Made by a program: the position numbers and the translations under genes
The notes under the pieces: model-generated
Told to the model about the DNA's origin: nothing
The model's input: the letters and a program-made list of their open reading frames with translations, nothing else
Databases searched by the model: none
In this document: positions 1 to 64,000 of the stretch, piece by piece
Layout: each line of letters begins with the position of its first letter
Position numbering within the stretch: position 1 is the stretch's first letter
From: Pseudomonadota bacterium
Lineage (GTDB): Bacteria; Pseudomonadota; Gammaproteobacteria; Burkholderiales; Rhodocyclaceae
DNA: 64,000 nucleotides
Direction of reading: 5' to 3'
Assembly (NCBI GenBank): GCA_026399515.1
Contig: JAPLQT010000115.1
Coordinates: 1-64,000 of the forward strand

Positions 1-163
1 ACTTTCCGTCGCCTTGGGTCATGGTTTTAACCACGACTTATAACGCCCGGCCGTTAGCCGGCATCCTGCTCTGTGGGGCCCGGACTTTCCTCCAGTCACC
101 GCATTTGCATGCGGTGACCAGCGGCTGCCTGGCGGACTTCCAACTTCCGAAAGTCTGACTTCA
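1..163 (-). ncRNA. rnpB: RNase P RNA component (5' part, cut by window edge)
   Basis: Read on the minus strand, this stretch carries the conserved 5' core of bacterial type A RNase P RNA: GGAGGAAAGTCCGGGC (minus strand, about positions 80-95) followed by a CACAGAGCAGGATGCC-like segment. The molecule is the catalytic RNA that trims tRNA 5' leaders. Only the first part of about 160 nt is inside the window; the 3' half lies beyond position 1. The exact 5' end is uncertain because its P1 pairing partner is missing. The AT-rich stretch 180-300 upstream should hold its promoter, but I see no convincing -35/-10 pair there. Location next to mraZ is usual in Betaproteobacteria. Confidence 0.88.
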
Positions 164-318
164 TCGCCGGCTTGTTTTGCTTCCCGGCAAACTCCTTATA
201 ATTTACATTCGAAGTATATTCTATCTATATTGTTTTATAAGGATAAATATTTTCAGAAAATCACTCAAAAATCCCATCTAAGTACTTGTCGCCACTCGAA
301 TATTTTTCCTTTTTGCGC

Positions 319-347
319 TTGACCCTGCCAAAAAACGTCTTTATAGT
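319..347 (+). promoter_or_regulatory. sigma-70 promoter of the dcw cluster
   Basis: TTGACC at 319-324 and TATAGT at 342-347 are separated by exactly 17 bp, close to the sigma-70 consensus. The start of transcription would fall near 354, some 55 nt upstream of the mraZ ATG. It is the only strong promoter seen ahead of the cluster and overlaps the MraZ repeat array. Confidence 0.8.
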
Positions 348-371
348 GGGAAGAAGTGGGGAAAAGTGGGA
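345..371 (+). promoter_or_regulatory. MraZ operator: three AGTGGG direct repeats
   Basis: AGTGGG occurs at 345-350, 355-360 and 365-370, an exact 10-bp period. Known MraZ operators are TGGG(A/N) repeats spaced by about one helical turn upstream of mraZ. Here the first repeat overlaps the -10 element and the others cover the likely start site, so binding by MraZ should repress the cluster. Repeat and spacing are seen directly; the role is by analogy with E. coli MraZ. Confidence 0.82.
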
Positions 372-409
372 ATCGAATCCGGATTCTCGCACCAGAAAGA
401 GGAGAGAGG

Positions 410-856
410 ATGTTCCAGGGAGCGGCAGCGCTGAATCTTGATGCCAAGGGGCGCATGGCGATCCCGGCGCGGCATCGGGACGCGCTGTTGGCATTAGCCG
501 AGGGCCGCCTGGTGATCACCGCTCATCCGCACCGCTGCCTGCTGCTCTACCCCGCCCCGGCCTGGGATCCGATCCGCGCCAAGATCCTCGCCGCGCCCAG
601 TCTCGAAACCCAATCCGCCATGTTGCGCCGCCTGCTGGTCGGCTTCGCCGTCGACTCCGAGATGGATGCCGCCGGGCGCGTGCTGGTGTCTCCCGAGTTG
701 CGGCAATACGCGGCCCTCGAAAAACAGGTCTGGCTGGTGGGACAAGGCAGCCATTTCGAAATCTGGAGCGACGCGGGCTGGCAGCAGCAGCAGCAGGCGA
801 TTTTCGCCTTGGGCGACAAACTCCTGCCGCCCGGCCTGGAGAATTTGACGTTGTGA
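410..856 (+). CDS. mraZ: MraZ, transcriptional regulator of the dcw cluster
   Basis: A 148-residue protein of the MraZ family with two SpoVT/AbrB-type half-domains (about residues 5-50 and 77-120), each with a conserved D-x-K/A-GR turn ([11 protein letters not shown] near the N-terminus, [11 protein letters not shown] in the second half). It forms a ring-like DNA-binding oligomer and represses its own operon. The ATG at 410 is chosen over an in-frame ATG at 356 because it follows a GAGGAGAG ribosome-binding site and gives the standard N-terminus [11 protein letters not shown]; 356 lies inside the operator. Its stop overlaps the rsmH start. Confidence 0.96.
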
Positions 857-1803
857 TCGACGCCGCGCCCAAGGTGCCGCTGACGCACTTGAGCGTGTTG
901 TTGCGGGAGGCGGTCGAGGCGCTGGCGGTCAAACCGGACGGTGTCTATGTCGACGCCACGTTCGGGCGCGGCGGCCACAGCCGGGAAATCCTGGCGCGCC
1001 TAGGCCCGCGGGGCAGGCTGATCGCCCTGGACCGCGATCCGGCCGCAGTGGCGGCGGGCCAGTCGATCGGGGATGCGCGCTTTGCCTTGAGGCACGCGGC
1101 ATTCAGCGAAATAGGGGCGGTACTGAAGGATCTGGGTGTTTTGAACCATGGGCAGGTGGATGGGGTGTTGCTGGATATCGGCATGTCTTCGCCGCAACTG
1201 GACGATGCCGAACGGGGATTCAGCTTCCGTTTCGACGCACCCCTCGACATGCGCATGGATACGAGCCGCGGACAGACCGCCGCGGAATGGCTGGGGCAAG
1301 CTTCACAAACTGAAATAGAAAAGGTGATAAAAAATTATGGGGAAGAACGGTTTGCTCATGCGATTGCAAAGGCGGTTGTTGCTGCTCGGGGCGAATGCGG
1401 TATTGCAACCACTCGACAATTTGCCGCGCTCGTGGAAAAAGCAGTCCGCACGCGTGAACCGGGCCAGCACCCGGCGACACGGAGCTTTCAGGCTCTACGG
1501 ATTTTCATCAATCAGGAACTTGAGGAGTTGTCGCTAGCACTCCCGCAATGCGTGGCGCAGCTCGCACCCGGAGGCCGATTGGTCGTGATCAGTTTTCATT
1601 CACTCGAAGATCGCATCGTCAAACGCTTTCTGCGCGAGCAGTCGCAGCCGCCGCAATTGCCGCAGCGACTGCCTGTGCGTAGTGCCGAGCTCGCCAAGCC
1701 GCTGCTGCGGCTGGTGGGAAAACCGCTCTTCCCAAGCCCGGCAGAGGTTTCCGCCAACCCGCGCTCCCGAAGCGCCGTGATGCGCGTGGTGGAAAAACTC
1801 TGA
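853..1803 (+). CDS. rsmH: RsmH, 16S rRNA (cytosine-1402 N4)-methyltransferase
   Basis: A 316-residue homologue of RsmH/MraW, which methylates N4 of C1402 in the ribosomal decoding centre using S-adenosylmethionine. The SAM-binding motif [10 protein letters not shown] is at residues 34-43, and the family signature [12 protein letters not shown] lies near residue 245. Length matches the family (about 313). The GTG start at 853 overlaps the mraZ stop (GTGA), indicating translational coupling, and its own TGA overlaps the ftsL ATG. Confidence 0.97.
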
Positions 1804-2072
1804 TGCTGCGCCTCAACCTCATCCTGATGATCCTGGCGCTGGCGAGCGCCATCGGCACGGTGGCATCGAATCACCGGGCCCGCAAGATGTACGCCGAGAT
1901 CGAGCACGAGCAGGCGCGGATGCGCGATCTTGAAGTCGAATGGGGCCAGTTGCAACTGGAACAGAGCACTTGGGCGGGCCACGCGCGGGTCGAGCAAATT
2001 GCCCGCAACAAGCTGCACATGAAGTCGCCGGGCCCCGGCCAGGTGATGACGATCGACGCCGCTAAACCCTGA
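1803..2072 (+). CDS. ftsL: FtsL, divisome membrane protein
   Basis: A short 89-residue bitopic protein: an N-terminal hydrophobic segment (about residues 3-22) followed by a charged, leucine-zipper-like periplasmic helix. It is expected to form the FtsQLB subcomplex that activates septal peptidoglycan synthesis by FtsWI. Sequence conservation in this family is low; identity rests on size, topology and position between rsmH and ftsI. Start ATG overlaps the rsmH stop. Confidence 0.92.
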   Translation: MLRLNLILMILALASAIGTVASNHRARKMYAEIEHEQARMRDLEVEWGQLQLEQSTWAGHARVEQIARNKLHMKSPGPGQVMTIDAAKP

Positions 2073-2080
2073 GGCGACCG

Positions 2081-3811
2081 GTGAAATTCTCCCACAGCCC
2101 CCTGCTTTCGCAAGCGTTGCCAGCCTGGCGCTCCCGCCTGATGCTGCTCGGGCTGCTGACATGTTTCGTGACGCTGATCGGCTGGTCGCTCTACCTCCAA
2201 GTCTTCAACAGCACGTTCCTGCAGGAAAAGGGGGCCTCGCGCTATTCCCGCGTCGTCGAACTGTCCGCCACCCGCGGCCGCATCATGGATAGGCACGGCG
2301 ACGTCCTGGCGGTATCGACGCCCGTCAAATCGATCTGGGCCATCCCGGAAGACGCCAAGCTGCAACCGGCGCAGGCCCGGGGATTGGCGGGCCTGCTGGA
2401 AATGGACGTGCGCGAACTGAATCGCAAGCTCGCCAGCGAACGCGATTTCGTTTACCTCAAACGCCAGATCGCCCCCGAGGTCGCAGACAAGATCGCCACG
2501 CTGAATCTGCCTGGCATACATGATCAGCGAGAATACCGCCGCTATTACCCTAGCGCCGAGGTCACCGCCCACATGCTGGGTTTTACCGGCGCCGAGGATA
2601 TCGGGCAGGAAGGCGTGGAACTGGCTTTTCAGGGCACGCTGGCCGGCAAGCCCGGCAGCCGCCGCGTCATCAAGGACAGGCGCGGCCAGATCGTCGAGGA
2701 TGTCGAGAGCATCAAGGCGCCGCTGGAAGGCAAGGACGTGATGCTGGCGCTGGACGCCAAGATCCAGTATCTCGCCTACAGCAATCTGCGCCAGGCGCTT
2801 GCCGACAACAAGGCCAAGGCAGGCGGCATCGTGGTGCTCGACGCCAAGACCGGCGAAGTGCTGGCGCTGGTCAACCTCCCCACCTACAACCCCAACAACC
2901 GCGTCCGCCTGGTCGGCGCCCAGTTGCGCAACCGCGCGCTTACCGACACCTACGAGCCGGGCTCAACGATGAAGCCTTTCACCGCGGCGCTGGCCCTGGA
3001 GAAAGGCAAGTTCCGCTACGACACCTTGATTCAGACAGCACCCGGCACGCTGACCATCGGCACAGCGACGATTCACGACGCGCACATGCATGGGCTGCTG
3101 ACCGTGGCCCAAGTGATCCAGAAGTCCTCCAACGTCGGCGCGGCGAAAATGGCGCTGACTTTCCCGCCCGAGGAAATGTGGACCATGTTCGACAACCTCG
3201 GCTTCGGCACGCCACTCAAGTTGGGTTTTCCCGGCGAGGTTGGCGGCCGCCTGCGCCCGGCCAAGAGTTGGCGGCCGATCGAGCAGGCCACCATGGCGTA
3301 TGGCCACGGCATATCGGTGACGCTGATCCAACTGGCTCACGCCTACCTGGCGTTTGCACGCGATGGCGACCTGGTACCGCTGTCCCTGACCCGCATGGAT
3401 ACGCCGCCGATCACCGGCAAGCCGGTCTTCTCGGCGCAAACAGCGCATGAGGTGCGGGCGATGCTGGAACTGGCGGTGCTGCCGGGCGGCACCGCGCCCA
3501 AGGCCCAGGTGGCCGGCTATCGGGTGGCCGGCAAGACCGGCACGGCGCACAAGCTCGACGGCGGCGCCTACGCCAACAAATATGTCGCGTCCTTTGTCGG
3601 CTTTGCCCCGGCCTCGGACCCGCGACTGGTCGTGGCGGTGATGATCGACGAACCGGGCACCGGCGTCTACTACGGCGGCGACGTGGCGGCGCCGGTGTTT
3701 TCCCGGGTCATGGCCGGCAGCCTGCGCGCCCTCGGGGTAGCGCCGGATGCGGCGACGCGCACCTTGCCAGCCGCCAAGGAAGACGAAGCTCCCGTGCGGG
3801 AGAGCATGTGA
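2081..3811 (+). CDS. ftsI: FtsI (PBP3), septal peptidoglycan transpeptidase
   Basis: A 576-residue class B penicillin-binding protein. A single membrane anchor is at about residues 19-42, then the PBP dimerisation domain with RGRIMDR, then the transpeptidase domain. All active-site motifs are present: STMK with nucleophile Ser295, SSN at 349-351 and KTGT from 485. It cross-links septal peptidoglycan with FtsW. Start is GTG 2081, eight bases after ftsL. The C-terminus is complete, so the absence of murE immediately downstream is not caused by truncation of ftsI. Confidence 0.97.
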   Translation: MKFSHSPLLSQALPAWRSRLMLLGLLTCFVTLIGWSLYLQVFNSTFLQEKGASRYSRVVELSATRGRIMDRHGDVLAVSTPVKSIWAIPEDAKLQPAQARGLAGLLEMDVRELNRKLASERDFVYLKRQIAPEVADKIATLNLPGIHDQREYRRYYPSAEVTAHMLGFTGAEDIGQEGVELAFQGTLAGKPGSRRVIKDRRGQIVEDVESIKAPLEGKDVMLALDAKIQYLAYSNLRQALADNKAKAGGIVVLDAKTGEVLALVNLPTYNPNNRVRLVGAQLRNRALTDTYEPGSTMKPFTAALALEKGKFRYDTLIQTAPGTLTIGTATIHDAHMHGLLTVAQVIQKSSNVGAAKMALTFPPEEMWTMFDNLGFGTPLKLGFPGEVGGRLRPAKSWRPIEQATMAYGHGISVTLIQLAHAYLAFARDGDLVPLSLTRMDTPPITGKPVFSAQTAHEVRAMLELAVLPGGTAPKAQVAGYRVAGKTGTAHKLDGGAYANKYVASFVGFAPASDPRLVVAVMIDEPGTGVYYGGDVAAPVFSRVMAGSLRALGVAPDAATRTLPAAKEDEAPVRESM

Positions 3812-3818
3812 GCGCGGC

Positions 3819-5240
3819 ATGAGCAATCCCACGCAGGCCGCTGGCATGATGACGTTACAGGCAGCGGCGCTCGCCACGCGCGGCAGCGCAACGCAAGGAG
3901 ACAGGCAGTTCACCGGCGTGTCGACGGATACCCGCGACATCGCCGCGGGAGACTTGTTCATCGCCCTGAAAGGCGAACGTTTCGATGGCCATGCTTATGT
4001 CCGGCAGGCGCTGGCGCAAGGCGCCGCGGCGGTGCTGGTGGAATCCGCCTGGGCGGAACTACAGAGCGATGATTTGCCGCTGATCGCCGTCGAGGATACC
4101 CGCCTCGCGCTGGGCGAGCTCGCCGCCAACTGGCGCAGCCGCTTCGTCTTGCCGCTGATCGGGATCACCGGCAGCAACGGCAAGACCACGGTGAAGGAAA
4201 TGTGCGCAGCCATCTTCCGCGAACAGGCGCGAAGGGCAGCACCTGACACCGACCCGGCGGAGAGCCGGCAAACCATCCTGGCCACCGAGGGCAACCTGAA
4301 CAACGACATCGGCTTGCCGCTGATGCTCCTCAAGATGCGCGAGCGGCATGTCGCCGCGGTGATCGAGATGGGCATGAACCATCCCGGCGAAATCGCTTAC
4401 CTGACGAATATCGCCCGGCCCACGGTGGCCGTCATCACCAACGCCCAGCGCGCCCATCTGGAAGGACTCGGCGGCCTCTCGGCAGTGGCGCGCGCCAAAG
4501 GCGAGATATTCGTCGGCCTCGCCCAGGACGGTGTCGCCGTCATCAATGCCGACGACCCGCATGCGGCGATCTGGCGCGAACTGAACCGTTCGCGCAGTGT
4601 ATTGTCCTTCGGCTTGACACAGGCGGCGGACATCACCGCGCGCTACACGCCGCTTCAGTTCGGCAGCCTGCTGAAATTGATAACGCCGCAGGGCGAACCC
4701 GATCGTGAAGTGACGCTCAACTTGCCGGGAGCGCACAACATCATGAATGCACTGGCTGCCTTGGCGGCGACCCTGGCTGCCGGTGTTCCTCTGGACGCCA
4801 TTGCCGCGGGCTTGTCGGGTTTCAGCGGCGTCCACAGCCGGCTGCAAAGACGTAAAGCCCGCCATGGGGCATTGCTGATCGACGACAGTTACAACGCCAA
4901 TCCGGACTCGGTACGCGCGGCCATCGACGTGCTGGCGTCCCTGCCAGGGAAGAAGATTCTGGTGTTCGGCGATATGGGCGAGGTCGGCGAACAGGCGGGA
5001 CAGTTCCACGACGAAATCGGCGGTTATGCTAAGAGCATGGGGGTGGACCGCATGCTGGCGCTGGGCGAGCACGCGGCGGCGGCGGCGCGCAACTTCGACG
5101 GCGGCGCGGAGCATTTCAAGAACGTCGGCGCGCTAGTCGACGCGCTACTACCCTTGCTGGACGCGGATACCACGGTGCTGGTGAAAGGTTCGCGTTTCAT
5201 GAAGATGGAACGCGTGGTGGAGGCAATAGTGGAGCCATGA
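3819..5240 (+). CDS. murF: MurF, UDP-MurNAc-tripeptide D-alanyl-D-alanine ligase
   Basis: A 473-residue Mur ligase that adds D-Ala-D-Ala to the UDP-MurNAc-tripeptide, the last cytoplasmic step before MraY. The N-terminal domain has STDTRDI and FIALKGERFDGH. The ATP loop GITGSNGKTT is at 115-124, with NLNNDIGLP and the C-terminal DDSYNANPDS typical of MurF rather than MurE. ATG 3819 is chosen because the upstream in-frame extension lies inside ftsI. It begins seven bases after the ftsI stop, where murE would be expected. Confidence 0.96.
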   Translation: MSNPTQAAGMMTLQAAALATRGSATQGDRQFTGVSTDTRDIAAGDLFIALKGERFDGHAYVRQALAQGAAAVLVESAWAELQSDDLPLIAVEDTRLALGELAANWRSRFVLPLIGITGSNGKTTVKEMCAAIFREQARRAAPDTDPAESRQTILATEGNLNNDIGLPLMLLKMRERHVAAVIEMGMNHPGEIAYLTNIARPTVAVITNAQRAHLEGLGGLSAVARAKGEIFVGLAQDGVAVINADDPHAAIWRELNRSRSVLSFGLTQAADITARYTPLQFGSLLKLITPQGEPDREVTLNLPGAHNIMNALAALAATLAAGVPLDAIAAGLSGFSGVHSRLQRRKARHGALLIDDSYNANPDSVRAAIDVLASLPGKKILVFGDMGEVGEQAGQFHDEIGGYAKSMGVDRMLALGEHAAAAARNFDGGAEHFKNVGALVDALLPLLDADTTVLVKGSRFMKMERVVEAIVEP

Positions 5241-5255
5241 AAGTGAGGATTCCCC

Positions 5256-6372
5256 ATGCTGCTTGAAATTGCCCAATGGCTGTCGAAGGATATCCGCGCC
5301 TTCAACGTGTTCAACTACATCACCTTGCGCGCGGTGCTGGCGGCGATGACCGCGCTGGGCATTTCCTTCATGTTCGGGCCGATGCTGATACGCTGGCTGA
5401 CCGCGAAGAAAATCGGCCAATCGGTTCGCGACGATGGCCCCCAGTCCCATCTCGTCAAGACCGGCACCCCGACCATGGGCGGCGCGCTGATCCTGATCGC
5501 CGTGTCGGTGTCGACCCTGCTGTGGGCCGATCTTTCCAACCGCTTCATCTGGATCGTGCTGGTCGTCACCCTGGGCTTCGGCGCGGTCGGTTGGGTGGAC
5601 GACTGGCGCAAGGTCGTCCATCGCAATCCGAAAGGCCTGCCTGCACGCACCAAGTTTTTCTGGCAGTCGTTGATCGGGCTGGTCGCCGCGTTGTATATCG
5701 TGTTTTCGATTTCGGCGCCGAACAACGACAAGGTGATCGGCCTGTTCTTGCAGTGGGTCGGCAGCGGCTTCACCCTGGAACTGCCGTTAAAGGTCGGCCT
5801 GATCGTGCCTTTCTTCAAGAACGTCGCCTACCCGCTCGGCTTGTTCGGCTTCATCGTGTTGACCTATTTCGTCATCGTCGGCACCAGCAATTCGGTGAAT
5901 CTGACCGATGGTCTCGACGGCCTGGCGATCATGCCGACGGTGATGGTCGGTGCCGCGCTGGGCATATTCGCATATGTCGCCGGTAACGTGGTGTTTTCGA
6001 AATACCTGCTGATGCCCTACATCCCCGGTGCCGGCGAGCTGACGGTGTTCTGCAGCGCCCTCGCCGGCGCGGGGCTGGGCTTTCTGTGGTTCAACGCCTA
6101 CCCGGCGGAGGTATTCATGGGCGATGTCGGTGCCCTGTCGCTGGGCGCCGCGCTGGGTACGGTCGCGGTGATCGTGCGCCAGGAAATCGTCCTGTTCATC
6201 ATGGGCGGCGTGTTCGTGGCCGAAACGCTGTCGGTGATCATCCAGGTGACCTGGTTCAAGTACACGAAGAAGCGCTATGGCACCGGCCGAAGAGACTCAA
6301 GTGGTGGTGCGGTTCTGGATCATCACCATCATGCTGGTGTTGTTCGGCTTGTCGACCTTGAAGATCAGATGA
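5256..6372 (+). pseudogene. mraY: MraY, phospho-MurNAc-pentapeptide translocase, frameshifted by an internal loss
   Basis: Residues 1-345 match MraY well: multiple membrane segments, TPTMGG, VDDWRK and [10 protein letters not shown] (about 215-224). After KKRYGTGR (codon ending 6290) the frame breaks. The normal tail ([19 protein letters not shown] to the TGA at 6370-6372) follows one frame over. Family proteins carry about 18 residues here, including the MAP-HHH loop that lines the active site, so about 53 nt seem to be missing. As written the reading frame runs on into murD. The 3' end still overlaps the murD ATG (ATGA), the usual arrangement. MraY is essential, so assembly error is likely. 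Confidence 0.9.
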
Positions 6373-7871
6373 ATCTCAACGGCAAACTGTTGCTGGTGCT
6401 CGGCCTCGGCGAATCAGGGCTGGCCATGGCGCGCTGGGGCGCCCGACGCGGCGCACGGGTGCGCGTCGCCGACACGCGCGCGGACCCGCCGACGCTCGCC
6501 GATTTGCGCAAGGATGTGCCGGGTGCGGAATTCATCGCTGGCGAATTCGACAAGACGCTGCTCGAAGGTATCGCTACCCTGGCGCTGTCGCCGGGCCTCT
6601 CGGGCGGACTGATGGTGGTTCTCGAAGCACGGGCGCGAGCCATCCCGGTGGTCGGCGAGATCGAACTGTTCGCCCAGGGCTTGCGCGATCTCGGCGTGCG
6701 CGACAAGACCAAGATCATCGCCATCACGGGAACCAATGGCAAGACCACCACTACGGCATTGACCGGCCACCTATGCCGCGTCGCCGGCCGCGATGCGGAA
6801 GTTGCCGGCAACATATCACCGGCCGCGCTGGATGCCCTGATGCGGCGCCTGGATAGCGGACAACTACCGGAGATCTGGGTGCTGGAGCTGTCGAGCTTCC
6901 AGCTCGAATCAACGGAGACCCTGGATGCCGATGCGGCGACGGTGCTCAACATCACCGACGATCATCTCGACCGCTACATCGATCTCGAAGAATATGCCAG
7001 CGCCAAGGCACGCATCTTCAGCCAGGACAAGGCCAGCGCCGGCGTGCAGGTGCTCAATCGCAACGATCCGCGTACCACCCGGATGGCGCTGCCGGGACGC
7101 TGGCTGATCAGCTTCGGCCTCGATGCTCCGGGAATGCTGGAGGATTTCGGCTTGCGCGAGAGACGCGGCGAATTCTGGCTGGTACATGGCGACAGCTTCC
7201 TGATGCCCTTGTCGGAACTGCCTTTGACCGGCCTGCACAATGCCGCCAATGCCCTCGCGGCACTGGCGCTGTGCACCGCCATCGGCTTGCAACTGGAGAA
7301 GCTGGTCGAGGGACTGCGCAGCTTCAAAGGCTTGCCGCACCGCGTCGAGAATATCGCCGAAATCAACGGCGTGACGTATTACGACGACTCCAAAGGTACC
7401 AACGTCGGCGCCACGGTAGCCGCCTTGGAAGGATTGGGCGGCCAACTGGCCGCCCACCAATATAGTCACCTCCCCTCCTCGGGGGGGGAGGCCGGGAGGG
7501 GGAGCACTCATGCGCCGGATACCGGCAATCAAAACGATCGCAAGATCGTGTTGATTGCCGGTGGTGACGGCAAGGGGCAAAATTTCTCTCCTCTCAGGGA
7601 TCCGGTAGCGCGGCACGCCCGCAGCGTCGTGCTGATCGGTCGCGATGCCAAAGAGATTCGGGCGGTGCTCGACTCCTGCGGCGTGCCCTTGCTACCGGCG
7701 ACGGATATGCTCGAAGCGGTGCAAAAGGCCGCCACTGCCGCCCTGCCGGGTGACGCCGTGCTGCTCTCGCCGGCCTGCGCCAGTTTCGACATGTATCGCA
7801 ACTATGTACACCGTGCCGCGGCGTTTTCCGACGCGGTCAAGACCCTGAGTCCGTCGGGAGCGCCGGCATGA
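6369..7871 (+). CDS. murD: MurD, UDP-MurNAc-L-alanine:D-glutamate ligase
   Basis: A 500-residue Mur ligase adding D-Glu to UDP-MurNAc-L-Ala. The N-terminal Rossmann-like GLGESGLA binds the UDP sugar; the ATP loop [10 protein letters not shown] starts near residue 119. Later come [25 protein letters not shown] and [10 protein letters not shown]. It is longer than typical because about 28 extra residues (about 363-391) are encoded by a palindromic repeat between the conserved AALEGLG and [13 protein letters not shown] segments; the reading frame stays open. ATG 6369 overlaps the mraY stop. Confidence 0.95.
7455..7506 (+). repeat. GC-rich palindromic repeat inserted in frame in murD
   Basis: Begins CACCAATATAGTCACC and continues into an imperfect hairpin of C-rich then G-rich tracts. 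The same head (CACCAATTCAGTCACC) followed by a similar hairpin occurs at 55881-55930 in front of tolR, so the two are copies of one dispersed element. Here it adds residues absent from MurD relatives without breaking the frame, recalling the protein-coding palindromic elements described in Rickettsia. No transposase is associated. Confidence 0.75.
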
Positions 7872-9034
7872 TGCGGCGCCTGGGCGTGTCGCAAGGCGCC
7901 GGGGCGAAGCAGGACCTGGATGCATGGCTGCTGTGGCCGGCGTTGACCTTGCTGATGTTGGGAATGGTGATGGTTTATTCGGCATCGATCGCCACGGCCG
8001 AAGGCAATCAATTTACCGGACATCAATCGACCTATTATCTGGTGCGTCACGGCGTCTTCATCGTCATCGGCCTGATCGTCGCCATCATGGTGTTCCAAGT
8101 GCCGCTGCGCATCTGGCAACAAGCGGCGCCGTGGCTGTTCATCGCCGGCTTCGTATTGCTGCTGGTGGTCTTGATACCCCACGTCGGCTATTCGGTGAAT
8201 GGCGCCCAGCGGTGGCTGCCGCTGGGGCCGGTGCGACTGCAGCCATCGGAACTGATGAAGCTTTTCTCCGTGCTGTACGCCGCCGATTACACTTCGCGCA
8301 AGCTGGCCGACATGGATTCGTTCCGCCGAGGCTTCGCCCCGTTGGCCGTGGTCATGCTGTTGGTCGGTGGCCTGTTGCTGCGCGAACCGGACTTCGGCGC
8401 CTTCGTGGTGATCGTCTGCATCGCCATGGGCATCCTGTTCCTCGGCGGCATCAACGCTCGACTGTTCGGCGCCTTGGTGGTGGTGCTGTTGGCGGGCTTC
8501 GTCATCCTGATCTGGACCTCCCCCTACCGGCGCGAGCGCATTTTCGGTTTCATGGACCCGTGGCAGGAACCTTTCGGCAAGGGCTACCAACTCTCGCACG
8601 CATTGATCGCCTTCGGACGCGGCGAATGGTTCGGCGTCGGCCTCGGCGCCAGCGTCGAAAAGCTGTTTTACCTGCCTGAAGCGCACACCGATTTTCTGCT
8701 GGCGGTGATTGCGGAAGAACTCGGCTTCGTCGGCGTGCTGGCGGTGATCATCCTCTTCGCCCTGATGGTCCAACGCGCCTTTGTCATCGGACGCCAAGCC
8801 TTGAAACTGGACCAGATCTACGCCGGCCTGGTGGCCCAAGGAATCGGCATCTGGATCGGCGTTCAAGCCTTCATCAACATGGGCGTCAATATGGGCTTGC
8901 TGCCGACCAAGGGCCTGACGCTGCCGCTGATGAGCTTCGGCGGCTCGGGCATCGTGGCGAATTGCGTGGCGCTGGCGATCCTGCTCAGGGTAGATTACGA
9001 AAATCGTCTGCTCATGCGGGGTATCTCCGTTTGA
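7868..9034 (+). CDS. ftsW: FtsW, septal peptidoglycan glycosyltransferase (SEDS)
   Basis: A 388-residue polytopic SEDS protein with about ten membrane segments. Conserved features include [17 protein letters not shown], the REPDFGAF motif with the SEDS acidic residue, and the C-terminal MSFGGSG. It polymerises lipid II at the septum with FtsI. The ATG overlaps the murD stop and its TGA overlaps the murG start. Confidence 0.96.
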
Positions 9035-10095
9035 AGACCCTGCTCATCATGGCCGGCGGCACGGGCGGACACATATTTCCGGGCCTGGCGGTGGCGGATG
9101 CGGTCAAGGCTGCCGGCTGGCGAGTGGTGTGGCTCGGCAATCCGGACGGCATGGAGGCTAAGCTGGTGCCCGGCCGCGGTTACGAGATGGCGGAAGTCCG
9201 TTTCGCGGCGCTGCGCGGCAAAGGCCTGATGCGCAAGCTGCTGCTGCCGTTCAGTTTGCTCAGCGGATTCTGGCAGGCGATCAAGGTGCTGAAGCGCGTC
9301 CAGCCCGATGTGGTGCTCGGAATGGGCGGATTCATCAGTTTCCCCGGCGGGATGATGGCGGTTCTGAAGGGGCTGCCGCTGGTGGTGCATGAACAGAACT
9401 CAGTTGCGGGAATGGCCAACAAGGTGCTTGCTGCGGTGGCTGACCGGGTGCTGACCGGCTTCCCCGATGTGTTGAAGAAAGGCCAGTGGGTCGGCAATCC
9501 GGTCCGCGACGAAATAGTCGCCGTGCCGGTTCCATTGCGCAGGTTGGCCAGCCGCATGGCGGCGGGAATACCGCTGCACCTGCTGGTGATTGGTGGCAGT
9601 CTCGGCGCCAAGGCGCTCAACGACAGTCTGCCCAAGACTCTGGCACTGCTGCCGAACGAAGAACGCCCCCACGTGGTCCACCAGTCCGGGAGCAAGCATC
9701 TGGAGGCCCTCCGGGAAAACTACCGCCAGGCAGGGGTCAAGGCGAACTGCGTCGCCTTCATCGAGGACATGGCCGGCGCCTACGAATGGGCGGATCTGGT
9801 GATCTGCCGCGCTGGCGCATTGACCGTCGCCGAACTCGCAGCAGCCGGCGTCGCCAGCATACTGGTGCCCTTTCCGCATGCGGTGGATGACCACCAGACC
9901 GCCAACGCACGCTTCCTCGCCAACGCCGGTGCGGCCATCCTGTTGCCGCAAAACGAGCTTTCGCCGGAGAGGTTGTCGTTGTTGCGCAGCCTGAGCCGCG
10001 AGCAATTGCTCCAAATGGCCGACCAGGCCCGCGCGCTGGCCAAGCCGGACGCCACCGCGGCGGTAGCCAAGGCATGCATGGAGTCGGCGCGGTGA
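9031..10095 (+). CDS. murG: MurG, lipid II synthase (GlcNAc transferase)
   Basis: A 354-residue GT28 glycosyltransferase that transfers GlcNAc to lipid I on the inner face of the membrane. The donor/acceptor loop [10 protein letters not shown] is at residues 9-18; a second glycine-rich loop [10 protein letters not shown] opens the C-terminal domain, followed by [10 protein letters not shown]. The TTG at 9031 is chosen because it overlaps the ftsW stop (TTGA) and gives the family N-terminus [12 protein letters not shown]; longer starts run back into ftsW. Confidence 0.95.
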
Positions 10096-11480
10096 AACAT
10101 AAAATCCGCCACATTCATTTCGTCGGCATCGGTGGTTCAGGCATGAGCGGCATTGCCGAAGTGCTGCTGAACCAGGGCTACGGAATCAGCGGGTCAGATC
10201 TCGCGGAGAACGCGGCAACCCGGCGCCTGGCCGGATTGGGCGTTCCCATCATGCTGGGACATGCCGCCGGGAATATCAACGGTAGCGATGTCGTGGTGGT
10301 GTCGACGGCGGTCGACAGCGGCAACCCGGAAATCGTTGCGGCAAGACTCCGAGGAATTCCTGTGGTTCCCCGTGCGCAGATGCTGGCGGAACTGATGCGG
10401 CTCAAGCAGGGCATCGCAGTCGCCGGCACCCATGGCAAGACCACCACCACCAGCCTGATCGCCAGCATCCTCGCCGAAGGCGGCTTGGACCCAACCTTCG
10501 TCATCGGCGGCCAGTTGAATTCGGCCGGCGCCAACGCCCAACTCGGCAAGGGTGAGTTCCTCGTCGCCGAGGCCGACGAATCCGACGCCTCGTTCCTGTA
10601 TCTGTCACCGGTGATCTCGGTCGTCACCAACATCGATGCCGACCACATGGAAACCTATGGCCAGGACTTCGGCAGGCTCAAGCAGGCGTTCGTGAAATTT
10701 CTGCAGCGCCTGCCGTTTTACGGCGTCGCGGTACTCTGCGATGACGATGCCAATGTGTGCGAAATCATGCCGCAAGTGTCGAGGCAGATCGTCAGCTATG
10801 GCCTGAATGACCGGGCCAGCGTGTACGCCGAGAACATCATCGCGGACGGCGGCCGGATGCGCTTCGACTGTGTGCGGCAAGACGGCGGCGTCACGCGCTT
10901 CCCTGTCCTGCTCAACCTTCCCGGTCGCCACAATGTTTTGAATGCCTTGGCGGCGATCATCGTCGCCGGCGAAGTCGGGGTATCCGACAACGCCATCGCC
11001 AAGGCATTGGCCGAATTCAGGGGCGTCGGCCGGCGTTTCCAGCGCTATGGGGAAATCCGGTTGGCGGCAGGCGGCAGCTTCACCTTAATCGACGATTACG
11101 GCCATCACCCGACCGAAATCGCGGCGACCCTGGCCGCCGCGCGCGGCGCCTTTCCAGGCCGACGCCTGGTGCTGGCTTTCCAGCCGCACCGCTACACGCG
11201 CACGCGGGATTGCTTCGAGGACTTCATTACCGTGCTTTCGGCCGCCGACGCGCTGCTGCTGGCGGAAGTCTATGCGGCCGGCGAAACGCCGATTGCAGGG
11301 GCGGACAGCCACGCGCTGCTCCAGGCCATGAATCGCCGGAGTCAAGTCGAAACGCGCTTTGTCGAGGATATCACCGCGATGCCTCAAACCATCCTCGGTT
11401 TTGTGCGCAGCGGAGATGTAGTCATCACCATGGGCGCCGGCTCGATCGGGAGCGTTCCGATGAAATTGGAGGGTAAATGA
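10092..11480 (+). CDS. murC: MurC, UDP-MurNAc:L-alanine ligase
   Basis: A 462-residue Mur ligase that attaches L-Ala, the first residue of the stem peptide. [15 protein letters not shown] at the N-terminus binds the nucleotide sugar. The ATP loop GTHGKTTT is at about 112-119; ADESDASF and DDYGHHPTE are family signatures. GTG 10092 overlaps the murG stop and gives the expected [10 protein letters not shown] start; an in-frame ATG at 10074 would add six residues. The stop overlaps murB. Confidence 0.95.
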
Positions 11481-12403
11481 ACTCACTCCCTGAGCACAAA
11501 TTTCGCGGGGAACTCAGACAGAACGAACCGATGGCCAGGCATGTCTCGTGGCGGGCCGGCGGACCGGTGGCGCGCGCTTACTTTCCGGCGGACCTGGACG
11601 ACCTCGCCGATTTTCTGCGCGCGCTGCGTCACGACGAGCCTTTATTGTTCGTCGGCCTGGGATCCAACCTGCTGGTGCGCGACGGAGGTTACCAGGGAAC
11701 AGTCATATTTACCCACGGCAAGCTGTCCACCTTGCGCCTCCAAGACGATGGACTGATCTACGCCGAGGCTGGCGTCGCCAGCCCGAAAACGGCGCGCTTC
11801 GCGGCCAATCTCGGACTTGCCGGGGCCGAATTTCTCGCCGGCATCCCGGGCACCATAGGCGGAGCGCTGGCGATGAACGCCGGCTGTTACGGCAGCGAAA
11901 CCTGGAATCACGTCGAGCGCGTACTGATGCTGGACCGTCATGGCGAGCGCATCGAACGCAGCGCCAAGGATTTCAAGATCGGTTATCGCCATGCGGGCCT
12001 GCAGTCGGTCACCGATGAATGGTTCGCCGCCGCCTGGCTGCGTTTCCCCGTCGGCGACAAACAGCAGTCGCGCGAGCGCATCCAGAACCTGCTGGAAAAA
12101 CGCATTGCCACGCAGCCGTTGCAGCAACCGAATGCCGGTTCGGTGTTCCGCAATCCGCCCGGCGATCACGCCGCGCGCCTGATCGAAGCGGCCGGATTGA
12201 AGGGGTTTGCGATAGGCGGCGCCCGAGTCTCGGAAAAGCATGCCAATTTCATCGTTAATCCAGACAACAGGGCGACGGCAAGTGAGATAGAAATGCTAAT
12301 CGGCCAAGTTCAGGCCGCGGTGAAGGAAAAATTCGGAGTGGAACTGGTGCGCGAAGTCAGGATAGTCGGGGAACACATGGCGATCGAAGGGATGATTGCA
12401 TGA
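11477..12403 (+). CDS. murB: MurB, UDP-N-acetylenolpyruvoylglucosamine reductase
   Basis: A 308-residue FAD/NADPH reductase that makes UDP-MurNAc from UDP-GlcNAc-enolpyruvate. FAD-binding segments [13 protein letters not shown] and [18 protein letters not shown] are clear, and [10 protein letters not shown] contains the conserved serine region that protonates the intermediate. The shorter form without the E. coli-type insertion fits type II MurB. ATG overlaps the murC stop; the end overlaps ddl. Confidence 0.95.
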
Positions 12404-13311
12404 GTGATTTTGGCAAGGTCGCGGTCTTGATGGGCGGGTCCTCGGCCGAGCGCGAGATTTCCCTGATTTCAGGCAAGGCGGTACTCCAGGCCTTGCGTGA
12501 CAAGGGGGTCGATGCCCATGCATTCGACCCATCGATCCGGCCGATCTGGGATTTGGCCAAGGAAGACTTTGCGCGCGTCTTCGTCATCCTGCACGGACGG
12601 CTCGGCGAAGACGGCACGGTGCAGGGTGCGCTCGAACTGCTGGGAATCCCCTATACCGGCAGCGGAGTCATGGCCTCCGCCCTGGCGATGGACAAGTGGC
12701 GCACCAAGCTCGTTTGGCGGGCCGCCGGGATCCCCACTCCCAAGTACCGCATGCTGTCGCCCAACAGCGATTTCAAGCGCGTGATCGACGACCTCGGGCT
12801 GCCGTTGATCGTCAAACCGGCACGCGAGGGATCGTCCATCGGGGTGCGCAAGATCGATACCGCGAACGAACTAGGCCCGGCCTTCGAACTCGCCTACCAC
12901 CTCGATCCGCTGGTGATCGCCGAGGAGTTCATCTCCGGACAGGAACTCACTGCGGCGGTGCTTGGCGACAAGGTGCTGCCGCTGGTCCGCATCGAAGCGC
13001 CGGAAGGCAATTACGATTACGAGAACAAGTATTTCACCGACGCGGTGCGTTACCACTGCCCGGCCGGGATCCGTCCCGCGATCGAGGCCGAAATCCACGC
13101 GGCGGTACTGCGCTCTTTCGAAGTGCTGGGCTGTCGCGGTTGGGGGCGTGCCGACGTGATGCTCAGGCCGGACGGCAGTTACAGCCTGCTGGAAATGAAT
13201 ACCCTACCCGGCATGACCGGGCATTCGCTGGTACCCATGGCGGCCCGCGCCGCGGGGATGAGCTTCGAGGATCTGGTGCTGGGAATTCTGGAAGGAGCGC
13301 AACTTGGTTAA
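12400..13311 (+). CDS. ddl: Ddl, D-alanine:D-alanine ligase
   Basis: A 303-residue ATP-grasp enzyme producing the D-Ala-D-Ala used by Mur[12 protein letters not shown] at the N-terminus, [15 protein letters not shown] (ATP and lysine binding), [12 protein letters not shown] and [17 protein letters not shown] (metal and substrate loop) are all intact. Position between murB and ftsQ suggests the DdlB type. The ATG overlaps the murB stop. Confidence 0.96.
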
Positions 13312-14176
13312 GCTGGCGCTCTTCCCCAGGAAAGGCGCAACAGTCAGACGCAAGCGCTCGGGGTCCGGCGCCTCGCAACAGTCCGCCGGAGGCTTGTGGG
13401 ATCAGCCGCAATTGCTGAATCTGGCGGCCGACGTGTTGATGTTGCTGTGCGCCGTGGCGTTGGCTTATGCCGCAGTCATCTCCGTGGTGCGCCTGCCGTT
13501 CTTCCCCTTGAAACAACTGTTGGTGGCCAGCGCCCTGGATCAGGTATCGCCGGCACAGATCGAATACGCGGCGCAGACGTCGCTGGACGGGAACTTTTTC
13601 ACTGTGAATCTCGATAACGTACGCAGTGCATTCGAAAAACTTCCCTGGGTGCGCAAGGCGTCGGTGCGGCGACGCTGGCCGGACGGGATCGAGCTGACGA
13701 TCGAGGAACATGTCGCCGTGGCGCGCTGGCGCGGCAGTGACAGCGAAGCACGCCTGGTGAATAGCCACGGCGAGTTATTCACCGCTTCCCTGTCGGACGG
13801 TCAAACAGCCTTGCCGCTGTTCGGCGGGCCGGAGGGTAGTGCGGCGGTGATGCTGGCGCGCTACCGGGAGTTCGCCGAGTTGTTGGCGTCCTTGGGGCGC
13901 TCTTCGCGCGTGGTGACGCTCTCTCCGCGACTCGCATGGCAATTGCGGCTCGATGACGGGCTGACGCTGGAACTGGGGCGCGACCAGACCAAACATCCGC
14001 TCCACGAAAGGCTGCAACGCTTCACCGGCATTTATGCAGAAGTCAGGGCACGCGCCAAAGCTTCCATCAATACCATCGACATGCGCTACCCGAATGGCTT
14101 CGCATTGCGCCTGGGGCGTACCGAAGCGCTTGCCCGTCAGGACATGCCGATCACAGAACGCAAAGGCAATACATGA
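13304..14176 (+). CDS. ftsQ: FtsQ, divisome protein with POTRA domain
   Basis: A 290-residue bitopic protein with a basic cytoplasmic tail, one membrane helix (about residues 42-65), then a POTRA domain (FFPLKQLLV to VSVRRRWPDGIELTIEEH) and the FtsQ beta domain. It scaffolds FtsL and FtsB at the septum. The start is TTG 13304, eight bases inside ddl and preceded by GGAAGGAG, the only good ribosome-binding site nearby. Confidence 0.93.
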   Translation: MVKLALFPRKGATVRRKRSGSGASQQSAGGLWDQPQLLNLAADVLMLLCAVALAYAAVISVVRLPFFPLKQLLVASALDQVSPAQIEYAAQTSLDGNFFTVNLDNVRSAFEKLPWVRKASVRRRWPDGIELTIEEHVAVARWRGSDSEARLVNSHGELFTASLSDGQTALPLFGGPEGSAAVMLARYREFAELLASLGRSSRVVTLSPRLAWQLRLDDGLTLELGRDQTKHPLHERLQRFTGIYAEVRARAKASINTIDMRYPNGFALRLGRTEALARQDMPITERKGNT

Positions 14177-15402
14177 GCAAGGAATCCAAGGAATTGATCG
14201 TCGGCCTCGATATCGGCACATCCAAGATCGTCGCGATCGTCGCCGAACTGACGGGGGAGGGAACGCTGTCGATACTCGGCATCGGCAGCCAGGAATCGAG
14301 CGGTTTGAAGAAAGGCGTGGTGGTCAACATCGAAGCGACGGTGAACGCCATTTCGCGCGCCATCCAGGAAGTCGAGTTGATGACCGATTGCAAGATCCGG
14401 GAGGTATATACCGGCATCGCCGGCAGCCATATCAAGAGCAAGGATTCCAACGGCATGGCGGTGGTGCGGGAAAAGGAGGTCACCCGGCTCGATGTCGAGC
14501 GCGCCATCGAGGCGGCCAACGCCACGCCGATCTCGGCCGATGACCAGATCCTGCACACCCTGGTGCAGGAGTTCATCGTCGATGGACAGGATGGCGTCAA
14601 GGAACCGATAGGCATGGACGCCAAGCGCCTCGAAGTGCGCGTGCATATCGTCACCGGGGCGGTGACATCGGTGCAGAACATCGTCAAGTGCGTGCATCGC
14701 TGCGGTCTCGAAGTGGTCGACCTGGTGCTGCAACCTCTCGCCTCGGGTCATGCCGTGTTGACCGACGACGAAACGGATGTGGGTGTCTGCCTGGTGGATA
14801 TCGGCGGCGGAACCACCGATATCGCGGTGTTCACCCAGGGAGCGATCCGACACACGGCGGTGATCCCGATCGCCGGCGACCAGATCACCAACGACATTGC
14901 CATCGCCCTGCGCACCTCGACCCAGGATGCCGAAGAAATCAAGCTGCGTTACGGCGTGGCGCTCCAGCAACTGGCCGATGCAGAGGAAATGATCGAAGTA
15001 CCCGGCGTCGGCGACCGCCCGTCGTCGCGCTTGTCGCGGCAAACGCTTGCCGGGGTGATACAGCCGCGTGTCGAGGAGATCTACCAGAAGGTCCAGGACG
15101 AGTTGAGAAAAAGTGGCTACGAACGCCTGCTTCGCGCCGGCGTGGTGCTGACCGGCGGCGCTTCGGCGATGCCCGGTATGGTGCAGCTGGGCGAGGAGAT
15201 TTTCCACAATACCGTCAACCAGGGCATGCCCCATTACGACGGCAATCTCAAGGAAGTGGTGCGCAACCCCCGCTACTCGACCGCGATGGGTTTGCTCCAG
15301 GAAGGCATGGCGCAGCGGAAGCGCGGCCTCAAGGTACAGGGTCCGAAAAGTTTCGGGCAGATCCTGGCCCGCATGCGGGCCTGGTTCGGAAAGAATTTTT
15401 AG
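14173..15402 (+). CDS. ftsA: FtsA, actin-like membrane tether for FtsZ
   Basis: A 409-residue actin-fold ATPase. The nucleotide pocket shows GLDIGTSKI near the N-terminus, [13 protein letters not shown] in the middle and GVVLTGGASAMPG late. The C-terminal basic amphipathic helix (ARMRAWFGKNF) is the membrane-targeting sequence that anchors FtsZ filaments. The ATG overlaps the ftsQ stop. Length equals that of close betaproteobacterial homologues. Confidence 0.97.
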   Translation: MSKESKELIVGLDIGTSKIVAIVAELTGEGTLSILGIGSQESSGLKKGVVVNIEATVNAISRAIQEVELMTDCKIREVYTGIAGSHIKSKDSNGMAVVREKEVTRLDVERAIEAANATPISADDQILHTLVQEFIVDGQDGVKEPIGMDAKRLEVRVHIVTGAVTSVQNIVKCVHRCGLEVVDLVLQPLASGHAVLTDDETDVGVCLVDIGGGTTDIAVFTQGAIRHTAVIPIAGDQITNDIAIALRTSTQDAEEIKLRYGVALQQLADAEEMIEVPGVGDRPSSRLSRQTLAGVIQPRVEEIYQKVQDELRKSGYERLLRAGVVLTGGASAMPGMVQLGEEIFHNTVNQGMPHYDGNLKEVVRNPRYSTAMGLLQEGMAQRKRGLKVQGPKSFGQILARMRAWFGKNF

Positions 15403-15448
15403 GCGTCAGGCAGGTTTTTTCATTTGCAGTTTTTTGAAGGAGGCGAGT

Positions 15449-16469
15449 ATGTTTGAAATTGTAGACAAGGATCCGAGCCAGACCGTGATCAAGGTCATCG
15501 GTGTTGGCGGTGCCGGCGGCAACGCCGTCGAGCACATGATTCGCGAAGGGGTGCAGGGCGTGGAATTCATTTGCGTCAACACCGATGCCCAGGCCTTGAA
15601 GAAAAGTTCCGCCAGCGACAAACTGCAACTCGGTCCCGGTCTGGGGGCGGGTGGCAAACCGGACAAGGCTCGCGACCTCGCGCAGAACGAACGCGAGCGG
15701 ATTGCCGAGATGCTGCGCGGGGCGCATATGGCCTTCATCACCGCCGGCATGGGGGGCGGCACCGGCACCGGCGCCGCGCCTATCATCGCCGAAGTGGCGC
15801 GCGAACTGGGCATACTGACGGTGGCGGTGGTGACCAAGCCCTTCGAGTATGAAGGTCGCCGCATGACGCTGGCCGAACAGGGACTACTCGAACTGGCGCA
15901 GAATGTGGACTCCCTGATCGTCATTCTCAACGAGAAGCTGATGGAGGTCATGGGTGACGACGTCAGCATGCTCGACGCCTTCAAGGCTGCGGATAACGTG
16001 CTGAAGAACGCCGTCGGGGGCATCTCCGAAATCATCAACGTGCCCGGCCTGGTCAATGTCGACTTCGAGGACGTGCGCACGGTGATGGGCGAAATGGGCA
16101 AGGCCATGATGGGCTCCGCCATGGCCGCAGGCGTCGATCGCGCCCGCATCGCCGCCGAGCAGGCCGTCGCCAGTCCGCTGCTGGAAGGCATCGAGTTGTC
16201 CGGTGCGCGCGGCGTGCTGGTGAATATCACCGCCAACCAGTCGCTGGGACTCAAGGAAGTCAAGGAAGTGATGAACACCATCCGCACCTATGCGGCGCAC
16301 GATGCGACCATCATATTCGGGACGGTGTATGAAGATGGCATGGAAGACCAGTTCCCCGGTCTTCCAATCCGGCAGGAGCGGCGCGCGCAACGCCACGGTC
16401 GATGAGATGCGCAACAGCGGCGTGGATAAATACGACATCCCTGCTTTCTTGCGCAAGCAGGCGGACTGA
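15449..16469 (+). pseudogene. ftsZ: FtsZ, tubulin-like division GTPase, with internal loss and frameshift near the C-terminus
   Basis: The start (ATG 15449, after a GAAGGAGG ribosome-binding site) and the whole GTPase core are normal: GVGGAGGNAV, the tubulin signature GMGGGTGTGAAP, and NVDFEDVRTVM. After GTVYEDGMEDQ (about 16350) the expected RVTVVATG strand and most of the linker are missing and the frame is shifted; the open frame stops at 16405. The true C-terminal peptide, ending DKYDIPAFLRKQAD, which binds FtsA and ZipA, is intact one frame over and ends at TGA 16467-16469. As written FtsZ could not be recruited, so assembly error must be excluded. Confidence 0.9.
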
Positions 16470-16515
16470 AGCTCCCAGGGTAGCGGGAACGACTCGCCTC
16501 CTTCCCTCCACCCGA

Positions 16516-16541
16516 CCCTCTCCCCTTCGCCGGGGAGAGGG
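16516..16541 (+). repeat. hairpin downstream of ftsZ, possible terminator or repeat
   Basis: A perfect 10-bp stem (CCCTCTCCCC at 16516-16525 with GGGGAGAGGG at 16532-16541) around a 6-nt loop, 47 bases after the ftsZ stop and 85 before lpxC. No U-run follows, so intrinsic termination would be weak. Sequences of this kind are common dispersed repeats in GC-rich proteobacteria. Beyond it, TAAAAT at 16593-16598 could be a -10 for lpxC, but no good -35 is visible. Confidence 0.6.
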
Positions 16542-16626
16542 GTTTCCCCGCCATCCCGGCGATGTCCGCTGAATAGCATCCCTGGTTTAGGGTAAAATAC
16601 GGCCCCTTTGCCATCGTCCGATCGCC

Positions 16627-17541
16627 ATGCTCAAGCAGCGCACGCTCAAATCCATGATACGCGCCACCGGTGTCGGTTTGCACAGCGGGGTCAAGGTGAG
16701 CGTCGTCATGCGTCCGGCGGCGCCCGATACCGGCGTGGTGTTCCGCCGCATCGATCTCGATCCGCCGGTTGATCTCAAAGCTGATCCGTTGGCTGTCGTC
16801 GATACCCGTTTGGCCTCCTGTCTCGAAAAGGGCGGGGTGAAGATCGCCACGGTTGAGCATCTGATGTCGGCGCTGTCCGGCTTGGGCATCGACAATCTAT
16901 ACATCGACGTCGATGCCGCGGAACTGCCGATCATGGACGGGAGTGCCGCGCCTTTCGTTTATCTGCTGCAATCGGCCGGCATCGAGGAGCAAAACGCGCC
17001 CAAGCGCTTCCTCCGCATCAAGAAAATCGTTGAAGTACGCGACGGCGATAAATGGGCCCGGCTCGAGCCCTATGAAGGTTTCCGTCTGAGCTTCTCGATC
17101 GCCTTCAATCATCCGGCGGTGACTCAGTCGGGTACGACCGTAAAGATCGACTTTGCCGAGAATTCCTACACCCGCGAAGTGGCGCGGGCGCGCACTTTCG
17201 GCTTCATGCAGGATGTGGAGTTCATGCGCGACCAAGGCTTGGCCCTGGGCGGCAGCCTGGAGAACGCCATTGTCATGGACGAATACCGCGTGCTCAACGA
17301 CGACGGCCTGCGCTATTCCGATGAGTTCGCCAAACACAAATTGCTGGATGCCATCGGCGATCTTTACCTGGCCGGTCATCCGCTGCTCGCCGCCTTCTCG
17401 GCCCACAAGTCCGGCCACGCCCTGAACAACACCTTGCTACGAGCCTTGCTGGCCGACGCCTCCGCCTGGGAAATCGTCACTTTCGAGCATCCCGAAGCGA
17501 CGCCGGTCGAAGTTGCCCGGCTTTATCCGCAATTGGCCTGA
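16627..17541 (+). CDS. lpxC: LpxC, UDP-3-O-acyl-GlcNAc deacetylase
   Basis: A 304-residue zinc amidase for the first committed step of lipid A synthesis. Zinc ligands are His78 ([10 protein letters not shown]), His237 and Asp241 ([10 protein letters not shown]), with catalytic His264 in HKSGHALNN. It follows the dcw cluster as in E. coli, separated by about 150 nt including a hairpin, so it may have its own promoter. FtsH/LapB-type control, if present, would act on the C-terminus, which is intact. Confidence 0.97.
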
Positions 17542-17555
17542 CCGACAGGGCGAGC

Positions 17556-17738
17556 ATGCTGCTGCTGCGCATCGTCGGCATACTCACGGTGATCGCCATC
17601 GGTAGCGGCATACTCGCCTTCCTGGTCACCCGCGAGCAACGCTATCTGCGCCTCGCCGGCCGGATTACCAAATACGCACTGATATTCACCCTGGTGGTAT
17701 TGGCGTTATTTGCCCTGGAGCGCCTGGTAGTACTCTAA
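17556..17738 (+). CDS. small two-helix membrane protein
   Basis: A 60-residue protein with two hydrophobic segments (about residues 2-24 and 37-59) joined by a basic loop TREQRYLRLAGR. It starts 15 bases after lpxC with a modest GGGCGAG ribosome-binding site, so it is probably cotranscribed. I do not recognise a named family; small proteins of this design often follow lpxC in related genomes. No function can be assigned. Confidence 0.7.
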   Translation: MLLLRIVGILTVIAIGSGILAFLVTREQRYLRLAGRITKYALIFTLVVLALFALERLVVL

Positions 17739-17764
17739 GGCAACCCCTCCGACGACCCCTGTAG

Positions 17765-18196
17765 CTACTTGCCCTTCGCGATGAATCGCCCCAGCGATTC
17801 CCTGAGCGGACCGTCAGGCAAGCTGTCCGTCAATCGGGCAATACTGGCGCGACCGGCATCCCCCAGCACCGCCGCTTGGACCGGTGATTTATGCTGCACC
17901 GCAATATCCAGGGGTTGCACCTTGATGCGGATTTCGGTAACCTGCACCCCTCTTGTACGCAACTCGTCGTTGAGGCTGGGTGTAATCTGACGCAACTTGG
18001 CAGCGACCGCGCCGTTTTCGGCGTGTATGAAAATGACCCCAGATTTGAAATTGGCAATCCGACAGGTCCTCGCCAGCGTAGCCGGGACCATTTCTTCGAA
18101 TAGACGCTGAAGGTTTAGCAAGCGCCCGGCGTGGGCGGCAAGACGCGCCATGGCTTCATCCGCATTCAGGAAATCGTCCAGGGTGCGCGCTTGCAT
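17765..18196 (-). CDS. DUF721/DciA-like protein
   Basis: A 143-residue protein resembling the DUF721 family, to which the replicative helicase loader DciA belongs. It shows the typical helical start (ARTLDDFLNADEAMARL) followed by a small KH-like fold (CRIANFKSGVIFIHAENGA, then a VTEIRIKVQP strand). DciA helps load DnaB in bacteria lacking DnaC. It is convergent with lpxC and divergent from the M23 peptidase gene, a conserved arrangement. The ATG at 18196 is chosen over a longer frame that overlaps the neighbour. Confidence 0.75.
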   Translation of the reverse strand: MQARTLDDFLNADEAMARLAAHAGRLLNLQRLFEEMVPATLARTCRIANFKSGVIFIHAENGAVAAKLRQITPSLNDELRTRGVQVTEIRIKVQPLDIAVQHKSPVQAAVLGDAGRASIARLTDSLPDGPLRESLGRFIAKGK

Positions 18197-18221
18197 GGAA
18201 CCTCGAGGGAAAGGAAACAGT

Positions 18222-19172
18222 GTGCATATTATTCTTGTCTCCGACCGACTGGCAACCGCCAAAAGCATAAATCTCGGTTGGCGCCACCTGTTTATGGGCA
18301 TCGCCGGGTTCGTCTGCCTGGTGATCGGAACATCTACCCTGTTTTCCTATGTCACCGTGCGCCACGCGGCTGAAATCCGCATGCCCTTCCTTCAGGATAT
18401 GCTGCGCGCCCTGACCGCCGCGGAGACCGAGCGCAGCAAGGAATTCGTGCGCGAAAACCTCAACGCCATGGCGGTCAAGCTCGGTCAGATGCAGGCGCAA
18501 ATGACCCATCTCGATTCCCTCGGGGAACGGCTGATGAACATGTCTGGCGTCATGCCCGCGGAACTGCGCACCACCTCCCCGAGCAATACCGGCAAGGACC
18601 GGCGAGGCGGTCCGCTGGTGAACCCATCCCCGTTGTCGTCGACAGAATTGCAGGATGCCCTCGAAGAACTCTCCCGGCAGATCGAAACGCGTGGCGACCT
18701 ATTGTCCTTGATCGAAGCACAAATGCTCGATGAGCGCGTACGAAAAAGCATGCTGCCGACCACCTTGCCGGTGACGGGGTTATGGAACGCGTCTTCCTTC
18801 GGCTGGCGCATCGATCCATTTACCGGCGAACGGGCGATGCATGAAGGTGTCGATTTTGCCGCCGATCCCGGCACGCCGGTGGTTGCGGCGGCGGGCGGGG
18901 TGGTGATCACCGCCGAGCGGCATCCGGAATACGGGAATATGGTCGAAATCGATCACGGAAACGATCTCACCACGCGTTATGCCCATGTCTCAAAAATCTT
19001 CGTCAAACCCGGCACGCTGGTGAGGCGCGGCCAGGAGATCGCCGAGTCAGGCTCCACCGGACGTTCCACCGGTCCCCACCTGCATTTCGAAGTGCGCCTG
19101 CGCGGCGTCGCCCAGAATCCCAACCGTTTTCTCCAGACCGCCAAGGCCAACGTCACGCTGGTTCGGCGCTAA
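18222..19172 (+). CDS. membrane-anchored M23 metallopeptidase
   Basis: A 316-residue protein: a short cytoplasmic part, one membrane helix (about residues 24-46), a coiled-coil periplasmic stretch, then an M23/LytM domain with zinc motifs MHEGVDFAA and PHLHFEV and the YGNMVEIDHG strand. Such proteins cleave peptidoglycan cross-bridges or, when degenerate, activate amidases; the metal-binding residues look intact here. The GTG at 18222 (MHIILVSD) follows GAAAGGAAA; longer starts overlap dciA. In related genomes secA usually follows, but here a repeat does. Confidence 0.88.
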   Translation: MHIILVSDRLATAKSINLGWRHLFMGIAGFVCLVIGTSTLFSYVTVRHAAEIRMPFLQDMLRALTAAETERSKEFVRENLNAMAVKLGQMQAQMTHLDSLGERLMNMSGVMPAELRTTSPSNTGKDRRGGPLVNPSPLSSTELQDALEELSRQIETRGDLLSLIEAQMLDERVRKSMLPTTLPVTGLWNASSFGWRIDPFTGERAMHEGVDFAADPGTPVVAAAGGVVITAERHPEYGNMVEIDHGNDLTTRYAHVSKIFVKPGTLVRRGQEIAESGSTGRSTGPHLHFEVRLRGVAQNPNRFLQTAKANVTLVRR

Positions 19173-19322
19173 CTCGCATCGTCGCCAGACCACCCCCGTG
19201 CCACGAAATCGTTCCAGAACCGAATGTACGCCCCCGCCCCCAACCCCCGCCCAGGCGGGGGCTACAAAGGGCTCGCTGCGCTCGTAAGTTACGGGGCGCT
19301 TCGCAATGGCAGTTCACGCTAG
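19173..19322 (+). repeat. dispersed repeat, copy A
   Basis: Starts directly after the peptidase stop codon. It shares long identical blocks with 50603-50772: CAGACCACCCCCGTGCCA, the CCCCCGCC-CA-GGCGGGGG hairpin, and CTCGCTGCGCTCGT followed by GGGGCGCTT. Copy A lacks about 27 nt present in copy B between GTTAC and GGGGCGC. No coding potential or transposase is seen. Function unknown. Confidence 0.8.
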
Positions 19323-19334
19323 ACCGATCCGTGG

Positions 19335-20474
19335 TCACAGCGTGCGCGAGATCAGTTCCTTCATGATCTCGTTGGTGCCGCCGTAAATTCGCTGGACACG
19401 CGAATCGGCCCAGGCGCGCGTGATCGGATATTCCCACATGTAGCCATAGCCGCCATGCAGCTGCACGCAGGCGTCCATCACCTTGAACTGCAAGTCTGAG
19501 CACCAGTACTTGGCCATCGAGGCAGTCGCGGCATCCAGCTTGTCCTCCAGCAGCAGTTCGATGCAGCGATCGACGAAGACACGACCGATCTGCACTTCGG
19601 TTGTCAGTTCGGCCAAGGTGAAACGGGTGTTCTGGAACTGCATGATCTCCTGGCCAAAGGCCTTGCGCTCGCGGCAGTAACGCGTAGTCCAGCCCAGCGC
19701 CGCTTCGGCCGAAGCGATCGCGGCGATGGCGATCTGCAATCGCTCCCAGGGCAATTCCTGCATCAGGTAGATGAAGCCGTTGTTCTCTTGGCCCAGCAAA
19801 TTCCTGGCGGGCACGCGAACCTTGTCGAAGAACAGTTCGGCGGTGTCCTGCGCCTTCATGCCGGCCTTTTTCAGCGGTTTCCCCTTGGTAAAACCGGGCA
19901 TCGCGGAATCCACCACGAACAGGCTGGTACCCTTGGCACCTCTCCCCGGATCGGTCTTGGCGACGACGATGACGAGATCGCAATGCCAGCCGTTGGTGAT
20001 GAATATCTTCGAGCCATCGATCAGGTAATCCTCGCCATCCCGCACAGCGCTGGTGCGCACGCCTTGCAAGTCGGAGCCGGCGCCCGGTTCGGTCATGGCG
20101 ATGGCGCCTATCATCTCGCCGCTGGCCATCTTCGGCAGGTAGGTCTGCTTGATGAAATCATTGCCGTAGTGCAGCAGGTAGGGCGCGACAATTTCCGAAT
20201 GCAGACCGAAGCCCAGGCCCGTGGCATTGACGCGGGCGCCCTCTTCGATGAGCACCAGGCTATAACGCTTGTCCGCGCCCGCGCCGCCATATTGTTCCGG
20301 CATGCTGGAGCAGAGAAATCCGTTGGCGCCGGCCTTCTTCCAAAGCTCCCTATCGACGTAGCCCTGCTCTTCCCAGCGCCCGTGTTGAGGCGCCACCTCC
20401 TGCTCCATGAAACGACGGGCGGTGTCGCGGAACAGATCGAGTTCCTCGTTGAACAGGGTGCGTTGAATGGCCAT
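19335..20474 (-). CDS. acyl-CoA dehydrogenase
   Basis: A 379-residue flavoprotein of the acyl-CoA dehydrogenase family, oxidising acyl-CoA to 2-enoyl-CoA with transfer to ETF. FAD and substrate segments AMTEPGAGSDLQG, FITNGWHCD, QLHGGYGYMWEYP and the C-terminal RIYGGTNEIMKELI are present. The ATG at 20474 (MAIQRTLFNEEL) gives the family N-terminus. It is divergent from the AidB-like gene across a 117-bp region holding a palindrome that could control both. The specific acyl substrate cannot be told. Confidence 0.92.
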   Translation of the reverse strand: MAIQRTLFNEELDLFRDTARRFMEQEVAPQHGRWEEQGYVDRELWKKAGANGFLCSSMPEQYGGAGADKRYSLVLIEEGARVNATGLGFGLHSEIVAPYLLHYGNDFIKQTYLPKMASGEMIGAIAMTEPGAGSDLQGVRTSAVRDGEDYLIDGSKIFITNGWHCDLVIVVAKTDPGRGAKGTSLFVVDSAMPGFTKGKPLKKAGMKAQDTAELFFDKVRVPARNLLGQENNGFIYLMQELPWERLQIAIAAIASAEAALGWTTRYCRERKAFGQEIMQFQNTRFTLAELTTEVQIGRVFVDRCIELLLEDKLDAATASMAKYWCSDLQFKVMDACVQLHGGYGYMWEYPITRAWADSRVQRIYGGTNEIMKELISRTL

Positions 20475-20515
20475 GAGCCGTCTCCTATCGGTCTGACATG
20501 CTGCGATTATCTTAC

Positions 20516-20533
20516 CAAGCAACTGATTGCTTG
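20516..20533 (+). promoter_or_regulatory. TetR-type operator palindrome
   Basis: CAAGCAA-CTGA-TTGCTTG is a perfect inverted repeat with 7-bp arms and a 4-bp centre, in the divergent region between the two acyl-CoA dehydrogenase genes. Size and symmetry suit a TetR dimer, and a TetR gene closes the operon that starts at 20592. Assignment of this regulator to this site is inference. Confidence 0.65.
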
Positions 20534-20591
20534 ACTAGCTTACCGACAAGGGCAACAATTCTGGCGATGTAGTAACCAACGGAGCATCGCC

Positions 20592-22253
20592 ATGAATCCC
20601 ACCCACCCTCCGCTACTGGCCACCCACGACGTCTTCAACCAGGCGCCGGAACTGGTCGACTACAACCTTTATGCGCACAATTCGGCTTTGCAGGAAGCCG
20701 TCGCTCGCGAAGGCGCCAGTCTGGCAAAGCAGACTCACGACTGGCTGCTGGAGCGCGGCGGCGAACTGGGGGGCCGGCAAATGCTGGAATGGGCGGCCCA
20801 GGCCAACAAGTCGCCGCCGACGTTGAAGCTGTTCGACAACGGCGGCAACCGGCGCGACGAGGTCGAATTCCACCCGACCTACCATGAGCTGATGTCTTAC
20901 CTCAAGCGCCACGGCGCCTCGGCCGGCCCGTGGGCCAACCCGGTGGCCGGCGCCCATGTCAGGCGCGCGGCCTTGTACCTGCTCTATGCCGAAATCGAGG
21001 ACGGTACGCTGTGCCCGACCACCATGACCTACGCCGTGGTGCCCGCCATCGTGCGCGACCGGCCCTTGGCCGAGGAATGGCTGCCGCGCATCTATTCGCT
21101 CGACTACGACAAGCGCTTCCTGCCGGCGGCACAGAAACGCGGCGTCACGCTGGGCATGGGACTGACGGAAAAACAAGGTGGCTCGGACGTGCGCGCCAAT
21201 ACGTCCCGCGCCGAACTCATTTCCGGCCGGGAGTACAGCATCGTCGGCCACAAGTGGTTTTTCTCGGCACCGATGTGCGATGCCTTCCTGATCCTCGCCC
21301 ATTCTCCCGGCGGACTGTCGTGCTTCTTCCTGCCGCGGTGGACCCCGGACGGCCGTCTCAATGACATTCGGATTCAGCGCCTCAAGGACAAGATGGGCGA
21401 CAAGTCCAATGCCGGCTCCGAGGTCGAGTTCTGGGGCGCGCGCGCTTGGCTGGTCGGCGAGGAAGGGCGCGGCGTGCCGACCATCCTCGAGATGGGCACC
21501 TATTGCAGGCTCGATTGCGCGCTGGGCACCGCCGGGCTGATCCGCCAGGCCACCTCGCAAGCCTTGCATCACGCCCACTATCGCTCGGCCTTCGGCAAGC
21601 TCCTGATAGCTCAGCCGCTGATGAAAAATGTTCTGGCCGATCTCGCCATCGAGTCGGAAGCCGCGACCGCGCTGGCCATGCGCCTGGCGCGCGCCTTCGA
21701 CGCGCAGACCGACGAGGCCGAGTCGCTGCTGCGCCGGGTGCTGACGCCGGCGGCCAAGTACTGGATCTGCAAGCGCGGTCCGGCGGTCGGCGGCGAGGCC
21801 ATGGAAGTGCTGGGTGGCAACGGCTTCATTGAGGAAGGCGTGATGGCCCGCATTTATCGCCAGATGCCGCTCAACTCGATCTGGGAAGGATCCGGCAATG
21901 TGATGTGCCTGGATGTGCTACGGGCCATGGGCAAGCGTCCGCGCTGCCTCGAAGTTCTCGCCGCCGAAGTGGCGCCGGCACTGGGCCGCGACGCGCGCTT
22001 CGACACCTTCGTCGGCAAGCTCAAGAACGGCCTGAGTGACGCGCAGCATATCGAAACACGGGCGCGGCAACTGACCCAGGACATCGCCCTGGCGGTGCAA
22101 GGCGCGCTGCTAATGCAATTTGCCCCCGACTATGTCGCCGAAGCTTTCTGCGCCTCGCGCCTCGCCGAGTCAAGCTTTGGGGGCGGCAGCTTCGGCAACC
22201 TGCCCGGCAACAGTAATTTCGACGCGCTGCTCAAACGCGCCTGGCCGCAGTGA
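20592..22253 (+). CDS. AidB-like acyl-CoA dehydrogenase
   Basis: A 553-residue acyl-CoA dehydrogenase of the long AidB type: GMGLTEKQGGSDVRAN, VGHKWFFSAPMCDAF, LGTAGLIRQA and the C-terminal EVLGGNGFIEEG and WEGSGNVMCLDVLR. E. coli AidB binds DNA and is induced by alkylation, but most homologues in catabolic operons are thought to be metabolic. The operon context here (AtuA-like proteins, TetR) favours fatty-acid or isoprenoid catabolism. The ATG follows GGAGCATCGCC, a weak ribosome-binding site. Confidence 0.9.
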   Translation: MNPTHPPLLATHDVFNQAPELVDYNLYAHNSALQEAVAREGASLAKQTHDWLLERGGELGGRQMLEWAAQANKSPPTLKLFDNGGNRRDEVEFHPTYHELMSYLKRHGASAGPWANPVAGAHVRRAALYLLYAEIEDGTLCPTTMTYAVVPAIVRDRPLAEEWLPRIYSLDYDKRFLPAAQKRGVTLGMGLTEKQGGSDVRANTSRAELISGREYSIVGHKWFFSAPMCDAFLILAHSPGGLSCFFLPRWTPDGRLNDIRIQRLKDKMGDKSNAGSEVEFWGARAWLVGEEGRGVPTILEMGTYCRLDCALGTAGLIRQATSQALHHAHYRSAFGKLLIAQPLMKNVLADLAIESEAATALAMRLARAFDAQTDEAESLLRRVLTPAAKYWICKRGPAVGGEAMEVLGGNGFIEEGVMARIYRQMPLNSIWEGSGNVMCLDVLRAMGKRPRCLEVLAAEVAPALGRDARFDTFVGKLKNGLSDAQHIETRARQLTQDIALAVQGALLMQFAPDYVAEAFCASRLAESSFGGGSFGNLPGNSNFDALLKRAWPQ

Positions 22254-22260
22254 AATCACG

Positions 22261-23640
22261 ATGAAATCCGTTCGTATCGGCGCCGGCCTCGGCTTCTACG
22301 GCGACGCCTGGGCACCGATCGCCGCCACCCTGGAACGTGGCGAGGTGCAATACATCGGCTCGGATCATCTGTCCGAACTGACGCTGGCGATTCTCCAGAA
22401 GGACCGCATGAAAGATCCCACCGCCGGTTATACGCGTGACCTGGTGCCAATGCTGACCTCACTGTGGCCGGCGGCGCGGCGGCAGGGCGTGAAGTTCCTG
22501 TTGAATGCCGGCGGGCTCAACCCGCAAGGCGCGGCCGCGGCGCTGTCCGCCGAATTTTCCAAACGCGGCTGGCAAGCGAAGATAGCGGTCGTCAGCGGCG
22601 ACGGCGTTCTGGATCGACTCGACGAATTGCACGCCTCCGGCGACACGCTGGCCCATCTGGATACCGGCGCCGACATCGCCGAGGTACGCGAACGCATGCT
22701 GTTCGCCAACGCCTATCTCGGCGCACGGCCGCTGGTGGACACCTTGCGCCAGGGCGCCGATATCGTGCTTACCGGCCGCGTCGCCGACGCCGCGCTGTTC
22801 ATGGCGCCGCTGATCCACGAATTCGACTGGGCCTGGGACGACTGGCAGAAGCTGGCGCAGGCGCTCACCGTCGGCCACTTGCTGGAATGCTCCGGCCAGG
22901 GCAGCGGCGGCAACTTCAACGCCTACGGCGGCGAACACGGCTGGCAGAGCATTCCAGACTATCCGCACCTGGGGTATCCAATCGCCGAAGTGAGCGCCAA
23001 CGGAACGGCCGTCATCACCAAGGCACCGGGAACCGGTGGGCGCGTCGATTTCGATACGTTGCGCCAACAGTTGCTCTACGAAGTGCACAATCCGCATCGC
23101 TATGTCTCGCCCGATGTAGTGCTCGACATGGGAACGCTGGCGCTCACCGATCTGGGCAAGGACCGTGTCGAAGTGAAGGGCGCCAGCGGGCTGCCACGCA
23201 CGGATACACTGAAAATCGTCGGCGGTTATGCCGATGGTTGGGCCGGCAGCGCCACCATCGGCTACTGCTGGCCCGAGGCTTACCGGAAGGCCCAAGCGAC
23301 GGAGCGCATCGTGCGGCAGTTGCTGGACGAACGCAAACTCGATTACGAGGAAATCCACACCGAATACATCGGCCTAGATTCGCTGCATGGCCCGCTCGCC
23401 GACACCAGCCGCGCCGATGAACTCAACGAGGTCTATCTGCGCATGGTGGTGAGAACTCCGGACAAACGCCTGGCCGAAGCCTTCCCGCGCCAGATCCCAT
23501 GGCTCGGCCTGTCGGGGCCGCCCACCGCCAGCGGCTTCTCCGGCATCGAGCCGGCGCGCGCGCTTCTCGGCCTGTGGCCAACCCTGGCGCGGCGCGAACT
23601 GATCGAATCGCGCATCACGGTGACGGTGACCGAAACATGA
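22261..23640 (+). CDS. AtuA-like protein (DUF1446), main domain
   Basis: A 459-residue protein of the acyclic terpene utilisation AtuA family. Recognisable blocks are RIGAGLGFYGDAW, LNAGGLNPQG, VLTGRVADAALF and ECSGQGSGGNFN. In Pseudomonas atuA lies in the citronellol/geraniol operon, but its reaction is not established. Many AtuA proteins carry a C-terminal domain that is encoded here by the separate next gene. The ATG at 22261 follows the AidB-like stop by seven bases; a longer frame runs back into that gene. Confidence 0.85.
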   Translation: MKSVRIGAGLGFYGDAWAPIAATLERGEVQYIGSDHLSELTLAILQKDRMKDPTAGYTRDLVPMLTSLWPAARRQGVKFLLNAGGLNPQGAAAALSAEFSKRGWQAKIAVVSGDGVLDRLDELHASGDTLAHLDTGADIAEVRERMLFANAYLGARPLVDTLRQGADIVLTGRVADAALFMAPLIHEFDWAWDDWQKLAQALTVGHLLECSGQGSGGNFNAYGGEHGWQSIPDYPHLGYPIAEVSANGTAVITKAPGTGGRVDFDTLRQQLLYEVHNPHRYVSPDVVLDMGTLALTDLGKDRVEVKGASGLPRTDTLKIVGGYADGWAGSATIGYCWPEAYRKAQATERIVRQLLDERKLDYEEIHTEYIGLDSLHGPLADTSRADELNEVYLRMVVRTPDKRLAEAFPRQIPWLGLSGPPTASGFSGIEPARALLGLWPTLARRELIESRITVTVTET

Positions 23641-23942
23641 GACTGGTGGACATCGCCCACGCCCGCAGCGGCGACAAAGGCGACCGGGCCGACATCGGCC
23701 TGTTCGCCCGCAATGCGGCCGATTACGCCGTTATCAAACGGGAAGTGACTGTGCAACGTATCGCCGAGCATTTCAAGGGCATCGCCGAAGGCCCGGTCGA
23801 ACTCTGGCCGCTCGACAACCTGTGGGCGATCAAGATCGTCCTCAATGGCGCACTGCAAGGCAACGCGGCACGGTCGCTGCGCAGTGACAACCTCGGCAAA
23901 TGCCTGGCCGCAGCCCTATTACGCATGGAGATTGAAACCTGA
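23637..23942 (+). CDS. AtuA C-terminal-domain-like small protein
   Basis: A 101-residue protein starting RLVDIAHARSGDKGDRADIGL, the motif of the C-terminal domain of AtuA-type proteins. Its ATG overlaps the stop of the preceding AtuA gene (ATGA), so the two pieces should be made together and probably form one functional unit. No catalytic residues can be named. Confidence 0.82.
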   Translation: MRLVDIAHARSGDKGDRADIGLFARNAADYAVIKREVTVQRIAEHFKGIAEGPVELWPLDNLWAIKIVLNGALQGNAARSLRSDNLGKCLAAALLRMEIET

Positions 23943-24616
23943 TGAATGTTGACCGCAAGTGGCTGGCACCGACGCGCTTCCTCAATTTCGAACATCCTTC
24001 CGTGCAGGACTTTGTTCATGCGGCGATCAACGGCGCCGATACCCCACGGGAAAAGGCCGTGCGCCTCTACTATGCGGTGCGCGACGGCATTCGCTACGAT
24101 CCCTACCGATTCCGCATGGAGCCGGAGGTATTCGAAGCCAGCACCACGGTACGGGAGCAAGCCGCCTATTGCGTGCCCAAGGCGCTGCTGTATGCCGCCT
24201 GCCTGCGCGCCGTCGGCATCCCGGCGCGACCGGGCTTCGCCGATGTGCGCAACCACCTGACCACCCGGCGATTGCTGGAGGTAACCGGCACCGACATATT
24301 CTCCTGGCACGGCTACGTGGCCGTACTGCTCGACAACCGCTGGGTCAAGGCGACGCCGGCTTTCAACATCGAGATGTGCCGGCGCTTCAACGTCCTGCCG
24401 CTGGAATTCGACGGCACTGCCGATTCCCTGATGCATCCCTACAACGCGTTGCAGCAGCGCCACATGGAATACGTCAAGCAGCACGGCGAGTTCGACGACC
24501 TGCCTTATGAGCAGTTAAAGGAGGAAATGTTTCGCGACTATCCGCAGCTGATCGCCGCCTCTCAGGGAAAGCTGCAGGGCGACTTCGAACATGAAGCCAT
24601 CCATACCGGCTCATGA
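23942..24616 (+). CDS. transglutaminase-like domain protein
   Basis: A 224-residue protein with a transglutaminase/papain-like core. The cysteine segment is AYCVPKALLYAACLRAVGIPAR-like around residues 77-97, and the histidine lies in SWHGYVAVL. Where classical members have the third catalytic Asp, this one reads WVKATPAFN, so Thr or Asn replaces it. The gene starts at the last base of the previous stop and overlaps tetR by four bases, so it belongs to the operon. Its substrate and role there are unknown. Confidence 0.8.
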   Translation: MNVDRKWLAPTRFLNFEHPSVQDFVHAAINGADTPREKAVRLYYAVRDGIRYDPYRFRMEPEVFEASTTVREQAAYCVPKALLYAACLRAVGIPARPGFADVRNHLTTRRLLEVTGTDIFSWHGYVAVLLDNRWVKATPAFNIEMCRRFNVLPLEFDGTADSLMHPYNALQQRHMEYVKQHGEFDDLPYEQLKEEMFRDYPQLIAASQGKLQGDFEHEAIHTGS

Positions 24617-25215
24617 CCGCCCGCAAAACTCCTCCACCTTTGGCGGATGAAGGCAACCGCCGCGCCGAACTGATCCGTGCCGCCGGGCACCTGTTCCGCG
24701 AGAAGGGCTACGACGCCACCACCATCCGGGATATCGCGGCCGCCGTCGGCATGCGCTCCGGTTCGCCGTTCTATCACTTCAAGAGCAAGCAGGAGATGCT
24801 CAAGGCGGTGGTGCTGGAAGGCATGTTGTCCGCCCTCGCCGCCATCGAGGCCGTCGCGGCGTGCAGGCTTGGTCCGCGCGAGACTTTCCAGGCACTGATC
24901 CGGGCGCACCTCGACACCATCCTCGAACACGGCGGCGACTTCGTCCCGGTGCTGCTCCATGAATGGCGCTCGCTCAGCGACGAATCGCGTGCGGAAATTG
25001 TGGCGACCAAGGACCGCTACGAGGCGATCTGGCAGAAGACCTTAAAGGATCTGAAGCGGGCCGGACTGATACGGGACGATTCGAGCCTGGCCCGCCTGCT
25101 GATCTTCGGCTCGATCAACTGGACCGCCCAGTGGTATCGGCCCGACGGAAAACTGACTATCGACAAGCTCGCCCAACGGACAGCGGAGTTCTTCCTCGCG
25201 GCTCAATCGAAGTAG
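24613..25215 (+). CDS. TetR/AcrR family transcriptional regulator
   Basis: A 200-residue one-component repressor. The N-terminal helix-turn-helix is GYDATTIRDIAAAVGMRSGS followed by FYHFKSKQEM (about residues 34-65); the rest is a ligand-binding helical domain of the TetR_C type. As the last gene of the acyl-CoA dehydrogenase/AtuA operon it probably senses an acyl-CoA intermediate and binds the palindrome at 20516. Its 3' end overlaps the convergent NlpC gene by 13 bases. Confidence 0.9.
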   Translation: MTARKTPPPLADEGNRRAELIRAAGHLFREKGYDATTIRDIAAAVGMRSGSPFYHFKSKQEMLKAVVLEGMLSALAAIEAVAACRLGPRETFQALIRAHLDTILEHGGDFVPVLLHEWRSLSDESRAEIVATKDRYEAIWQKTLKDLKRAGLIRDDSSLARLLIFGSINWTAQWYRPDGKLTIDKLAQRTAEFFLAAQSK

Positions 25216-25700
25216 CTTCGGGCTTCCTCCAGGCGGGTCGCGAACCAGCCCTGCGTCAGGCTCTCGGTGCGCACCTTGCCCTGGCTGTTGGGCGCATGCA
25301 CGAAGCGGCCGTCTCCAATGAAGATTCCGACATGCGAGTGGGGCCTGTTGAGCGTATTGAAGAACACCAGGTCGCCCGGCCTGATTTTGCTCAGGTCCAC
25401 CGGCCTCCCTTTCTTCGCAATGTCGGCTGCGCTGCCGCTGATACGCACTCCCGCCGCCTGCTGATAGATGTGGCTGACCATGCCGCTGCAATCGACTCCG
25501 GCGGAGGGATTCTTGCCGCCGTAGCGATAACCGGCGTCGATCAGGCCGAGCGCATACAAGACGATGTCGTTTCCCTTCTCGGAAGCGACGGAAATTGTCT
25601 GCGGCGAACGGGAGGGGAAGATGGAACTCGATGTTGGGGAAATCGTTCCGCAACCCGCCAGCATCAGCAGCAATGAAATCGACACAGCGTAACGCACCAT
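25203..25700 (-). CDS. NlpC/P60 family lipoprotein (peptidoglycan endopeptidase)
   Basis: A 165-residue secreted enzyme with a lipoprotein signal (LAGC, lipidated Cys17). The NlpC/P60 catalytic set is complete: Cys71 in VDCSGM, His124 in HSHVGIFIG and His136 in FVHAPNS. Such enzymes hydrolyse D-Glu-meso-DAP bonds in stem peptides. It is the last gene of a minus-strand run with small membrane-protein genes, but a gap of 54 nt leaves cotranscription open. Confidence 0.92.
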   Translation of the reverse strand: MVRYAVSISLLLMLAGCGTISPTSSSIFPSRSPQTISVASEKGNDIVLYALGLIDAGYRYGGKNPSAGVDCSGMVSHIYQQAAGVRISGSAADIAKKGRPVDLSKIRPGDLVFFNTLNRPHSHVGIFIGDGRFVHAPNSQGKVRTESLTQGWFATRLEEARSYFD

Positions 25701-25754
25701 GGCGATATATTGAACGCTTTGTCCGGCGTCAATCCTCTGAAAATCGAAGTAAAT

Positions 25755-26030
25755 TCAACTCTCATCCTTGCGCAGGCCGCGGCGACGATCCAGCCACCAC
25801 GCCAGCATCGGCAGCATCAGGAATGAGCCCGGCAGGGCGAGTACCAGCAGATAGGGAGACAGGCTTCTCAAGGCACGCAATTGCTCTCGCAACTCGGTGC
25901 GCTCGGCGCGGGTCCAGCGGTTGCCATTGCGCGGCTTCATCAGCAACGGCATCAGACCCCGGACCCGAAGTGCCTGGGCGACGATTTGCTTGCGTTCCCG
26001 CTCCTGGGCGTCGAACATCTTGCGCATCAT
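25755..26030 (-). CDS. small protein with LETM1-like C-terminal segment
   Basis: A 91-residue protein: a basic, helical N-terminal half and a C-terminal hydrophobic stretch, SPYLLVLALPGSFLMLPMLA, that resembles the membrane segment of LETM1-type proteins. The start is uncertain; ATG 26030 is used because upstream codons read as unrelated, cysteine-rich sequence. It may be cotranscribed with yqjDEK. Function unknown. Confidence 0.6.
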   Translation of the reverse strand: MMRKMFDAQERERKQIVAQALRVRGLMPLLMKPRNGNRWTRAERTELREQLRALRSLSPYLLVLALPGSFLMLPMLAWWLDRRRGLRKDES

Positions 26031-26115
26031 CACAGGAATGGCCTCTTGCCGTTGAAAACAGAAATATAACAGCACCCCCGCCGCAAATGTACGCGGTATG
26101 TTGAAGGCATGGAAT

Positions 26116-26421
26116 TCAGCGAATCGGGCGAAGAGTGAGTGGAAGCACGCCGCGCAGCCTGCGCAGCGTTTGCCAGGCAAAGAAACCGCGTTGCGCCCAG
26201 CGCAACACCATGCGGGGGCGAGCAACCAGCAAAGCCACCCCGGCGGCCACCGGCACCACCGGATGACGTCGCAGCCAGCGCAGTCCTGAATATCCCCGGT
26301 CGGCAAGCGTAAACACCGGCTTCCAGCCGGCGGCGTAGGTGGAGAAATCCTCCCGCAATGCGGTGCTGCGCATCTGCAAACGCTGCTTCTTCAATGCGAG
26401 TTCGACTTGCCGGGGGCTCAC
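26116..26421 (-). CDS. YqjK-like protein
   Basis: A 101-residue basic protein. Its N-terminus (SPRQVELALKKQRLQMRS) matches the YqjK-like family, followed by a weak hydrophobic segment HPVVPVAAGVALLVARP. The GTG start at 26421 overlaps the stop of the upstream yqjE-like gene (GTGA). In E. coli yqjD, yqjE and yqjK form one operon, as here. Function unknown. Confidence 0.78.
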   Translation of the reverse strand: MSPRQVELALKKQRLQMRSTALREDFSTYAAGWKPVFTLADRGYSGLRWLRRHPVVPVAAGVALLVARPRMVLRWAQRGFFAWQTLRRLRGVLPLTLRPIR

Positions 26422-26816
26422 GGCTTGCCTTCGGACTTTCCCTGCAAGGCCCGCTGATCCTGCGTCATTTCCGCCAGGCTGGCCGAAAACAGCCGTGATC
26501 CGGCACGTACCTGCCGCAACGCCAGCAACATGGCCCCGAATCCGCACACCAGAAATATCGCCGTCAAGCCGCCCAACACCAACAGGCGGTGGCTATCCCA
26601 GAACAACACGGTGAGAAAAACCGCCAGAAGCAGCACCCCGGCGTAAAGCATGAAGAAGGCCACCGCCCCATACATCACGATACTGAGCAGACGCAGCTTT
26701 TCCTCTTCAAGCTCGGTGGCCAGAAGCTCGAAACGCGTCCGCAACAAACCGACCGCTGTCGCGATCAGGCCACGCAGGGAAGCAAACAGCCCGCCGTTCG
26801 GCGGCAACGGGTTCAC
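26418..26816 (-). CDS. YqjE-like phage-holin-superfamily membrane protein
   Basis: A 132-residue membrane protein with two long hydrophobic segments (about residues 44-72 and 78-100) after an amphipathic helix rich in Glu and Leu (RTRFELLATELEEEKLRLL), the hallmark of the YqjE/holin 3_6 family. It is encoded between yqjD- and yqjK-like genes. It probably sits in the inner membrane; no lytic role is implied by the family name. Confidence 0.82.
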   Translation of the reverse strand: MNPLPPNGGLFASLRGLIATAVGLLRTRFELLATELEEEKLRLLSIVMYGAVAFFMLYAGVLLLAVFLTVLFWDSHRLLVLGGLTAIFLVCGFGAMLLALRQVRAGSRLFSASLAEMTQDQRALQGKSEGKP

Positions 26817-26828
26817 CTAGGAAGAAAC

Positions 26829-27140
26829 TCAGCGCCGGCCGATCAGCAAGCCGATCAGGAAACCGACACCGGCCGCGACACCCACCGCGCCCCAGGGATT
26901 GTCATGCACATAATCGTCGGCGGCCTGGCCCGCCTGCTTGGCCCGGTCCATGATCGCGGCTTCGGCATCCGCCAGCTTGACCTTGGCGGTGGCGAGGTGA
27001 TCCTGTGCCTTGGCGCGCATTTCCGAGACTTTTTCGCCAGCCTGGCCGGCGGTGGCGCGCAACAATTCTTCGGTGTCGGCAACGACGACCTTGAAATCGG
27101 CGATCAGTTTTTCCTTGCTGACTTGGCTCATTTCGTTCAT
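26829..27140 (-). CDS. YqjD/ElaB family (DUF883) ribosome-associated membrane protein
   Basis: A 103-residue protein with a long heptad-like helix (about residues 5-75) and a C-terminal glycine-zipper membrane anchor, DNPWGAVGVAAGVGFLIGLL. This is the YqjD/ElaB pattern; E. coli YqjD tethers ribosomes to the inner membrane in stationary phase. It is the first gene of the yqjDEK set, with a GGAGAG ribosome-binding site just upstream (minus strand). Confidence 0.88.
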   Translation of the reverse strand: MNEMSQVSKEKLIADFKVVVADTEELLRATAGQAGEKVSEMRAKAQDHLATAKVKLADAEAAIMDRAKQAGQAADDYVHDNPWGAVGVAAGVGFLIGLLIGRR

Positions 27141-27232
27141 GGTGCTCTCCTAAAGATGAGGGAAACGCGAATATCTACGTCAAGTATAGACAAACTATCG
27201 ATCTTCCGCAGTTGGTTGTCGATCCGGATCAG

Positions 27233-27259
27233 CACCCCAGACCCAACATCGGGCACTAG
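27233..27259 (+). repeat. short CTAG-ended palindromic repeat at the xthA stop
   Basis: CACCCCAGACCC-AACAT-CGGGCACTAG. The same outer sequence occurs at 40157-40188 next to the rlpA stop, with a different centre. On the minus strand the TAG of the terminal CTAG is the xthA stop codon. The element is an imperfect hairpin and may act as a transcript end or mRNA stabiliser. Confidence 0.55.
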
Positions 27260-28035
27260 AGTTTCCACTGATAATCGATGGTCAACGGTGCATGGTCCGA
27301 GAAACGCTCGGTCGTATAGATGGATGTCTCGCGCGCGGCCTGCGCCAGATCCGGCGTCGAGATCTGGTAGTCGATCCGCCATCCCACATTCTTGGCCCTG
27401 GCCTGGCCTCGATTCGACCACCAGGTATATTGATCCGGGATATCCGGACGCAGGCGGCGGAACACATCCACCCAGCCCAGTTCGTCGAATACGCGGGTCA
27501 GCCACTGCCTCTCCTCGGGCAGGAAACCCGAGTTCTTCTGGTTCGAACGCCAGTTCTTGAGATCGATGGGATGGTGGGCGATGTTCCAGTCGCCGCACAG
27601 CACCACTTCCCGGCCGGCGGCCCTCAGTGCATCCAGATGTGGCCAGAAGTGCGCCATGAATCTGAACTTTGCCTGCTGGCGCTCTTCAGAGCTGGAACCG
27701 GAAGGCAGATACAGCGAGACGACCGACAGCTTGCCGAAATCAGCCTGGAGATACCGCCCCTCGGCATCGAATTCGGCGATGCCGAATCCCTCGATGACCC
27801 GCTCCGGCTCGTGCCGAGAATAGATGCCGACGCCGCTGTAGCCCTTTTTTTCGGCGCAGTGAAACCAGCCCTGCAAATCCATCGGTGCGCGCATTTCGTC
27901 GGAAAGATCGGTGGGTTGGGCTTTCAGCTCCTGCATGCAAACGAAATCGGCATCCTGTTTCGCCAGCCAGGCGTAATAGCCCTTGGAGGCTGCGGAGCGG
28001 ATACCGTTGAGGTTTAGCGAAATGATGCGTAGCAT
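27256..28035 (-). CDS. xthA: exodeoxyribonuclease III
   Basis: A 259-residue member of the exonuclease III/AP endonuclease family, which nicks DNA at abasic sites and degrades 3' ends. Metal and catalytic residues are visible in SLNLNGIRSA, MQELKA, LCGDWNIAHHPID, WRIDYQIST and FSDHAPL with the final catalytic His. The ATG at 28035 gives the family start MLRIISLNLNG. It is divergent from pyrE with only 34 bp between start codons. Confidence 0.95.
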   Translation of the reverse strand: MLRIISLNLNGIRSAASKGYYAWLAKQDADFVCMQELKAQPTDLSDEMRAPMDLQGWFHCAEKKGYSGVGIYSRHEPERVIEGFGIAEFDAEGRYLQADFGKLSVVSLYLPSGSSSEERQQAKFRFMAHFWPHLDALRAAGREVVLCGDWNIAHHPIDLKNWRSNQKNSGFLPEERQWLTRVFDELGWVDVFRRLRPDIPDQYTWWSNRGQARAKNVGWRIDYQISTPDLAQAARETSIYTTERFSDHAPLTIDYQWKL

Positions 28036-28069
28036 GTAAAATACTCTTTTGCGGAATTGGACCGAGATC

Positions 28070-28714
28070 GTGGATTTTAGCCGGGATTTCATCGAGTTTG
28101 CGTGCGATCGCAAAGTGTTGCGCTTCGGCGAGTTCAAGACCAAGGCCGGGCGCCTGTCGCCCTACTTCTTCAATGCCGGACTGTTCAATGACGGCGACTC
28201 GCTGGCGCGTTTGTGCGGATTCTACGCACGCGCCATAATCGAAGCCGCGATCCCCTGCGACGTGCTCTTCGGCCCGGCCTACAAAGGCATTCCCTTGGTG
28301 GCCGGCACCGCCATGACACTGGCGCAACAGGGTCGCAACCTGCCCTACTGCTTCAACCGCAAGGAGGCCAAGGATCACGGCGAAGGCGGCATGCTGATCG
28401 GCGCTCCGCTGGCCGGCCGGGTGCTGATCATCGACGACGTCATTTCCGCCGGGACCTCGGTGGGCGAGTCGGTGAACATCATCAAGGCGGCCGGAGCCAC
28501 TCCCGCCGGTGTGGTGATTGCCATCGACCGCATGGAGCGCGGCACCGGCGAACGCTCTGCCGTCCAGGAAGTCGAAAGCAACTACGGCATCCCGGTGATC
28601 AGCGTCGCCAGCCTCGACGATCTGATCGGCTATATTCAAGGCAGTGCCGACCTGGTTCAACACCTAACGGCTGTCACCCAATATCGCGCCCAATATGGCG
28701 TCAAGGAAACCTGA
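28070..28714 (+). CDS. pyrE: PyrE, orotate phosphoribosyltransferase
   Basis: A 214-residue type I phosphoribosyltransferase making OMP from orotate and PRPP in pyrimidine synthesis. [31 protein letters not shown] and [12 protein letters not shown] are family blocks, and [13 protein letters not shown] is the PRPP loop. I prefer GTG 28070 ([10 protein letters not shown]), which aligns with E. coli PyrE; a TTG at 28049 would add seven residues. TAAAAT at 28037-28042 could serve as a -10. Confidence 0.94.
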
Positions 28715-28715
28715 T

Positions 28716-29348
28716 ATGGATCGTCACGTCCTTCTGTCCCTGCTCTTAATGACCACCCTCGTGCCATCGGCCCATGCCGCCAAGAGTTATTGCTGTAGCG
28801 ACGAACGCGGCCGCCAGGTTTGCGGCGACTCGCTGCCGCGCGAGTGCTTCGGCCGCGCCTACCGCGAAGTGAGCGAGCGCGGCACGACCCTGCGCCAGGT
28901 CGAGGCGCCATTGACCCCCGAGCAGCAAGCCCAGCGCGACGCAGAACTGGCCAGCAAGAAGAAGGAAGAGCGCGCCGCAATGGAGGAGAAGCGCAAGAAT
29001 CAGGCGTTGCTGAATACTTATTCGAGCGAGAAGGACGTCGACGTAGCGCGGGCGCGGGCGCTCACCGACGTTGAGAGTCGCGCCAAGGAAGTGCAAGCCA
29101 AATACACCGAAGCCGTGAAACGCAAACAGAAGCTGGACGGGGAACTCGAGTTCTACAAGAAGAAGCCCATGCCGCCGGAATTGACCGAACAGATCCGGGC
29201 CAGCGAGGCCGAAATCAAGGCTCAGCAGAATGCCATCGAGGCGAAAAGGCAGGAGACGGAACAGGTGCGCATCAGGTTCGACGATGAGAAGAAACGCTAC
29301 CTGGAACTCATACGCGGCGGGAAGAATGCTGCAAGCTCAGGCAAATAG
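28716..29348 (+). CDS. secreted coiled-coil protein of unknown function
   Basis: A 210-residue protein with a clear signal peptide (HVLLSLLLMTTLVPSAHA), then a short cysteine-containing segment (YCCSDERGRQVCGDSLPRE), and a long, highly charged helical region rich in Glu, Lys and Gln, likely coiled coil, to the end. The first part resembles the DUF4124-type motif of small periplasmic proteins. It follows pyrE by one base and is probably cotranscribed. I do not recognise its function. Confidence 0.75.
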   Translation: MDRHVLLSLLLMTTLVPSAHAAKSYCCSDERGRQVCGDSLPRECFGRAYREVSERGTTLRQVEAPLTPEQQAQRDAELASKKKEERAAMEEKRKNQALLNTYSSEKDVDVARARALTDVESRAKEVQAKYTEAVKRKQKLDGELEFYKKKPMPPELTEQIRASEAEIKAQQNAIEAKRQETEQVRIRFDDEKKRYLELIRGGKNAASSGK

Positions 29349-29452
29349 GCCGGGCACCCGACCCGCAATTTCAGGGGCTTGCCACGGCGAGCGAGTTGCT
29401 TTCTTGGCGCGACTGAAAGTACCCATTTTGCCTTGCGCCACGTTCTGGTCTT

Positions 29453-30334
29453 CTAAGTCTTGCGCCAATATACACAATGAGCATCAACAAGCTGCAGCTC
29501 GTCAGTAATGCCATGTTTGCTTCGAAAATCCTCGATGGCAAGTTTACAAGGTGGACATGAGCCGTAATCGTCTACGATGACAAATCCACCCTTAGCTACC
29601 TTCCCATAAAGAGGTATCAAAGCGTCCATGGTCGATTCATACAAGTCACCGTCGAGTCTAAGAACAGCTAATTGCTCAATCGGGGCGGAGTGCAGAGTAT
29701 CTTTGAACCAGCCCTTCAGGAACTTGACCTGGTCGTCAAGCAATCCGTAACGAACGAAAAGTTCCTTAACTTCATCAATTGAAACCGCGAGAACCGGTAG
29801 TACGTTTCGGCTTATGTCGAGGTCCGCGTCTTCCTTCAGAGTTGGGACAGGCACTCCTTCAAACGAGTCGGCAGCCCAGACAACCCGGTCGGTGACCCCG
29901 TATGCCATCAGAATGCCACGCATAAAGATGCAAGCTCCGCCCCGCCAGATCCCTGTTTCTATAAGATCGCCTTTGATACCGTCTCGAAGTGCAGTTTCTA
30001 TACAAAACTGTATGTTTTCCAGCCGCCTTTTTCCGATCATAGAGTGCGAGAGCTCAGTAAAGTTTCTCAACTCGATCGCAGGTCTGCTTGAACCATCCGG
30101 CGCGAAGTGTAGTAAGGCAACGCTCGCGCCAGTCAATTTCGTATCTTGCAAGGCTTTCAGAAGGTGATCTTCGACTTTCTTAATGTTGAAGAAATTCCAG
30201 TAGTTTAGCGGTAACCCATTAAGCATACAGCGAAAGCTATGTAATATCCGCGCCTCGTTTTCTATGTACAACTCATTGACCAAGGACTTCTTCAGAAGCT
30301 CAATGTATTGTCGGGGCAACGCTGTATTATTCAT
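29453..30334 (-). CDS. TylF/MycF-family O-methyltransferase
   Basis: A 293-residue SAM-dependent methyltransferase resembling macrocin O-methyltransferase TylF: GDLIETGIWRGGACIFMRG (SAM loop), WAADSFEGVP, LRLDGDLYESTMDAL and FVIVDDYGSCPPC (acidic metal ligands). Such enzymes methylate sugar hydroxyls of glycosides or surface glycans. It is visibly richer in A and T than all its neighbours and sits alone between a secreted protein gene and gatB, so recent transfer is likely. No sugar-synthesis genes accompany it. Confidence 0.85.
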   Translation of the reverse strand: MNNTALPRQYIELLKKSLVNELYIENEARILHSFRCMLNGLPLNYWNFFNIKKVEDHLLKALQDTKLTGASVALLHFAPDGSSRPAIELRNFTELSHSMIGKRRLENIQFCIETALRDGIKGDLIETGIWRGGACIFMRGILMAYGVTDRVVWAADSFEGVPVPTLKEDADLDISRNVLPVLAVSIDEVKELFVRYGLLDDQVKFLKGWFKDTLHSAPIEQLAVLRLDGDLYESTMDALIPLYGKVAKGGFVIVDDYGSCPPCKLAIEDFRSKHGITDELQLVDAHCVYWRKT

Positions 30335-30367
30335 GAACAGTTAACGTTGCCGTATTTGTATTGTTTC

Positions 30368-31825
30368 TTACTCGGCAAGTTTCTTGCGCAGCAGTTCATT
30401 CACCTGCTGCGGATTGGCCTTGCCTTTGGTGGCCTTCATCGCCTGGCCGACCAGGGCATTGAAAGCCTTTTCCTTGCCGGCGTGGAACTCCTCGACCGAT
30501 TTCGGATTGGCGGCGAGCACCTCGTCGATAAGCTTTTCGATCGCACCCGTGTCGGTGATCTGCCTCAGACCCTGAGCCTCGATGATGCTGTCGGCATCGT
30601 GGCCGGCCTTGTTCCACAGCGCATCGAAAACATCCTTCGCGATCTTGCCGGAGATAGTGTTGTCGGCGATGCGCGACACCATGCCGGCCAATTGTCGTGA
30701 CGACACAGGCGAGGCGGCGATGCCCAGGTCGGCTTCATTCAGTCGCGCCGCCAGTTCGCCCATCACCCAGTTGGCGCAAAGCTTGGCGCGCGACTTCCCT
30801 GCCGCGGCCACGCATTCCTCGAAGTAACTGGCCGTCTCGCGGCTGGCAGTCAGGGTGGTGGCATCGTAGGCGGACAGGCCGTAATCACGCTCGAAGCGCA
30901 CTTTCATTTCGCCCGGCAATTCGGGCATGCTGGCCTTGACTTGGTCTATCCACGCCGGCGAAATCTCCAGCGGCAGCAGGTCGGGGTCCGGGAAATAGCG
31001 ATAATCCTGCGCGTCTTCCTTGCTGCGCATGGCGCGCGTCGTACCGGTCGCTGGATCGAACAGCACGGTGGCCTGCTGGATCGCGCGACCGTCCTCGATT
31101 TCGTTGATCTGCCATTGCACCTCGTAGTCGATGGCCTGTTGCATGAAGCGGAAGGAATTCAGGTTCTTGATCTCGCGGCGGGTGCCGAGCGGCGCGCCGG
31201 GGCGCCGTACCGAGACGTTGGCGTCGCAGCGGAACGAGCCTTCCTGCATGTTGCCGTCGCAGATGCCGATCCATTGCACCAGGGCGTGAAGCGCCTTGGC
31301 ATAAGCGACCGCCTCGGCGGCGGAGCACATGTCGGGTTCGGTAACGATTTCCAGCAAGGGCGTGCCGGCGCGGTTCAGGTCGATGCCGGTCTTGCCGTGG
31401 AAATCCTCATGCAGCGACTTGCCGGCATCCTCTTCGAGATGCGCCCGCGTCAGATGCACGGTTTTTTCGTAGGCCAGCTCGCCGGGTTTTCCGGCAGCGA
31501 CCAGCAGCGTCAGCTCACCGCCCTTAACCACCGGAAGCTCGAACTGGCTGATCTGGTAGCCCTTGGGCAGGTCGGGGTAGAAGTAGTTCTTGCGGGCGAA
31601 GACCGAACGCGGCGCGATCGCGGCATTCACGGCCAGGCCGAACCTGATCGCGCAAGCCACCGCCGCCCGGTTCAAAACCGGCAACACGCCTGGTAGCGCC
31701 AGATCCACGGCGCAGGCCTGGGCGTTGGGGGCGGCGCCAAATGCTGTGGGAGCCCCGGAAAATATCTTCGACTGCGTTTGCAGTTGGGCGTGGGTTTCCA
31801 GGCCGATAACGATCTCCCACTGCAT
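30368..31825 (-). CDS. gatB: GatB, Asp/Glu-tRNA amidotransferase subunit B
   Basis: A 485-residue kinase/tRNA-binding subunit of GatCAB, which converts Glu-tRNA(Gln) or Asp-tRNA(Asn) to the amidated form. Family blocks: [50 protein letters not shown] and the C-terminal YqeY-like helical domain ending [11 protein letters not shown]. The ATG at 31825 shares its A with the gatA stop (ATGA). Complete and in frame. Confidence 0.96.
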
Positions 31826-33230
31826 CACAGTCCCTCCGGCATGCGCAAGTGCCAGTCGGTGGCTTGCTGGTAGCGGTGCGCGAGCTTGAGCATGCGCGCC
31901 TCGTCGAAATAGTTGCCGATCAGTTGCAGGCCGACCGGCATGTTGCCGGCGCCGAAGCCGCAGGGAACGGACATGCACGGCAAGCCTGCGAGGCTGGCGG
32001 GAATGGTGTAGATGTCGGACAGATACATCTGCTGACGTCGCAATGCTGGAACGCCTCGCGGAAGTCGTCGGCAATCAGGCGGCGGATCTTCTGCGCCTGT
32101 AGGTAGTAGGCGTCGTAATAGCCGTGCGACAGCACATAGGTGCCGATCAGGATGCGCCGTTTGACTTCGGCGCCAAAACCCTGGGCGCGTGTCTTGCAAT
32201 ACATGTCGGCGAGGTCGTTGTAATCCGGGGCACGGTAGCCGTAGCGGACGCCGTCGAAGCGGGACAGGTTGGAGCTGGCTTCCGCCGGGGCGATCACGTA
32301 GTAGGCCGGCACCGACAGCCCTGAATTCGGCAGGCTGATGTCGACGACTTTGGCCCCGAGTTTGCGATATTCGGCCAGGGCGGCATCGATTGCGGCGCGC
32401 ACGTCGTCGGACATGCCGGCAGCGAAGAACTCCTTCGGCAGGCCGATGCGCAGCCCGGCTAGCGGCTGGGCCAGGTCGCGGGTATAGTCCTCGGCCGGGC
32501 GGTCCAGCGAGGTCGAATCGCGGCTATCGAAACCGGCCATGGCGTTCAGCAACAGCGCACAGTCTTGCGCCGACTTGGCCATCGGCCCGCCCTGGTCGAG
32601 GGATGAGGCGAAGGCGATCATGCCGCAGCGCGACACGATCCCGTAGGTCGGCTTGATGCCGGTCAGGCCGCACATGGCGGCCGGCTGGCGGATCGAGCCC
32701 CCCGTGTCGGTGCCGGTGGCGACCGGCGCCAGGCGCGCGGCAACGGCGGCGGCCGAACCGCCGGAGGAACCGCCGGGTATCCGGCGGATATCCCAGGGGT
32801 TTTTCACCGGACCGTAGTACGAGCTTTCGTTCGACGAACCCATGGCGAATTCGTCCATATTGCACTTGCCCAGCGTCACCATTCCCGCACGCTTCAATTG
32901 CTCAACCACGTGGGCGTCGTAGGGGCTGACAAAATTCGACAACATCTTCGAACCGCAGGTGGTCAGCCATCCCAGGGTGCAATAGATGTCCTTGTGGGCC
33001 AGCGGGATGCCCAGCAGCGGCGCAGTTTCTCCGGCGGCCCGGCGCGCATCCGCGGCGCGCGCCATGGCCAGGGTCTGTTCGCGGTCGAGGGTGATGAAGG
33101 CGTTGAGCACCGGGTTGAGGCGCTCGATGCGGTCGAGGAACAGGGTGGTCAGCTCGACGCTGGAAATGGTTTTTGTTGCCAGCGCAGCCGCAAGATCCTT
33201 GAGACTGGACTCGATATAAGCCCTGGTCAT
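31825..33230 (-). pseudogene. gatA: GatA, glutaminyl-tRNA amidotransferase subunit A, frameshifted near the C-terminus
   Basis: The amidase catalytic set is intact: Lys80 (PLAHKDIY), cis-Ser155 (PGGSSGGSA) and Ser179 (TDTGGSIRQ). The frame holds to AFQHCDV (about 32038). There about 61 nt appear lost compared with family proteins (the segment IAGPVAPT to DDPVQ), and the frame shifts; as written it stops at 31920. The correct tail, [20 protein letters not shown] and onward, continues in another frame to the stop that overlaps the gatB ATG. The gene is essential where GlnRS or AsnRS is lacking, so an assembly fault is suspected. Confidence 0.9.
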
Positions 33231-33514
33231 TCAATCACCCGGGGTACTAAGTAGAGGCCGTCTTCGGTTTCCGGCGCAATGGCCTGGAAGGCCGACCGCC
33301 GGTCGGTTTCGGTGGGCCTATCCTCGCGCAGGCGTTGCGAGGCATCCACCGCATGGGCCATCGGCTCGATTCCGGTGGTATCGACGGCCTGTAGCTGTTC
33401 GATCAGGCCAAGGATGTCATTCAGCCGGTCGCGGGTCAGCGCCGCTTCCGCCGGGGAGATTTCAATATGCGCGAGACGCGCGATGCGCCCCACTTGCTCA
33501 AGGTTTAAGGACAT
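33227..33514 (-). CDS. gatC: GatC, amidotransferase subunit C
   Basis: A 95-residue subunit that stabilises the GatA-GatB complex. Typical features: [20 protein letters not shown] at the N-terminus, [19 protein letters not shown] in the middle and a C-terminal proline/glutamate-rich part ending YLVPRVIE. Its stop overlaps the gatA start. It opens the gatCAB operon, divergent from mreB; 120 nt separate the two start codons. Confidence 0.95.
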
Positions 33515-33622
33515 TCCGGCACTCGGGAGGCTTAAATAACAAAGCCTGATAGGGTATCATAAGGCGCTTAATCCTTCGCACCCCTTCTTTACGCAGTCCG
33601 GTCGACTGCTTGACATTACTGA

Positions 33623-34627
<1,005 letters not shown>

Positions 34628-34723
34628 ACGTCGCCCCGTGTAGGGTAGCAATCGGCGCAGTTCATGTGCGCGAATTGCATTTACCGACAACCCTAACCCA
34701 ACGGAGCAGCCCGTACTCTCTTG

Positions 34724-35644
34724 ATGTCCGTCGTCGGCCAACAGCCGCCCCCGTTTTTCAATCGCGGCCCGGCGCCCCTTGCGCGCCTGGCGTTTTTCAT
34801 CGCCGTATCGTTGCTGATGCTGGTGCTCGACCTGCGCTTCCATACCCTGGAATGGGCACGTCAAGGCGTGGCGCTGGTGGTTTATCCCTTGCAGCGTATC
34901 GCCTACGCACCAGTCGAAGCGATTCAACACGGCAGCGGCTACTTCACCACCTTGATCACCCTGAAGAATGAAAATGAGCTGTTGCGGCAGCGCCAGCTCG
35001 GGACCGCCAACCAACTGCTGCGTCAGGAACACCTCGAACTGGAGAATCAACGCTTGCGCGCGCTGCTCGACATGAAGCTGCGCCAACCGGCCACCGGCCA
35101 AATGGCGGAAATCCTTTATGCCGCCCGTGATCGCTTCGCCCGCCGGGTGATCATCGACAAAGGCAACCAACAAGCCATCTCCCCGGGCCAGGTGGTCGTC
35201 GATGAGCAAGGAGTGATCGGTCAGGTAACGCGCACGTTCCCGTTGCTTTCCGAGGTGACCCTGATTACCGACAAGGATCAGGCCGTGCCTGTGCAGATCG
35301 TCAGGAATGGCTTGCGCTCGGTGCTGTTCGGCGCCGGGGCCGGAAACCTCGAATTGCGTTTTCTCGCCGCCAACGCCGATGTGCAGGCCGGCGATACTCT
35401 GGTAACGTCGGGTCTCGACGGCGTCTATCTGCCGGGTCTGCCGGTGGCCAAGGTGACGCGCGTGGACCGCGATACGGCCTATGCCTTCGCCCGCATCCTG
35501 TGTGAACCGATAGCCGGAGTCGAGCGCTACGGACAGGTACTGGTATTGGGCCGCCACGAAGTCTTGCCGCCCGCGCCACCCGACCCGGAAACCAACGACC
35601 GGCCGGATAAGGGGCGAAAAGGCAAGAGAAGAGACCCCCTATGA
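34724..35644 (+). CDS. mreC: MreC, rod-shape scaffold protein
   Basis: A 306-residue protein with an N-terminal membrane helix (about residues 18-38), a coiled coil (NENELLRQRQ to LENQRLRALLDMK) and a beta-rich periplasmic domain including DEQGVIGQVTRTFPLLSEVTLITD-like strands. It activates PBP2-RodA. A TTG one codon upstream is an alternative start. The C-terminal tail is proline- and lysine-rich. It overlaps mreD by four bases. Confidence 0.94.
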   Translation: MSVVGQQPPPFFNRGPAPLARLAFFIAVSLLMLVLDLRFHTLEWARQGVALVVYPLQRIAYAPVEAIQHGSGYFTTLITLKNENELLRQRQLGTANQLLRQEHLELENQRLRALLDMKLRQPATGQMAEILYAARDRFARRVIIDKGNQQAISPGQVVVDEQGVIGQVTRTFPLLSEVTLITDKDQAVPVQIVRNGLRSVLFGAGAGNLELRFLAANADVQAGDTLVTSGLDGVYLPGLPVAKVTRVDRDTAYAFARILCEPIAGVERYGQVLVLGRHEVLPPAPPDPETNDRPDKGRKGKRRDPL

Positions 35645-36165
35645 TACAGCCGACTCATTACTCGAATCGCATCCTCCGACCGGTGCGGGACTGGTTCGTT
35701 TGGCTCACGCTGCTGCTGGCGATATTTCTCAGCATGATCCCGGTCGGGCATCTGCCGGGTTACCCGGAATGGGTCGCGCTGACGCTGACCTTCTGGTGCA
35801 TCCGCGAACCGTTCAAGGTCGGCATGGGCGCGGCCTTGCTGATAGGCATCGTGATGGATGTGAGTTCCGCCAGCGTGATGGGCCAGCATTCGCTGGCTTA
35901 TGTCTTGCTCGCGTTCACCGCCAACGGGTTGTCGCGGCGCATACTCCAGTTCCCCCTGCCGCAACAGGCGCTGCAAATCCTGCCGTTGTTGCTGAGCACG
36001 CAGTTGATCATGCTGGCGACCCGCATGAGCGTCGGCTCGGAGTTTCCGGGACTGACCTATTTTCTCGAAAGCTTCACATCCGCCCTGCTCTGGTACCCGC
36101 TCACCTATCTGCTGCTGTTGCCCCAATATCAGCCGCATGAAAAGGACGAGAACCGTCCGATCTGA
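35641..36165 (+). CDS. mreD: MreD, rod-shape membrane protein
   Basis: A 174-residue integral membrane protein with about five helices, starting after a short basic tail (FVWLTLLLAIFLSMIPVGHLPG). The segment FKVGMGAALLIGIVMDVSSAS with a conserved Asp matches the MreD family. It works with MreC in the elongasome. The ATG overlaps the mreC stop, and the TGA overlaps the PBP2 start. Confidence 0.93.
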   Translation: MIQPTHYSNRILRPVRDWFVWLTLLLAIFLSMIPVGHLPGYPEWVALTLTFWCIREPFKVGMGAALLIGIVMDVSSASVMGQHSLAYVLLAFTANGLSRRILQFPLPQQALQILPLLLSTQLIMLATRMSVGSEFPGLTYFLESFTSALLWYPLTYLLLLPQYQPHEKDENRPI

Positions 36166-38051
36166 TGGATTTCAAGAATCCCGAGCAGGAAATCGAGCGC
36201 TTTCAATGGCGCCTGACCGTAGCCGGCGGTGCCGTGCTATGCGCATTCTTCATACTATTTGCACGTTTCTTCTGGCTGCAAGTCATCCAGCACGATTACT
36301 ACCGAACCCGCGCCGAAGACAACCGCATTTCGCTGGTACCGATCCTTCCCAATCGCGGCTTGATTCTCGACCGCAACGGCGTCGTCATGGCGCGCAACTA
36401 TTCGGCCTATACCCTGGAAATCACTCCCTCGCGGGCCGGCGACCTAGAGAAGGCCATCGACGGATTGGCACAGGTCATCGACATTCAGCCGAAAGACCGC
36501 AAGCGCTTCAAGAAAATGCTGGAAGAAAGCAAGAACTTCGAATCACTGCCCATCCGCACGCGGCTAACGGACGAGGAGGTAGCCAAATTCATCGCGCATC
36601 GTTATCGCTTTCCCGGCGTCGACATCAAGGCGCGCCTGTTTCGCCAATATCCCTATATCGAATCAGGTTCGCATCTGCTCGGCTATATCGGACGCATCAA
36701 CGACCGTGACCTCGAACGTATCGAGGAAAAGGATGCCGAAACCAACTATCGCGGTACCGAGCATTTCGGCAAGACGGGATTGGAGCTGAAATACGAATTC
36801 GATCTGCATGGACAAACTGGTTTCGAGAAAGTCGAAATCGATGCCGGTGGTCGTGCCGTGCGGGTACTCTCGAGTATCCCTCCGGTGAGCGGCAACAATC
36901 TGACGCTTACGGTAGATGCCAAGCTGCAAGCCGTCGCCGAACAGGCTTTCGGCGAACGGCGCGGCGCGCTGGTGGCCATCGAGCCGGCGACGGGCGGGAT
37001 TCTCGCGCTCGTGTCCATGCCCGGTTACGATCCCAACATGTTTGTCGACGGCATCGATCCGCAAAATTGGGACGCACTGAATACTTCACTGGACAAGCCG
37101 ATGGTCAACCGCGCGTTGAACGGCACCTATCCGCCCGGCTCCACATTCAAGCCTTACATGGCGCTTGGTGCCCTCGAAATCGGCAAGCGAACGCCTCAAC
37201 AAACCATTTTCGATCCCGGATCCTACAGTTTCGGCGGCCACGTTTTCCGCGATGACAAGAAAGGCGGCCACGGCACCGTGGACATGTACAAGTCGATCGT
37301 TCAGTCGTGTGACACCTACTACTATATGCTTTCCAATGACATGGGCATCGACAACATCGCCAACTTCATGCGTCAGTTCGGCTTCGGCCAAAAAACCGGG
37401 GTAGACCTCGAAGACGAATCGGTGGGCGTGTTGCCATCGCAGGAATGGAAGCGCAAACACTTCAAGAAAGCCGAGCAGCAACGCTGGTTTGCCGGCGAAA
37501 CCATCAGCATCGGCATCGGCCAAGGCTACAACTCCTACACGCCGATCCAACTTGCTCAGGCAATCGCGACGCTCGCCAACGATGGCGTGATGTTCCGGCC
37601 CCACATCGTCAAATTCATCACCGACACCCGCACCGGCACCGTCATTCCGATCGAAACCGTCCCCATCAAGACCATCCCGCTGAAACCTCAAAACATCCAG
37701 ACCATCAAGCAGGCGATGATCGGGGTCAACCAGGAGGGCACCGGGGCCCGTGCCTTCGCCGGCGCCGAATATATCTCCGCCGGCAAGACCGGCACCGCTC
37801 AGGTGTATAGCCTGAAAGGTGAAAAGTATACCGAAGGCCATGTCAATGAACGCATGCGCGACCATGCCTTGTTCATCGCTTTCGCGCCTGCGGAACAACC
37901 GAAAATTGCCCTGGCGATATTGGTCGAGAACGGCGGGTTCGGTGCCGCAGCAGCTGCACCGATCGCCCGCCAGGTACTCGACTATTACCTGCTCGGCAAA
38001 CAACCCAAAGCACCGGCGCCGGCTGCGGCGGACGAAGGCGAGGAGGATTGA
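36165..38051 (+). CDS. mrdA: PBP2 (MrdA), elongation-specific transpeptidase
   Basis: A 628-residue class B penicillin-binding protein with a membrane anchor at about residues 22-45, then a dimerisation domain with NRGLILDRNG. The transpeptidase motifs are STFK (Ser326), SCD in QSCDTYYYML and KTGT (Lys541). It cross-links lateral-wall peptidoglycan with RodA. The ATG overlaps the mreD stop; rodA starts two bases after it. A basic, alanine-rich tail ends the protein. Confidence 0.96.
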   Translation: MDFKNPEQEIERFQWRLTVAGGAVLCAFFILFARFFWLQVIQHDYYRTRAEDNRISLVPILPNRGLILDRNGVVMARNYSAYTLEITPSRAGDLEKAIDGLAQVIDIQPKDRKRFKKMLEESKNFESLPIRTRLTDEEVAKFIAHRYRFPGVDIKARLFRQYPYIESGSHLLGYIGRINDRDLERIEEKDAETNYRGTEHFGKTGLELKYEFDLHGQTGFEKVEIDAGGRAVRVLSSIPPVSGNNLTLTVDAKLQAVAEQAFGERRGALVAIEPATGGILALVSMPGYDPNMFVDGIDPQNWDALNTSLDKPMVNRALNGTYPPGSTFKPYMALGALEIGKRTPQQTIFDPGSYSFGGHVFRDDKKGGHGTVDMYKSIVQSCDTYYYMLSNDMGIDNIANFMRQFGFGQKTGVDLEDESVGVLPSQEWKRKHFKKAEQQRWFAGETISIGIGQGYNSYTPIQLAQAIATLANDGVMFRPHIVKFITDTRTGTVIPIETVPIKTIPLKPQNIQTIKQAMIGVNQEGTGARAFAGAEYISAGKTGTAQVYSLKGEKYTEGHVNERMRDHALFIAFAPAEQPKIALAILVENGGFGAAAAAPIARQVLDYYLLGKQPKAPAPAAADEGEED

Positions 38052-38052
38052 A

Positions 38053-39141
38053 ATGACCGTACGCGACCTTTGGCAGCGGCTGATTGCCCCGATCGATCCT
38101 CCCCTGATGACCATGGCGGCCTTGCTATTGGGTTATGCCCTACTGGTCGTGAGCAGCGCCTCCTTTGAACGCGTCGGCGCACAGATCATCAACATGCTTG
38201 TGGCATTGGTGGTAATGCGGCTTGCCGCCCAGGTTCCTCCCCAGCGCCTGATGTACTTCGCCTTGCCGATCTTCGTCGGAGGCCTGCTGCTGCTGGTCGC
38301 GGTTGCGCTGTTCGGCGACGTTTCCAAAGGGGCGCGGCGCTGGCTCAATCTCGGATTCATGCGCATCCAGCCCTCGGAGATCATGAAGATCGCCATGCCC
38401 TTGATGCTGGCCTGGTATTTCCAGCGCCACGAAACCTTCCTGCGCCTGCGCGAGTATGTCGTGGCGGCCATCCTGCTGCTCGCGCCGGTGGCGCTGATCG
38501 CCAGGCAACCTGATCTCGGTACGGCGATCCTGGTGCTGGCCGCCGGCTTCTGGGTGATTTTCCTCGCCGGCCTGCCGTGGAAGGTCCTCGCCGGTCTTGC
38601 CCTGGGCGCCGTCGCGGCCGCGCCCCTGGCGTGGTCGATGATGCGCGACTACCAGAGGAATCGCATCCTGACCCTGTTGGATCCCGAGGCGGATCCTCTC
38701 GGCAAGGGTTTCCATATCATCCAATCGACCATCGCCATCGGATCCGGCGGCATACTCGGCAAGGGCTGGGGGCAAGGGACACAGGCGCAGCTCGAGTTCA
38801 TACCCGAGCGTCATACCGATTTCATCTTTGCCGTCCTCTCCGAGGAATTCGGACTCATCGGCAACACGCTGTTGCTGATCCTTTACGCGATGCTGATCGG
38901 GCGCGGCATGATGATCGCCGCCAATGCCCCGACCCTATTCACGCGACTCCTGGCTGGCAGCATCACCCTGATCTTCTTCACTTACGCCTTCGTCAACATG
39001 GGCATGGTCAGCGGCCTCCTGCCCGTCGTCGGCGTGCCGCTACCGTTCGTCAGCTATGGCGGGACATCGCTGACGACGCTGTTCGTCGGCATCGGAATTC
39101 TGATGAGCATCCACAAGCACAGGATGCTGGTACAAAAGTGA
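38053..39141 (+). CDS. rodA: RodA, elongation peptidoglycan glycosyltransferase (SEDS)
   Basis: A 362-residue polytopic SEDS protein, partner of PBP2. Family blocks include GARRWLNLGFMRIQPSE, ARQPDLGTAILV, RNRILTLLDPEADPLGKG, QLEFIPERHTDFIFAVL and LPFVSYGGTSL. It polymerises lipid II during elongation. The ATG is preceded by AGGAGGATTGAA, a strong ribosome-binding site within the end of mrdA. Confidence 0.96.
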   Translation: MTVRDLWQRLIAPIDPPLMTMAALLLGYALLVVSSASFERVGAQIINMLVALVVMRLAAQVPPQRLMYFALPIFVGGLLLLVAVALFGDVSKGARRWLNLGFMRIQPSEIMKIAMPLMLAWYFQRHETFLRLREYVVAAILLLAPVALIARQPDLGTAILVLAAGFWVIFLAGLPWKVLAGLALGAVAAAPLAWSMMRDYQRNRILTLLDPEADPLGKGFHIIQSTIAIGSGGILGKGWGQGTQAQLEFIPERHTDFIFAVLSEEFGLIGNTLLLILYAMLIGRGMMIAANAPTLFTRLLAGSITLIFFTYAFVNMGMVSGLLPVVGVPLPFVSYGGTSLTTLFVGIGILMSIHKHRMLVQK

Positions 39142-40160
39142 TTCGCTTAGGGCTGGCTCTTCTGCTGTCGTTCCTGTCCGCATGCGGCAGCCAGCCGCCG
39201 CGCCAGATTCCGGAGCGAGGAACCCCGGCGCCTATGCCACTGGTCTCGCAGGCGCCCGCCCAGGCGCCTGCGACAGCACCCGCCTATGTCCTGAAACGCA
39301 ACGGAGGCTTCTATCAGGACGACGGCCCCGGAGAAAATCCCCCCACGCTGGCTTTTCTCGACGCCATCCCGGATGCCGAACCGAAAATTGAACCGCTGCA
39401 CCGCTTTGCCAACAAGCCCTACTCGGTGCTGGGTCGCGACTACGTGCCCCTGACCAAGCTTGCGCACTACAAGGCGCTAGGCATGGGCAGCTGGTATGGA
39501 CGAAAATTCCATGGTCAAAAAACCTCTTCCGGCGAAATCTACGACATGTTCGGGATGAGCGCCGCCCACGCCACGCTTCCCATCCCAAGTTACGTCCGGG
39601 TCACTAATCCGGCCAACGGCAAATCCGTGGTGCTGCGCGTGAACGACCGGGGTCCGTTCCATTCCGGACGATTGATCGACCTTTCCTATGCGGCGGCATG
39701 GAAACTCGGTTATGCCGACGGCGGCAGTGCTCTGCTTGAAGTCGAGAGCGTCCTGCCCGGCGCTGCCCTACTCGCGTCCGGACCTCGCTCGAACGGTTCC
39801 GGCAATACGACGACATCGACCGACCCGCTCGCCGAACTCCTGCAACTCAGGTCATCGACCGTGCAGCTTGGGGAAAAGCCATCACCTTCGGCGCTGCCCG
39901 AAGAGAAGGACAGCCGCGGCGTCTTCCTGCAGCTAGGCGCGTTCGGCAACGCCGACAACGCCGAAAATCTCAAGTCCCGGCTCAATCGTGAAATGGCGGG
40001 ATTGCCAGGTGCTTCCGAACTCGGCGAGAAGCTGCTGGTGCAGGCGAGCAACGGCGTCTATCGGGTGCAACTGGGTCCCTGGCGGGACCACTTGGAGGCC
40101 CGGCAAATCGCCGAGCGTCTGCAAACCGCCTTCAATCTGCCGTCGGTGTTGGTACGCTAG
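39138..40160 (+). CDS. rlpA: RlpA-like septal-ring lytic transglycosylase
   Basis: A 340-residue outer-membrane lipoprotein. The N-terminus has a lipobox (LSACGS, Cys15). A double-psi beta-barrel follows with GMGSWYGRKFHGQKTSSGE and RVNDRGPFHSGRLIDLS, whose Asp and other polar residues match RlpA catalytic motifs. A C-terminal SPOR domain (GVFLQLGAFGNADNAENL to YRVQLGPW) binds denuded septal glycan. The GTG at 39138 overlaps the rodA stop. Confidence 0.94.
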   Translation: MIRLGLALLLSFLSACGSQPPRQIPERGTPAPMPLVSQAPAQAPATAPAYVLKRNGGFYQDDGPGENPPTLAFLDAIPDAEPKIEPLHRFANKPYSVLGRDYVPLTKLAHYKALGMGSWYGRKFHGQKTSSGEIYDMFGMSAAHATLPIPSYVRVTNPANGKSVVLRVNDRGPFHSGRLIDLSYAAAWKLGYADGGSALLEVESVLPGAALLASGPRSNGSGNTTTSTDPLAELLQLRSSTVQLGEKPSPSALPEEKDSRGVFLQLGAFGNADNAENLKSRLNREMAGLPGASELGEKLLVQASNGVYRVQLGPWRDHLEARQIAERLQTAFNLPSVLVR

Positions 40161-40188
40161 TACCCCAGACCCGAAGGCGGGCACTAGT
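40157..40188 (+). repeat. short CTAG-ended palindromic repeat at the rlpA stop
   Basis: CTAGTACCCC at 40157-40166 pairs imperfectly with GGGCACTAG at 40179-40187, around a 12-nt centre. The leftmost CTAG contains the rlpA stop codon TAG. A second copy lies at 27233-27259. It may act as a weak terminator for the mre-mrd operon; no U-run follows. Confidence 0.55.
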
Positions 40189-40307
40189 CGCGGGCCTGGA
40201 ACGACCATGCATATTGCGCTTGAAGAGGATGGCCAAGTCACCGAAATGGTATTATCGCCAAGCATAGTTACAAGTTGCCGATAGCTCCTTGGGACGGCGC
40301 GACTGCC

Positions 40308-41534
40308 ATGAATATCCTGTTCATTCACCAAAACTTTCCCGGCCAGTTCAAGTTTCTTGCGCCAACGCTGGCATCGAACCCTGCCCATACGGTGATCGCC
40401 ATGACCATGCAGAAGGTGAGCGATACCGAATGGCAGGGCGTCAAGCTGGTGCCTTATGCCGCCAGCCGTGGCACTACTCCAAACGTACATCCTTGGGTCG
40501 GCGACTTCGAGACCAAGACGATACGCGGCGAGGCCTGCTTTAGGGCAGCACTACAGTTACGTGAACAAGGTTTCACTCCCGAGGTGATCATCGCCCATCC
40601 GGGTTGGGGTGAAAGCCTGTTTCTGAAGGATGTGTGGCCTAAAGCTAAACTGGGGATATACAGCGAGTTCTACTACCATTCGGAAGGCGCCGACGTTGGT
40701 TTTGATCCGGAGTTTCGGGCGTCGGATCCTGGCGTAGTGTGTCGACTGAGACTGAAGAACCTCAACAACCTGCTGCATTTCGAGATTGCCGATGCAGGAA
40801 TTTCGCCTACCCATTGGCAGGCGTCCACTTTTCCGGAGCCTTTCCGGTCGAAAATCACCGTGGTGCACGACGGCATCGACAGCGCAGCCATAGCCCCCAA
40901 TCCAGATGTCAGCCTGACCTTGGGCGGCAACCTGACCCTTACCCGGCAAGACGAAATCATTACTTTCGTCAATCGTAATCTGGAGCCCTATCGGGGCTAT
41001 CACATTTTCATGCGTGCGCTGCCGAGTATCCTTGCGGCTCGTCCCAATGCGCGGGTATTGATTGTCGGTGCCGATGACGTCAGCTACGGGGCGAGACCGC
41101 CCGAAGGTCGAAGATGGAAGGACGTCTTTCTGGAGGAAGTGAAAGATCGCCTGGATATGAGTCGAGTACACTTCCTGGGTACCGTTCCTTACGCGCACTT
41201 CGTCCCTCTGCTGCAACTATCCACGGTTCACGTCTATTTGACTTACCCTTTCGTGCTCTCATGGAGTCTGCTTGAAGCCATGAGCGTCGGTTGCGCCATA
41301 GTAGCCAGCAATACGCAACCTCTCCGCGAAGCGATTCGTCATGACGATACAGGTCGATTGGTGGATTTTTTCGACGTAAATGGGCTGACGGACCAAGTGT
41401 GCGTGCTCCTTGAAGATCCGCCGGCGAGGGCGCGTCTGGGAGCCAACGCGAGGAGTTTTGCACGAGCGAACTATGACTTGAAGGCAGTATGTTTGCCGAG
41501 GCAATTGGCATGGGTTGAAAAACTCGCCGGATAG
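40308..41534 (+). CDS. GT4-type glycosyltransferase
   Basis: A 408-residue glycosyltransferase with two Rossmann-like domains. The N-terminus NILFIHQNFPGQFKFLAP and the acceptor segment IAHPGWGESLFLKD recall the family whose N-domain is annotated Glyco_trans_4_3. The C-terminal GT1 domain has RNLEPYRGYHIFMRALP, RVHFLGTVPY and the nucleotide-sugar loop PFVLSWSLLEAMSVGCAIVAS. It may modify a surface or secreted polymer; its position ahead of a type I secretion cluster is suggestive only. A TTG at 40275 is an alternative start. Confidence 0.88.
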   Translation: MNILFIHQNFPGQFKFLAPTLASNPAHTVIAMTMQKVSDTEWQGVKLVPYAASRGTTPNVHPWVGDFETKTIRGEACFRAALQLREQGFTPEVIIAHPGWGESLFLKDVWPKAKLGIYSEFYYHSEGADVGFDPEFRASDPGVVCRLRLKNLNNLLHFEIADAGISPTHWQASTFPEPFRSKITVVHDGIDSAAIAPNPDVSLTLGGNLTLTRQDEIITFVNRNLEPYRGYHIFMRALPSILAARPNARVLIVGADDVSYGARPPEGRRWKDVFLEEVKDRLDMSRVHFLGTVPYAHFVPLLQLSTVHVYLTYPFVLSWSLLEAMSVGCAIVASNTQPLREAIRHDDTGRLVDFFDVNGLTDQVCVLLEDPPARARLGANARSFARANYDLKAVCLPRQLAWVEKLAG

Positions 41535-41615
41535 CCTCCTTAAACTTGTAGAATGGATCAAGGCCACACTTCGTGAAATAATAGCTAGTGTCTAAATTGA
41601 ATCAAGGAGGATTTC

Positions 41616-41906
41616 ATGTCGGACGATGCAACCAATAAATACTATGCGATGGTCGAACAGGCTTGGGGATTAAGCGAAGGCGCGCGCGACTACGTCAAGG
41701 CCGCCACCGGACGCGAAGTGCCACTACAGGAAATCGTGGACAAGGTTTTCGTACCCAGCGGATTGGTCGATATTGAAAAGACCCAGAAGGAAAGCGGCAA
41801 TCCACCCAAGATCTTCCTGCAATCCCCCTACGGGCTTCAGTATCGTCCCGAGCACAAGGACTGGATTCCTTTCCGGCATGGTCCGGTGTCGTTTACCCAG
41901 CCGTAG
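41616..41906 (+). CDS. small acidic protein of unknown function
   Basis: A 96-residue soluble protein with no signal peptide or membrane segment. The N-terminal half is acidic and helical (EQAWGLSEGARDYVKAAT); the second half is rich in Pro, Tyr and Phe (FLQSPYGLQYRPEHKDWIPF). It has an excellent ribosome-binding site (CAAGGAGG at 41602-41609) and lies alone in a 550-bp gap, suggesting high expression. I do not recognise the family. It could be a secretion substrate of the downstream exporter, but that is a guess. Confidence 0.7.
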   Translation: MSDDATNKYYAMVEQAWGLSEGARDYVKAATGREVPLQEIVDKVFVPSGLVDIEKTQKESGNPPKIFLQSPYGLQYRPEHKDWIPFRHGPVSFTQP

Positions 41907-41975
41907 GCTTAGTCCGACGAACGCACGCCTAGCGAAACGCCGCCAGCCTTGGTGGATAGAGCTCGATTGCCAACA

Positions 41976-42003
41976 CCTTATTTTTATCTGCATATAAATA
42001 AGG
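41976..42003 (+). promoter_or_regulatory. operator-like inverted repeat in the promoter region of the TnpB-derived gene
   Basis: CCTTATTT (41976-41983) and AAATAAGG (41996-42003) form a perfect 8-bp inverted repeat with a 12-nt centre containing CATATAAA, a possible -10 region. TTGCCA at 41967-41972 could be a -35, although spacing is not ideal. The palindrome therefore overlaps the likely promoter and looks like a dimer-binding site. Confidence 0.5.
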
Positions 42004-42066
42004 GCTTGCAATCCCCACCCGTTCCTGCAAGTTCAGCGCAAAGGGGGATTTTTTTCACCCCTATTG

Positions 42067-42105
42067 ATTCATATAGGAATTGCTGCTATGCTTTCCTATA
42101 TGAAT
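42067..42105 (+). promoter_or_regulatory. RNA hairpin over the ribosome-binding site of the TnpB-derived gene
   Basis: ATTCATATAGGAA (42067-42079) and TTCCTATATGAAT (42093-42105) are perfect 13-bp inverted repeats around a 13-nt loop. The left arm contains the AGGAA ribosome-binding site, the loop carries the ATG at 42088, and the right arm carries a second in-frame ATG (42100). Folded mRNA would hide the ribosome-binding site. The geometry also resembles subterminal hairpins of IS200/IS605 elements. Confidence 0.7.
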
Positions 42106-42744
42106 TTTTGTCTCAAGGTTCCTCTCAATACAACTGCCGAGCAAACAGCCCGTTTGCAGGATCTGCAAACGGCGTTTGCCGAGGTGTGCAATGCGCTTGC
42201 GCCGGTGGTTCAGCAGACGCGTTGTTGGAACCGCGTCACGTTGCACCACCTGACATACAAAGGCTTACGCGAACGTTTTCCTAAAATCGGCTCGCAAATG
42301 GTGTGCAACGCCATCTATTCGGTCTCCCGGACCTCCCGCTTGGTGTTTCAACTGCCCAATAGCCCTTTCAATATCGCCAAGAATCCGGCGAAGGGTCTCC
42401 CCCTCCTGAAGTTCCTGCCCAATTCTCCGGTGTATTTCGATCGGCATACCTTGAGCCTCAAGGATGGGCAATTATCGATGTATACCCTGGATGGACGTAT
42501 GCGTTTTGACCTCGACTTAAAGCCTGAAGACCGCACGCGTTTTCATCAGGAGAAATTGCGCGAGATCGTGCTGTCGAATACTGGTCAGGGATACCAGCTC
42601 TCATTCTGGTTTTCGTCGCAGGACGAACTAACGGAAACACCAGGTATTTCCGCTGAATCCGTAGCGGAACTTCCGGAATATGTGATTGTGTTGTTGGGAA
42701 ATGATCAGCTCCCGGTGCCAATTGAGGAACTGAAAATTGCCTAA
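42088..42744 (+). CDS. TnpB-derived protein lacking the RuvC nuclease domain
   Basis: A 218-residue protein that resembles the N-terminal half of IS605 OrfB/TnpB. It has the helical part TAEQTARLQDLQTAFAEVCN, then WNRVTLHHLTYKGLRERF and GSQMVCNAIYSVSRT, and the wedge-like strands PVYFDRHTLSLKDGQLS and MYTLDGRMRF. In TnpB the RuvC motif GIDLG should follow; here the chain ends 50 residues later with VIVLLGNDQLPVP and no acidic triad or zinc ribbon. No transposon partner (TnpA) is nearby. It is followed 24 bp later by the exporter genes. I infer a domesticated nucleic-acid-binding protein, perhaps a regulator of the operon. Confidence 0.65.
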   Translation: MLSYMNFCLKVPLNTTAEQTARLQDLQTAFAEVCNALAPVVQQTRCWNRVTLHHLTYKGLRERFPKIGSQMVCNAIYSVSRTSRLVFQLPNSPFNIAKNPAKGLPLLKFLPNSPVYFDRHTLSLKDGQLSMYTLDGRMRFDLDLKPEDRTRFHQEKLREIVLSNTGQGYQLSFWFSSQDELTETPGISAESVAELPEYVIVLLGNDQLPVPIEELKIA

Positions 42745-42768
42745 AAGCCTGTTAACCATTTTACGAGT

Positions 42769-44520
42769 ATGCGAATGAATCCAGCCAATCAAAATTCCGA
42801 ATTGCGTAACGCGCTGTTTGCACTTAAGCCGTTTATCCAGCGCACGATGTTTTTCAGTTTCTTCACTAATATCCTGGTGATGGTACCGACCGTGTATATG
42901 CTGCAAGTGTACGACCGGGTGGTGAATAGCCGCAGCCATATGACTCTGGCCATGCTGACCTTGATGGTGATCGGTTGCTTCGTGCTGATGGAATTACTGG
43001 AATGGGTGCGCACCGGGATCATGCAGCAGGCAGGACTCAAACTCGATGCGCAAATGAGTGAACGTGTTTTCAATGCCGTTTTCGAAGCTAATCTTCGACG
43101 CATCCCCGGGGCAACCAGTCAGGTGTTCGGCGATCTGCGCAGTGTCCGCGACTTTCTTTCCAGTCCTGCCGTGACTGCCATCATGGACGTGCCCCTCGCC
43201 CTGCTCTATATCGTGGTACTGTTCATGATCAACTTGAGCATGGGATTCATGTCATTGCTCGGCGCGCTGGTGTCGGTGGGCCTGGCATATCTAACCGAAC
43301 GCGATACCCAGCCGCCCCTGACCGCAGCCAACCGAGCCGCGATTGCCGCACAGAACTATGCCAATGGCAATCTGCGCAATGCTCAGGTGATCGAAGCCAT
43401 GGGCATGCAAGGCAATATTCACAGCCGCTGGATGAAACGCCAGAAGGAGTTCCTGTTCATGCAGGCCATGGCCTCCGATTATGGCGGCGCCTATTCCGCA
43501 TCCTCCAAGTTCGTGCAAATGGCGCTCGGTTCGCTATTGCTCGGGGCGGGTTGCTGGCTGACCGTGCTGGGGCAATTCCCCGGCGGTGGTGGCATGATGA
43601 TCGTCGCATCGATCATCGGCGGACGCGTCCTGGCGCCGATCGTGCAGTTGATCGCGATGTGGAAACAGGTAGTGAACGCGCGCGATGCCTATAGCCGGCT
43701 GGACAAGTTGCTACAGGCGATACCGGCCAAACAGCCGGGCATGGCATTGCCCCCGCCCAAAGGCATGCTCTCGGTCGAGGGCGTGGTTGCCGGTGCGCCG
43801 GGCTCGTCGGTGGCCATCATTCGCGGCGTGTCGTTCATGGTTCCGGCCGGGCAGGTCGTCGCCATCGTCGGGCCATCGGCCTCGGGCAAATCCACACTGG
43901 CACGCCTGATGGTCGGAGTATGGGCGGCAGGGAATGGCAAGGTGCGGCTTGACGGCGTGGATATCTTTCCCTGGAACAAGACTGAATTGGGGCCGCATAT
44001 CGGTTATCTGCCGCAGGATGTGGAGCTTTTCGATGGCACGCTGGCGGAGAATATTGCCCGCTTCAGCTACGTTGATATGACCAAGGTCGAAGCCGCTGCG
44101 CGCGCAGTGGGCTTGCATGAAACCATACTGGCCTTGCCGCAGGGCTATGAAACAAGCATCGGCGATGATGGCTGCTTCCTGTCGGGGGGGCAGCGCCAGC
44201 GCGTCGGCCTGGCACGCGCCATCTATGGCAATCCGCGTTTCATCGTGCTGGATGAGCCCAACTCCAGCCTCGACGAGGCAGGCGAACAGGCGCTGGTGCA
44301 AACCCTGCTCGCCCTGAAAACCCTCGGGACGACCATCATCGTGATCACCCATCGCACCAGCGTACTAGCGGCGGTGGATCTCATGCTGGTCTTGCACGAC
44401 GGCCTGGTGAAAGCCTATGGGCCGCGCGACGAGGTGCTGGCGGCCTTGCAGCGTGGAGCGCAGGCAGTCGCAACCGCACCTTCTGCCGGGGCGCTGCCGC
44501 CTGCCGCCGCTGCCGCGTAG
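42769..44520 (+). CDS. type I secretion ABC transporter (first of two)
   Basis: A 583-residue permease-ATPase of the PrtD type. The membrane domain (about residues 25-300) is followed by an ABC ATPase with Walker A GPSASGKS (368-375), Q-loop YLPQDVELFDG, signature LSGGQRQR (from 471) and Walker B FIVLDEPNSSLDE, then HRT. It lacks the C39-like N-terminal domain of HlyB. The C-terminus is alanine-rich. It starts 24 bp after the TnpB-derived gene and probably forms the inner-membrane channel with the next ABC protein, HlyD and TolC. Confidence 0.93.
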   Translation: MRMNPANQNSELRNALFALKPFIQRTMFFSFFTNILVMVPTVYMLQVYDRVVNSRSHMTLAMLTLMVIGCFVLMELLEWVRTGIMQQAGLKLDAQMSERVFNAVFEANLRRIPGATSQVFGDLRSVRDFLSSPAVTAIMDVPLALLYIVVLFMINLSMGFMSLLGALVSVGLAYLTERDTQPPLTAANRAAIAAQNYANGNLRNAQVIEAMGMQGNIHSRWMKRQKEFLFMQAMASDYGGAYSASSKFVQMALGSLLLGAGCWLTVLGQFPGGGGMMIVASIIGGRVLAPIVQLIAMWKQVVNARDAYSRLDKLLQAIPAKQPGMALPPPKGMLSVEGVVAGAPGSSVAIIRGVSFMVPAGQVVAIVGPSASGKSTLARLMVGVWAAGNGKVRLDGVDIFPWNKTELGPHIGYLPQDVELFDGTLAENIARFSYVDMTKVEAAARAVGLHETILALPQGYETSIGDDGCFLSGGQRQRVGLARAIYGNPRFIVLDEPNSSLDEAGEQALVQTLLALKTLGTTIIVITHRTSVLAAVDLMLVLHDGLVKAYGPRDEVLAALQRGAQAVATAPSAGALPPAAAAA

Positions 44521-44562
44521 CAGTAAGAATATTCATTGCTGTTTAATGACCTGACCAAGACC

Positions 44563-46311
44563 ATGAAAAAACCCTCTTTCTTCGAACGCAGCGAGTTGTC
44601 GGCCACACTCTGGTTATTCCGCCGCGAATTCGCCGTCTGCGTGATCTTCACTGTGGTGGTGAACCTCCTGATGCTGACGCCAACCCTCTACATGGTGCAG
44701 GTGTTCGACCGGGTGATGCTGAGTCGTAGCGAGTTCACCCTCGCCGCATTGACCCTGGTGATGCTGTTTTTCTTGTCCGTGATGGCGTTTGCCGAGTGGG
44801 CTCGATCCCGCCTGTTGGTGCGAATCGGGGTCAAGCTGGATGAGCGATTGAACTCTCGGGTTTTCAATGCAAGTTTCGAAGAGCATCTGAACCAGCTCGG
44901 GCGCAACCCCTCGCAAGCTTTTTCGGACCTGACCAATGTGCGCCAGTTCCTGACCGGCCAGGGACTGTTTGCCTTCATGGATGCACCCTGGATACCGATC
45001 TACATGTTCGTGCTCTACATGCTGCACCCCCTGCTGGGCCTGCTCTCGGTCATCTTCTCCTTGCTGCTGATCGGACTTGCCTATCTCAGCCATCGCCTGA
45101 CTCATGCGCCTATCGACAAGGCGCTGGAGGCGGGCATGCAAGTCAATGCCTATGTGCACAGCAAGCTCAAGAACGCCGAGGTGATCGAATCCATGGGCAT
45201 GCTGGACGATTTGCGCCGTCTTTGGCAGGCTAGGCATCAGCGACATCTGGGAGTAACCCATGCCGCACAGGATTTGGCCGGCCGGGCTCAGGCACTCACC
45301 AAATTTCTGCGCTACACGCAGAATTCTCTGACCTTGGGCGCCGGCGCCTTGCTGTTGATCGAGGGCAATCTGAGCAGCACTGGCGCCATGATTGCGGCCA
45401 ACATGCTGATGGGACGCGCCACGGCGCCCATCGACCTGATGGTGTCCACCTGGAAATCAACGCTTGCCGCGCGCCAGGCCTTTTTGCGCCTGGAAGACTT
45501 GTTGACCAAACATCCGCAACGCGATCCCGGCCTGGTGCACGACTCACCCCACGGACATCTGCGTATTGAAAATCTATCCGCCACCGCACCCGGCCGCGCG
45601 CAACCGATTTTGAAGGGACTCAGCGCGGATTTCCCTGCCGGGGAGGTGATTGCCATCATCGGCCCCTCGGGTTCGGGGAAATCAACGTTGGCGCGCGCCC
45701 TGGTCGGCATCTGGCCGTATGTGGAAGGCCGCGTACTGATCGACGGCGAGCCGATCGAGAGTTGGAACCGTGAAGAACTGGGCCCGTTTCTTGGCTATCT
45801 GCCGCAGGATATCGAGCTCTTCGAAGGCACGATTGCCGAGAACATTGCGCGCTTTGGCGTGATCGATCCGGAGAAAGTAATTCTGGCGGCCGGGCGCGCC
45901 GGCGTCCATGACATGGTTCTGCGTTTTCCGCGCGGCTATGACACCTCCATGGGCGAGGCCGGAAACCTGCTTTCGGGCGGGCAGCGTCAGCGCATCGGTC
46001 TGGCGCGCGCGATGTATGGCGATCCCGCCCTGATCGTGCTGGACGAACCCAACTCGAATCTCGACGACGCCGGGGAAGCGGCGCTGGTCAAGGCCGTGCA
46101 AGAGTTGAAACAACAAGGCAAGACGGTCTTCCTGATCACCCATCGGATGAGCATCATCGGCAGCGCGGATCGCATCCTCGTACTCTATGACGGAGTAATT
46201 CAGCGCTATGGACCGCGTCAGGAAGTCATCGACGCCTTGCAGCCCAAGACAGCACCCCAGGGGAACGAAGGCGGCGGAACAGCGCCAACCCCCGCAACGC
46301 AACCCGTTTAA
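44563..46311 (+). CDS. type I secretion ABC transporter (second of two)
   Basis: A 582-residue PrtD-type ABC exporter, homologous to its neighbour: membrane domain to about residue 310, Walker A GPSGSGKST (from 367), YLPQDIELFEG, LLSGGQRQRIGLARAMYGDP and Walker B LIVLDEPNSNLDD. Two adjacent full-length paralogues suggest a heterodimer rather than a homodimer. A TTG at 44536 would add nine residues; ATG 44563 lacks a clear ribosome-binding site, so the start is uncertain. Confidence 0.92.
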   Translation: MKKPSFFERSELSATLWLFRREFAVCVIFTVVVNLLMLTPTLYMVQVFDRVMLSRSEFTLAALTLVMLFFLSVMAFAEWARSRLLVRIGVKLDERLNSRVFNASFEEHLNQLGRNPSQAFSDLTNVRQFLTGQGLFAFMDAPWIPIYMFVLYMLHPLLGLLSVIFSLLLIGLAYLSHRLTHAPIDKALEAGMQVNAYVHSKLKNAEVIESMGMLDDLRRLWQARHQRHLGVTHAAQDLAGRAQALTKFLRYTQNSLTLGAGALLLIEGNLSSTGAMIAANMLMGRATAPIDLMVSTWKSTLAARQAFLRLEDLLTKHPQRDPGLVHDSPHGHLRIENLSATAPGRAQPILKGLSADFPAGEVIAIIGPSGSGKSTLARALVGIWPYVEGRVLIDGEPIESWNREELGPFLGYLPQDIELFEGTIAENIARFGVIDPEKVILAAGRAGVHDMVLRFPRGYDTSMGEAGNLLSGGQRQRIGLARAMYGDPALIVLDEPNSNLDDAGEAALVKAVQELKQQGKTVFLITHRMSIIGSADRILVLYDGVIQRYGPRQEVIDALQPKTAPQGNEGGGTAPTPATQPV

Positions 46312-46333
46312 ACCTTTATTCAGGAATTCGATC

Positions 46334-47689
46334 ATGGCAACCCAGAATTTGTCAGTACCCATCAAGTCAGGTAACGCCCTGGCGCCCGCCCTGGAAGGCG
46401 AATTAATTCTACCCACGGACACTTCCCAGCCGATGCGCCTCGGTTTGTGGGTGCTGGGCCTCGGTTTCGGCGGCTTCCTGTTGTGGGCGAGCCTGGCGCC
46501 GCTGGATGAAGGCGTACCGACGCAAGGCATGGTCACCATCGACACCAAACGCAAAGCCGTGCAACACCTTTCCGGCGGCATCGTCAAGCAGGTCTGGGTC
46601 AAGGAAGGCCAGTTGGTCAAGCAGGGCGATCCGCTGGTCAGTATCGATGATGCCGTATCGCTCGCCAATTATGAGTCCGTGCGCCAGCACTACCTGACGG
46701 TCAGGGCCATGGAAGGACGTTTGCTGGCGGAACAGGGCGCCCAGGGCAAAATCAGTTTTCACCCTGACTTGTTGCAGGCGGCGAGTGATCCATATATCCG
46801 CCAGACCATGAATAATCAGCAGCAGTTGTTCCAGTCCAGGCGTATGGCCTTGCAGGCCGATATGGACGCCATTAAAGAGTCGATCCGGGGCCAGGAAGCT
46901 TCGATCCAGGGCGCTGAAGGCGTGCTCAAGGCTCGCCATAGCCAACTGGAATTCATCCAGGAAGAACTCAAAGGCGTGCGCGATCTGGTCAGGGAAGGCT
47001 ACGCCCCGCGCAACAAACAACTGGAACTGGAGCGCATGGCTGCGGAGGCTATGGGAACCATCGCGGACTTGCAAGGCAACATTTTGCGCGGGCAGCGCGG
47101 CATCGCCGAAATGAAGCTGCGCGCGATTCAGCGCAACCAGGAATATCGAAAGGAAGTTGACACCCAACTCTCCGATGTGCGCCGCGAAGTGCAAGCCGAT
47201 GAGGAGAAATACAAGGCAGCTTCCCAGGAGTTGGGACGCACGGTGATGCGTGCCCCGTCGGAAGGCCAGGTGGTTGGCCTGGCGGTGCAAACGGTAGGTG
47301 CGGTGATTGGTTCCGGGCAAAAGCTGATGGATATCGTGCCGAGAAATGAAGCTCTGCTACTGGAAGCTCGGGTGCCGCCGCATCTGATCGATCAAGTGCG
47401 TATGGGACTGGAAGTCGATGTGCGCTTCTCCTCTTTTGCCCACTCGCCATCACTCGTGGTGCAGGGCAAACTCGAATCGATCTCTTCGGACTTGATAATT
47501 GAGCCACAAGCCGCTTACTACCTGGCGCGTATCTCGATTACCCCGGAAGGAATGAAGGAGCTGGGTAGCCGCCAAATGCAGGCCGGTATGCCGGCCGAGG
47601 TGGTGATCAAGACCGGAGAACGTACCGTGCTCGCCTATCTATTGCATCCGCTGCTGAAACGTATGGCGGCTTCGATGAAAGAGGAGTGA
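46334..47689 (+). CDS. HlyD-family periplasmic adaptor protein
   Basis: A 451-residue membrane fusion protein. A single membrane helix (about residues 36-56, LGLWVLGLGFGGFLLWASLA) is followed by a lipoyl half (KAVQHLSGGIVKQVWVKEG), a long coiled-coil hairpin, then the second lipoyl half (VMRAPSEGQVVGLAVQTVG) and beta barrel. It bridges the ABC exporters to the outer-membrane channel. The ATG at 46334 follows the exporter stop by 22 nt with an AGGAATT ribosome-binding site. Confidence 0.93.
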   Translation: MATQNLSVPIKSGNALAPALEGELILPTDTSQPMRLGLWVLGLGFGGFLLWASLAPLDEGVPTQGMVTIDTKRKAVQHLSGGIVKQVWVKEGQLVKQGDPLVSIDDAVSLANYESVRQHYLTVRAMEGRLLAEQGAQGKISFHPDLLQAASDPYIRQTMNNQQQLFQSRRMALQADMDAIKESIRGQEASIQGAEGVLKARHSQLEFIQEELKGVRDLVREGYAPRNKQLELERMAAEAMGTIADLQGNILRGQRGIAEMKLRAIQRNQEYRKEVDTQLSDVRREVQADEEKYKAASQELGRTVMRAPSEGQVVGLAVQTVGAVIGSGQKLMDIVPRNEALLLEARVPPHLIDQVRMGLEVDVRFSSFAHSPSLVVQGKLESISSDLIIEPQAAYYLARISITPEGMKELGSRQMQAGMPAEVVIKTGERTVLAYLLHPLLKRMAASMKEE

Positions 47690-47692
47690 ACA

Positions 47693-49063
47693 GTGAAACT
47701 GATCATGGTAAAGGGAGGCGCGCAACTGCTTATTTCCCTTGTGAGTGTCACTTTCCTGACGCTGGGAAGCTCGCCTGCCCAAGCGCTGGATCTGCTGAAA
47801 AGTTATCGGCTGGCTCTACAGCAGGATGCCGGCTATCAAGCCTCGCGCGCGGATACGGCCGCAAGCCGCGAACTAGTGCCCCAGGCCCGGGCGCAGTTGC
47901 TGCCGAATCTTTCCGCTAGCCTGTCGCGCGGCAAGAACCAGACGAATAGCGAAACGCCGGGTTTTTTAGGGGCCAGATCGTTCAGCAGCTACGAGTACCT
48001 GAGTTCCAGCAACGCCTTGACCCTGCGCCAACCCGTGTACCGAAAATTCACTTTCGCGCTGTATCAGCAGGCGCAATCCCAGGTCGAGAGTGCAGAGGCG
48101 ACATTGGACAAGAGCCTGCAGGATATGCTGGTGCGCCTGTGCGGCGCGTATTTCGAGGCCCTGATGGCGCAAGATCAACTGGACCTTATCCTTTCGGCAA
48201 AGGAAGCCTATGCCGGCCAACTGCAAGCCACCAAGCGCGTTTTCGAAGCCGGCCAGGGAACGCGGACCGATATCGACGATGCGCAGGCCCGCTACGACAT
48301 GGCACTGGCCCAGGAACTCGAAGCCAGCCAGAATGTGGGATACACCCGCCGCCAGCTACAGGTGATCATCAACCAGCCGGTGGATAGCCTGGCCCTGCTC
48401 AAACCGGATCGCATGCAATTGATCCCGCCCTTGCCCGCCAACCCGGAAGAATGGATCGCCCGCGGTGAAGACGTCAATGCGGAATTGCGCGCCATGCGCG
48501 CCAATATCGAAAGCGCGACCCAGGAAGTGGAGAAAGCCCGCGCCGGGCACATGCCGACAGTCGACCTGCTGGTTCAGCGCAGCCGCAGCATCTCCGAAAA
48601 CCAGGTAACCATCAATCAGTTCTATCTGACATCGCAAGTGGGTTTGCAGGTCAATATCCCGATTTACGCGGGTGGTTACTACAGTTCCCAGATACGCCAG
48701 GCTTTGGCCAACCTGGAAAAATACCAGCAACAGTACGAAGCACGGCGCCGCGAAGTGGATTTGCAGATCCGCAAGGAATTTCAGAACGTCGCCGAAGGCG
48801 TGCTGAAAGTCAGGGCGCAGGAACAGGCCGAGCGCTCATCCGATCAGGCCTTGTTCTCGAACCAGAAGGGCTACCAGGCCGGAACGCGGACCCAGATCGA
48901 CATCCTCAATGCCCAGCAGCAACGCATGAATGTCCGGCGTGACCTGGCGCAAGCACGCTATCTCTACGTGATGGCCCGGGTCCGTTTACAGGGGCTGGTC
49001 GGCTCGCTGAACGAAGATGAGATCAACCTCATAAACAGCTGGTTGTCCGAAGGCGGCGCCTGA
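47693..49063 (+). CDS. TolC-family outer-membrane channel protein
   Basis: A 456-residue OEP-family protein with a signal peptide (about residues 1-27, ending SSPAQA). Two repeated helical hairpin halves follow; FEAGQGTRTDIDDAQARY and the second-half equivalent YQAGTRTQIDILNAQQQR are the paired TolC motifs. It completes a type I secretion system with the preceding three genes. The GTG start lies three bases after the HlyD stop. Confidence 0.92.
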   Translation: MKLIMVKGGAQLLISLVSVTFLTLGSSPAQALDLLKSYRLALQQDAGYQASRADTAASRELVPQARAQLLPNLSASLSRGKNQTNSETPGFLGARSFSSYEYLSSSNALTLRQPVYRKFTFALYQQAQSQVESAEATLDKSLQDMLVRLCGAYFEALMAQDQLDLILSAKEAYAGQLQATKRVFEAGQGTRTDIDDAQARYDMALAQELEASQNVGYTRRQLQVIINQPVDSLALLKPDRMQLIPPLPANPEEWIARGEDVNAELRAMRANIESATQEVEKARAGHMPTVDLLVQRSRSISENQVTINQFYLTSQVGLQVNIPIYAGGYYSSQIRQALANLEKYQQQYEARRREVDLQIRKEFQNVAEGVLKVRAQEQAERSSDQALFSNQKGYQAGTRTQIDILNAQQQRMNVRRDLAQARYLYVMARVRLQGLVGSLNEDEINLINSWLSEGGA

Positions 49064-49103
49064 CACCCACATGGTCGAAATAATTTAGGCTAAAATGCCC
49101 ATT

Positions 49104-49168
49104 CCGAGGAGCGCTGCAAGGCTTTACTGCCCTAGGCTCGGACCGTCAATCTGAACGGCGCTCACCTG
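49104..49168 (+). ncRNA. S-adenosylhomocysteine (SAH) riboswitch
   Basis: CCGAGGAGCGCTGCAA (49104-49119), AGGCTCGG closing the first stem (about 49134-49141), and AACGGCGCTCACC (49154-49166) match the SAH riboswitch consensus. GAGCGC in the first part pairs with GCGCTC in the last to form the pseudoknot. Bound SAH raises expression of downstream recycling genes. It precedes ahcY by 65 nt, with TAAAAT at 49091-49096 as a probable -10 just upstream. Confidence 0.92.
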
Positions 49169-49232
49169 ACCTCGTGCCGGCACGGGATGCGCAGGTGGGC
49201 ATCCTGACCGGCCATACGCAAAGGAGTTCGCT

Positions 49233-50602
<1,370 letters not shown>

Positions 50603-50772
50603 CTTGCATGGTCGTCAGACCACCCCCGTGCCATGAAATTGTTCAAAGACAGGATTTACTCCCCCACCCCCAACCCCCGCCCAGGCGGGGGCTACAAATT
50701 GCTCGCTGCGCTCGTGGGTTACTGTTGCCCGACTTTGGGGTCACGGTACGGGGCGCTTTGTAACTGTATTTC
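50603..50772 (+). repeat. dispersed repeat, copy B
   Basis: Begins right after the ahcY stop and fills the gap to metF. It matches the repeat at 19173-19322 in CAGACCACCCCCGTGCCA, the CCCCCGCC/GGCGGGGG hairpin and CTCGCTGCGCTCGT, and has about 27 additional nt (CTGTTGCCCGACTTTGGGGT region) absent from copy A. The hairpin could attenuate transcription into metF. Confidence 0.8.
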
Positions 50773-50782
50773 GCGCTAAGCG

Positions 50783-51613
50783 ATGCGGCCCACTTTCAGC
50801 ATCGAGTTCTTCCCGCCGCAGACGCCGGAGGGCGTCGCCAAGTTGCGCGCCACCCGGGCACAACTGGCACAACTCAAGCCGGCGTTCTTTTCCTGCACCT
50901 TCGGCGCCGGCGGGTCCACGCGCGACCGGACGCTGGAAACGGTGCTGGAGATCCAGCGCGAGGGACTGATTGCCGCGCCTCACCTATCCTGCATCGGATC
51001 CACGCGCGAAAATGTCGCCGCCATGCTCGAGCAATACCGTTCGGCGGGTATCCACCGGATCGTCGCGCTTCGCGGCGATCTGCCCTCGGGCATGGCCGAG
51101 GCGGGCGAATTCCGCTATGCCAGCGAGCTGGTGGAATTCATCCGCAAGGAAACCGGCGACTGGTTCCACATCGAGGTTGCGGCCTATCCAGAGGTGCATC
51201 CGCAGGCGAGATCGGCGGCGGACGATCTCGCCAATTTCAAGCGCAAGGTCGACACCGGCGCGAACTCGGCGATCACCCAGTACTTTTTCAACGCGGACGC
51301 CTATGAGCATTTCGTCGATGAGGCGCGCGCAGCGGGCGTCACCATCGCTATCGTGCCCGGCATCATGCCCATCGCCAGTTACTCCAAACTGGCGCGTTTC
51401 TCGGATACCTGCGGCGCCGAGATTCCGCGCTGGATGCGCAGGAAGCTTGAGGGATTCGGCGACGATGCCGCCTCGATCCGCGCCTTCGGCCTTGATGTCG
51501 TCACCGAGATGTGCGCGCGGCTGCTGGCCGGCGGCGCACCGGGCCTGCATTTCTATACCTTGAACCAGGCCGGGCTGACGACCACTATCTGGCAGCGCCT
51601 GGGACTTTCCTGA
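50783..51613 (+). CDS. metF: MetF, 5,10-methylenetetrahydrofolate reductase
   Basis: A 276-residue FAD enzyme that makes 5-methyl-THF for methionine synthesis. Family blocks: [50 protein letters not shown] and IVPGIMPI. It follows ahcY, as in other SAH-riboswitch operons, and so belongs to the methionine/SAM cycle. The ATG has no clear ribosome-binding site; the repeat just upstream may have displaced the native leader. Confidence 0.94.
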
Positions 51614-51704
51614 ATCGTCGGTGGTCGCCAATCGACCACCTGCTAAAATGGTGAGTGAGTGCCTGCCCGGGCACCGGCAAATTAAGCGCAATCGAGGATT
51701 ATTC

Positions 51705-52430
51705 ATGGCAGGTCATTCCAAGTGGGCCAACATCCAGCATCGCAAGGGTCGCCAGGACGCCAAGCGGGGCAAGGCCTTCACCAAACTCATCAAGGAGATC
51801 ACCGTCGCCGCCAGAATGGGCGGGGGGGATATGAACTTCAACCCGCGCCTGCGCCTGGCGATCGAAAAAGCCAAGGCCGAGAACATGCCCGGCGACAACA
51901 TCAAGAACGCCACCAAGCGCGGCACCGGCGAACTCGAAGGCGTGAATTACGAGGAGATCCGCTATGAAGGCTACGGCATCAATGGTGCCGCGGTGATCGT
52001 CGATTGTCTCACCGACAACAAGACGCGCACCGTCGCCGATGTGCGTCATGCCTTCAACAAGCATGGCGGCAATCTCGGCACGGACGGTTCCGTGGCCTAT
52101 CTGTTCAAGCATTGCGGTCAGTTCCTGTTTGCGCCCGGCACCGACGAAGGGCAATTGATGGATGCGGCGCTGGAAGCCGGCGCCGAGGATGTCGTGACCA
52201 ACGACGATGGCTCGATCGAGGTGCTGTCCGGCCCGAACGACTTCATGACCGTCAAGGATGCACTGGAGAAGGCAGGCTTCAAACCCGAGATCGCCGAGGT
52301 AGCGATGAAACCACTGACCGAAATCGAGTTTGCCGGCGAGGATGGTCTCAAGATGCAGAAGCTGCTGGACGCCCTGGAGAGTCTCGACGACGTTCAGGAT
52401 GTCTACTCCAATGCGTTGATCGAGGAATAG
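51705..52430 (+). CDS. yebC: YebC/PmpR-family protein (TACO1 family)
   Basis: A 241-residue member of the YebC family: [20 protein letters not shown] at the N-terminus, [32 protein letters not shown] and [13 protein letters not shown]. Long described as a transcriptional regulator, the family is now linked to translation of proline-rich stretches. It precedes ruvC as in many proteobacteria. ATG 51705 is chosen for the invariant N-terminus. Confidence 0.96.
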
Positions 52431-52972
52431 TGGCCACTGCCGCGGGAATCCAGCGCATTCTGGGCATCGATCCTGGGCTGCGGGTAACCGGGTTCGGGGT
52501 CATTGAAAGATGTGGAACGAAGCTGGCCTACATTACCAGCGGCTGTATCAAGACCGGTGAAGGCGGGGCCTTGCCGGAGCGCCTCAAGATCATCCTCGAC
52601 GGAATCGCCGAAGTGTGTGCCGCGCATCTGCCCCACCAGGCCGCGATCGAAAAAGTGTTCGTGAACGTCAATCCGCAATCGACTCTCCTGCTCGGACAGG
52701 CGCGCGGCGCGGCGATCAGCGCGCTGGTGCTGGCCGGGCTGCCGGTGGCGGAATACACCGCGCTACAAATTAAGCAGGCCGTCGTCGGCCAGGGCAAGGC
52801 CGCGAAGGAGCAAGTGCAGCAGATGGTGCGCCGCCTGTTGGCCTTGTCCGGCGATCCCAGCGCGGATGCCGCCGACGCGCTGGCTTGCGCCATTTGTCAT
52901 GCCCACGGCGGACAAGGTCTGGGAGCGCTGACGACAACCGGTTTCCGGGTCAGGAATGGCCGGCTGGTGTAG
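52430..52972 (+). CDS. ruvC: RuvC, Holliday-junction resolvase
   Basis: A 180-residue endonuclease that cleaves Holliday junctions with RuvAB. The acidic catalytic residues lie in GIDPGLR (Asp14), IEKVFVN and the late [12 protein letters not shown] 52430 shares its G with the yebC stop (TAGTG) and gives the standard short N-terminus. A much longer open frame through yebC in this phase is not credible. Confidence 0.95.
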
Positions 52973-53011
52973 CCGCATGCATGCCCTTATCGCTTACCTT
53001 GGAGTCTCGCC

Positions 53012-53599
53012 ATGATCGCTCGCCTCACCGGCATACTCATCGAAAAAAACCCGCCGCTCATCACGCTGGATGTGCATGGCGTCGGCTACGAGATCGGCGT
53101 GCCGATGAGCACTTTCTACAACCTGCCGGCGGCGGGCGAGAAATTGAGCTTGCATACCCACATGATCGTGCGCGAAGACGGACATTTCCTCTATGGCTTC
53201 GGCTCCGAGGGCGAACGCGCCGCCTTTCGCCAGTTGCTCAAGATCACCGGCGTCGGCGCACGCATAGCGCTGGCGGTGCTCTCCGGCCTCTCCGTGGCCG
53301 AGCTGACGCAGGCAGTGGTGATGCAGGAAGCTGGACGGCTGGTGAAGATTCCCGGCATCGGCAAGAAGACCGCCGAGCGCCTGCTGCTCGAATTGCGCGA
53401 CCGCCTGCCCAAGTCCGCCATGACGGCCGCCGCCAGTGCCGGCGGCATGGGTGAGGACGCCGCCGGCGACATCCTCAACGCACTGCTGGCGCTCGGCTAC
53501 AGCGAGCGCGAGGCACTCACGGCAATGAAGTCGCTGCCCGAGGGAGCAACCGTCCCAGATGGCATCCGCCAGGCCTTGAAGCTGTTGTCCAAGGCCTGA
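53012..53599 (+). CDS. ruvA: RuvA, Holliday-junction recognition protein
   Basis: A 195-residue protein with the OB-fold ([20 protein letters not shown]), two helix-hairpin-helix motifs ([18 protein letters not shown] and [17 protein letters not shown]) and the C-terminal RuvB-contacting domain ([15 protein letters not shown]). It tetramerises on four-way junctions. It follows ruvC with a GGAG ribosome-binding site. Confidence 0.96.
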
Positions 53600-53634
53600 T
53601 GCCGAGCCTGGTCCAGGTCGGTTAAACTGCGCCT

Positions 53635-54687
53635 ATGGCTATCGAAATCGACAAGCTCGCCGACCGACTCATCTCGGCCGTGCCGGAGTCTCCCCAGGAA
53701 GACGTGCTGGAGCGGGCCTTGCGGCCGAAGAGGCTGGCCGAATATGTCGGCCAGGAGAAGATCCGCAACCAATTGGAAATTTTCATCCAGGCGGCCCGGC
53801 AGCGCAGCGAGGCGCTGGACCATGTGCTGCTGTTCGGCCCGCCGGGGCTGGGCAAGACCACCCTGGCACACATCGTCGCCCACGAGATGGGCGTCAATCT
53901 GCGCCAGACCTCCGGCCCGGTGCTGGAGCGCGCCGGCGACCTGGCGGCGATCCTGACCAATCTCGAACCCAATGACGTGTTGTTCATCGACGAGATTCAT
54001 CGCCTGTCGCCGGTGGTGGAGGAAATTCTCTACCCGGCGCTGGAGGACTTCCAGATCGACATCATGATCGGCGAAGGGCCGTCGGCGCGCTCGCTCAAGC
54101 TCGACCTGCCGCCCTTCACCCTGATCGGCGCGACGACTCGCGCCGGCATGCTGACCAACCCGTTGCGCGACCGTTTCGGCATCGTCGCCCGGCTGGAGTT
54201 CTACTCGCCCGAAGAACTCGGACTGATCGTGACGCGCTCGGCCCAGCTTCTCAAGGTGCACCTCGCCGGCGAAGGCGCCACCGAACTCGCCAGGCGTTCG
54301 CGCGGCACCCCGCGCATCGCCAACCGCCTCTTGCGCCGGGTCCGCGATTTCGCCGAAGTCAGGGCCGACGGCCGGATTACCCGGGACGTCGCCGACGCCG
54401 CGCTGACCATGCTGGATGTGGATCATCTCGGCCTGGATATCATGGACCGGAAACTGCTCGGCGCGATGCTCGAGAAATTCGCCGGCGGCCCGGTCGGCGT
54501 GGATAATCTGGCCGCTGCCATCGGCGAGGCGCGCGACACCATCGAAGACGTGCTCGAACCTTTCCTGATCCAGCAGGGTTTCCTGCAACGCACTCCGCGA
54601 GGGCGCATCGCCACCGCGACAACCTGGCGGCATTTCGGACTGACCAATCCGAATGCCAGCCGCGCCGGCGATTTGTGGGAACCCTGA
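53635..54687 (+). CDS. ruvB: RuvB, branch-migration ATPase
   Basis: A 350-residue AAA+ motor. Walker [10 protein letters not shown] is at 68-76, Walker [10 protein letters not shown] follows, then sensor ATTRAGML and the arginine-finger region [15 protein letters not shown]; a winged-helix domain ends the protein ([17 protein letters not shown]). With RuvA it drives branch migration before RuvC cleavage. Complete. Confidence 0.97.
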
Positions 54688-54738
54688 TGATTACCCCGGC
54701 CCAGGCGAAGCGCCGTGGAGGCGGAGTAAAATAGCCGC

Positions 54739-55161
54739 ATGAAGCGCCCGTCCTTTATGTTGCAGGTGCGAGTCTATTATGAGGACACCGATGCCGCCGG
54801 CATCGTTTACTACGCCAGCTACCTGAAATTCCTGGAACGCGCGCGCACCGAGTGGTTGCGTGCCTTAGGCTACGAACAAACGACATTGGTGGAGGAAATG
54901 GGTATTGCCTTCGCAGCACGCTCCATATCCGCCGAATATCTGGTGCCGGCGCGGCTCGACGACTTGTTGACGGTGGTATCGACCGTCGAGTCCCTGGGAC
55001 GAGCGCAACTGGTCTTCGCCCAGCGCGTCGAACGCGACGGGAAAGTGCTGCTGACGGCGAAGATGAGGATCGCATGCTTCGATCCCGCGCGCGGCAAAGC
55101 CACGGCGATTCCGAAAAGCATTCATGAAAAACTCAAGACCCTGATTGGAAATCAACCATGA
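54739..55161 (+). CDS. ybgC: YbgC/TolX-type acyl-CoA thioesterase
   Basis: A 140-residue hotdog-fold thioesterase. The active-site segment EDTDAAGIVYYASYLKFLER includes the conserved Asp, and FAARSISAEYLVPARLDD follows. It heads the tol-pal gene cluster, as in E. coli, and overlaps tolQ by four bases. E. coli YbgC hydrolyses short acyl-CoAs and interacts with phospholipid synthesis enzymes. Confidence 0.94.
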   Translation: MKRPSFMLQVRVYYEDTDAAGIVYYASYLKFLERARTEWLRALGYEQTTLVEEMGIAFAARSISAEYLVPARLDDLLTVVSTVESLGRAQLVFAQRVERDGKVLLTAKMRIACFDPARGKATAIPKSIHEKLKTLIGNQP

Positions 55162-55838
55162 ACCTTACGCAGGACCTATCCATCATCGAACTGGTCGTCA
55201 ATGCCAGCCTGGTGGTCAAGCTCATCATGGCGCTGCTGGCGTTCGTCTCATTCATGTCGTGGTACTGGATTTTCCGCAAGTGGTTCGCCCTGCGCGACGC
55301 GCGCATCCGCACCGACAAGTTCGAACGCGATTTCTGGAGCGGCGGTGACCTCAACAGCCTCTACCAGAGCGCCGCCAACGACCGGCACGGCAGCGGCGCG
55401 CTGGAGCGCATATTCGAGGCGGGCTTCCGTGAGTTCAGCAAGTTGCGCGGCGCGCAGAAGACTCTGGACCAGGCCACCGTGGTGGACGGTGCACGCCGCG
55501 CCATGCGCGCCACCTATCAGCGCGAACTCGACGAACTCGATGCCCACCTGGCGTTTCTTGCCTCGGTGGGTTCGGTGTCGCCCTATGTCGGTCTGCTGGG
55601 CACGGTTTGGGGCATCATGCATTCGTTCCGCGGCCTGGCCAGCATGAGTACGGCAACCTTGGCCGCCGTTGCACCAGGCATCGCCGAGGCGCTGGTGGCC
55701 ACCGCCATAGGCCTGTTCGCGGCGATCCCGGCCGTGGTCGCCTACAATCGCTTTGCGCATGATGTGGATCGCATCTCGGTACGCTTCGAAAGCTTCATGG
55801 AAGAATTCTCCAACATCTTGCAACGGCAACTGCGATGA
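55158..55838 (+). CDS. tolQ: TolQ, Tol-Pal proton-channel subunit
   Basis: A 226-residue MotA/TolQ/ExbB protein with three membrane helices: about residues 17-40, then a pair including SVSPYVGLLGTVWGIMHSF and EALVATAIGLFAAIPAVVAYN. It couples proton flow to TolA motion during outer-membrane constriction. The ATG overlaps the ybgC stop. Its stop TGA lies within ATGACTCC, and the ATG at 55835 may have been the original tolR start. Confidence 0.95.
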   Translation: MNLTQDLSIIELVVNASLVVKLIMALLAFVSFMSWYWIFRKWFALRDARIRTDKFERDFWSGGDLNSLYQSAANDRHGSGALERIFEAGFREFSKLRGAQKTLDQATVVDGARRAMRATYQRELDELDAHLAFLASVGSVSPYVGLLGTVWGIMHSFRGLASMSTATLAAVAPGIAEALVATAIGLFAAIPAVVAYNRFAHDVDRISVRFESFMEEFSNILQRQLR

Positions 55839-55880
55839 CTCCCCGCCAGCGTGTTTTTTTTGCTGTCGCGTATCATGCGG

Positions 55881-55930
55881 CACCAATTCAGTCACCCCCT
55901 TCCCTGGGAAGGGGGTCGGGGGGTAGGTCC
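55881..55930 (+). repeat. GC-rich palindromic repeat between tolQ and tolR
   Basis: CACCAATTCAGTCACCCCCT followed by TCCCTGGGAAGGGGGTCGG. The head matches the copy inside murD at 7455, and the body forms a strong hairpin (CCCCCTTCCC with GGGAAGGGGG). TolQ and tolR normally overlap or nearly touch; here 139 nt intervene and this element occupies their centre. Confidence 0.75.
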
Positions 55931-55940
55931 ATTTCTCCTG

Positions 55941-55998
55941 CATTAGTCTGCGTTGTTTCATGGTCGAGTGAGCAATCATGAGACAACGCAGACTAATG
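55941..55998 (+). repeat. 22-bp inverted repeat spanning the tolR start
   Basis: Arms 55941-55962 and 55977-55998 are complementary at 21 of 22 positions around a 14-nt loop. The right arm contains the tolR ATG and its first seven codons; the left arm is an inverted copy of them, for example ATTAGTCTGCGTTGT. In mRNA it would seal the start codon. It looks like a template-switch inverted duplication, or a fold-back artefact. Confidence 0.8.
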
Positions 55999-56412
55999 AA
56001 CCAGATCAACGTCGTCCCGTATATCGACGTGATGCTGGTATTGCTGGTCATATTCATGGCGACCGCGCCGATGATCCAGACCGGCAGTATCGATTTGCCC
56101 AGCATCGGCAAGAGCTCGCAACCGCCGGCGGCGCCGTTGGAAGTGGTGATACACGCCGACAAATCGCTGGCCTTGCGCGATCGCGCGCAAGGCGGTATCG
56201 AGCAGGTGATCAGTCAAACCGATCTTGCCGCCCGGCTGAAGGATGCCCAGGCGAAGAACCCCAATCAAGCCGTCCTGATCGCTGCCGACAAGAACATCAA
56301 GTATGAGGCGGTCCTCGACGTTATGGACCAACTGCAACGCAGCCAGGTGGCGAAAATCGGCTTGCTGGTGCAGCCGCGTAACCCGGCCCGCAACGATCAG
56401 ACGGGCCAATGA
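55978..56412 (+). CDS. tolR: TolR, Tol-Pal proton-channel subunit
   Basis: A 144-residue ExbD/TolR protein: one membrane helix containing the proton-relay Asp (INVVPYIDVMLVLLVIFMAT), then a periplasmic domain ending GLLVQPRNP. It works with TolQ and TolA. The ATG at 55978 gives RQRRLMNQINVV. The ATG at 55835 begins MTPRQR, which would join directly to RRLMNQ if the intervening repeat were removed, so the present start is probably secondary. Its stop overlaps tolA. Confidence 0.93.
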   Translation: MRQRRLMNQINVVPYIDVMLVLLVIFMATAPMIQTGSIDLPSIGKSSQPPAAPLEVVIHADKSLALRDRAQGGIEQVISQTDLAARLKDAQAKNPNQAVLIAADKNIKYEAVLDVMDQLQRSQVAKIGLLVQPRNPARNDQTGQ

Positions 56413-57158
56413 GCGCAGCAGCAGCCCTGCCATATACCGAGCAGTCCAGCCCCGGCAAGGGCGCCTCGATATTCCTGGCGCTGGCCGTGCATGCGCTGCT
56501 GCTGGCCTTCCTGTTTTACGGAATACGCTGGCAAACCCAAAAGCCGGCCGCGATCGAGATCGAACTGGTGGTTGCCGCTCCAGAGCCACTCCAGGTCGAA
56601 ACTCCACCGCCGCCACCGGAACCCCTCCCTGAACCAAAGCCCGTGGCGAAGGTCGAGGCCGAGCCGCCGCCACCGCCGCCCAAACCTGAAATCGCGATCA
56701 AGGCGAAGGAAAAACCCAAGCCGGTTAAACCGGCGCCAGTGCCGCCTAAGCCGAGGTACGATCCGTCGAAGAAGTGGCTCGAAGAAGAAATCAAACAGGT
56801 CACCGAGCGCAAGAATACCGACGCCGCCGCGCTGGAACTGGAACAGCGGAAGGCTGCACAAGCCGCAACTGCGCGCAGCAAGGCAATCGCCGATTACATG
56901 GCCAAGATTCGCGGCAAGATCAAGGGCAACATCGTCCTGCCGATCGACATCAAGGGTAATCCGGAGGCAATATTCGCCGTCGTGCAATTGCCGAGCGGCG
57001 AGATACTCAGCGTCAATCTCAAGAAACCCAGCGGCCATGCGGGCTACGACGCGGCAGTCGAACGCGCCATCCTCAAATCCTCCCCCCTGCCCAGACCCGG
57101 GCAAGGCGACCTGTTCGCCCGCGAACTGGAACTCAAGTTTCGGCCGCAAGAAGAGTAA
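56409..57158 (+). CDS. tolA: TolA, Tol-Pal energy transducer
   Basis: A 249-residue protein: a membrane anchor (about residues 18-38, ASIFLALAVHALLLAFLFYG), a proline-rich then charged helical linker (EPLPEPKP, KEKPKPVKPAPVPP) and a C-terminal TonB/TolA domain (VVQLPSGEILSVNLKKPSG). It spans the periplasm to contact TolB and Pal. It is shorter than E. coli TolA because of a brief linker. The ATG overlaps the tolR stop. Confidence 0.93.
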   Translation: MSAAAALPYTEQSSPGKGASIFLALAVHALLLAFLFYGIRWQTQKPAAIEIELVVAAPEPLQVETPPPPPEPLPEPKPVAKVEAEPPPPPPKPEIAIKAKEKPKPVKPAPVPPKPRYDPSKKWLEEEIKQVTERKNTDAAALELEQRKAAQAATARSKAIADYMAKIRGKIKGNIVLPIDIKGNPEAIFAVVQLPSGEILSVNLKKPSGHAGYDAAVERAILKSSPLPRPGQGDLFARELELKFRPQEE

Positions 57159-57173
57159 CGGTATAATCGCGGC

Positions 57174-58457
57174 ATGATGAATCGATTCTTTCGACACCAA
57201 ATGGCGGCGCTGCTGTTATGCACATCCGCCGTCGCTCATGCCCAGCTTTCCATCGAAATCACCGGTGCAGGCGCCAACCGCCAGCCCATAGCGGTTGCCG
57301 ACTTCGCTGGCGAGCATATCGTCGCCAAGGCGCTGACATCGGTACTGCGCGCCGACCTGGAACGCAGCGGCCTGTTCCGCCTGATCGATGGCGTTGCCGA
57401 ACCGCTGGCCGATAGCGCGCCCGTGAATTATCCCGACTGGAAGAGCCGTGGCGCCGACGCACTCGTTGCCGGCAGCGTTATGCCCGACCCGGCCAATACC
57501 GATGGCCGTTACGAAACGCGTTTCCGTCTTCACGACATCCAGAAGCAGGCGGTGCTCGGTGGCCAGACCTATGCCTCCAACGCCACCCAGTTGCGCGCCG
57601 CAGCCCATCGGGCCGCCGATTTCATCTACGAGAAACTGATCGGCGAGCCGGGAATCTTTTCCACGCGCATCGCTTACGTGGTGAAAAGCACCGGCCGCTA
57701 CGAGTTGCAGATTGCCGATGCCGACGGCATGAACGCGCAAACTGCGCTGGCCTCGCGCGAACCGATCATTTCACCGACCTGGTCGCCCGACGGCACACGC
57801 CTGGCCTATGTGTCCTTCGAGGCGAAGAAACCCATCGTATATGTGCATTCCCTGGCCACCGGACGACGCCATGTCGCCGCCAACTTCAAGGGATCGAATT
57901 CAGCGCCGGCATGGTCGCCGGATGGCAAGAAGCTCGCCGTGGTGCTGTCCAAGGATGGCGGATCGTAGCTTTTCCTGGTCACTGCCGACGGCGGCGGCGT
58001 GGCGCGCCTGGCCAGTTCCACCGGCATCGATACCGAGCCGCAGTTTTCGGGCGATGGCCAGTTCATCTATTTCACCTCCGATCGCGGCGGGAAACCGCAG
58101 ATCTACCGGATTCCCGCCGACGGAGGGGAGGCCCAGCGCATCACTTTCGAAGGCAGCTACAACGTCACTCCGCGGCTTTCGCCAAATGCCAAGAGCATGG
58201 CCTATATCACCCTCAACAACGGCCGCTACCAGTTGGCCCTGATGGACCTGGCGACCCGGCAAACGCAGATCCTGACCGATTCCGCCAAGGATGAATCACC
58301 CAGTTTCGCCCCCAACGGCCGCATGATTATTTATGCCACCGAGATCGGCGGAAGGGGCGTATTGGCGGCTGTTTCAAGCGACGGTCGCGTCAAGCAGAAA
58401 CTCTCGGTGCAGGCGGCGGATGTTCGCGAACCTGCCTGGGGTCCGTTCCTCAAATGA
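57174..58457 (+). pseudogene. tolB: TolB, periplasmic beta-propeller protein, interrupted by an amber codon
   Basis: Without the stop this would be a normal 427-residue TolB: signal peptide (to AHA), an N-terminal domain (VADFAGEHIVAKALTSVLRAD) and a six-bladed propeller with repeated SPTWSPDGTRLAYVSFE, SAPAWSPDGKKLAVV, PRLSPNAKSMAYIT motifs. At 57966-57968 codon 265 is TAG in KDGGS-stop-LFLVTADGG, where relatives have Gln (CAG), and the same frame continues to 58457. A single C-to-T change explains it: sequencing error, real nonsense mutation, or amber suppression. Confidence 0.93.
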
Positions 58458-58483
58458 GTGTCCTAATTCAAGGGAGTATAACC

Positions 58484-59020
58484 ATGCGTAATCTGTTTCT
58501 CATTGCCTCTGCCACTCTGATCCTGGCCGCCTGCGGTTCCCAGCCGCCCGCGCCGGAGCAGGGCGGCGCCAAAGTCGAGGACCGCACCGCAATCAAAGTC
58601 GAGGCACAGCCCGTAACGACGGTGTCGCCCAGCAAGACCGACGAGTATGGCCTGGCCATGCTCAAGGATCCCAAGAGCATACTATCCAAGCGCAGCGTCT
58701 TCTTCGACTACGACCAGTACGTCATCAAGGACGAATTCAAGTCGCTGGTGGAGGCGCACGCCAAATTCCTAGTTGCCAATGGCCAGATCAAAATGTTGAT
58801 CCAGGGCAATGCCGACGAGCGCGGCAGCCGCGAGTACAACCTGGCGCTGGGCCAGAAGCGCGCCGAAGCCTTGAAGAAAACCTTGATCCTGCTGGGTGGC
58901 AAGGAAGCCCAGATCGAAGCCGTCAGCCTCGGCGAGGAAAAGCCGCGCTGCACCGAGCATGGCGAAACCTGCTGGGCGCAAAACCGCCGCGATGACATGC
59001 TCTATTCGGGCGAATTCTGA
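58484..59020 (+). CDS. pal: Pal, peptidoglycan-associated lipoprotein
   Basis: A 178-residue outer-membrane lipoprotein: lipobox LAAC (Cys17), a flexible linker, then an OmpA-like peptidoglycan-binding domain with VFFDYDQYVI, IQGNADERGSREYNLALGQ (DAP-binding Asp and Arg) and RRDDMLY. It anchors the outer membrane and is moved by TolA/TolB at division. ATG 58484 follows AAGGGAG; an upstream in-frame ATG overlaps tolB. Confidence 0.96.
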   Translation: MRNLFLIASATLILAACGSQPPAPEQGGAKVEDRTAIKVEAQPVTTVSPSKTDEYGLAMLKDPKSILSKRSVFFDYDQYVIKDEFKSLVEAHAKFLVANGQIKMLIQGNADERGSREYNLALGQKRAEALKKTLILLGGKEAQIEAVSLGEEKPRCTEHGETCWAQNRRDDMLYSGEF

Positions 59021-59022
59021 TC

Positions 59023-59799
59023 ATGTTTCGCCGGGCAATTTCGCGCTGGCTGGCAACAGTTGCAATCGCCGCAATTGCAGCCGGCGCGAGCTTCCCGGCC
59101 ATCGCCGGCCTGTTCGATGACGACGAGGCGCGCATACGCATCGAAAAGCTGCGCAGCGACCTCGGCGAACAGGGGAAGCGGCTGGAAGCGGCGATTGCCA
59201 CTACATCGCGCAGCCAGATCGAGTTGGCCAACCAGATAGAGCAGATCAAGGCCGACATGGCGAAAGTGCGCGGCCAGATCGAGGTGTTGACATACGAACT
59301 GGAGGCAACGCAGAAGCGCCAGAAGGACTTTTATATCGACCTCGACAACCGTCTGCGCAAAATTGAAACCGCGGCAGCCGACGTCAAACCCACCTCCGCC
59401 CCTGGCGACGTGGCGCCGGCCGATCCCGGCGCCGAAATGCGTGACTACGAAACAGCGCTGACCTTGTTCAAGAGCGCCAAGTACAAGGACGCTCTGGCGG
59501 CTTTCCTGGGTTTCATCAAGGCTTACGGCAACAGCAGCCTGCTGGCCAACGCCCATTACTGGGCTGCCTCGGCGCACTTCCAGTTGCGCGAATATGCCAA
59601 AGCGGCCGAGTTGTTCGCCAAGGTTTCAAGCGCCTGGCCTAGCGACACCAAGGCGCCCGATGCCCTGCTGGGCCAGGCGAACAGCCAGCAGGAAGGCGGG
59701 GATGTCAAGGGGGCGAGGAAGACGCTGGAACAACTCGTCGAGAAATATCCAGCCACCAGTGCCGCTCAAACAGCCAAGCAGCAGCTCAAGAAGAAATAG
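59023..59799 (+). CDS. cpoB: CpoB (YbgF), Tol-Pal-associated TPR protein
   Basis: A 258-residue periplasmic protein: signal peptide (about residues 1-28), a trimerising coiled coil (ARIRIEKLRSDLGEQGKRLE and on to about 95), a linker, then TPR repeats (ALTLFKSAKYKDALAAFLGF, AHYWAASAHFQLREYAKAAE). It coordinates PBP1B activity with Tol. Starts two bases after pal. Confidence 0.94.
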   Translation: MFRRAISRWLATVAIAAIAAGASFPAIAGLFDDDEARIRIEKLRSDLGEQGKRLEAAIATTSRSQIELANQIEQIKADMAKVRGQIEVLTYELEATQKRQKDFYIDLDNRLRKIETAAADVKPTSAPGDVAPADPGAEMRDYETALTLFKSAKYKDALAAFLGFIKAYGNSSLLANAHYWAASAHFQLREYAKAAELFAKVSSAWPSDTKAPDALLGQANSQQEGGDVKGARKTLEQLVEKYPATSAAQTAKQQLKKK

Positions 59800-59890
59800 G
59801 CGTGCACGGTACGTCTGGAGTTTTCCGGGGCGCGGGTCGTCGCTCCATCGCGCCTTCCCCGCCACGACGCGTCTCCAACGAACCCAGGGA

Positions 59891-60553
59891 ATGAAGGCTT
59901 CAGGCGGCGCTTCGGTCAAGCTGAGGATCAGCGAAATATTCCATTCGATCCAGGGCGAGTCGACTCGCGCCGGCTTGCCTACCGTCTTCGTCCGCCTCAC
60001 CGGTTGTCCCTTGCGTTGCGTCTGGTGCGATACGGAGTACGCTTTTTCCGGCGGGAAATCGACATCCTTGAGCGAGATCCTCGACCGGGTTGCCGGCTTC
60101 GGCTGCCGCACCGTCTGCGTCACCGGCGGCGAACCGCTGGCGCAGGCAGCTTGCCTCGCTTTGCTCCGCACCTTATGCGACTCGGGCTACGACGTATCCC
60201 TGGAAACCAGCGGCGCCATCGATCTCGCCAGCATAGACGAACGCGTCTCGAAGATCATGGACATCAAGGCGCCCGGTTCGGGCGAGGCCGGCAAGAACCT
60301 GTGGGAGAATCTGCGTTGCCTCGGCGCGCGGGATGAAATCAAGTTTGTCCTGGATTCGGAGCAAGATTACTTATGGGCCAAGGAAGTGCTGAATAGCCAC
60401 AAGCTCTCCGCCATTTGCCCGATACTCTTCTCACCCGTGCAGGGACGACTCGATCCGGCCCAACTGGCGGAGTGGATACTACGAGATAGTCTGCCGGTGC
60501 GTTTCCAGCTCCAACTGCACAAGCTGCTATGGGGATCCGAACGGGGGAAATAG
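59891..60553 (+). CDS. queE: QueE, 7-carboxy-7-deazaguanine synthase
   Basis: A 220-residue radical-SAM enzyme in queuosine synthesis, converting CPH4 to CDG. The cluster cysteines are Cys39, Cys43 and Cys46 in [20 protein letters not shown] binds SAM and LETSGA follows. The substrate-binding SIQGES lies at the N-terminus. ATG 59891 is used, preceded by CAGGGA; the frame upstream overlaps cpoB. It lies next to queC, as expected. Confidence 0.93.
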
Positions 60554-60557
60554 GGAG

Positions 60558-61268
60558 ATGGGCGCAATGAATGCCAAGGACGCTGCCAAGGCGGTGGTGC
60601 TGCTTTCCGGCGGACTCGATTCCGCCACGGTGCTGGCGATCGCTCGCGAACGCGGGTTCGCCTGCCATTGTCTATCGCTCGACTATGGACAGCGCCATTG
60701 CGTTGAACTCCTGGCGGCCGAGCGCGTTGCCGCCCATCTGGGCGCCAGCGCACAGCGCACCCTAAAACTGGACCTCGGCCAATTCGGCGGATCGGCGCTG
60801 ACCGATATCAGCATCGCCGTGCCGACTTCCGGCGTAGCCCCGGGAATTCCGGTCACCTATGTGCCGGCGCGCAACACCATCATGCTTTCGCTGGCCCTGG
60901 CCTGGGCCGAGGTGTTGAATGCCAATGACATTTTCATCGGCGTGAATGCGGTCGACTACTCCGGTTATCCCGATTGCCGCCCGGAATACATCGCCGCTTT
61001 CGAGCGCATGGCGAATCTCGCCACCCAGGCCGCGATCGAAGGCCGGCAGATGCATCTGCACGCGCCCTTGATCGATCTGAGCAAGGCCGAGATCATCCGC
61101 CGCGGCCTTGCGCTCGGGGTCGATTACGCCTTGACCATATCCTGCTACCAAGCCGACGAACTGGGCCGCGCCTGCGGCGTCTGTGATTCCTGCCGCCTGC
61201 GCCGGGCGGGCTTTGTCGATGCTGGCGTCATCGATCCCACCGCCTATCGCCCGGATGCCGGTCGCTGA
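60558..61268 (+). CDS. queC: QueC, 7-cyano-7-deazaguanine (preQ0) synthase
   Basis: A 236-residue PP-loop ATPase that turns CDG into preQ0. The ATP loop is [13 protein letters not shown] near the N-terminus; [12 protein letters not shown] and [16 protein letters not shown] are family blocks, and the C-terminal zinc cysteines are in ISCYQ and [10 protein letters not shown]. It follows queE by four bases. The N-terminus could begin at either of two nearby ATGs (60558, 60567). Confidence 0.95.
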
Positions 61269-61290
61269 AGGCGATTTTGCGCCGCCAAGT

Positions 61291-61319
61291 TTGACAGGGG
61301 GGCGACGAGTTCCTATAAT
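61291..61319 (+). promoter_or_regulatory. consensus sigma-70 promoter of the tRNA-Lys genes
   Basis: TTGACA at 61291-61296 and TATAAT at 61314-61319 are both exact consensus hexamers with a 17-bp spacer. The following TCGCGCC is a GC-rich discriminator of the kind found at stringently controlled stable-RNA promoters. The first tRNA starts at 61334. Confidence 0.9.
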
Positions 61320-61333
61320 TCGCGCCTCGCTTT

Positions 61334-61409
61334 GGGTCGTTAGCTCAGTTGGTAGAGCAGCGGACTTTTAATCCGTTGGTCGCAGGTTCGAGTCCCGCAC
61401 GGCCTACCA
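61334..61409 (+). tRNA. tRNA-Lys (anticodon TTT)
   Basis: A 76-nt cloverleaf: acceptor GGGTCGT pairs with ACGGCCT, the D-arm is AGCTCAGTTGGTAGAGC, and the anticodon loop is CTTTTAA (TTT). The T-arm has GGTTCGAGTCC, and CCA is encoded. Reads AAA and AAG codons. Confidence 0.97.
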
Positions 61410-61464
61410 AATTGTCATATAGCATATCGGTCTCGAGGCCGAAACAGGGTATTAGTGAAGTAAT

Positions 61465-61540
61465 GGGTCGTTAGCTCAGCTGGTAGAGCAGCGGACTCTT
61501 AATCCGTTTGTCCGGGGTTCGATCCCCCGACGGCCTACCA
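61465..61540 (+). tRNA. tRNA-Lys (anticodon CTT)
   Basis: A 76-nt cloverleaf, nearly identical to the first in acceptor, D-arm and anticodon stem but with loop CTCTTAA (anticodon CTT) and a different T-stem (CCGGGGTTCGATCCCCCG). CCA is encoded. It reads AAG only, the preferred Lys codon in this GC-rich genome. Separated from the first by 55 nt with no clear own promoter, so likely one transcript. Confidence 0.97.
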
Positions 61541-61546
61541 AACTTT

Positions 61547-61576
61547 AAACGGCTCTCAGCGATGAGGGCCGTTTTT
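61547..61576 (+). terminator. intrinsic terminator after the tRNA-Lys genes
   Basis: AAACGGCTCTCA (61547-61558) pairs with TGAGGGCCGTTT (61563-61574) through one G-T pair, around a GCGA tetraloop, and runs into TTTTTCTTT. A textbook rho-independent terminator, six bases after the second tRNA. Confidence 0.92.
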
Positions 61577-61865
61577 CTTTGGTGGATTGGTTCGTCATTG
61601 GGTACTTCGGAGAACATTGGGTCGGTGTTGCCAGCGATACAAGGCAACACGTACAGCGATACTCCTAAGACCCGGGGACTGAAAGATGTAACAGACCCAG
61701 GAAAATACCTCTTCTCCGATTATTGGCACGAACCCTGCATAGCATGTACCAAGCGCAAAAAATGCGCGCGATACGGCCTGTAACCAGATTTCCCGGCTGA
61801 ATCTTGCCACCGTATCGGATCATGGCGGCAATATTTTCCGGCACACAGCTTCAAGGGAGACTTCG
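61577..61865. other. intergenic stretch without a supported gene
   Basis: About 290 bases after the tRNA terminator. An open frame crosses from the second tRNA to 61783, but its start lies inside the tRNA and its composition gives no support; its end holds four cysteines (CIACTKRKKCARYG). I see no RNA gene or clear promoter. CAAGGGAGACTTCG at 61851-61864 is the ribosome-binding site of the next gene. Confidence 0.5.
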
Positions 61866-62231
61866 ATGCGCAAAACCAGTTCGGGACTGACAGCAGTTTT
61901 TCCTCTGGCTATCAAGAATAGAGTCAAAACAGAGTTGCCTGCCTTGGTGGCCTTGACTGCAATCGGTGAGCCTTGGTTTTCAGGCGAGCATCAGTCGGAT
62001 CTGCTCGCCGTAGCGCTTGTTGTCCTCGAGTTGGCTCCTGCAAACAGCTTACAGGCACAATGCTCAGCAGAGCTGCAACGATTGTGCGAGGAGTCCATCA
62101 TACTGGCGAAAAAGGTTGAGATTGCCTTGAATCTCGCCGAGTGCCTACCTTGGCTACAGACACAACCAAACTCCCATATTCAGCGCGCCCTGAAGGTTGT
62201 ATTCGCTCGACATTTTCCCTTGGCGGCATAG
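61866..62231 (+). CDS. hypothetical protein
   Basis: A 121-residue protein with a good ribosome-binding site (AAGGGAG). It is mostly helical and leucine/alanine-rich, with no signal peptide or membrane segment; three cysteines are scattered. I do not recognise the family. It lies between the tRNA genes and a FliD-like gene in a lower-GC, accessory-looking end of the window. Confidence 0.5.
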   Translation: MRKTSSGLTAVFPLAIKNRVKTELPALVALTAIGEPWFSGEHQSDLLAVALVVLELAPANSLQAQCSAELQRLCEESIILAKKVEIALNLAECLPWLQTQPNSHIQRALKVVFARHFPLAA

Positions 62232-62386
62232 TTATATCCCGGCTATTGGAAGACGAAGTTTCGGGGGATTTTCAGGCCAACTATTCTTACCTACCTAAGG
62301 AACCTATTTCTTTCCGAAAATACTTTGCCTCGTTCAACAAAGAGCGGCGAGGCAACAAATGCCGTACCTATCTTGGAGCCGTACTA

Positions 62387-63274
62387 ATGAATATTTCGTC
62401 TTCGTCCATTGTTCTGAGCATCGCGGATTTTCGTACTCAGATGCTCGGTTCACTCATGAACTTGGGATCCGATACCAGTTCATCCTTTGGCGACATCATG
62501 TCCCAGTTCCAAGCGGGAGGCGGTAATTCCCCGGCGGCGTTGAAGTCGAATGCGTCAGTGGGTGCTAACACCGCCTCTGCTTCAGCTGGACTCAATATGT
62601 CGTTGCGCGACCCTCAATCTGCCTACACCATGATGACCAAGATCAACGCCCTGGACGTTACCTATAAGAGCCAGTATTCCGAATTGACCACGATGGAATC
62701 GTATCTGCCCCGGATAGAGGAGGCAGTACAGCAATTGGGCAAGACAGCCGTCACGGACGGCAACGACAGCATTAAGGCCAAGCTCCAGGACTTTGCCCAA
62801 CAGTACAACGCCTGGGTTCAACGATTCAAACCGGACGTGCAAAGCGGTGGAGTGTTGGCAAACACCCAGGCGGGCGAGCTTCCCCTGTACGAGCTGGACC
62901 AGGTCATCGAGAACCGGTTCATCGGTGCCAAGGATGGTTTCAACGGTCTGGCCGACATGGGCATCAGCGTCGATGCCAATACCGGCCTGATGTCTGTGAA
63001 CACCAGTCTGCTTGACGCGGCGTTGGCAAACAACAAATCGGCGGTCGTGGATGCAGTGGGAGAGTTCAGCACAAAGTTTGCCGCGTCAGCACATCTGCTC
63101 GCCTCCGACGACAATTTTATCCAACACCGGCTCAATAATCTCAATAGTGCCGTCACTTATATCGACGGCAATACTGGCAGCTGGCAAAAGGAATTTGGCA
63201 GCGGAGACGCCGCAAGTCCAGTGGGGAAAATCGCTCAGGCACTGGCTGCTTACAATAAAACTACGGGCATGTGA
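62387..63274 (+). CDS. FliD C-terminal-domain-like protein
   Basis: A 295-residue protein with a Ser/Gly/Ala-rich N-terminal part, a helical middle region (TTMESYLPRIEEAVQQLGK), and a segment like the end of flagellar cap protein FliD: FNGLADMGISVDANTGLMSV followed by NTSLLDAALANNKSAV. The protein lacks the N-terminal D0 half, and no flagellar genes are near. It could be a secreted or structural protein borrowing the FliD fold. ATG 62387 is chosen; a longer frame overlaps the gene before it. Confidence 0.6.
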   Translation: MNISSSSIVLSIADFRTQMLGSLMNLGSDTSSSFGDIMSQFQAGGGNSPAALKSNASVGANTASASAGLNMSLRDPQSAYTMMTKINALDVTYKSQYSELTTMESYLPRIEEAVQQLGKTAVTDGNDSIKAKLQDFAQQYNAWVQRFKPDVQSGGVLANTQAGELPLYELDQVIENRFIGAKDGFNGLADMGISVDANTGLMSVNTSLLDAALANNKSAVVDAVGEFSTKFAASAHLLASDDNFIQHRLNNLNSAVTYIDGNTGSWQKEFGSGDAASPVGKIAQALAAYNKTTGM

Positions 63275-63490
63275 GCAGGCACCTTACGGCATCAACAATC
63301 GATTCACGTTGTAAGACTGCGATTCGATTTGTAGGGCGCGGTTCGCGGTCGATATCGGTAAGAAGGCCAGCCTACCTTTTGTAGTTTCAGGTTTAATCCT
63401 ATCCACGGGGCTGCTGGATTCGCACATTGCTTGTTTCCTTTATACTTTTGGAAGGGTTATTCACTCTCTCACGGCGGAAGTAATCAAGGT

Positions 63491-63940
63491 ATGTTGAAAG
63501 CGGTGGTCGCGGCAGTGTTTGCAATCTTTAGTGGCGTTGCGCACGCTGGGAACCAAGGGTATTACGAATGCACCAACTCGGACGACTCCCTGGAGTATTC
63601 TTTACATGAGTGCGAGGATGGACAGGAACAGAAATATATCGGCAGCAAAGAAGGGCCCAGAAGGCCCGCCAGGGAAAGGCACAGAACAATAACTCGTACA
63701 GCGCCTCAAGCCGAAGCGACACCGGCTGGAGAGAGCAAGTCAAGTCTGGGGTTGAATCTGGCAAGCTATAAGTGCGTTGGAAGAGCAGGCGACATCCTAT
63801 ATACCGACGCCAGCGATTATTTGGCCTTTGAAATTTACCGGTGTACACAGATCAGTCACAGTGTTGCCTGTGCCGAGGCGCTTGCCTTGCTAACCCAAGA
63901 ACCCCTAGCTGTGGTCTCGAATAAATTGTCGTGCCCTTGA
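63491..63940 (+). CDS. secreted cysteine-containing protein of unknown function
   Basis: A 149-residue protein with a signal peptide (LKAVVAAVFAIFSGVAHA) and a mature part with two similar cysteine-bearing motifs, GYYECTNSDDSLEYS and YKCVGRAGDILYTDAS, plus later cysteines, suggesting two disulphide-linked lobes joined by a basic Pro/Arg/Thr linker. The motif recalls small DUF4124-like periplasmic proteins. ATG 63491 is used for the signal peptide. A 216-nt gap upstream shows no other gene. Confidence 0.6.
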   Translation: MLKAVVAAVFAIFSGVAHAGNQGYYECTNSDDSLEYSLHECEDGQEQKYIGSKEGPRRPARERHRTITRTAPQAEATPAGESKSSLGLNLASYKCVGRAGDILYTDASDYLAFEIYRCTQISHSVACAEALALLTQEPLAVVSNKLSCP

Positions 63941-64000
63941 TCGATCGCCGGCGGCATGGTGGTCATACGTGGTGAACCGACCAAAGCTCCCAGTCCACTG

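What the first reader, a model, noticed from the sequence alone, without database searches (positions are those of the whole stretch)
42088..42744. Nuclease-less TnpB derivative upstream of a type I secretion operon
The protein keeps the helical and wedge-like parts of TnpB but has no RuvC motifs, no zinc ribbon and no TnpA partner, and lies 24 bp from the exporter genes. Exapted TnpB regulators (TldR) known so far retain an inactive RuvC. A half-size, RuvC-free version tied to a secretion operon would be a different kind of domestication. Only 24 bp lie after it, leaving no room for a downstream guide RNA.
Basis: partly seen in the sequence, partly recalled or inferred. Interest (0 to 1): 0.72.

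Follow-up and report, generated by a model that had tools for sequence, protein, structure and literature searches.

The report
Half-TnpB regulator of a secretion operon
A bacterial gene looks like the front half of a transposon's RNA-guided DNA cutter that has lost its cutting half and probably its guide RNA, and it now appears to control its own protein-secretion operon by reading a DNA word inherited from the transposon.

Summary
Confirmed and extended. Window 42100-42744 (+) encodes a ~214-aa protein with the WED-REC fold of TnpB/Cas12f and no RuvC. It is no broken remnant: of 80 best relatives kept from a genome scan, 79 are complete at 199-227 aa, dN/dS is 0-0.23 in 12 pairs, and 78 lie just before a PrtD-type exporter gene, the other two ending at contig edges. 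The new finding lies in front of the gene: copies of TTCATATAGGA, usually inverted around a -10 box, the right arm covering the start codon. There are 143 exact copies beside the gene in 81 loci and none elsewhere in those 1.0 Mb; 19 of 20 copies in 11 carrier genomes are there, and 7 genomes without the gene have none. Full-length TnpB relatives insert after TTCAT, the word's first five bases. Related exporter loci without the gene lack the word (0 of 20 exact; 6 of 7 with it). No good match to the parental guide RNA was found in 12 carriers. Best reading: a domesticated TnpB half acting as a TAM-derived, probably guide-free autoregulator of a secretion operon. Binding is not shown.

The parts
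42100..42744 (+).
42068..42078 (+). operator half-site, left arm TTCATATAGGA
42094..42104 (-). operator half-site, right arm (reads TTCATATAGGA on the minus strand), overlaps the ATG at 42100
42067..42105 (.). whole inverted repeat: 13-bp perfect arms, 13 bp between them
   Evidence: the full two-arm pattern occurs once in the window's genome
42084..42092 (+). likely extended -10 element (TGC TATGCT) between the arms; expected transcription start about 42098-42099, so little or no leader
   Evidence: sequence; family-wide -10-like boxes in 75 of 78 upstream regions; inference for this window
42769..44520 (+). ABC1, PrtD-type type I secretion permease/ATPase (TIGR01842)
44563..46311 (+). ABC2, second PrtD-type permease/ATPase (TIGR01842)
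46331..47689 (+). HlyD-family type I secretion adaptor (TIGR01843)
47693..49063 (+). TolC-family outer membrane protein (TIGR01844)

Best explanation
The protein is a domesticated N-terminal half of a TnpB from a transposon group that inserts after TTCAT. It keeps the wedge (WED) and recognition (REC) domains, the part that in TnpB reads the TAM, and has lost RuvC, the zinc ribbon and, most likely, the guide RNA. It binds 11-bp half-sites TTCATATAGGA, whose first five bases are the parental TAM. The half-sites usually sit inverted on either side of the -10 box of its own promoter, the inner one over the start codon, so binding would block RNA polymerase and repress the operon that holds the regulator itself and a PrtD-PrtD-HlyD-TolC exporter. 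Shown here: homology and fold, gene order, operator conservation and specificity, co-occurrence of gene and operator, and TTCAT at parental left ends. Inferred: that this protein is the one that binds, that binding needs no RNA, and that the effect is repression.
For: Fold: the 25 Foldseek PDB matches with E <= 0.001 are all Cas12f, TnpB or Cas12n chains; ISDra2 TnpB 8exa: Z 11.3, rmsd 4.5, 160 aligned, model 4-182 on chain 2-180. Family: 79 of 80 kept relatives are complete at 199-227 aa; dN/dS 0-0.23 in 12 pairs. Operon: ABC1 follows in 78 of 80, in the 8 related genomes, and in 8 of 8 further carriers from an order-wide sample. Operator: 68 of 78 upstream regions have both arms with at most 2 mismatches each; 143 exact half-sites in 81 loci, 0 elsewhere in 1,005,673 bases. 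Whole genomes: 19 of 20 exact copies in 11 carriers lie at this operon; 0 copies in 7 non-carriers. Where the operon order changed to TolC-first (G223), two half-sites stand before tolC. Control: of 27 best ABC1 matches, 6 of 7 with the gene and 0 of 20 without it have an exact half-site. TAM: 13 parental insertions from four genomes and one plasmid begin TTCAT|AGAA after unrelated flanks. Guide RNA: parental model scores 75-94 bits in 5 TnpB genomes, best 29 bits in 12 carriers. Promoter: -10-like boxes in 75 of 78 regions against 18.5 expected from shuffles.
Against: No binding or expression data. Alignment to ISDra2 places only the two WED TAM residues consistently (T123/N124 on D118/R119); the REC residues align differently under two MAFFT settings, so retention of all TAM contacts is not shown. 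In TnpB only about 5 bp are read as duplex, so reading 11 bp by protein alone needs contacts not known from TnpB. Five of 81 loci have no exact half-site near the start; G228 has none within the 3.6 kb held; G041 and G354 have only one-mismatch forms. The order sample holds only 9 carriers in 399 genomes. Some of the 80 loci are near-duplicates (for example L079/L084 and L089/L090).
Confidence: 0.6

Rival explanations
1. The protein is still RNA-guided: a guide RNA with a scaffold unlike the parental one, encoded elsewhere, pairs with ATAGGA next to the TTCAT TAM, as in TldR but without RuvC.
For: The half-site has the form TAM plus adjacent sequence, in the orientation a TnpB target would have. 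The WED-REC core stays basic (median net +8 over the first 172 residues). Half-sites also occur as direct repeats, so single molecules may bind.
Against: The parental guide-RNA model finds nothing good in 12 carrier genomes (best 29 bits, followed by TGAAGTGG and not ATAGGA) nor in the window and 29 carrier loci searched. ATAGGA away from the operator is not positionally conserved: at most 3 of 80 loci in any 300-nt bin. The matching stretch is only 6 nt. RuvC, which contributes to RNA and heteroduplex binding in TnpB, is gone. In most genomes only 150 first-look candidates were scored, and a new scaffold would be missed.
Confidence: 0.15
2. Another transcription factor reads the operator, and the half-TnpB does something else, for example as an exporter accessory protein or substrate adaptor with its conserved C-terminal PEYVMV-like motif.
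For: The C-terminal motif after an acidic, variable linker is conserved and unexplained. Translational coupling with ABC1 (4-bp overlap in 53 of 78 loci by longest-ORF starts) would also suit an exporter subunit.
Against: The operator goes with this gene and not with the exporter (6 of 7 against 0 of 20) and is absent from 7 non-carrier genomes, so a second factor would have to travel with it. The TTCAT match to the parental insertion motif would then be a coincidence.
Confidence: 0.13
3. The protein binds the operator but activates rather than represses, or only sets operon level by feedback under a signal.
For: The left arm lies around the -35 region in many loci and some loci have extra upstream half-sites.
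Against: The arms flank the -10 box and cover the expected transcription start, the usual layout of a repressor site.
Confidence: 0.08
4. The inverted repeat is an RNA hairpin that hides the start codon, not a DNA-binding site.
For: 13-bp perfect arms around the start codon in the window.
Against: The -10 box lies between the arms, so the left arm would not be transcribed from that promoter. Several loci have direct repeats instead, and in G223 and G184 the sites lie far upstream, in G223 in front of tolC.
Confidence: 0.03

Closest known systems
TldR (TnpB-like nuclease-dead repressors)
   Same: TnpB-derived, no nuclease activity expected, linked to host operons, proposed transcriptional control.
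   Different: TldR keep an inactivated RuvC and use a guide RNA (passages of PMC13418256; the original 2024 paper is not held). Here RuvC is absent and no parental-type guide RNA was found.
TnpB of IS200/IS605 elements, the TTCAT group found here (G109, G236, G182, G489, plasmid NZ_AP024719)
   Same: Homologous WED-REC half; the same TTCAT word.
   Different: Those have RuvC and TNB domains where scanned, transposon ends and guide RNAs; none of those checked has the exporter or the operator.
Cas12f and Cas12m effectors
   Same: Closest solved folds are Cas12f N-terminal parts. Cas12m silences by binding without cutting (abstract lines in the listing).
   Different: Both are full-length, RNA-guided effectors with a RuvC domain.
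Classical autoregulated repressors with palindromic operators (TetR or LacI type; recalled)
   Same: Operator layout over the gene's own promoter.
   Different: Different fold; no known repressor family matched.

Membership tests
TnpB (IS200/IS605 accessory nuclease) | WED-REC N-terminal fold | tested here: met
TnpB (IS200/IS605 accessory nuclease) | RuvC nuclease domain with catalytic acidic residues | tested here: not met
   ORF ends before it; the next gene starts 24 bp on; 79 complete relatives of 199-227 aa
TnpB (IS200/IS605 accessory nuclease) | C-terminal zinc ribbon / TNB domain | tested here: not met
   no Pfam match, while full-length relatives match PF07282
TnpB (IS200/IS605 accessory nuclease) | transposon context with guide RNA at the right end | tested here: not met
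   no match of the parental model in the window or 29 carrier loci; one copy per genome in the window's genome
TldR | retained but inactivated RuvC | tested here: not met
   RuvC absent
TldR | guide RNA directing DNA binding | tested here: inconclusive
   parental-type RNA not found in 12 carriers; a different scaffold would be missed
TldR | stable link with a non-transposon operon | tested here: met
TldR | represses transcription | not testable with these tools
   needs experiment
Autoregulatory transcription factor (works like) | conserved operator over its own promoter | tested here: met
Autoregulatory transcription factor (works like) | operator co-occurs with the gene, not just with the target operon | tested here: met
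   6 of 7 against 0 of 20 exact
Autoregulatory transcription factor (works like) | direct DNA binding | not testable with these tools
   needs experiment
Type I secretion operon | PrtD-type ABC, HlyD and TolC genes | tested here: met

The most novel reading that the evidence does not exclude
An RNA-guided nuclease lineage has produced a guide-free transcription factor: the TAM-reading half of a TnpB was kept alone, its TAM became the core of an operator, and it now controls a type I secretion operon across many betaproteobacteria. This would be a new fold for bacterial repressors and a route from programmable to fixed DNA recognition.
Probability: 0.5. Interest if true: 0.92.

Novelty: new variant of a known kind. 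Interest (0 to 1): 0.85.

Why it matters
Domesticated TnpBs known to me keep a dead RuvC and a guide RNA. A conserved family with neither, with an operator built on the parental TAM, would show how an RNA-guided nuclease can become an ordinary sequence-specific regulator. It makes a direct test possible: can a WED-REC half read DNA without RNA? It also offers a compact TAM-reading module and assigns a function to a family that no scanned profile library names.

Tried and rejected
RBS-hiding hairpin: considered first for the 13-bp inverted repeat, rejected because the -10 box lies between the arms and direct-repeat arrangements exist.

Pseudogene or decaying insertion: rejected by dN/dS, length and gene-order conservation. 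One carrier, G354, has an internal TGA.

Sequence-only PDB searches with the protein and with its alignment gave only chance matches; the fold search was needed. Viral contigs gave no relative and two distant hits for the full-length TnpB. A class-wide search of 369 genomes for the full-length TnpB found none (which itself warns that an empty answer without a positive control shows nothing); the phylum sample of 398 found the short form only in G000 and G319.

Residue mapping to the ISDra2 TAM contacts: only the WED pair is stable between alignment settings, so I do not claim all contacts are kept. A Deinococcus TnpB used to bring in the ISDra2 sequence did not match that chain.

Guide-RNA model: built from six right ends of four genomes and one plasmid, so only G182 among the five control genomes is independent of it. 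The best carrier hit (G002, 29 bits) resembles a right end but is followed by TGAAGTGG. Weaker hits in G050 and G390 (21-26 bits) were not followed up.

Left ends: 13 used. Not used: L040 and L041 (no TTCATA[GA]A found), L144 (masked flank), L149 (left end missing), L150 and L151 (same insertions as L043 and L042), L044 (same flank as L143). In G182, G489 and the plasmid the left ends were found with the pattern itself, so they are less independent than G109 and G236, whose borders came from comparing copies. Rejoined flanks gave an uninterrupted frame for L147 that I recognise as DMSO-reductase-like by recall only; other joins were open or not and prove little.

Prior reports: nine library searches. 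I saw listings, plus passages of PMC10097598 and PMC13418256. None of the listed titles or abstract starts describes this family. The main TldR paper and the TnpB classification paper are not held, so a mention there cannot be ruled out.

Full report
What was checked. The finding names window 42088-42744. The ORF is there and ends 24 bp before an ABC exporter gene. Family conservation favours 42100 as the start.

What it is. Annotated TnpB or transposase genes on plasmids match at 23-37% identity. Full-length TnpBs in related genomes, a plasmid and a phage record match its N-terminal half at 32-45%; the three scanned carry OrfB_IS605 and TNB domains. The model (pLDDT 88) matches Cas12f and TnpB N-terminal parts: all 25 Foldseek hits with E <= 0.001 are of this kind, and ISDra2 TnpB aligns over model residues 4-182 with Z 11.3, rmsd 4.5 and 160 residues. 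The protein stops where RuvC would begin. Profile libraries do not recognise it.

A conserved family. A search of 150 relatives found eight same-size homologues at 42-82% identity besides the window's own, each before a type I exporter gene. A scan of 84,980 species genomes found 240 loci encoding a relative; the best 80 were kept. Of these, 79 have a stop codon after 199-227 aa and one runs off its contig. ABC1 follows in 78, and in 53 of those by a 4-bp overlap with longest-ORF starts; the other two (L072, L125) end at contig edges. Some loci repeat those or are near-identical. In an order-wide sample of 399 genomes, 9 carriers including the window's were found, and ABC1 follows in all 8 others. 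dN/dS is 0-0.23 over 12 pairs. In a tree of 55 short forms and 10 TnpB halves the short forms are one side of a branch (99/96); the program flagged three long rows (L039, L138 and the Deinococcus TnpB) whose places are unsure.

The operator. The window has a 13-bp perfect inverted repeat around the start codon. The same motif, TTCATATAGGA with an inverted partner, stands at the start codon of nearly all relatives. Among 78 upstream regions long enough to test (three of 81 were too short) 68 have both arms with at most two mismatches each; the gap between arms is mostly 15-17 bp. In 81 loci there are 143 exact half-sites within 150 bp of the start and none elsewhere in 1,005,673 bases; five loci have none near the start. 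In 11 carrier genomes searched whole, 19 of 20 exact copies lie at this operon and one elsewhere (G088); seven genomes without the gene have none; the reversed control pattern occurs once in the 18 genomes. The full pair occurs once in the window's genome. Some loci carry direct repeats instead. In G223 the operon starts with tolC, and two half-sites stand before tolC. A -10-like box lies between the arms in 75 of 78 regions, against 18.5 expected from shuffles. The expected start of transcription is at or just before the ATG, so the mRNA would have little or no leader (inference).

Operator and gene travel together. Of 27 best ABC1 matches in 101 genomes, 7 have the short gene upstream: 6 have exact half-sites and the seventh a one-mismatch form. 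The 20 without the gene have no exact half-site and one has a one-mismatch site. Flanks held were about 1.5 kb or less. The nearest exporter without the gene is 66% identical to the window's ABC1.

Link to the parental TAM. Before looking, I wrote down that TTCAT might be the parental TAM (note). Comparing near-identical copies in G109 and G236 gave transposon borders beginning TTCATAGAA after unrelated flanks. The same left end occurs in G182 (3 insertions), G489 and a Methylomarinovum plasmid. That makes 13 insertions from four genomes and one plasmid. In IS200/IS605 elements the motif 5' of the left end is the target and equals the TAM (recalled; the ISDra2 TAM TTGAT is in PMC10097598). The exact border after TTCAT is inferred. 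A given 5-mer falls in an 11-mer on either strand by chance about 1.4% of the time (my estimate).

Guide RNA. A covariance model of the parental right-end RNA scored 75-94 bits at best in the five TnpB genomes and at most 29 bits in twelve carriers. Four of the five positive genomes gave sequences to the model; G182 did not. In most genomes only 150 candidates were scored. The window and 29 carrier loci gave nothing, while the four TnpB loci in the same search were found. ATAGGA outside the operator occurs 51 times in 80 loci, at most in 3 loci per 300-nt bin. The whole protein is near neutral (median net charge 0) with a basic core (+8); the TnpBs are +29 to +42 in full and +13 to +17 in the same half. 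This fits loss of RNA binding but does not prove it.

How it most likely works. The half-TnpB binds half-sites through its TAM-reading face, alone or as a pair, and blocks its own promoter, setting the level of a type I exporter. What the exporter moves is unknown; in L108 a 1912-aa Calx-beta/DUF4214 protein is encoded next to it.

What is new. It is neither a TnpB (no RuvC, no transposon) nor a TldR (no RuvC at all). I found no report of it in nine library searches, but the key TldR papers are not held.

Noticed in passing
window 49233-50650: The adenosylhomocysteinase-like reading frame breaks near 50010 and resumes in another frame with about 20 residues of the NAD-binding loop missing (identity recalled): an assembly error or a real deletion. 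A SAH riboswitch lies just upstream at 49100-49170.
   Followed up: partly
L179 (G088:C117), about 479-489: One extra exact half-site outside the secretion operon, apparently at the start of another gene on the minus strand; a possible second target.
   Followed up: partly
L108:1144-6879 (-): A 1912-aa protein with calpain, Calx-beta, RCC1 and DUF4214 domains beside the operon, a candidate secreted substrate.
   Followed up: no
window 40275-41534: A family-4 glycosyltransferase gene upstream of the operon; homologues lie in 10 of the 80 related loci, on either side.
   Followed up: no
C-terminus of the protein, about residues 194-202: A conserved PEYVMV-like motif after a variable acidic linker, at the place where the first RuvC strand would begin; remnant or binding motif.
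   Followed up: partly
L013-L030: Many related genomes gave weak matches (E 5e-5 to 6e-3) of about 60 residues to the REC helices, mostly in ORFs of about 85-160 aa; not identified.
   Followed up: no
window 41616-41906: A 96-aa ORF between the glycosyltransferase and the operator with no family match.
   Followed up: no
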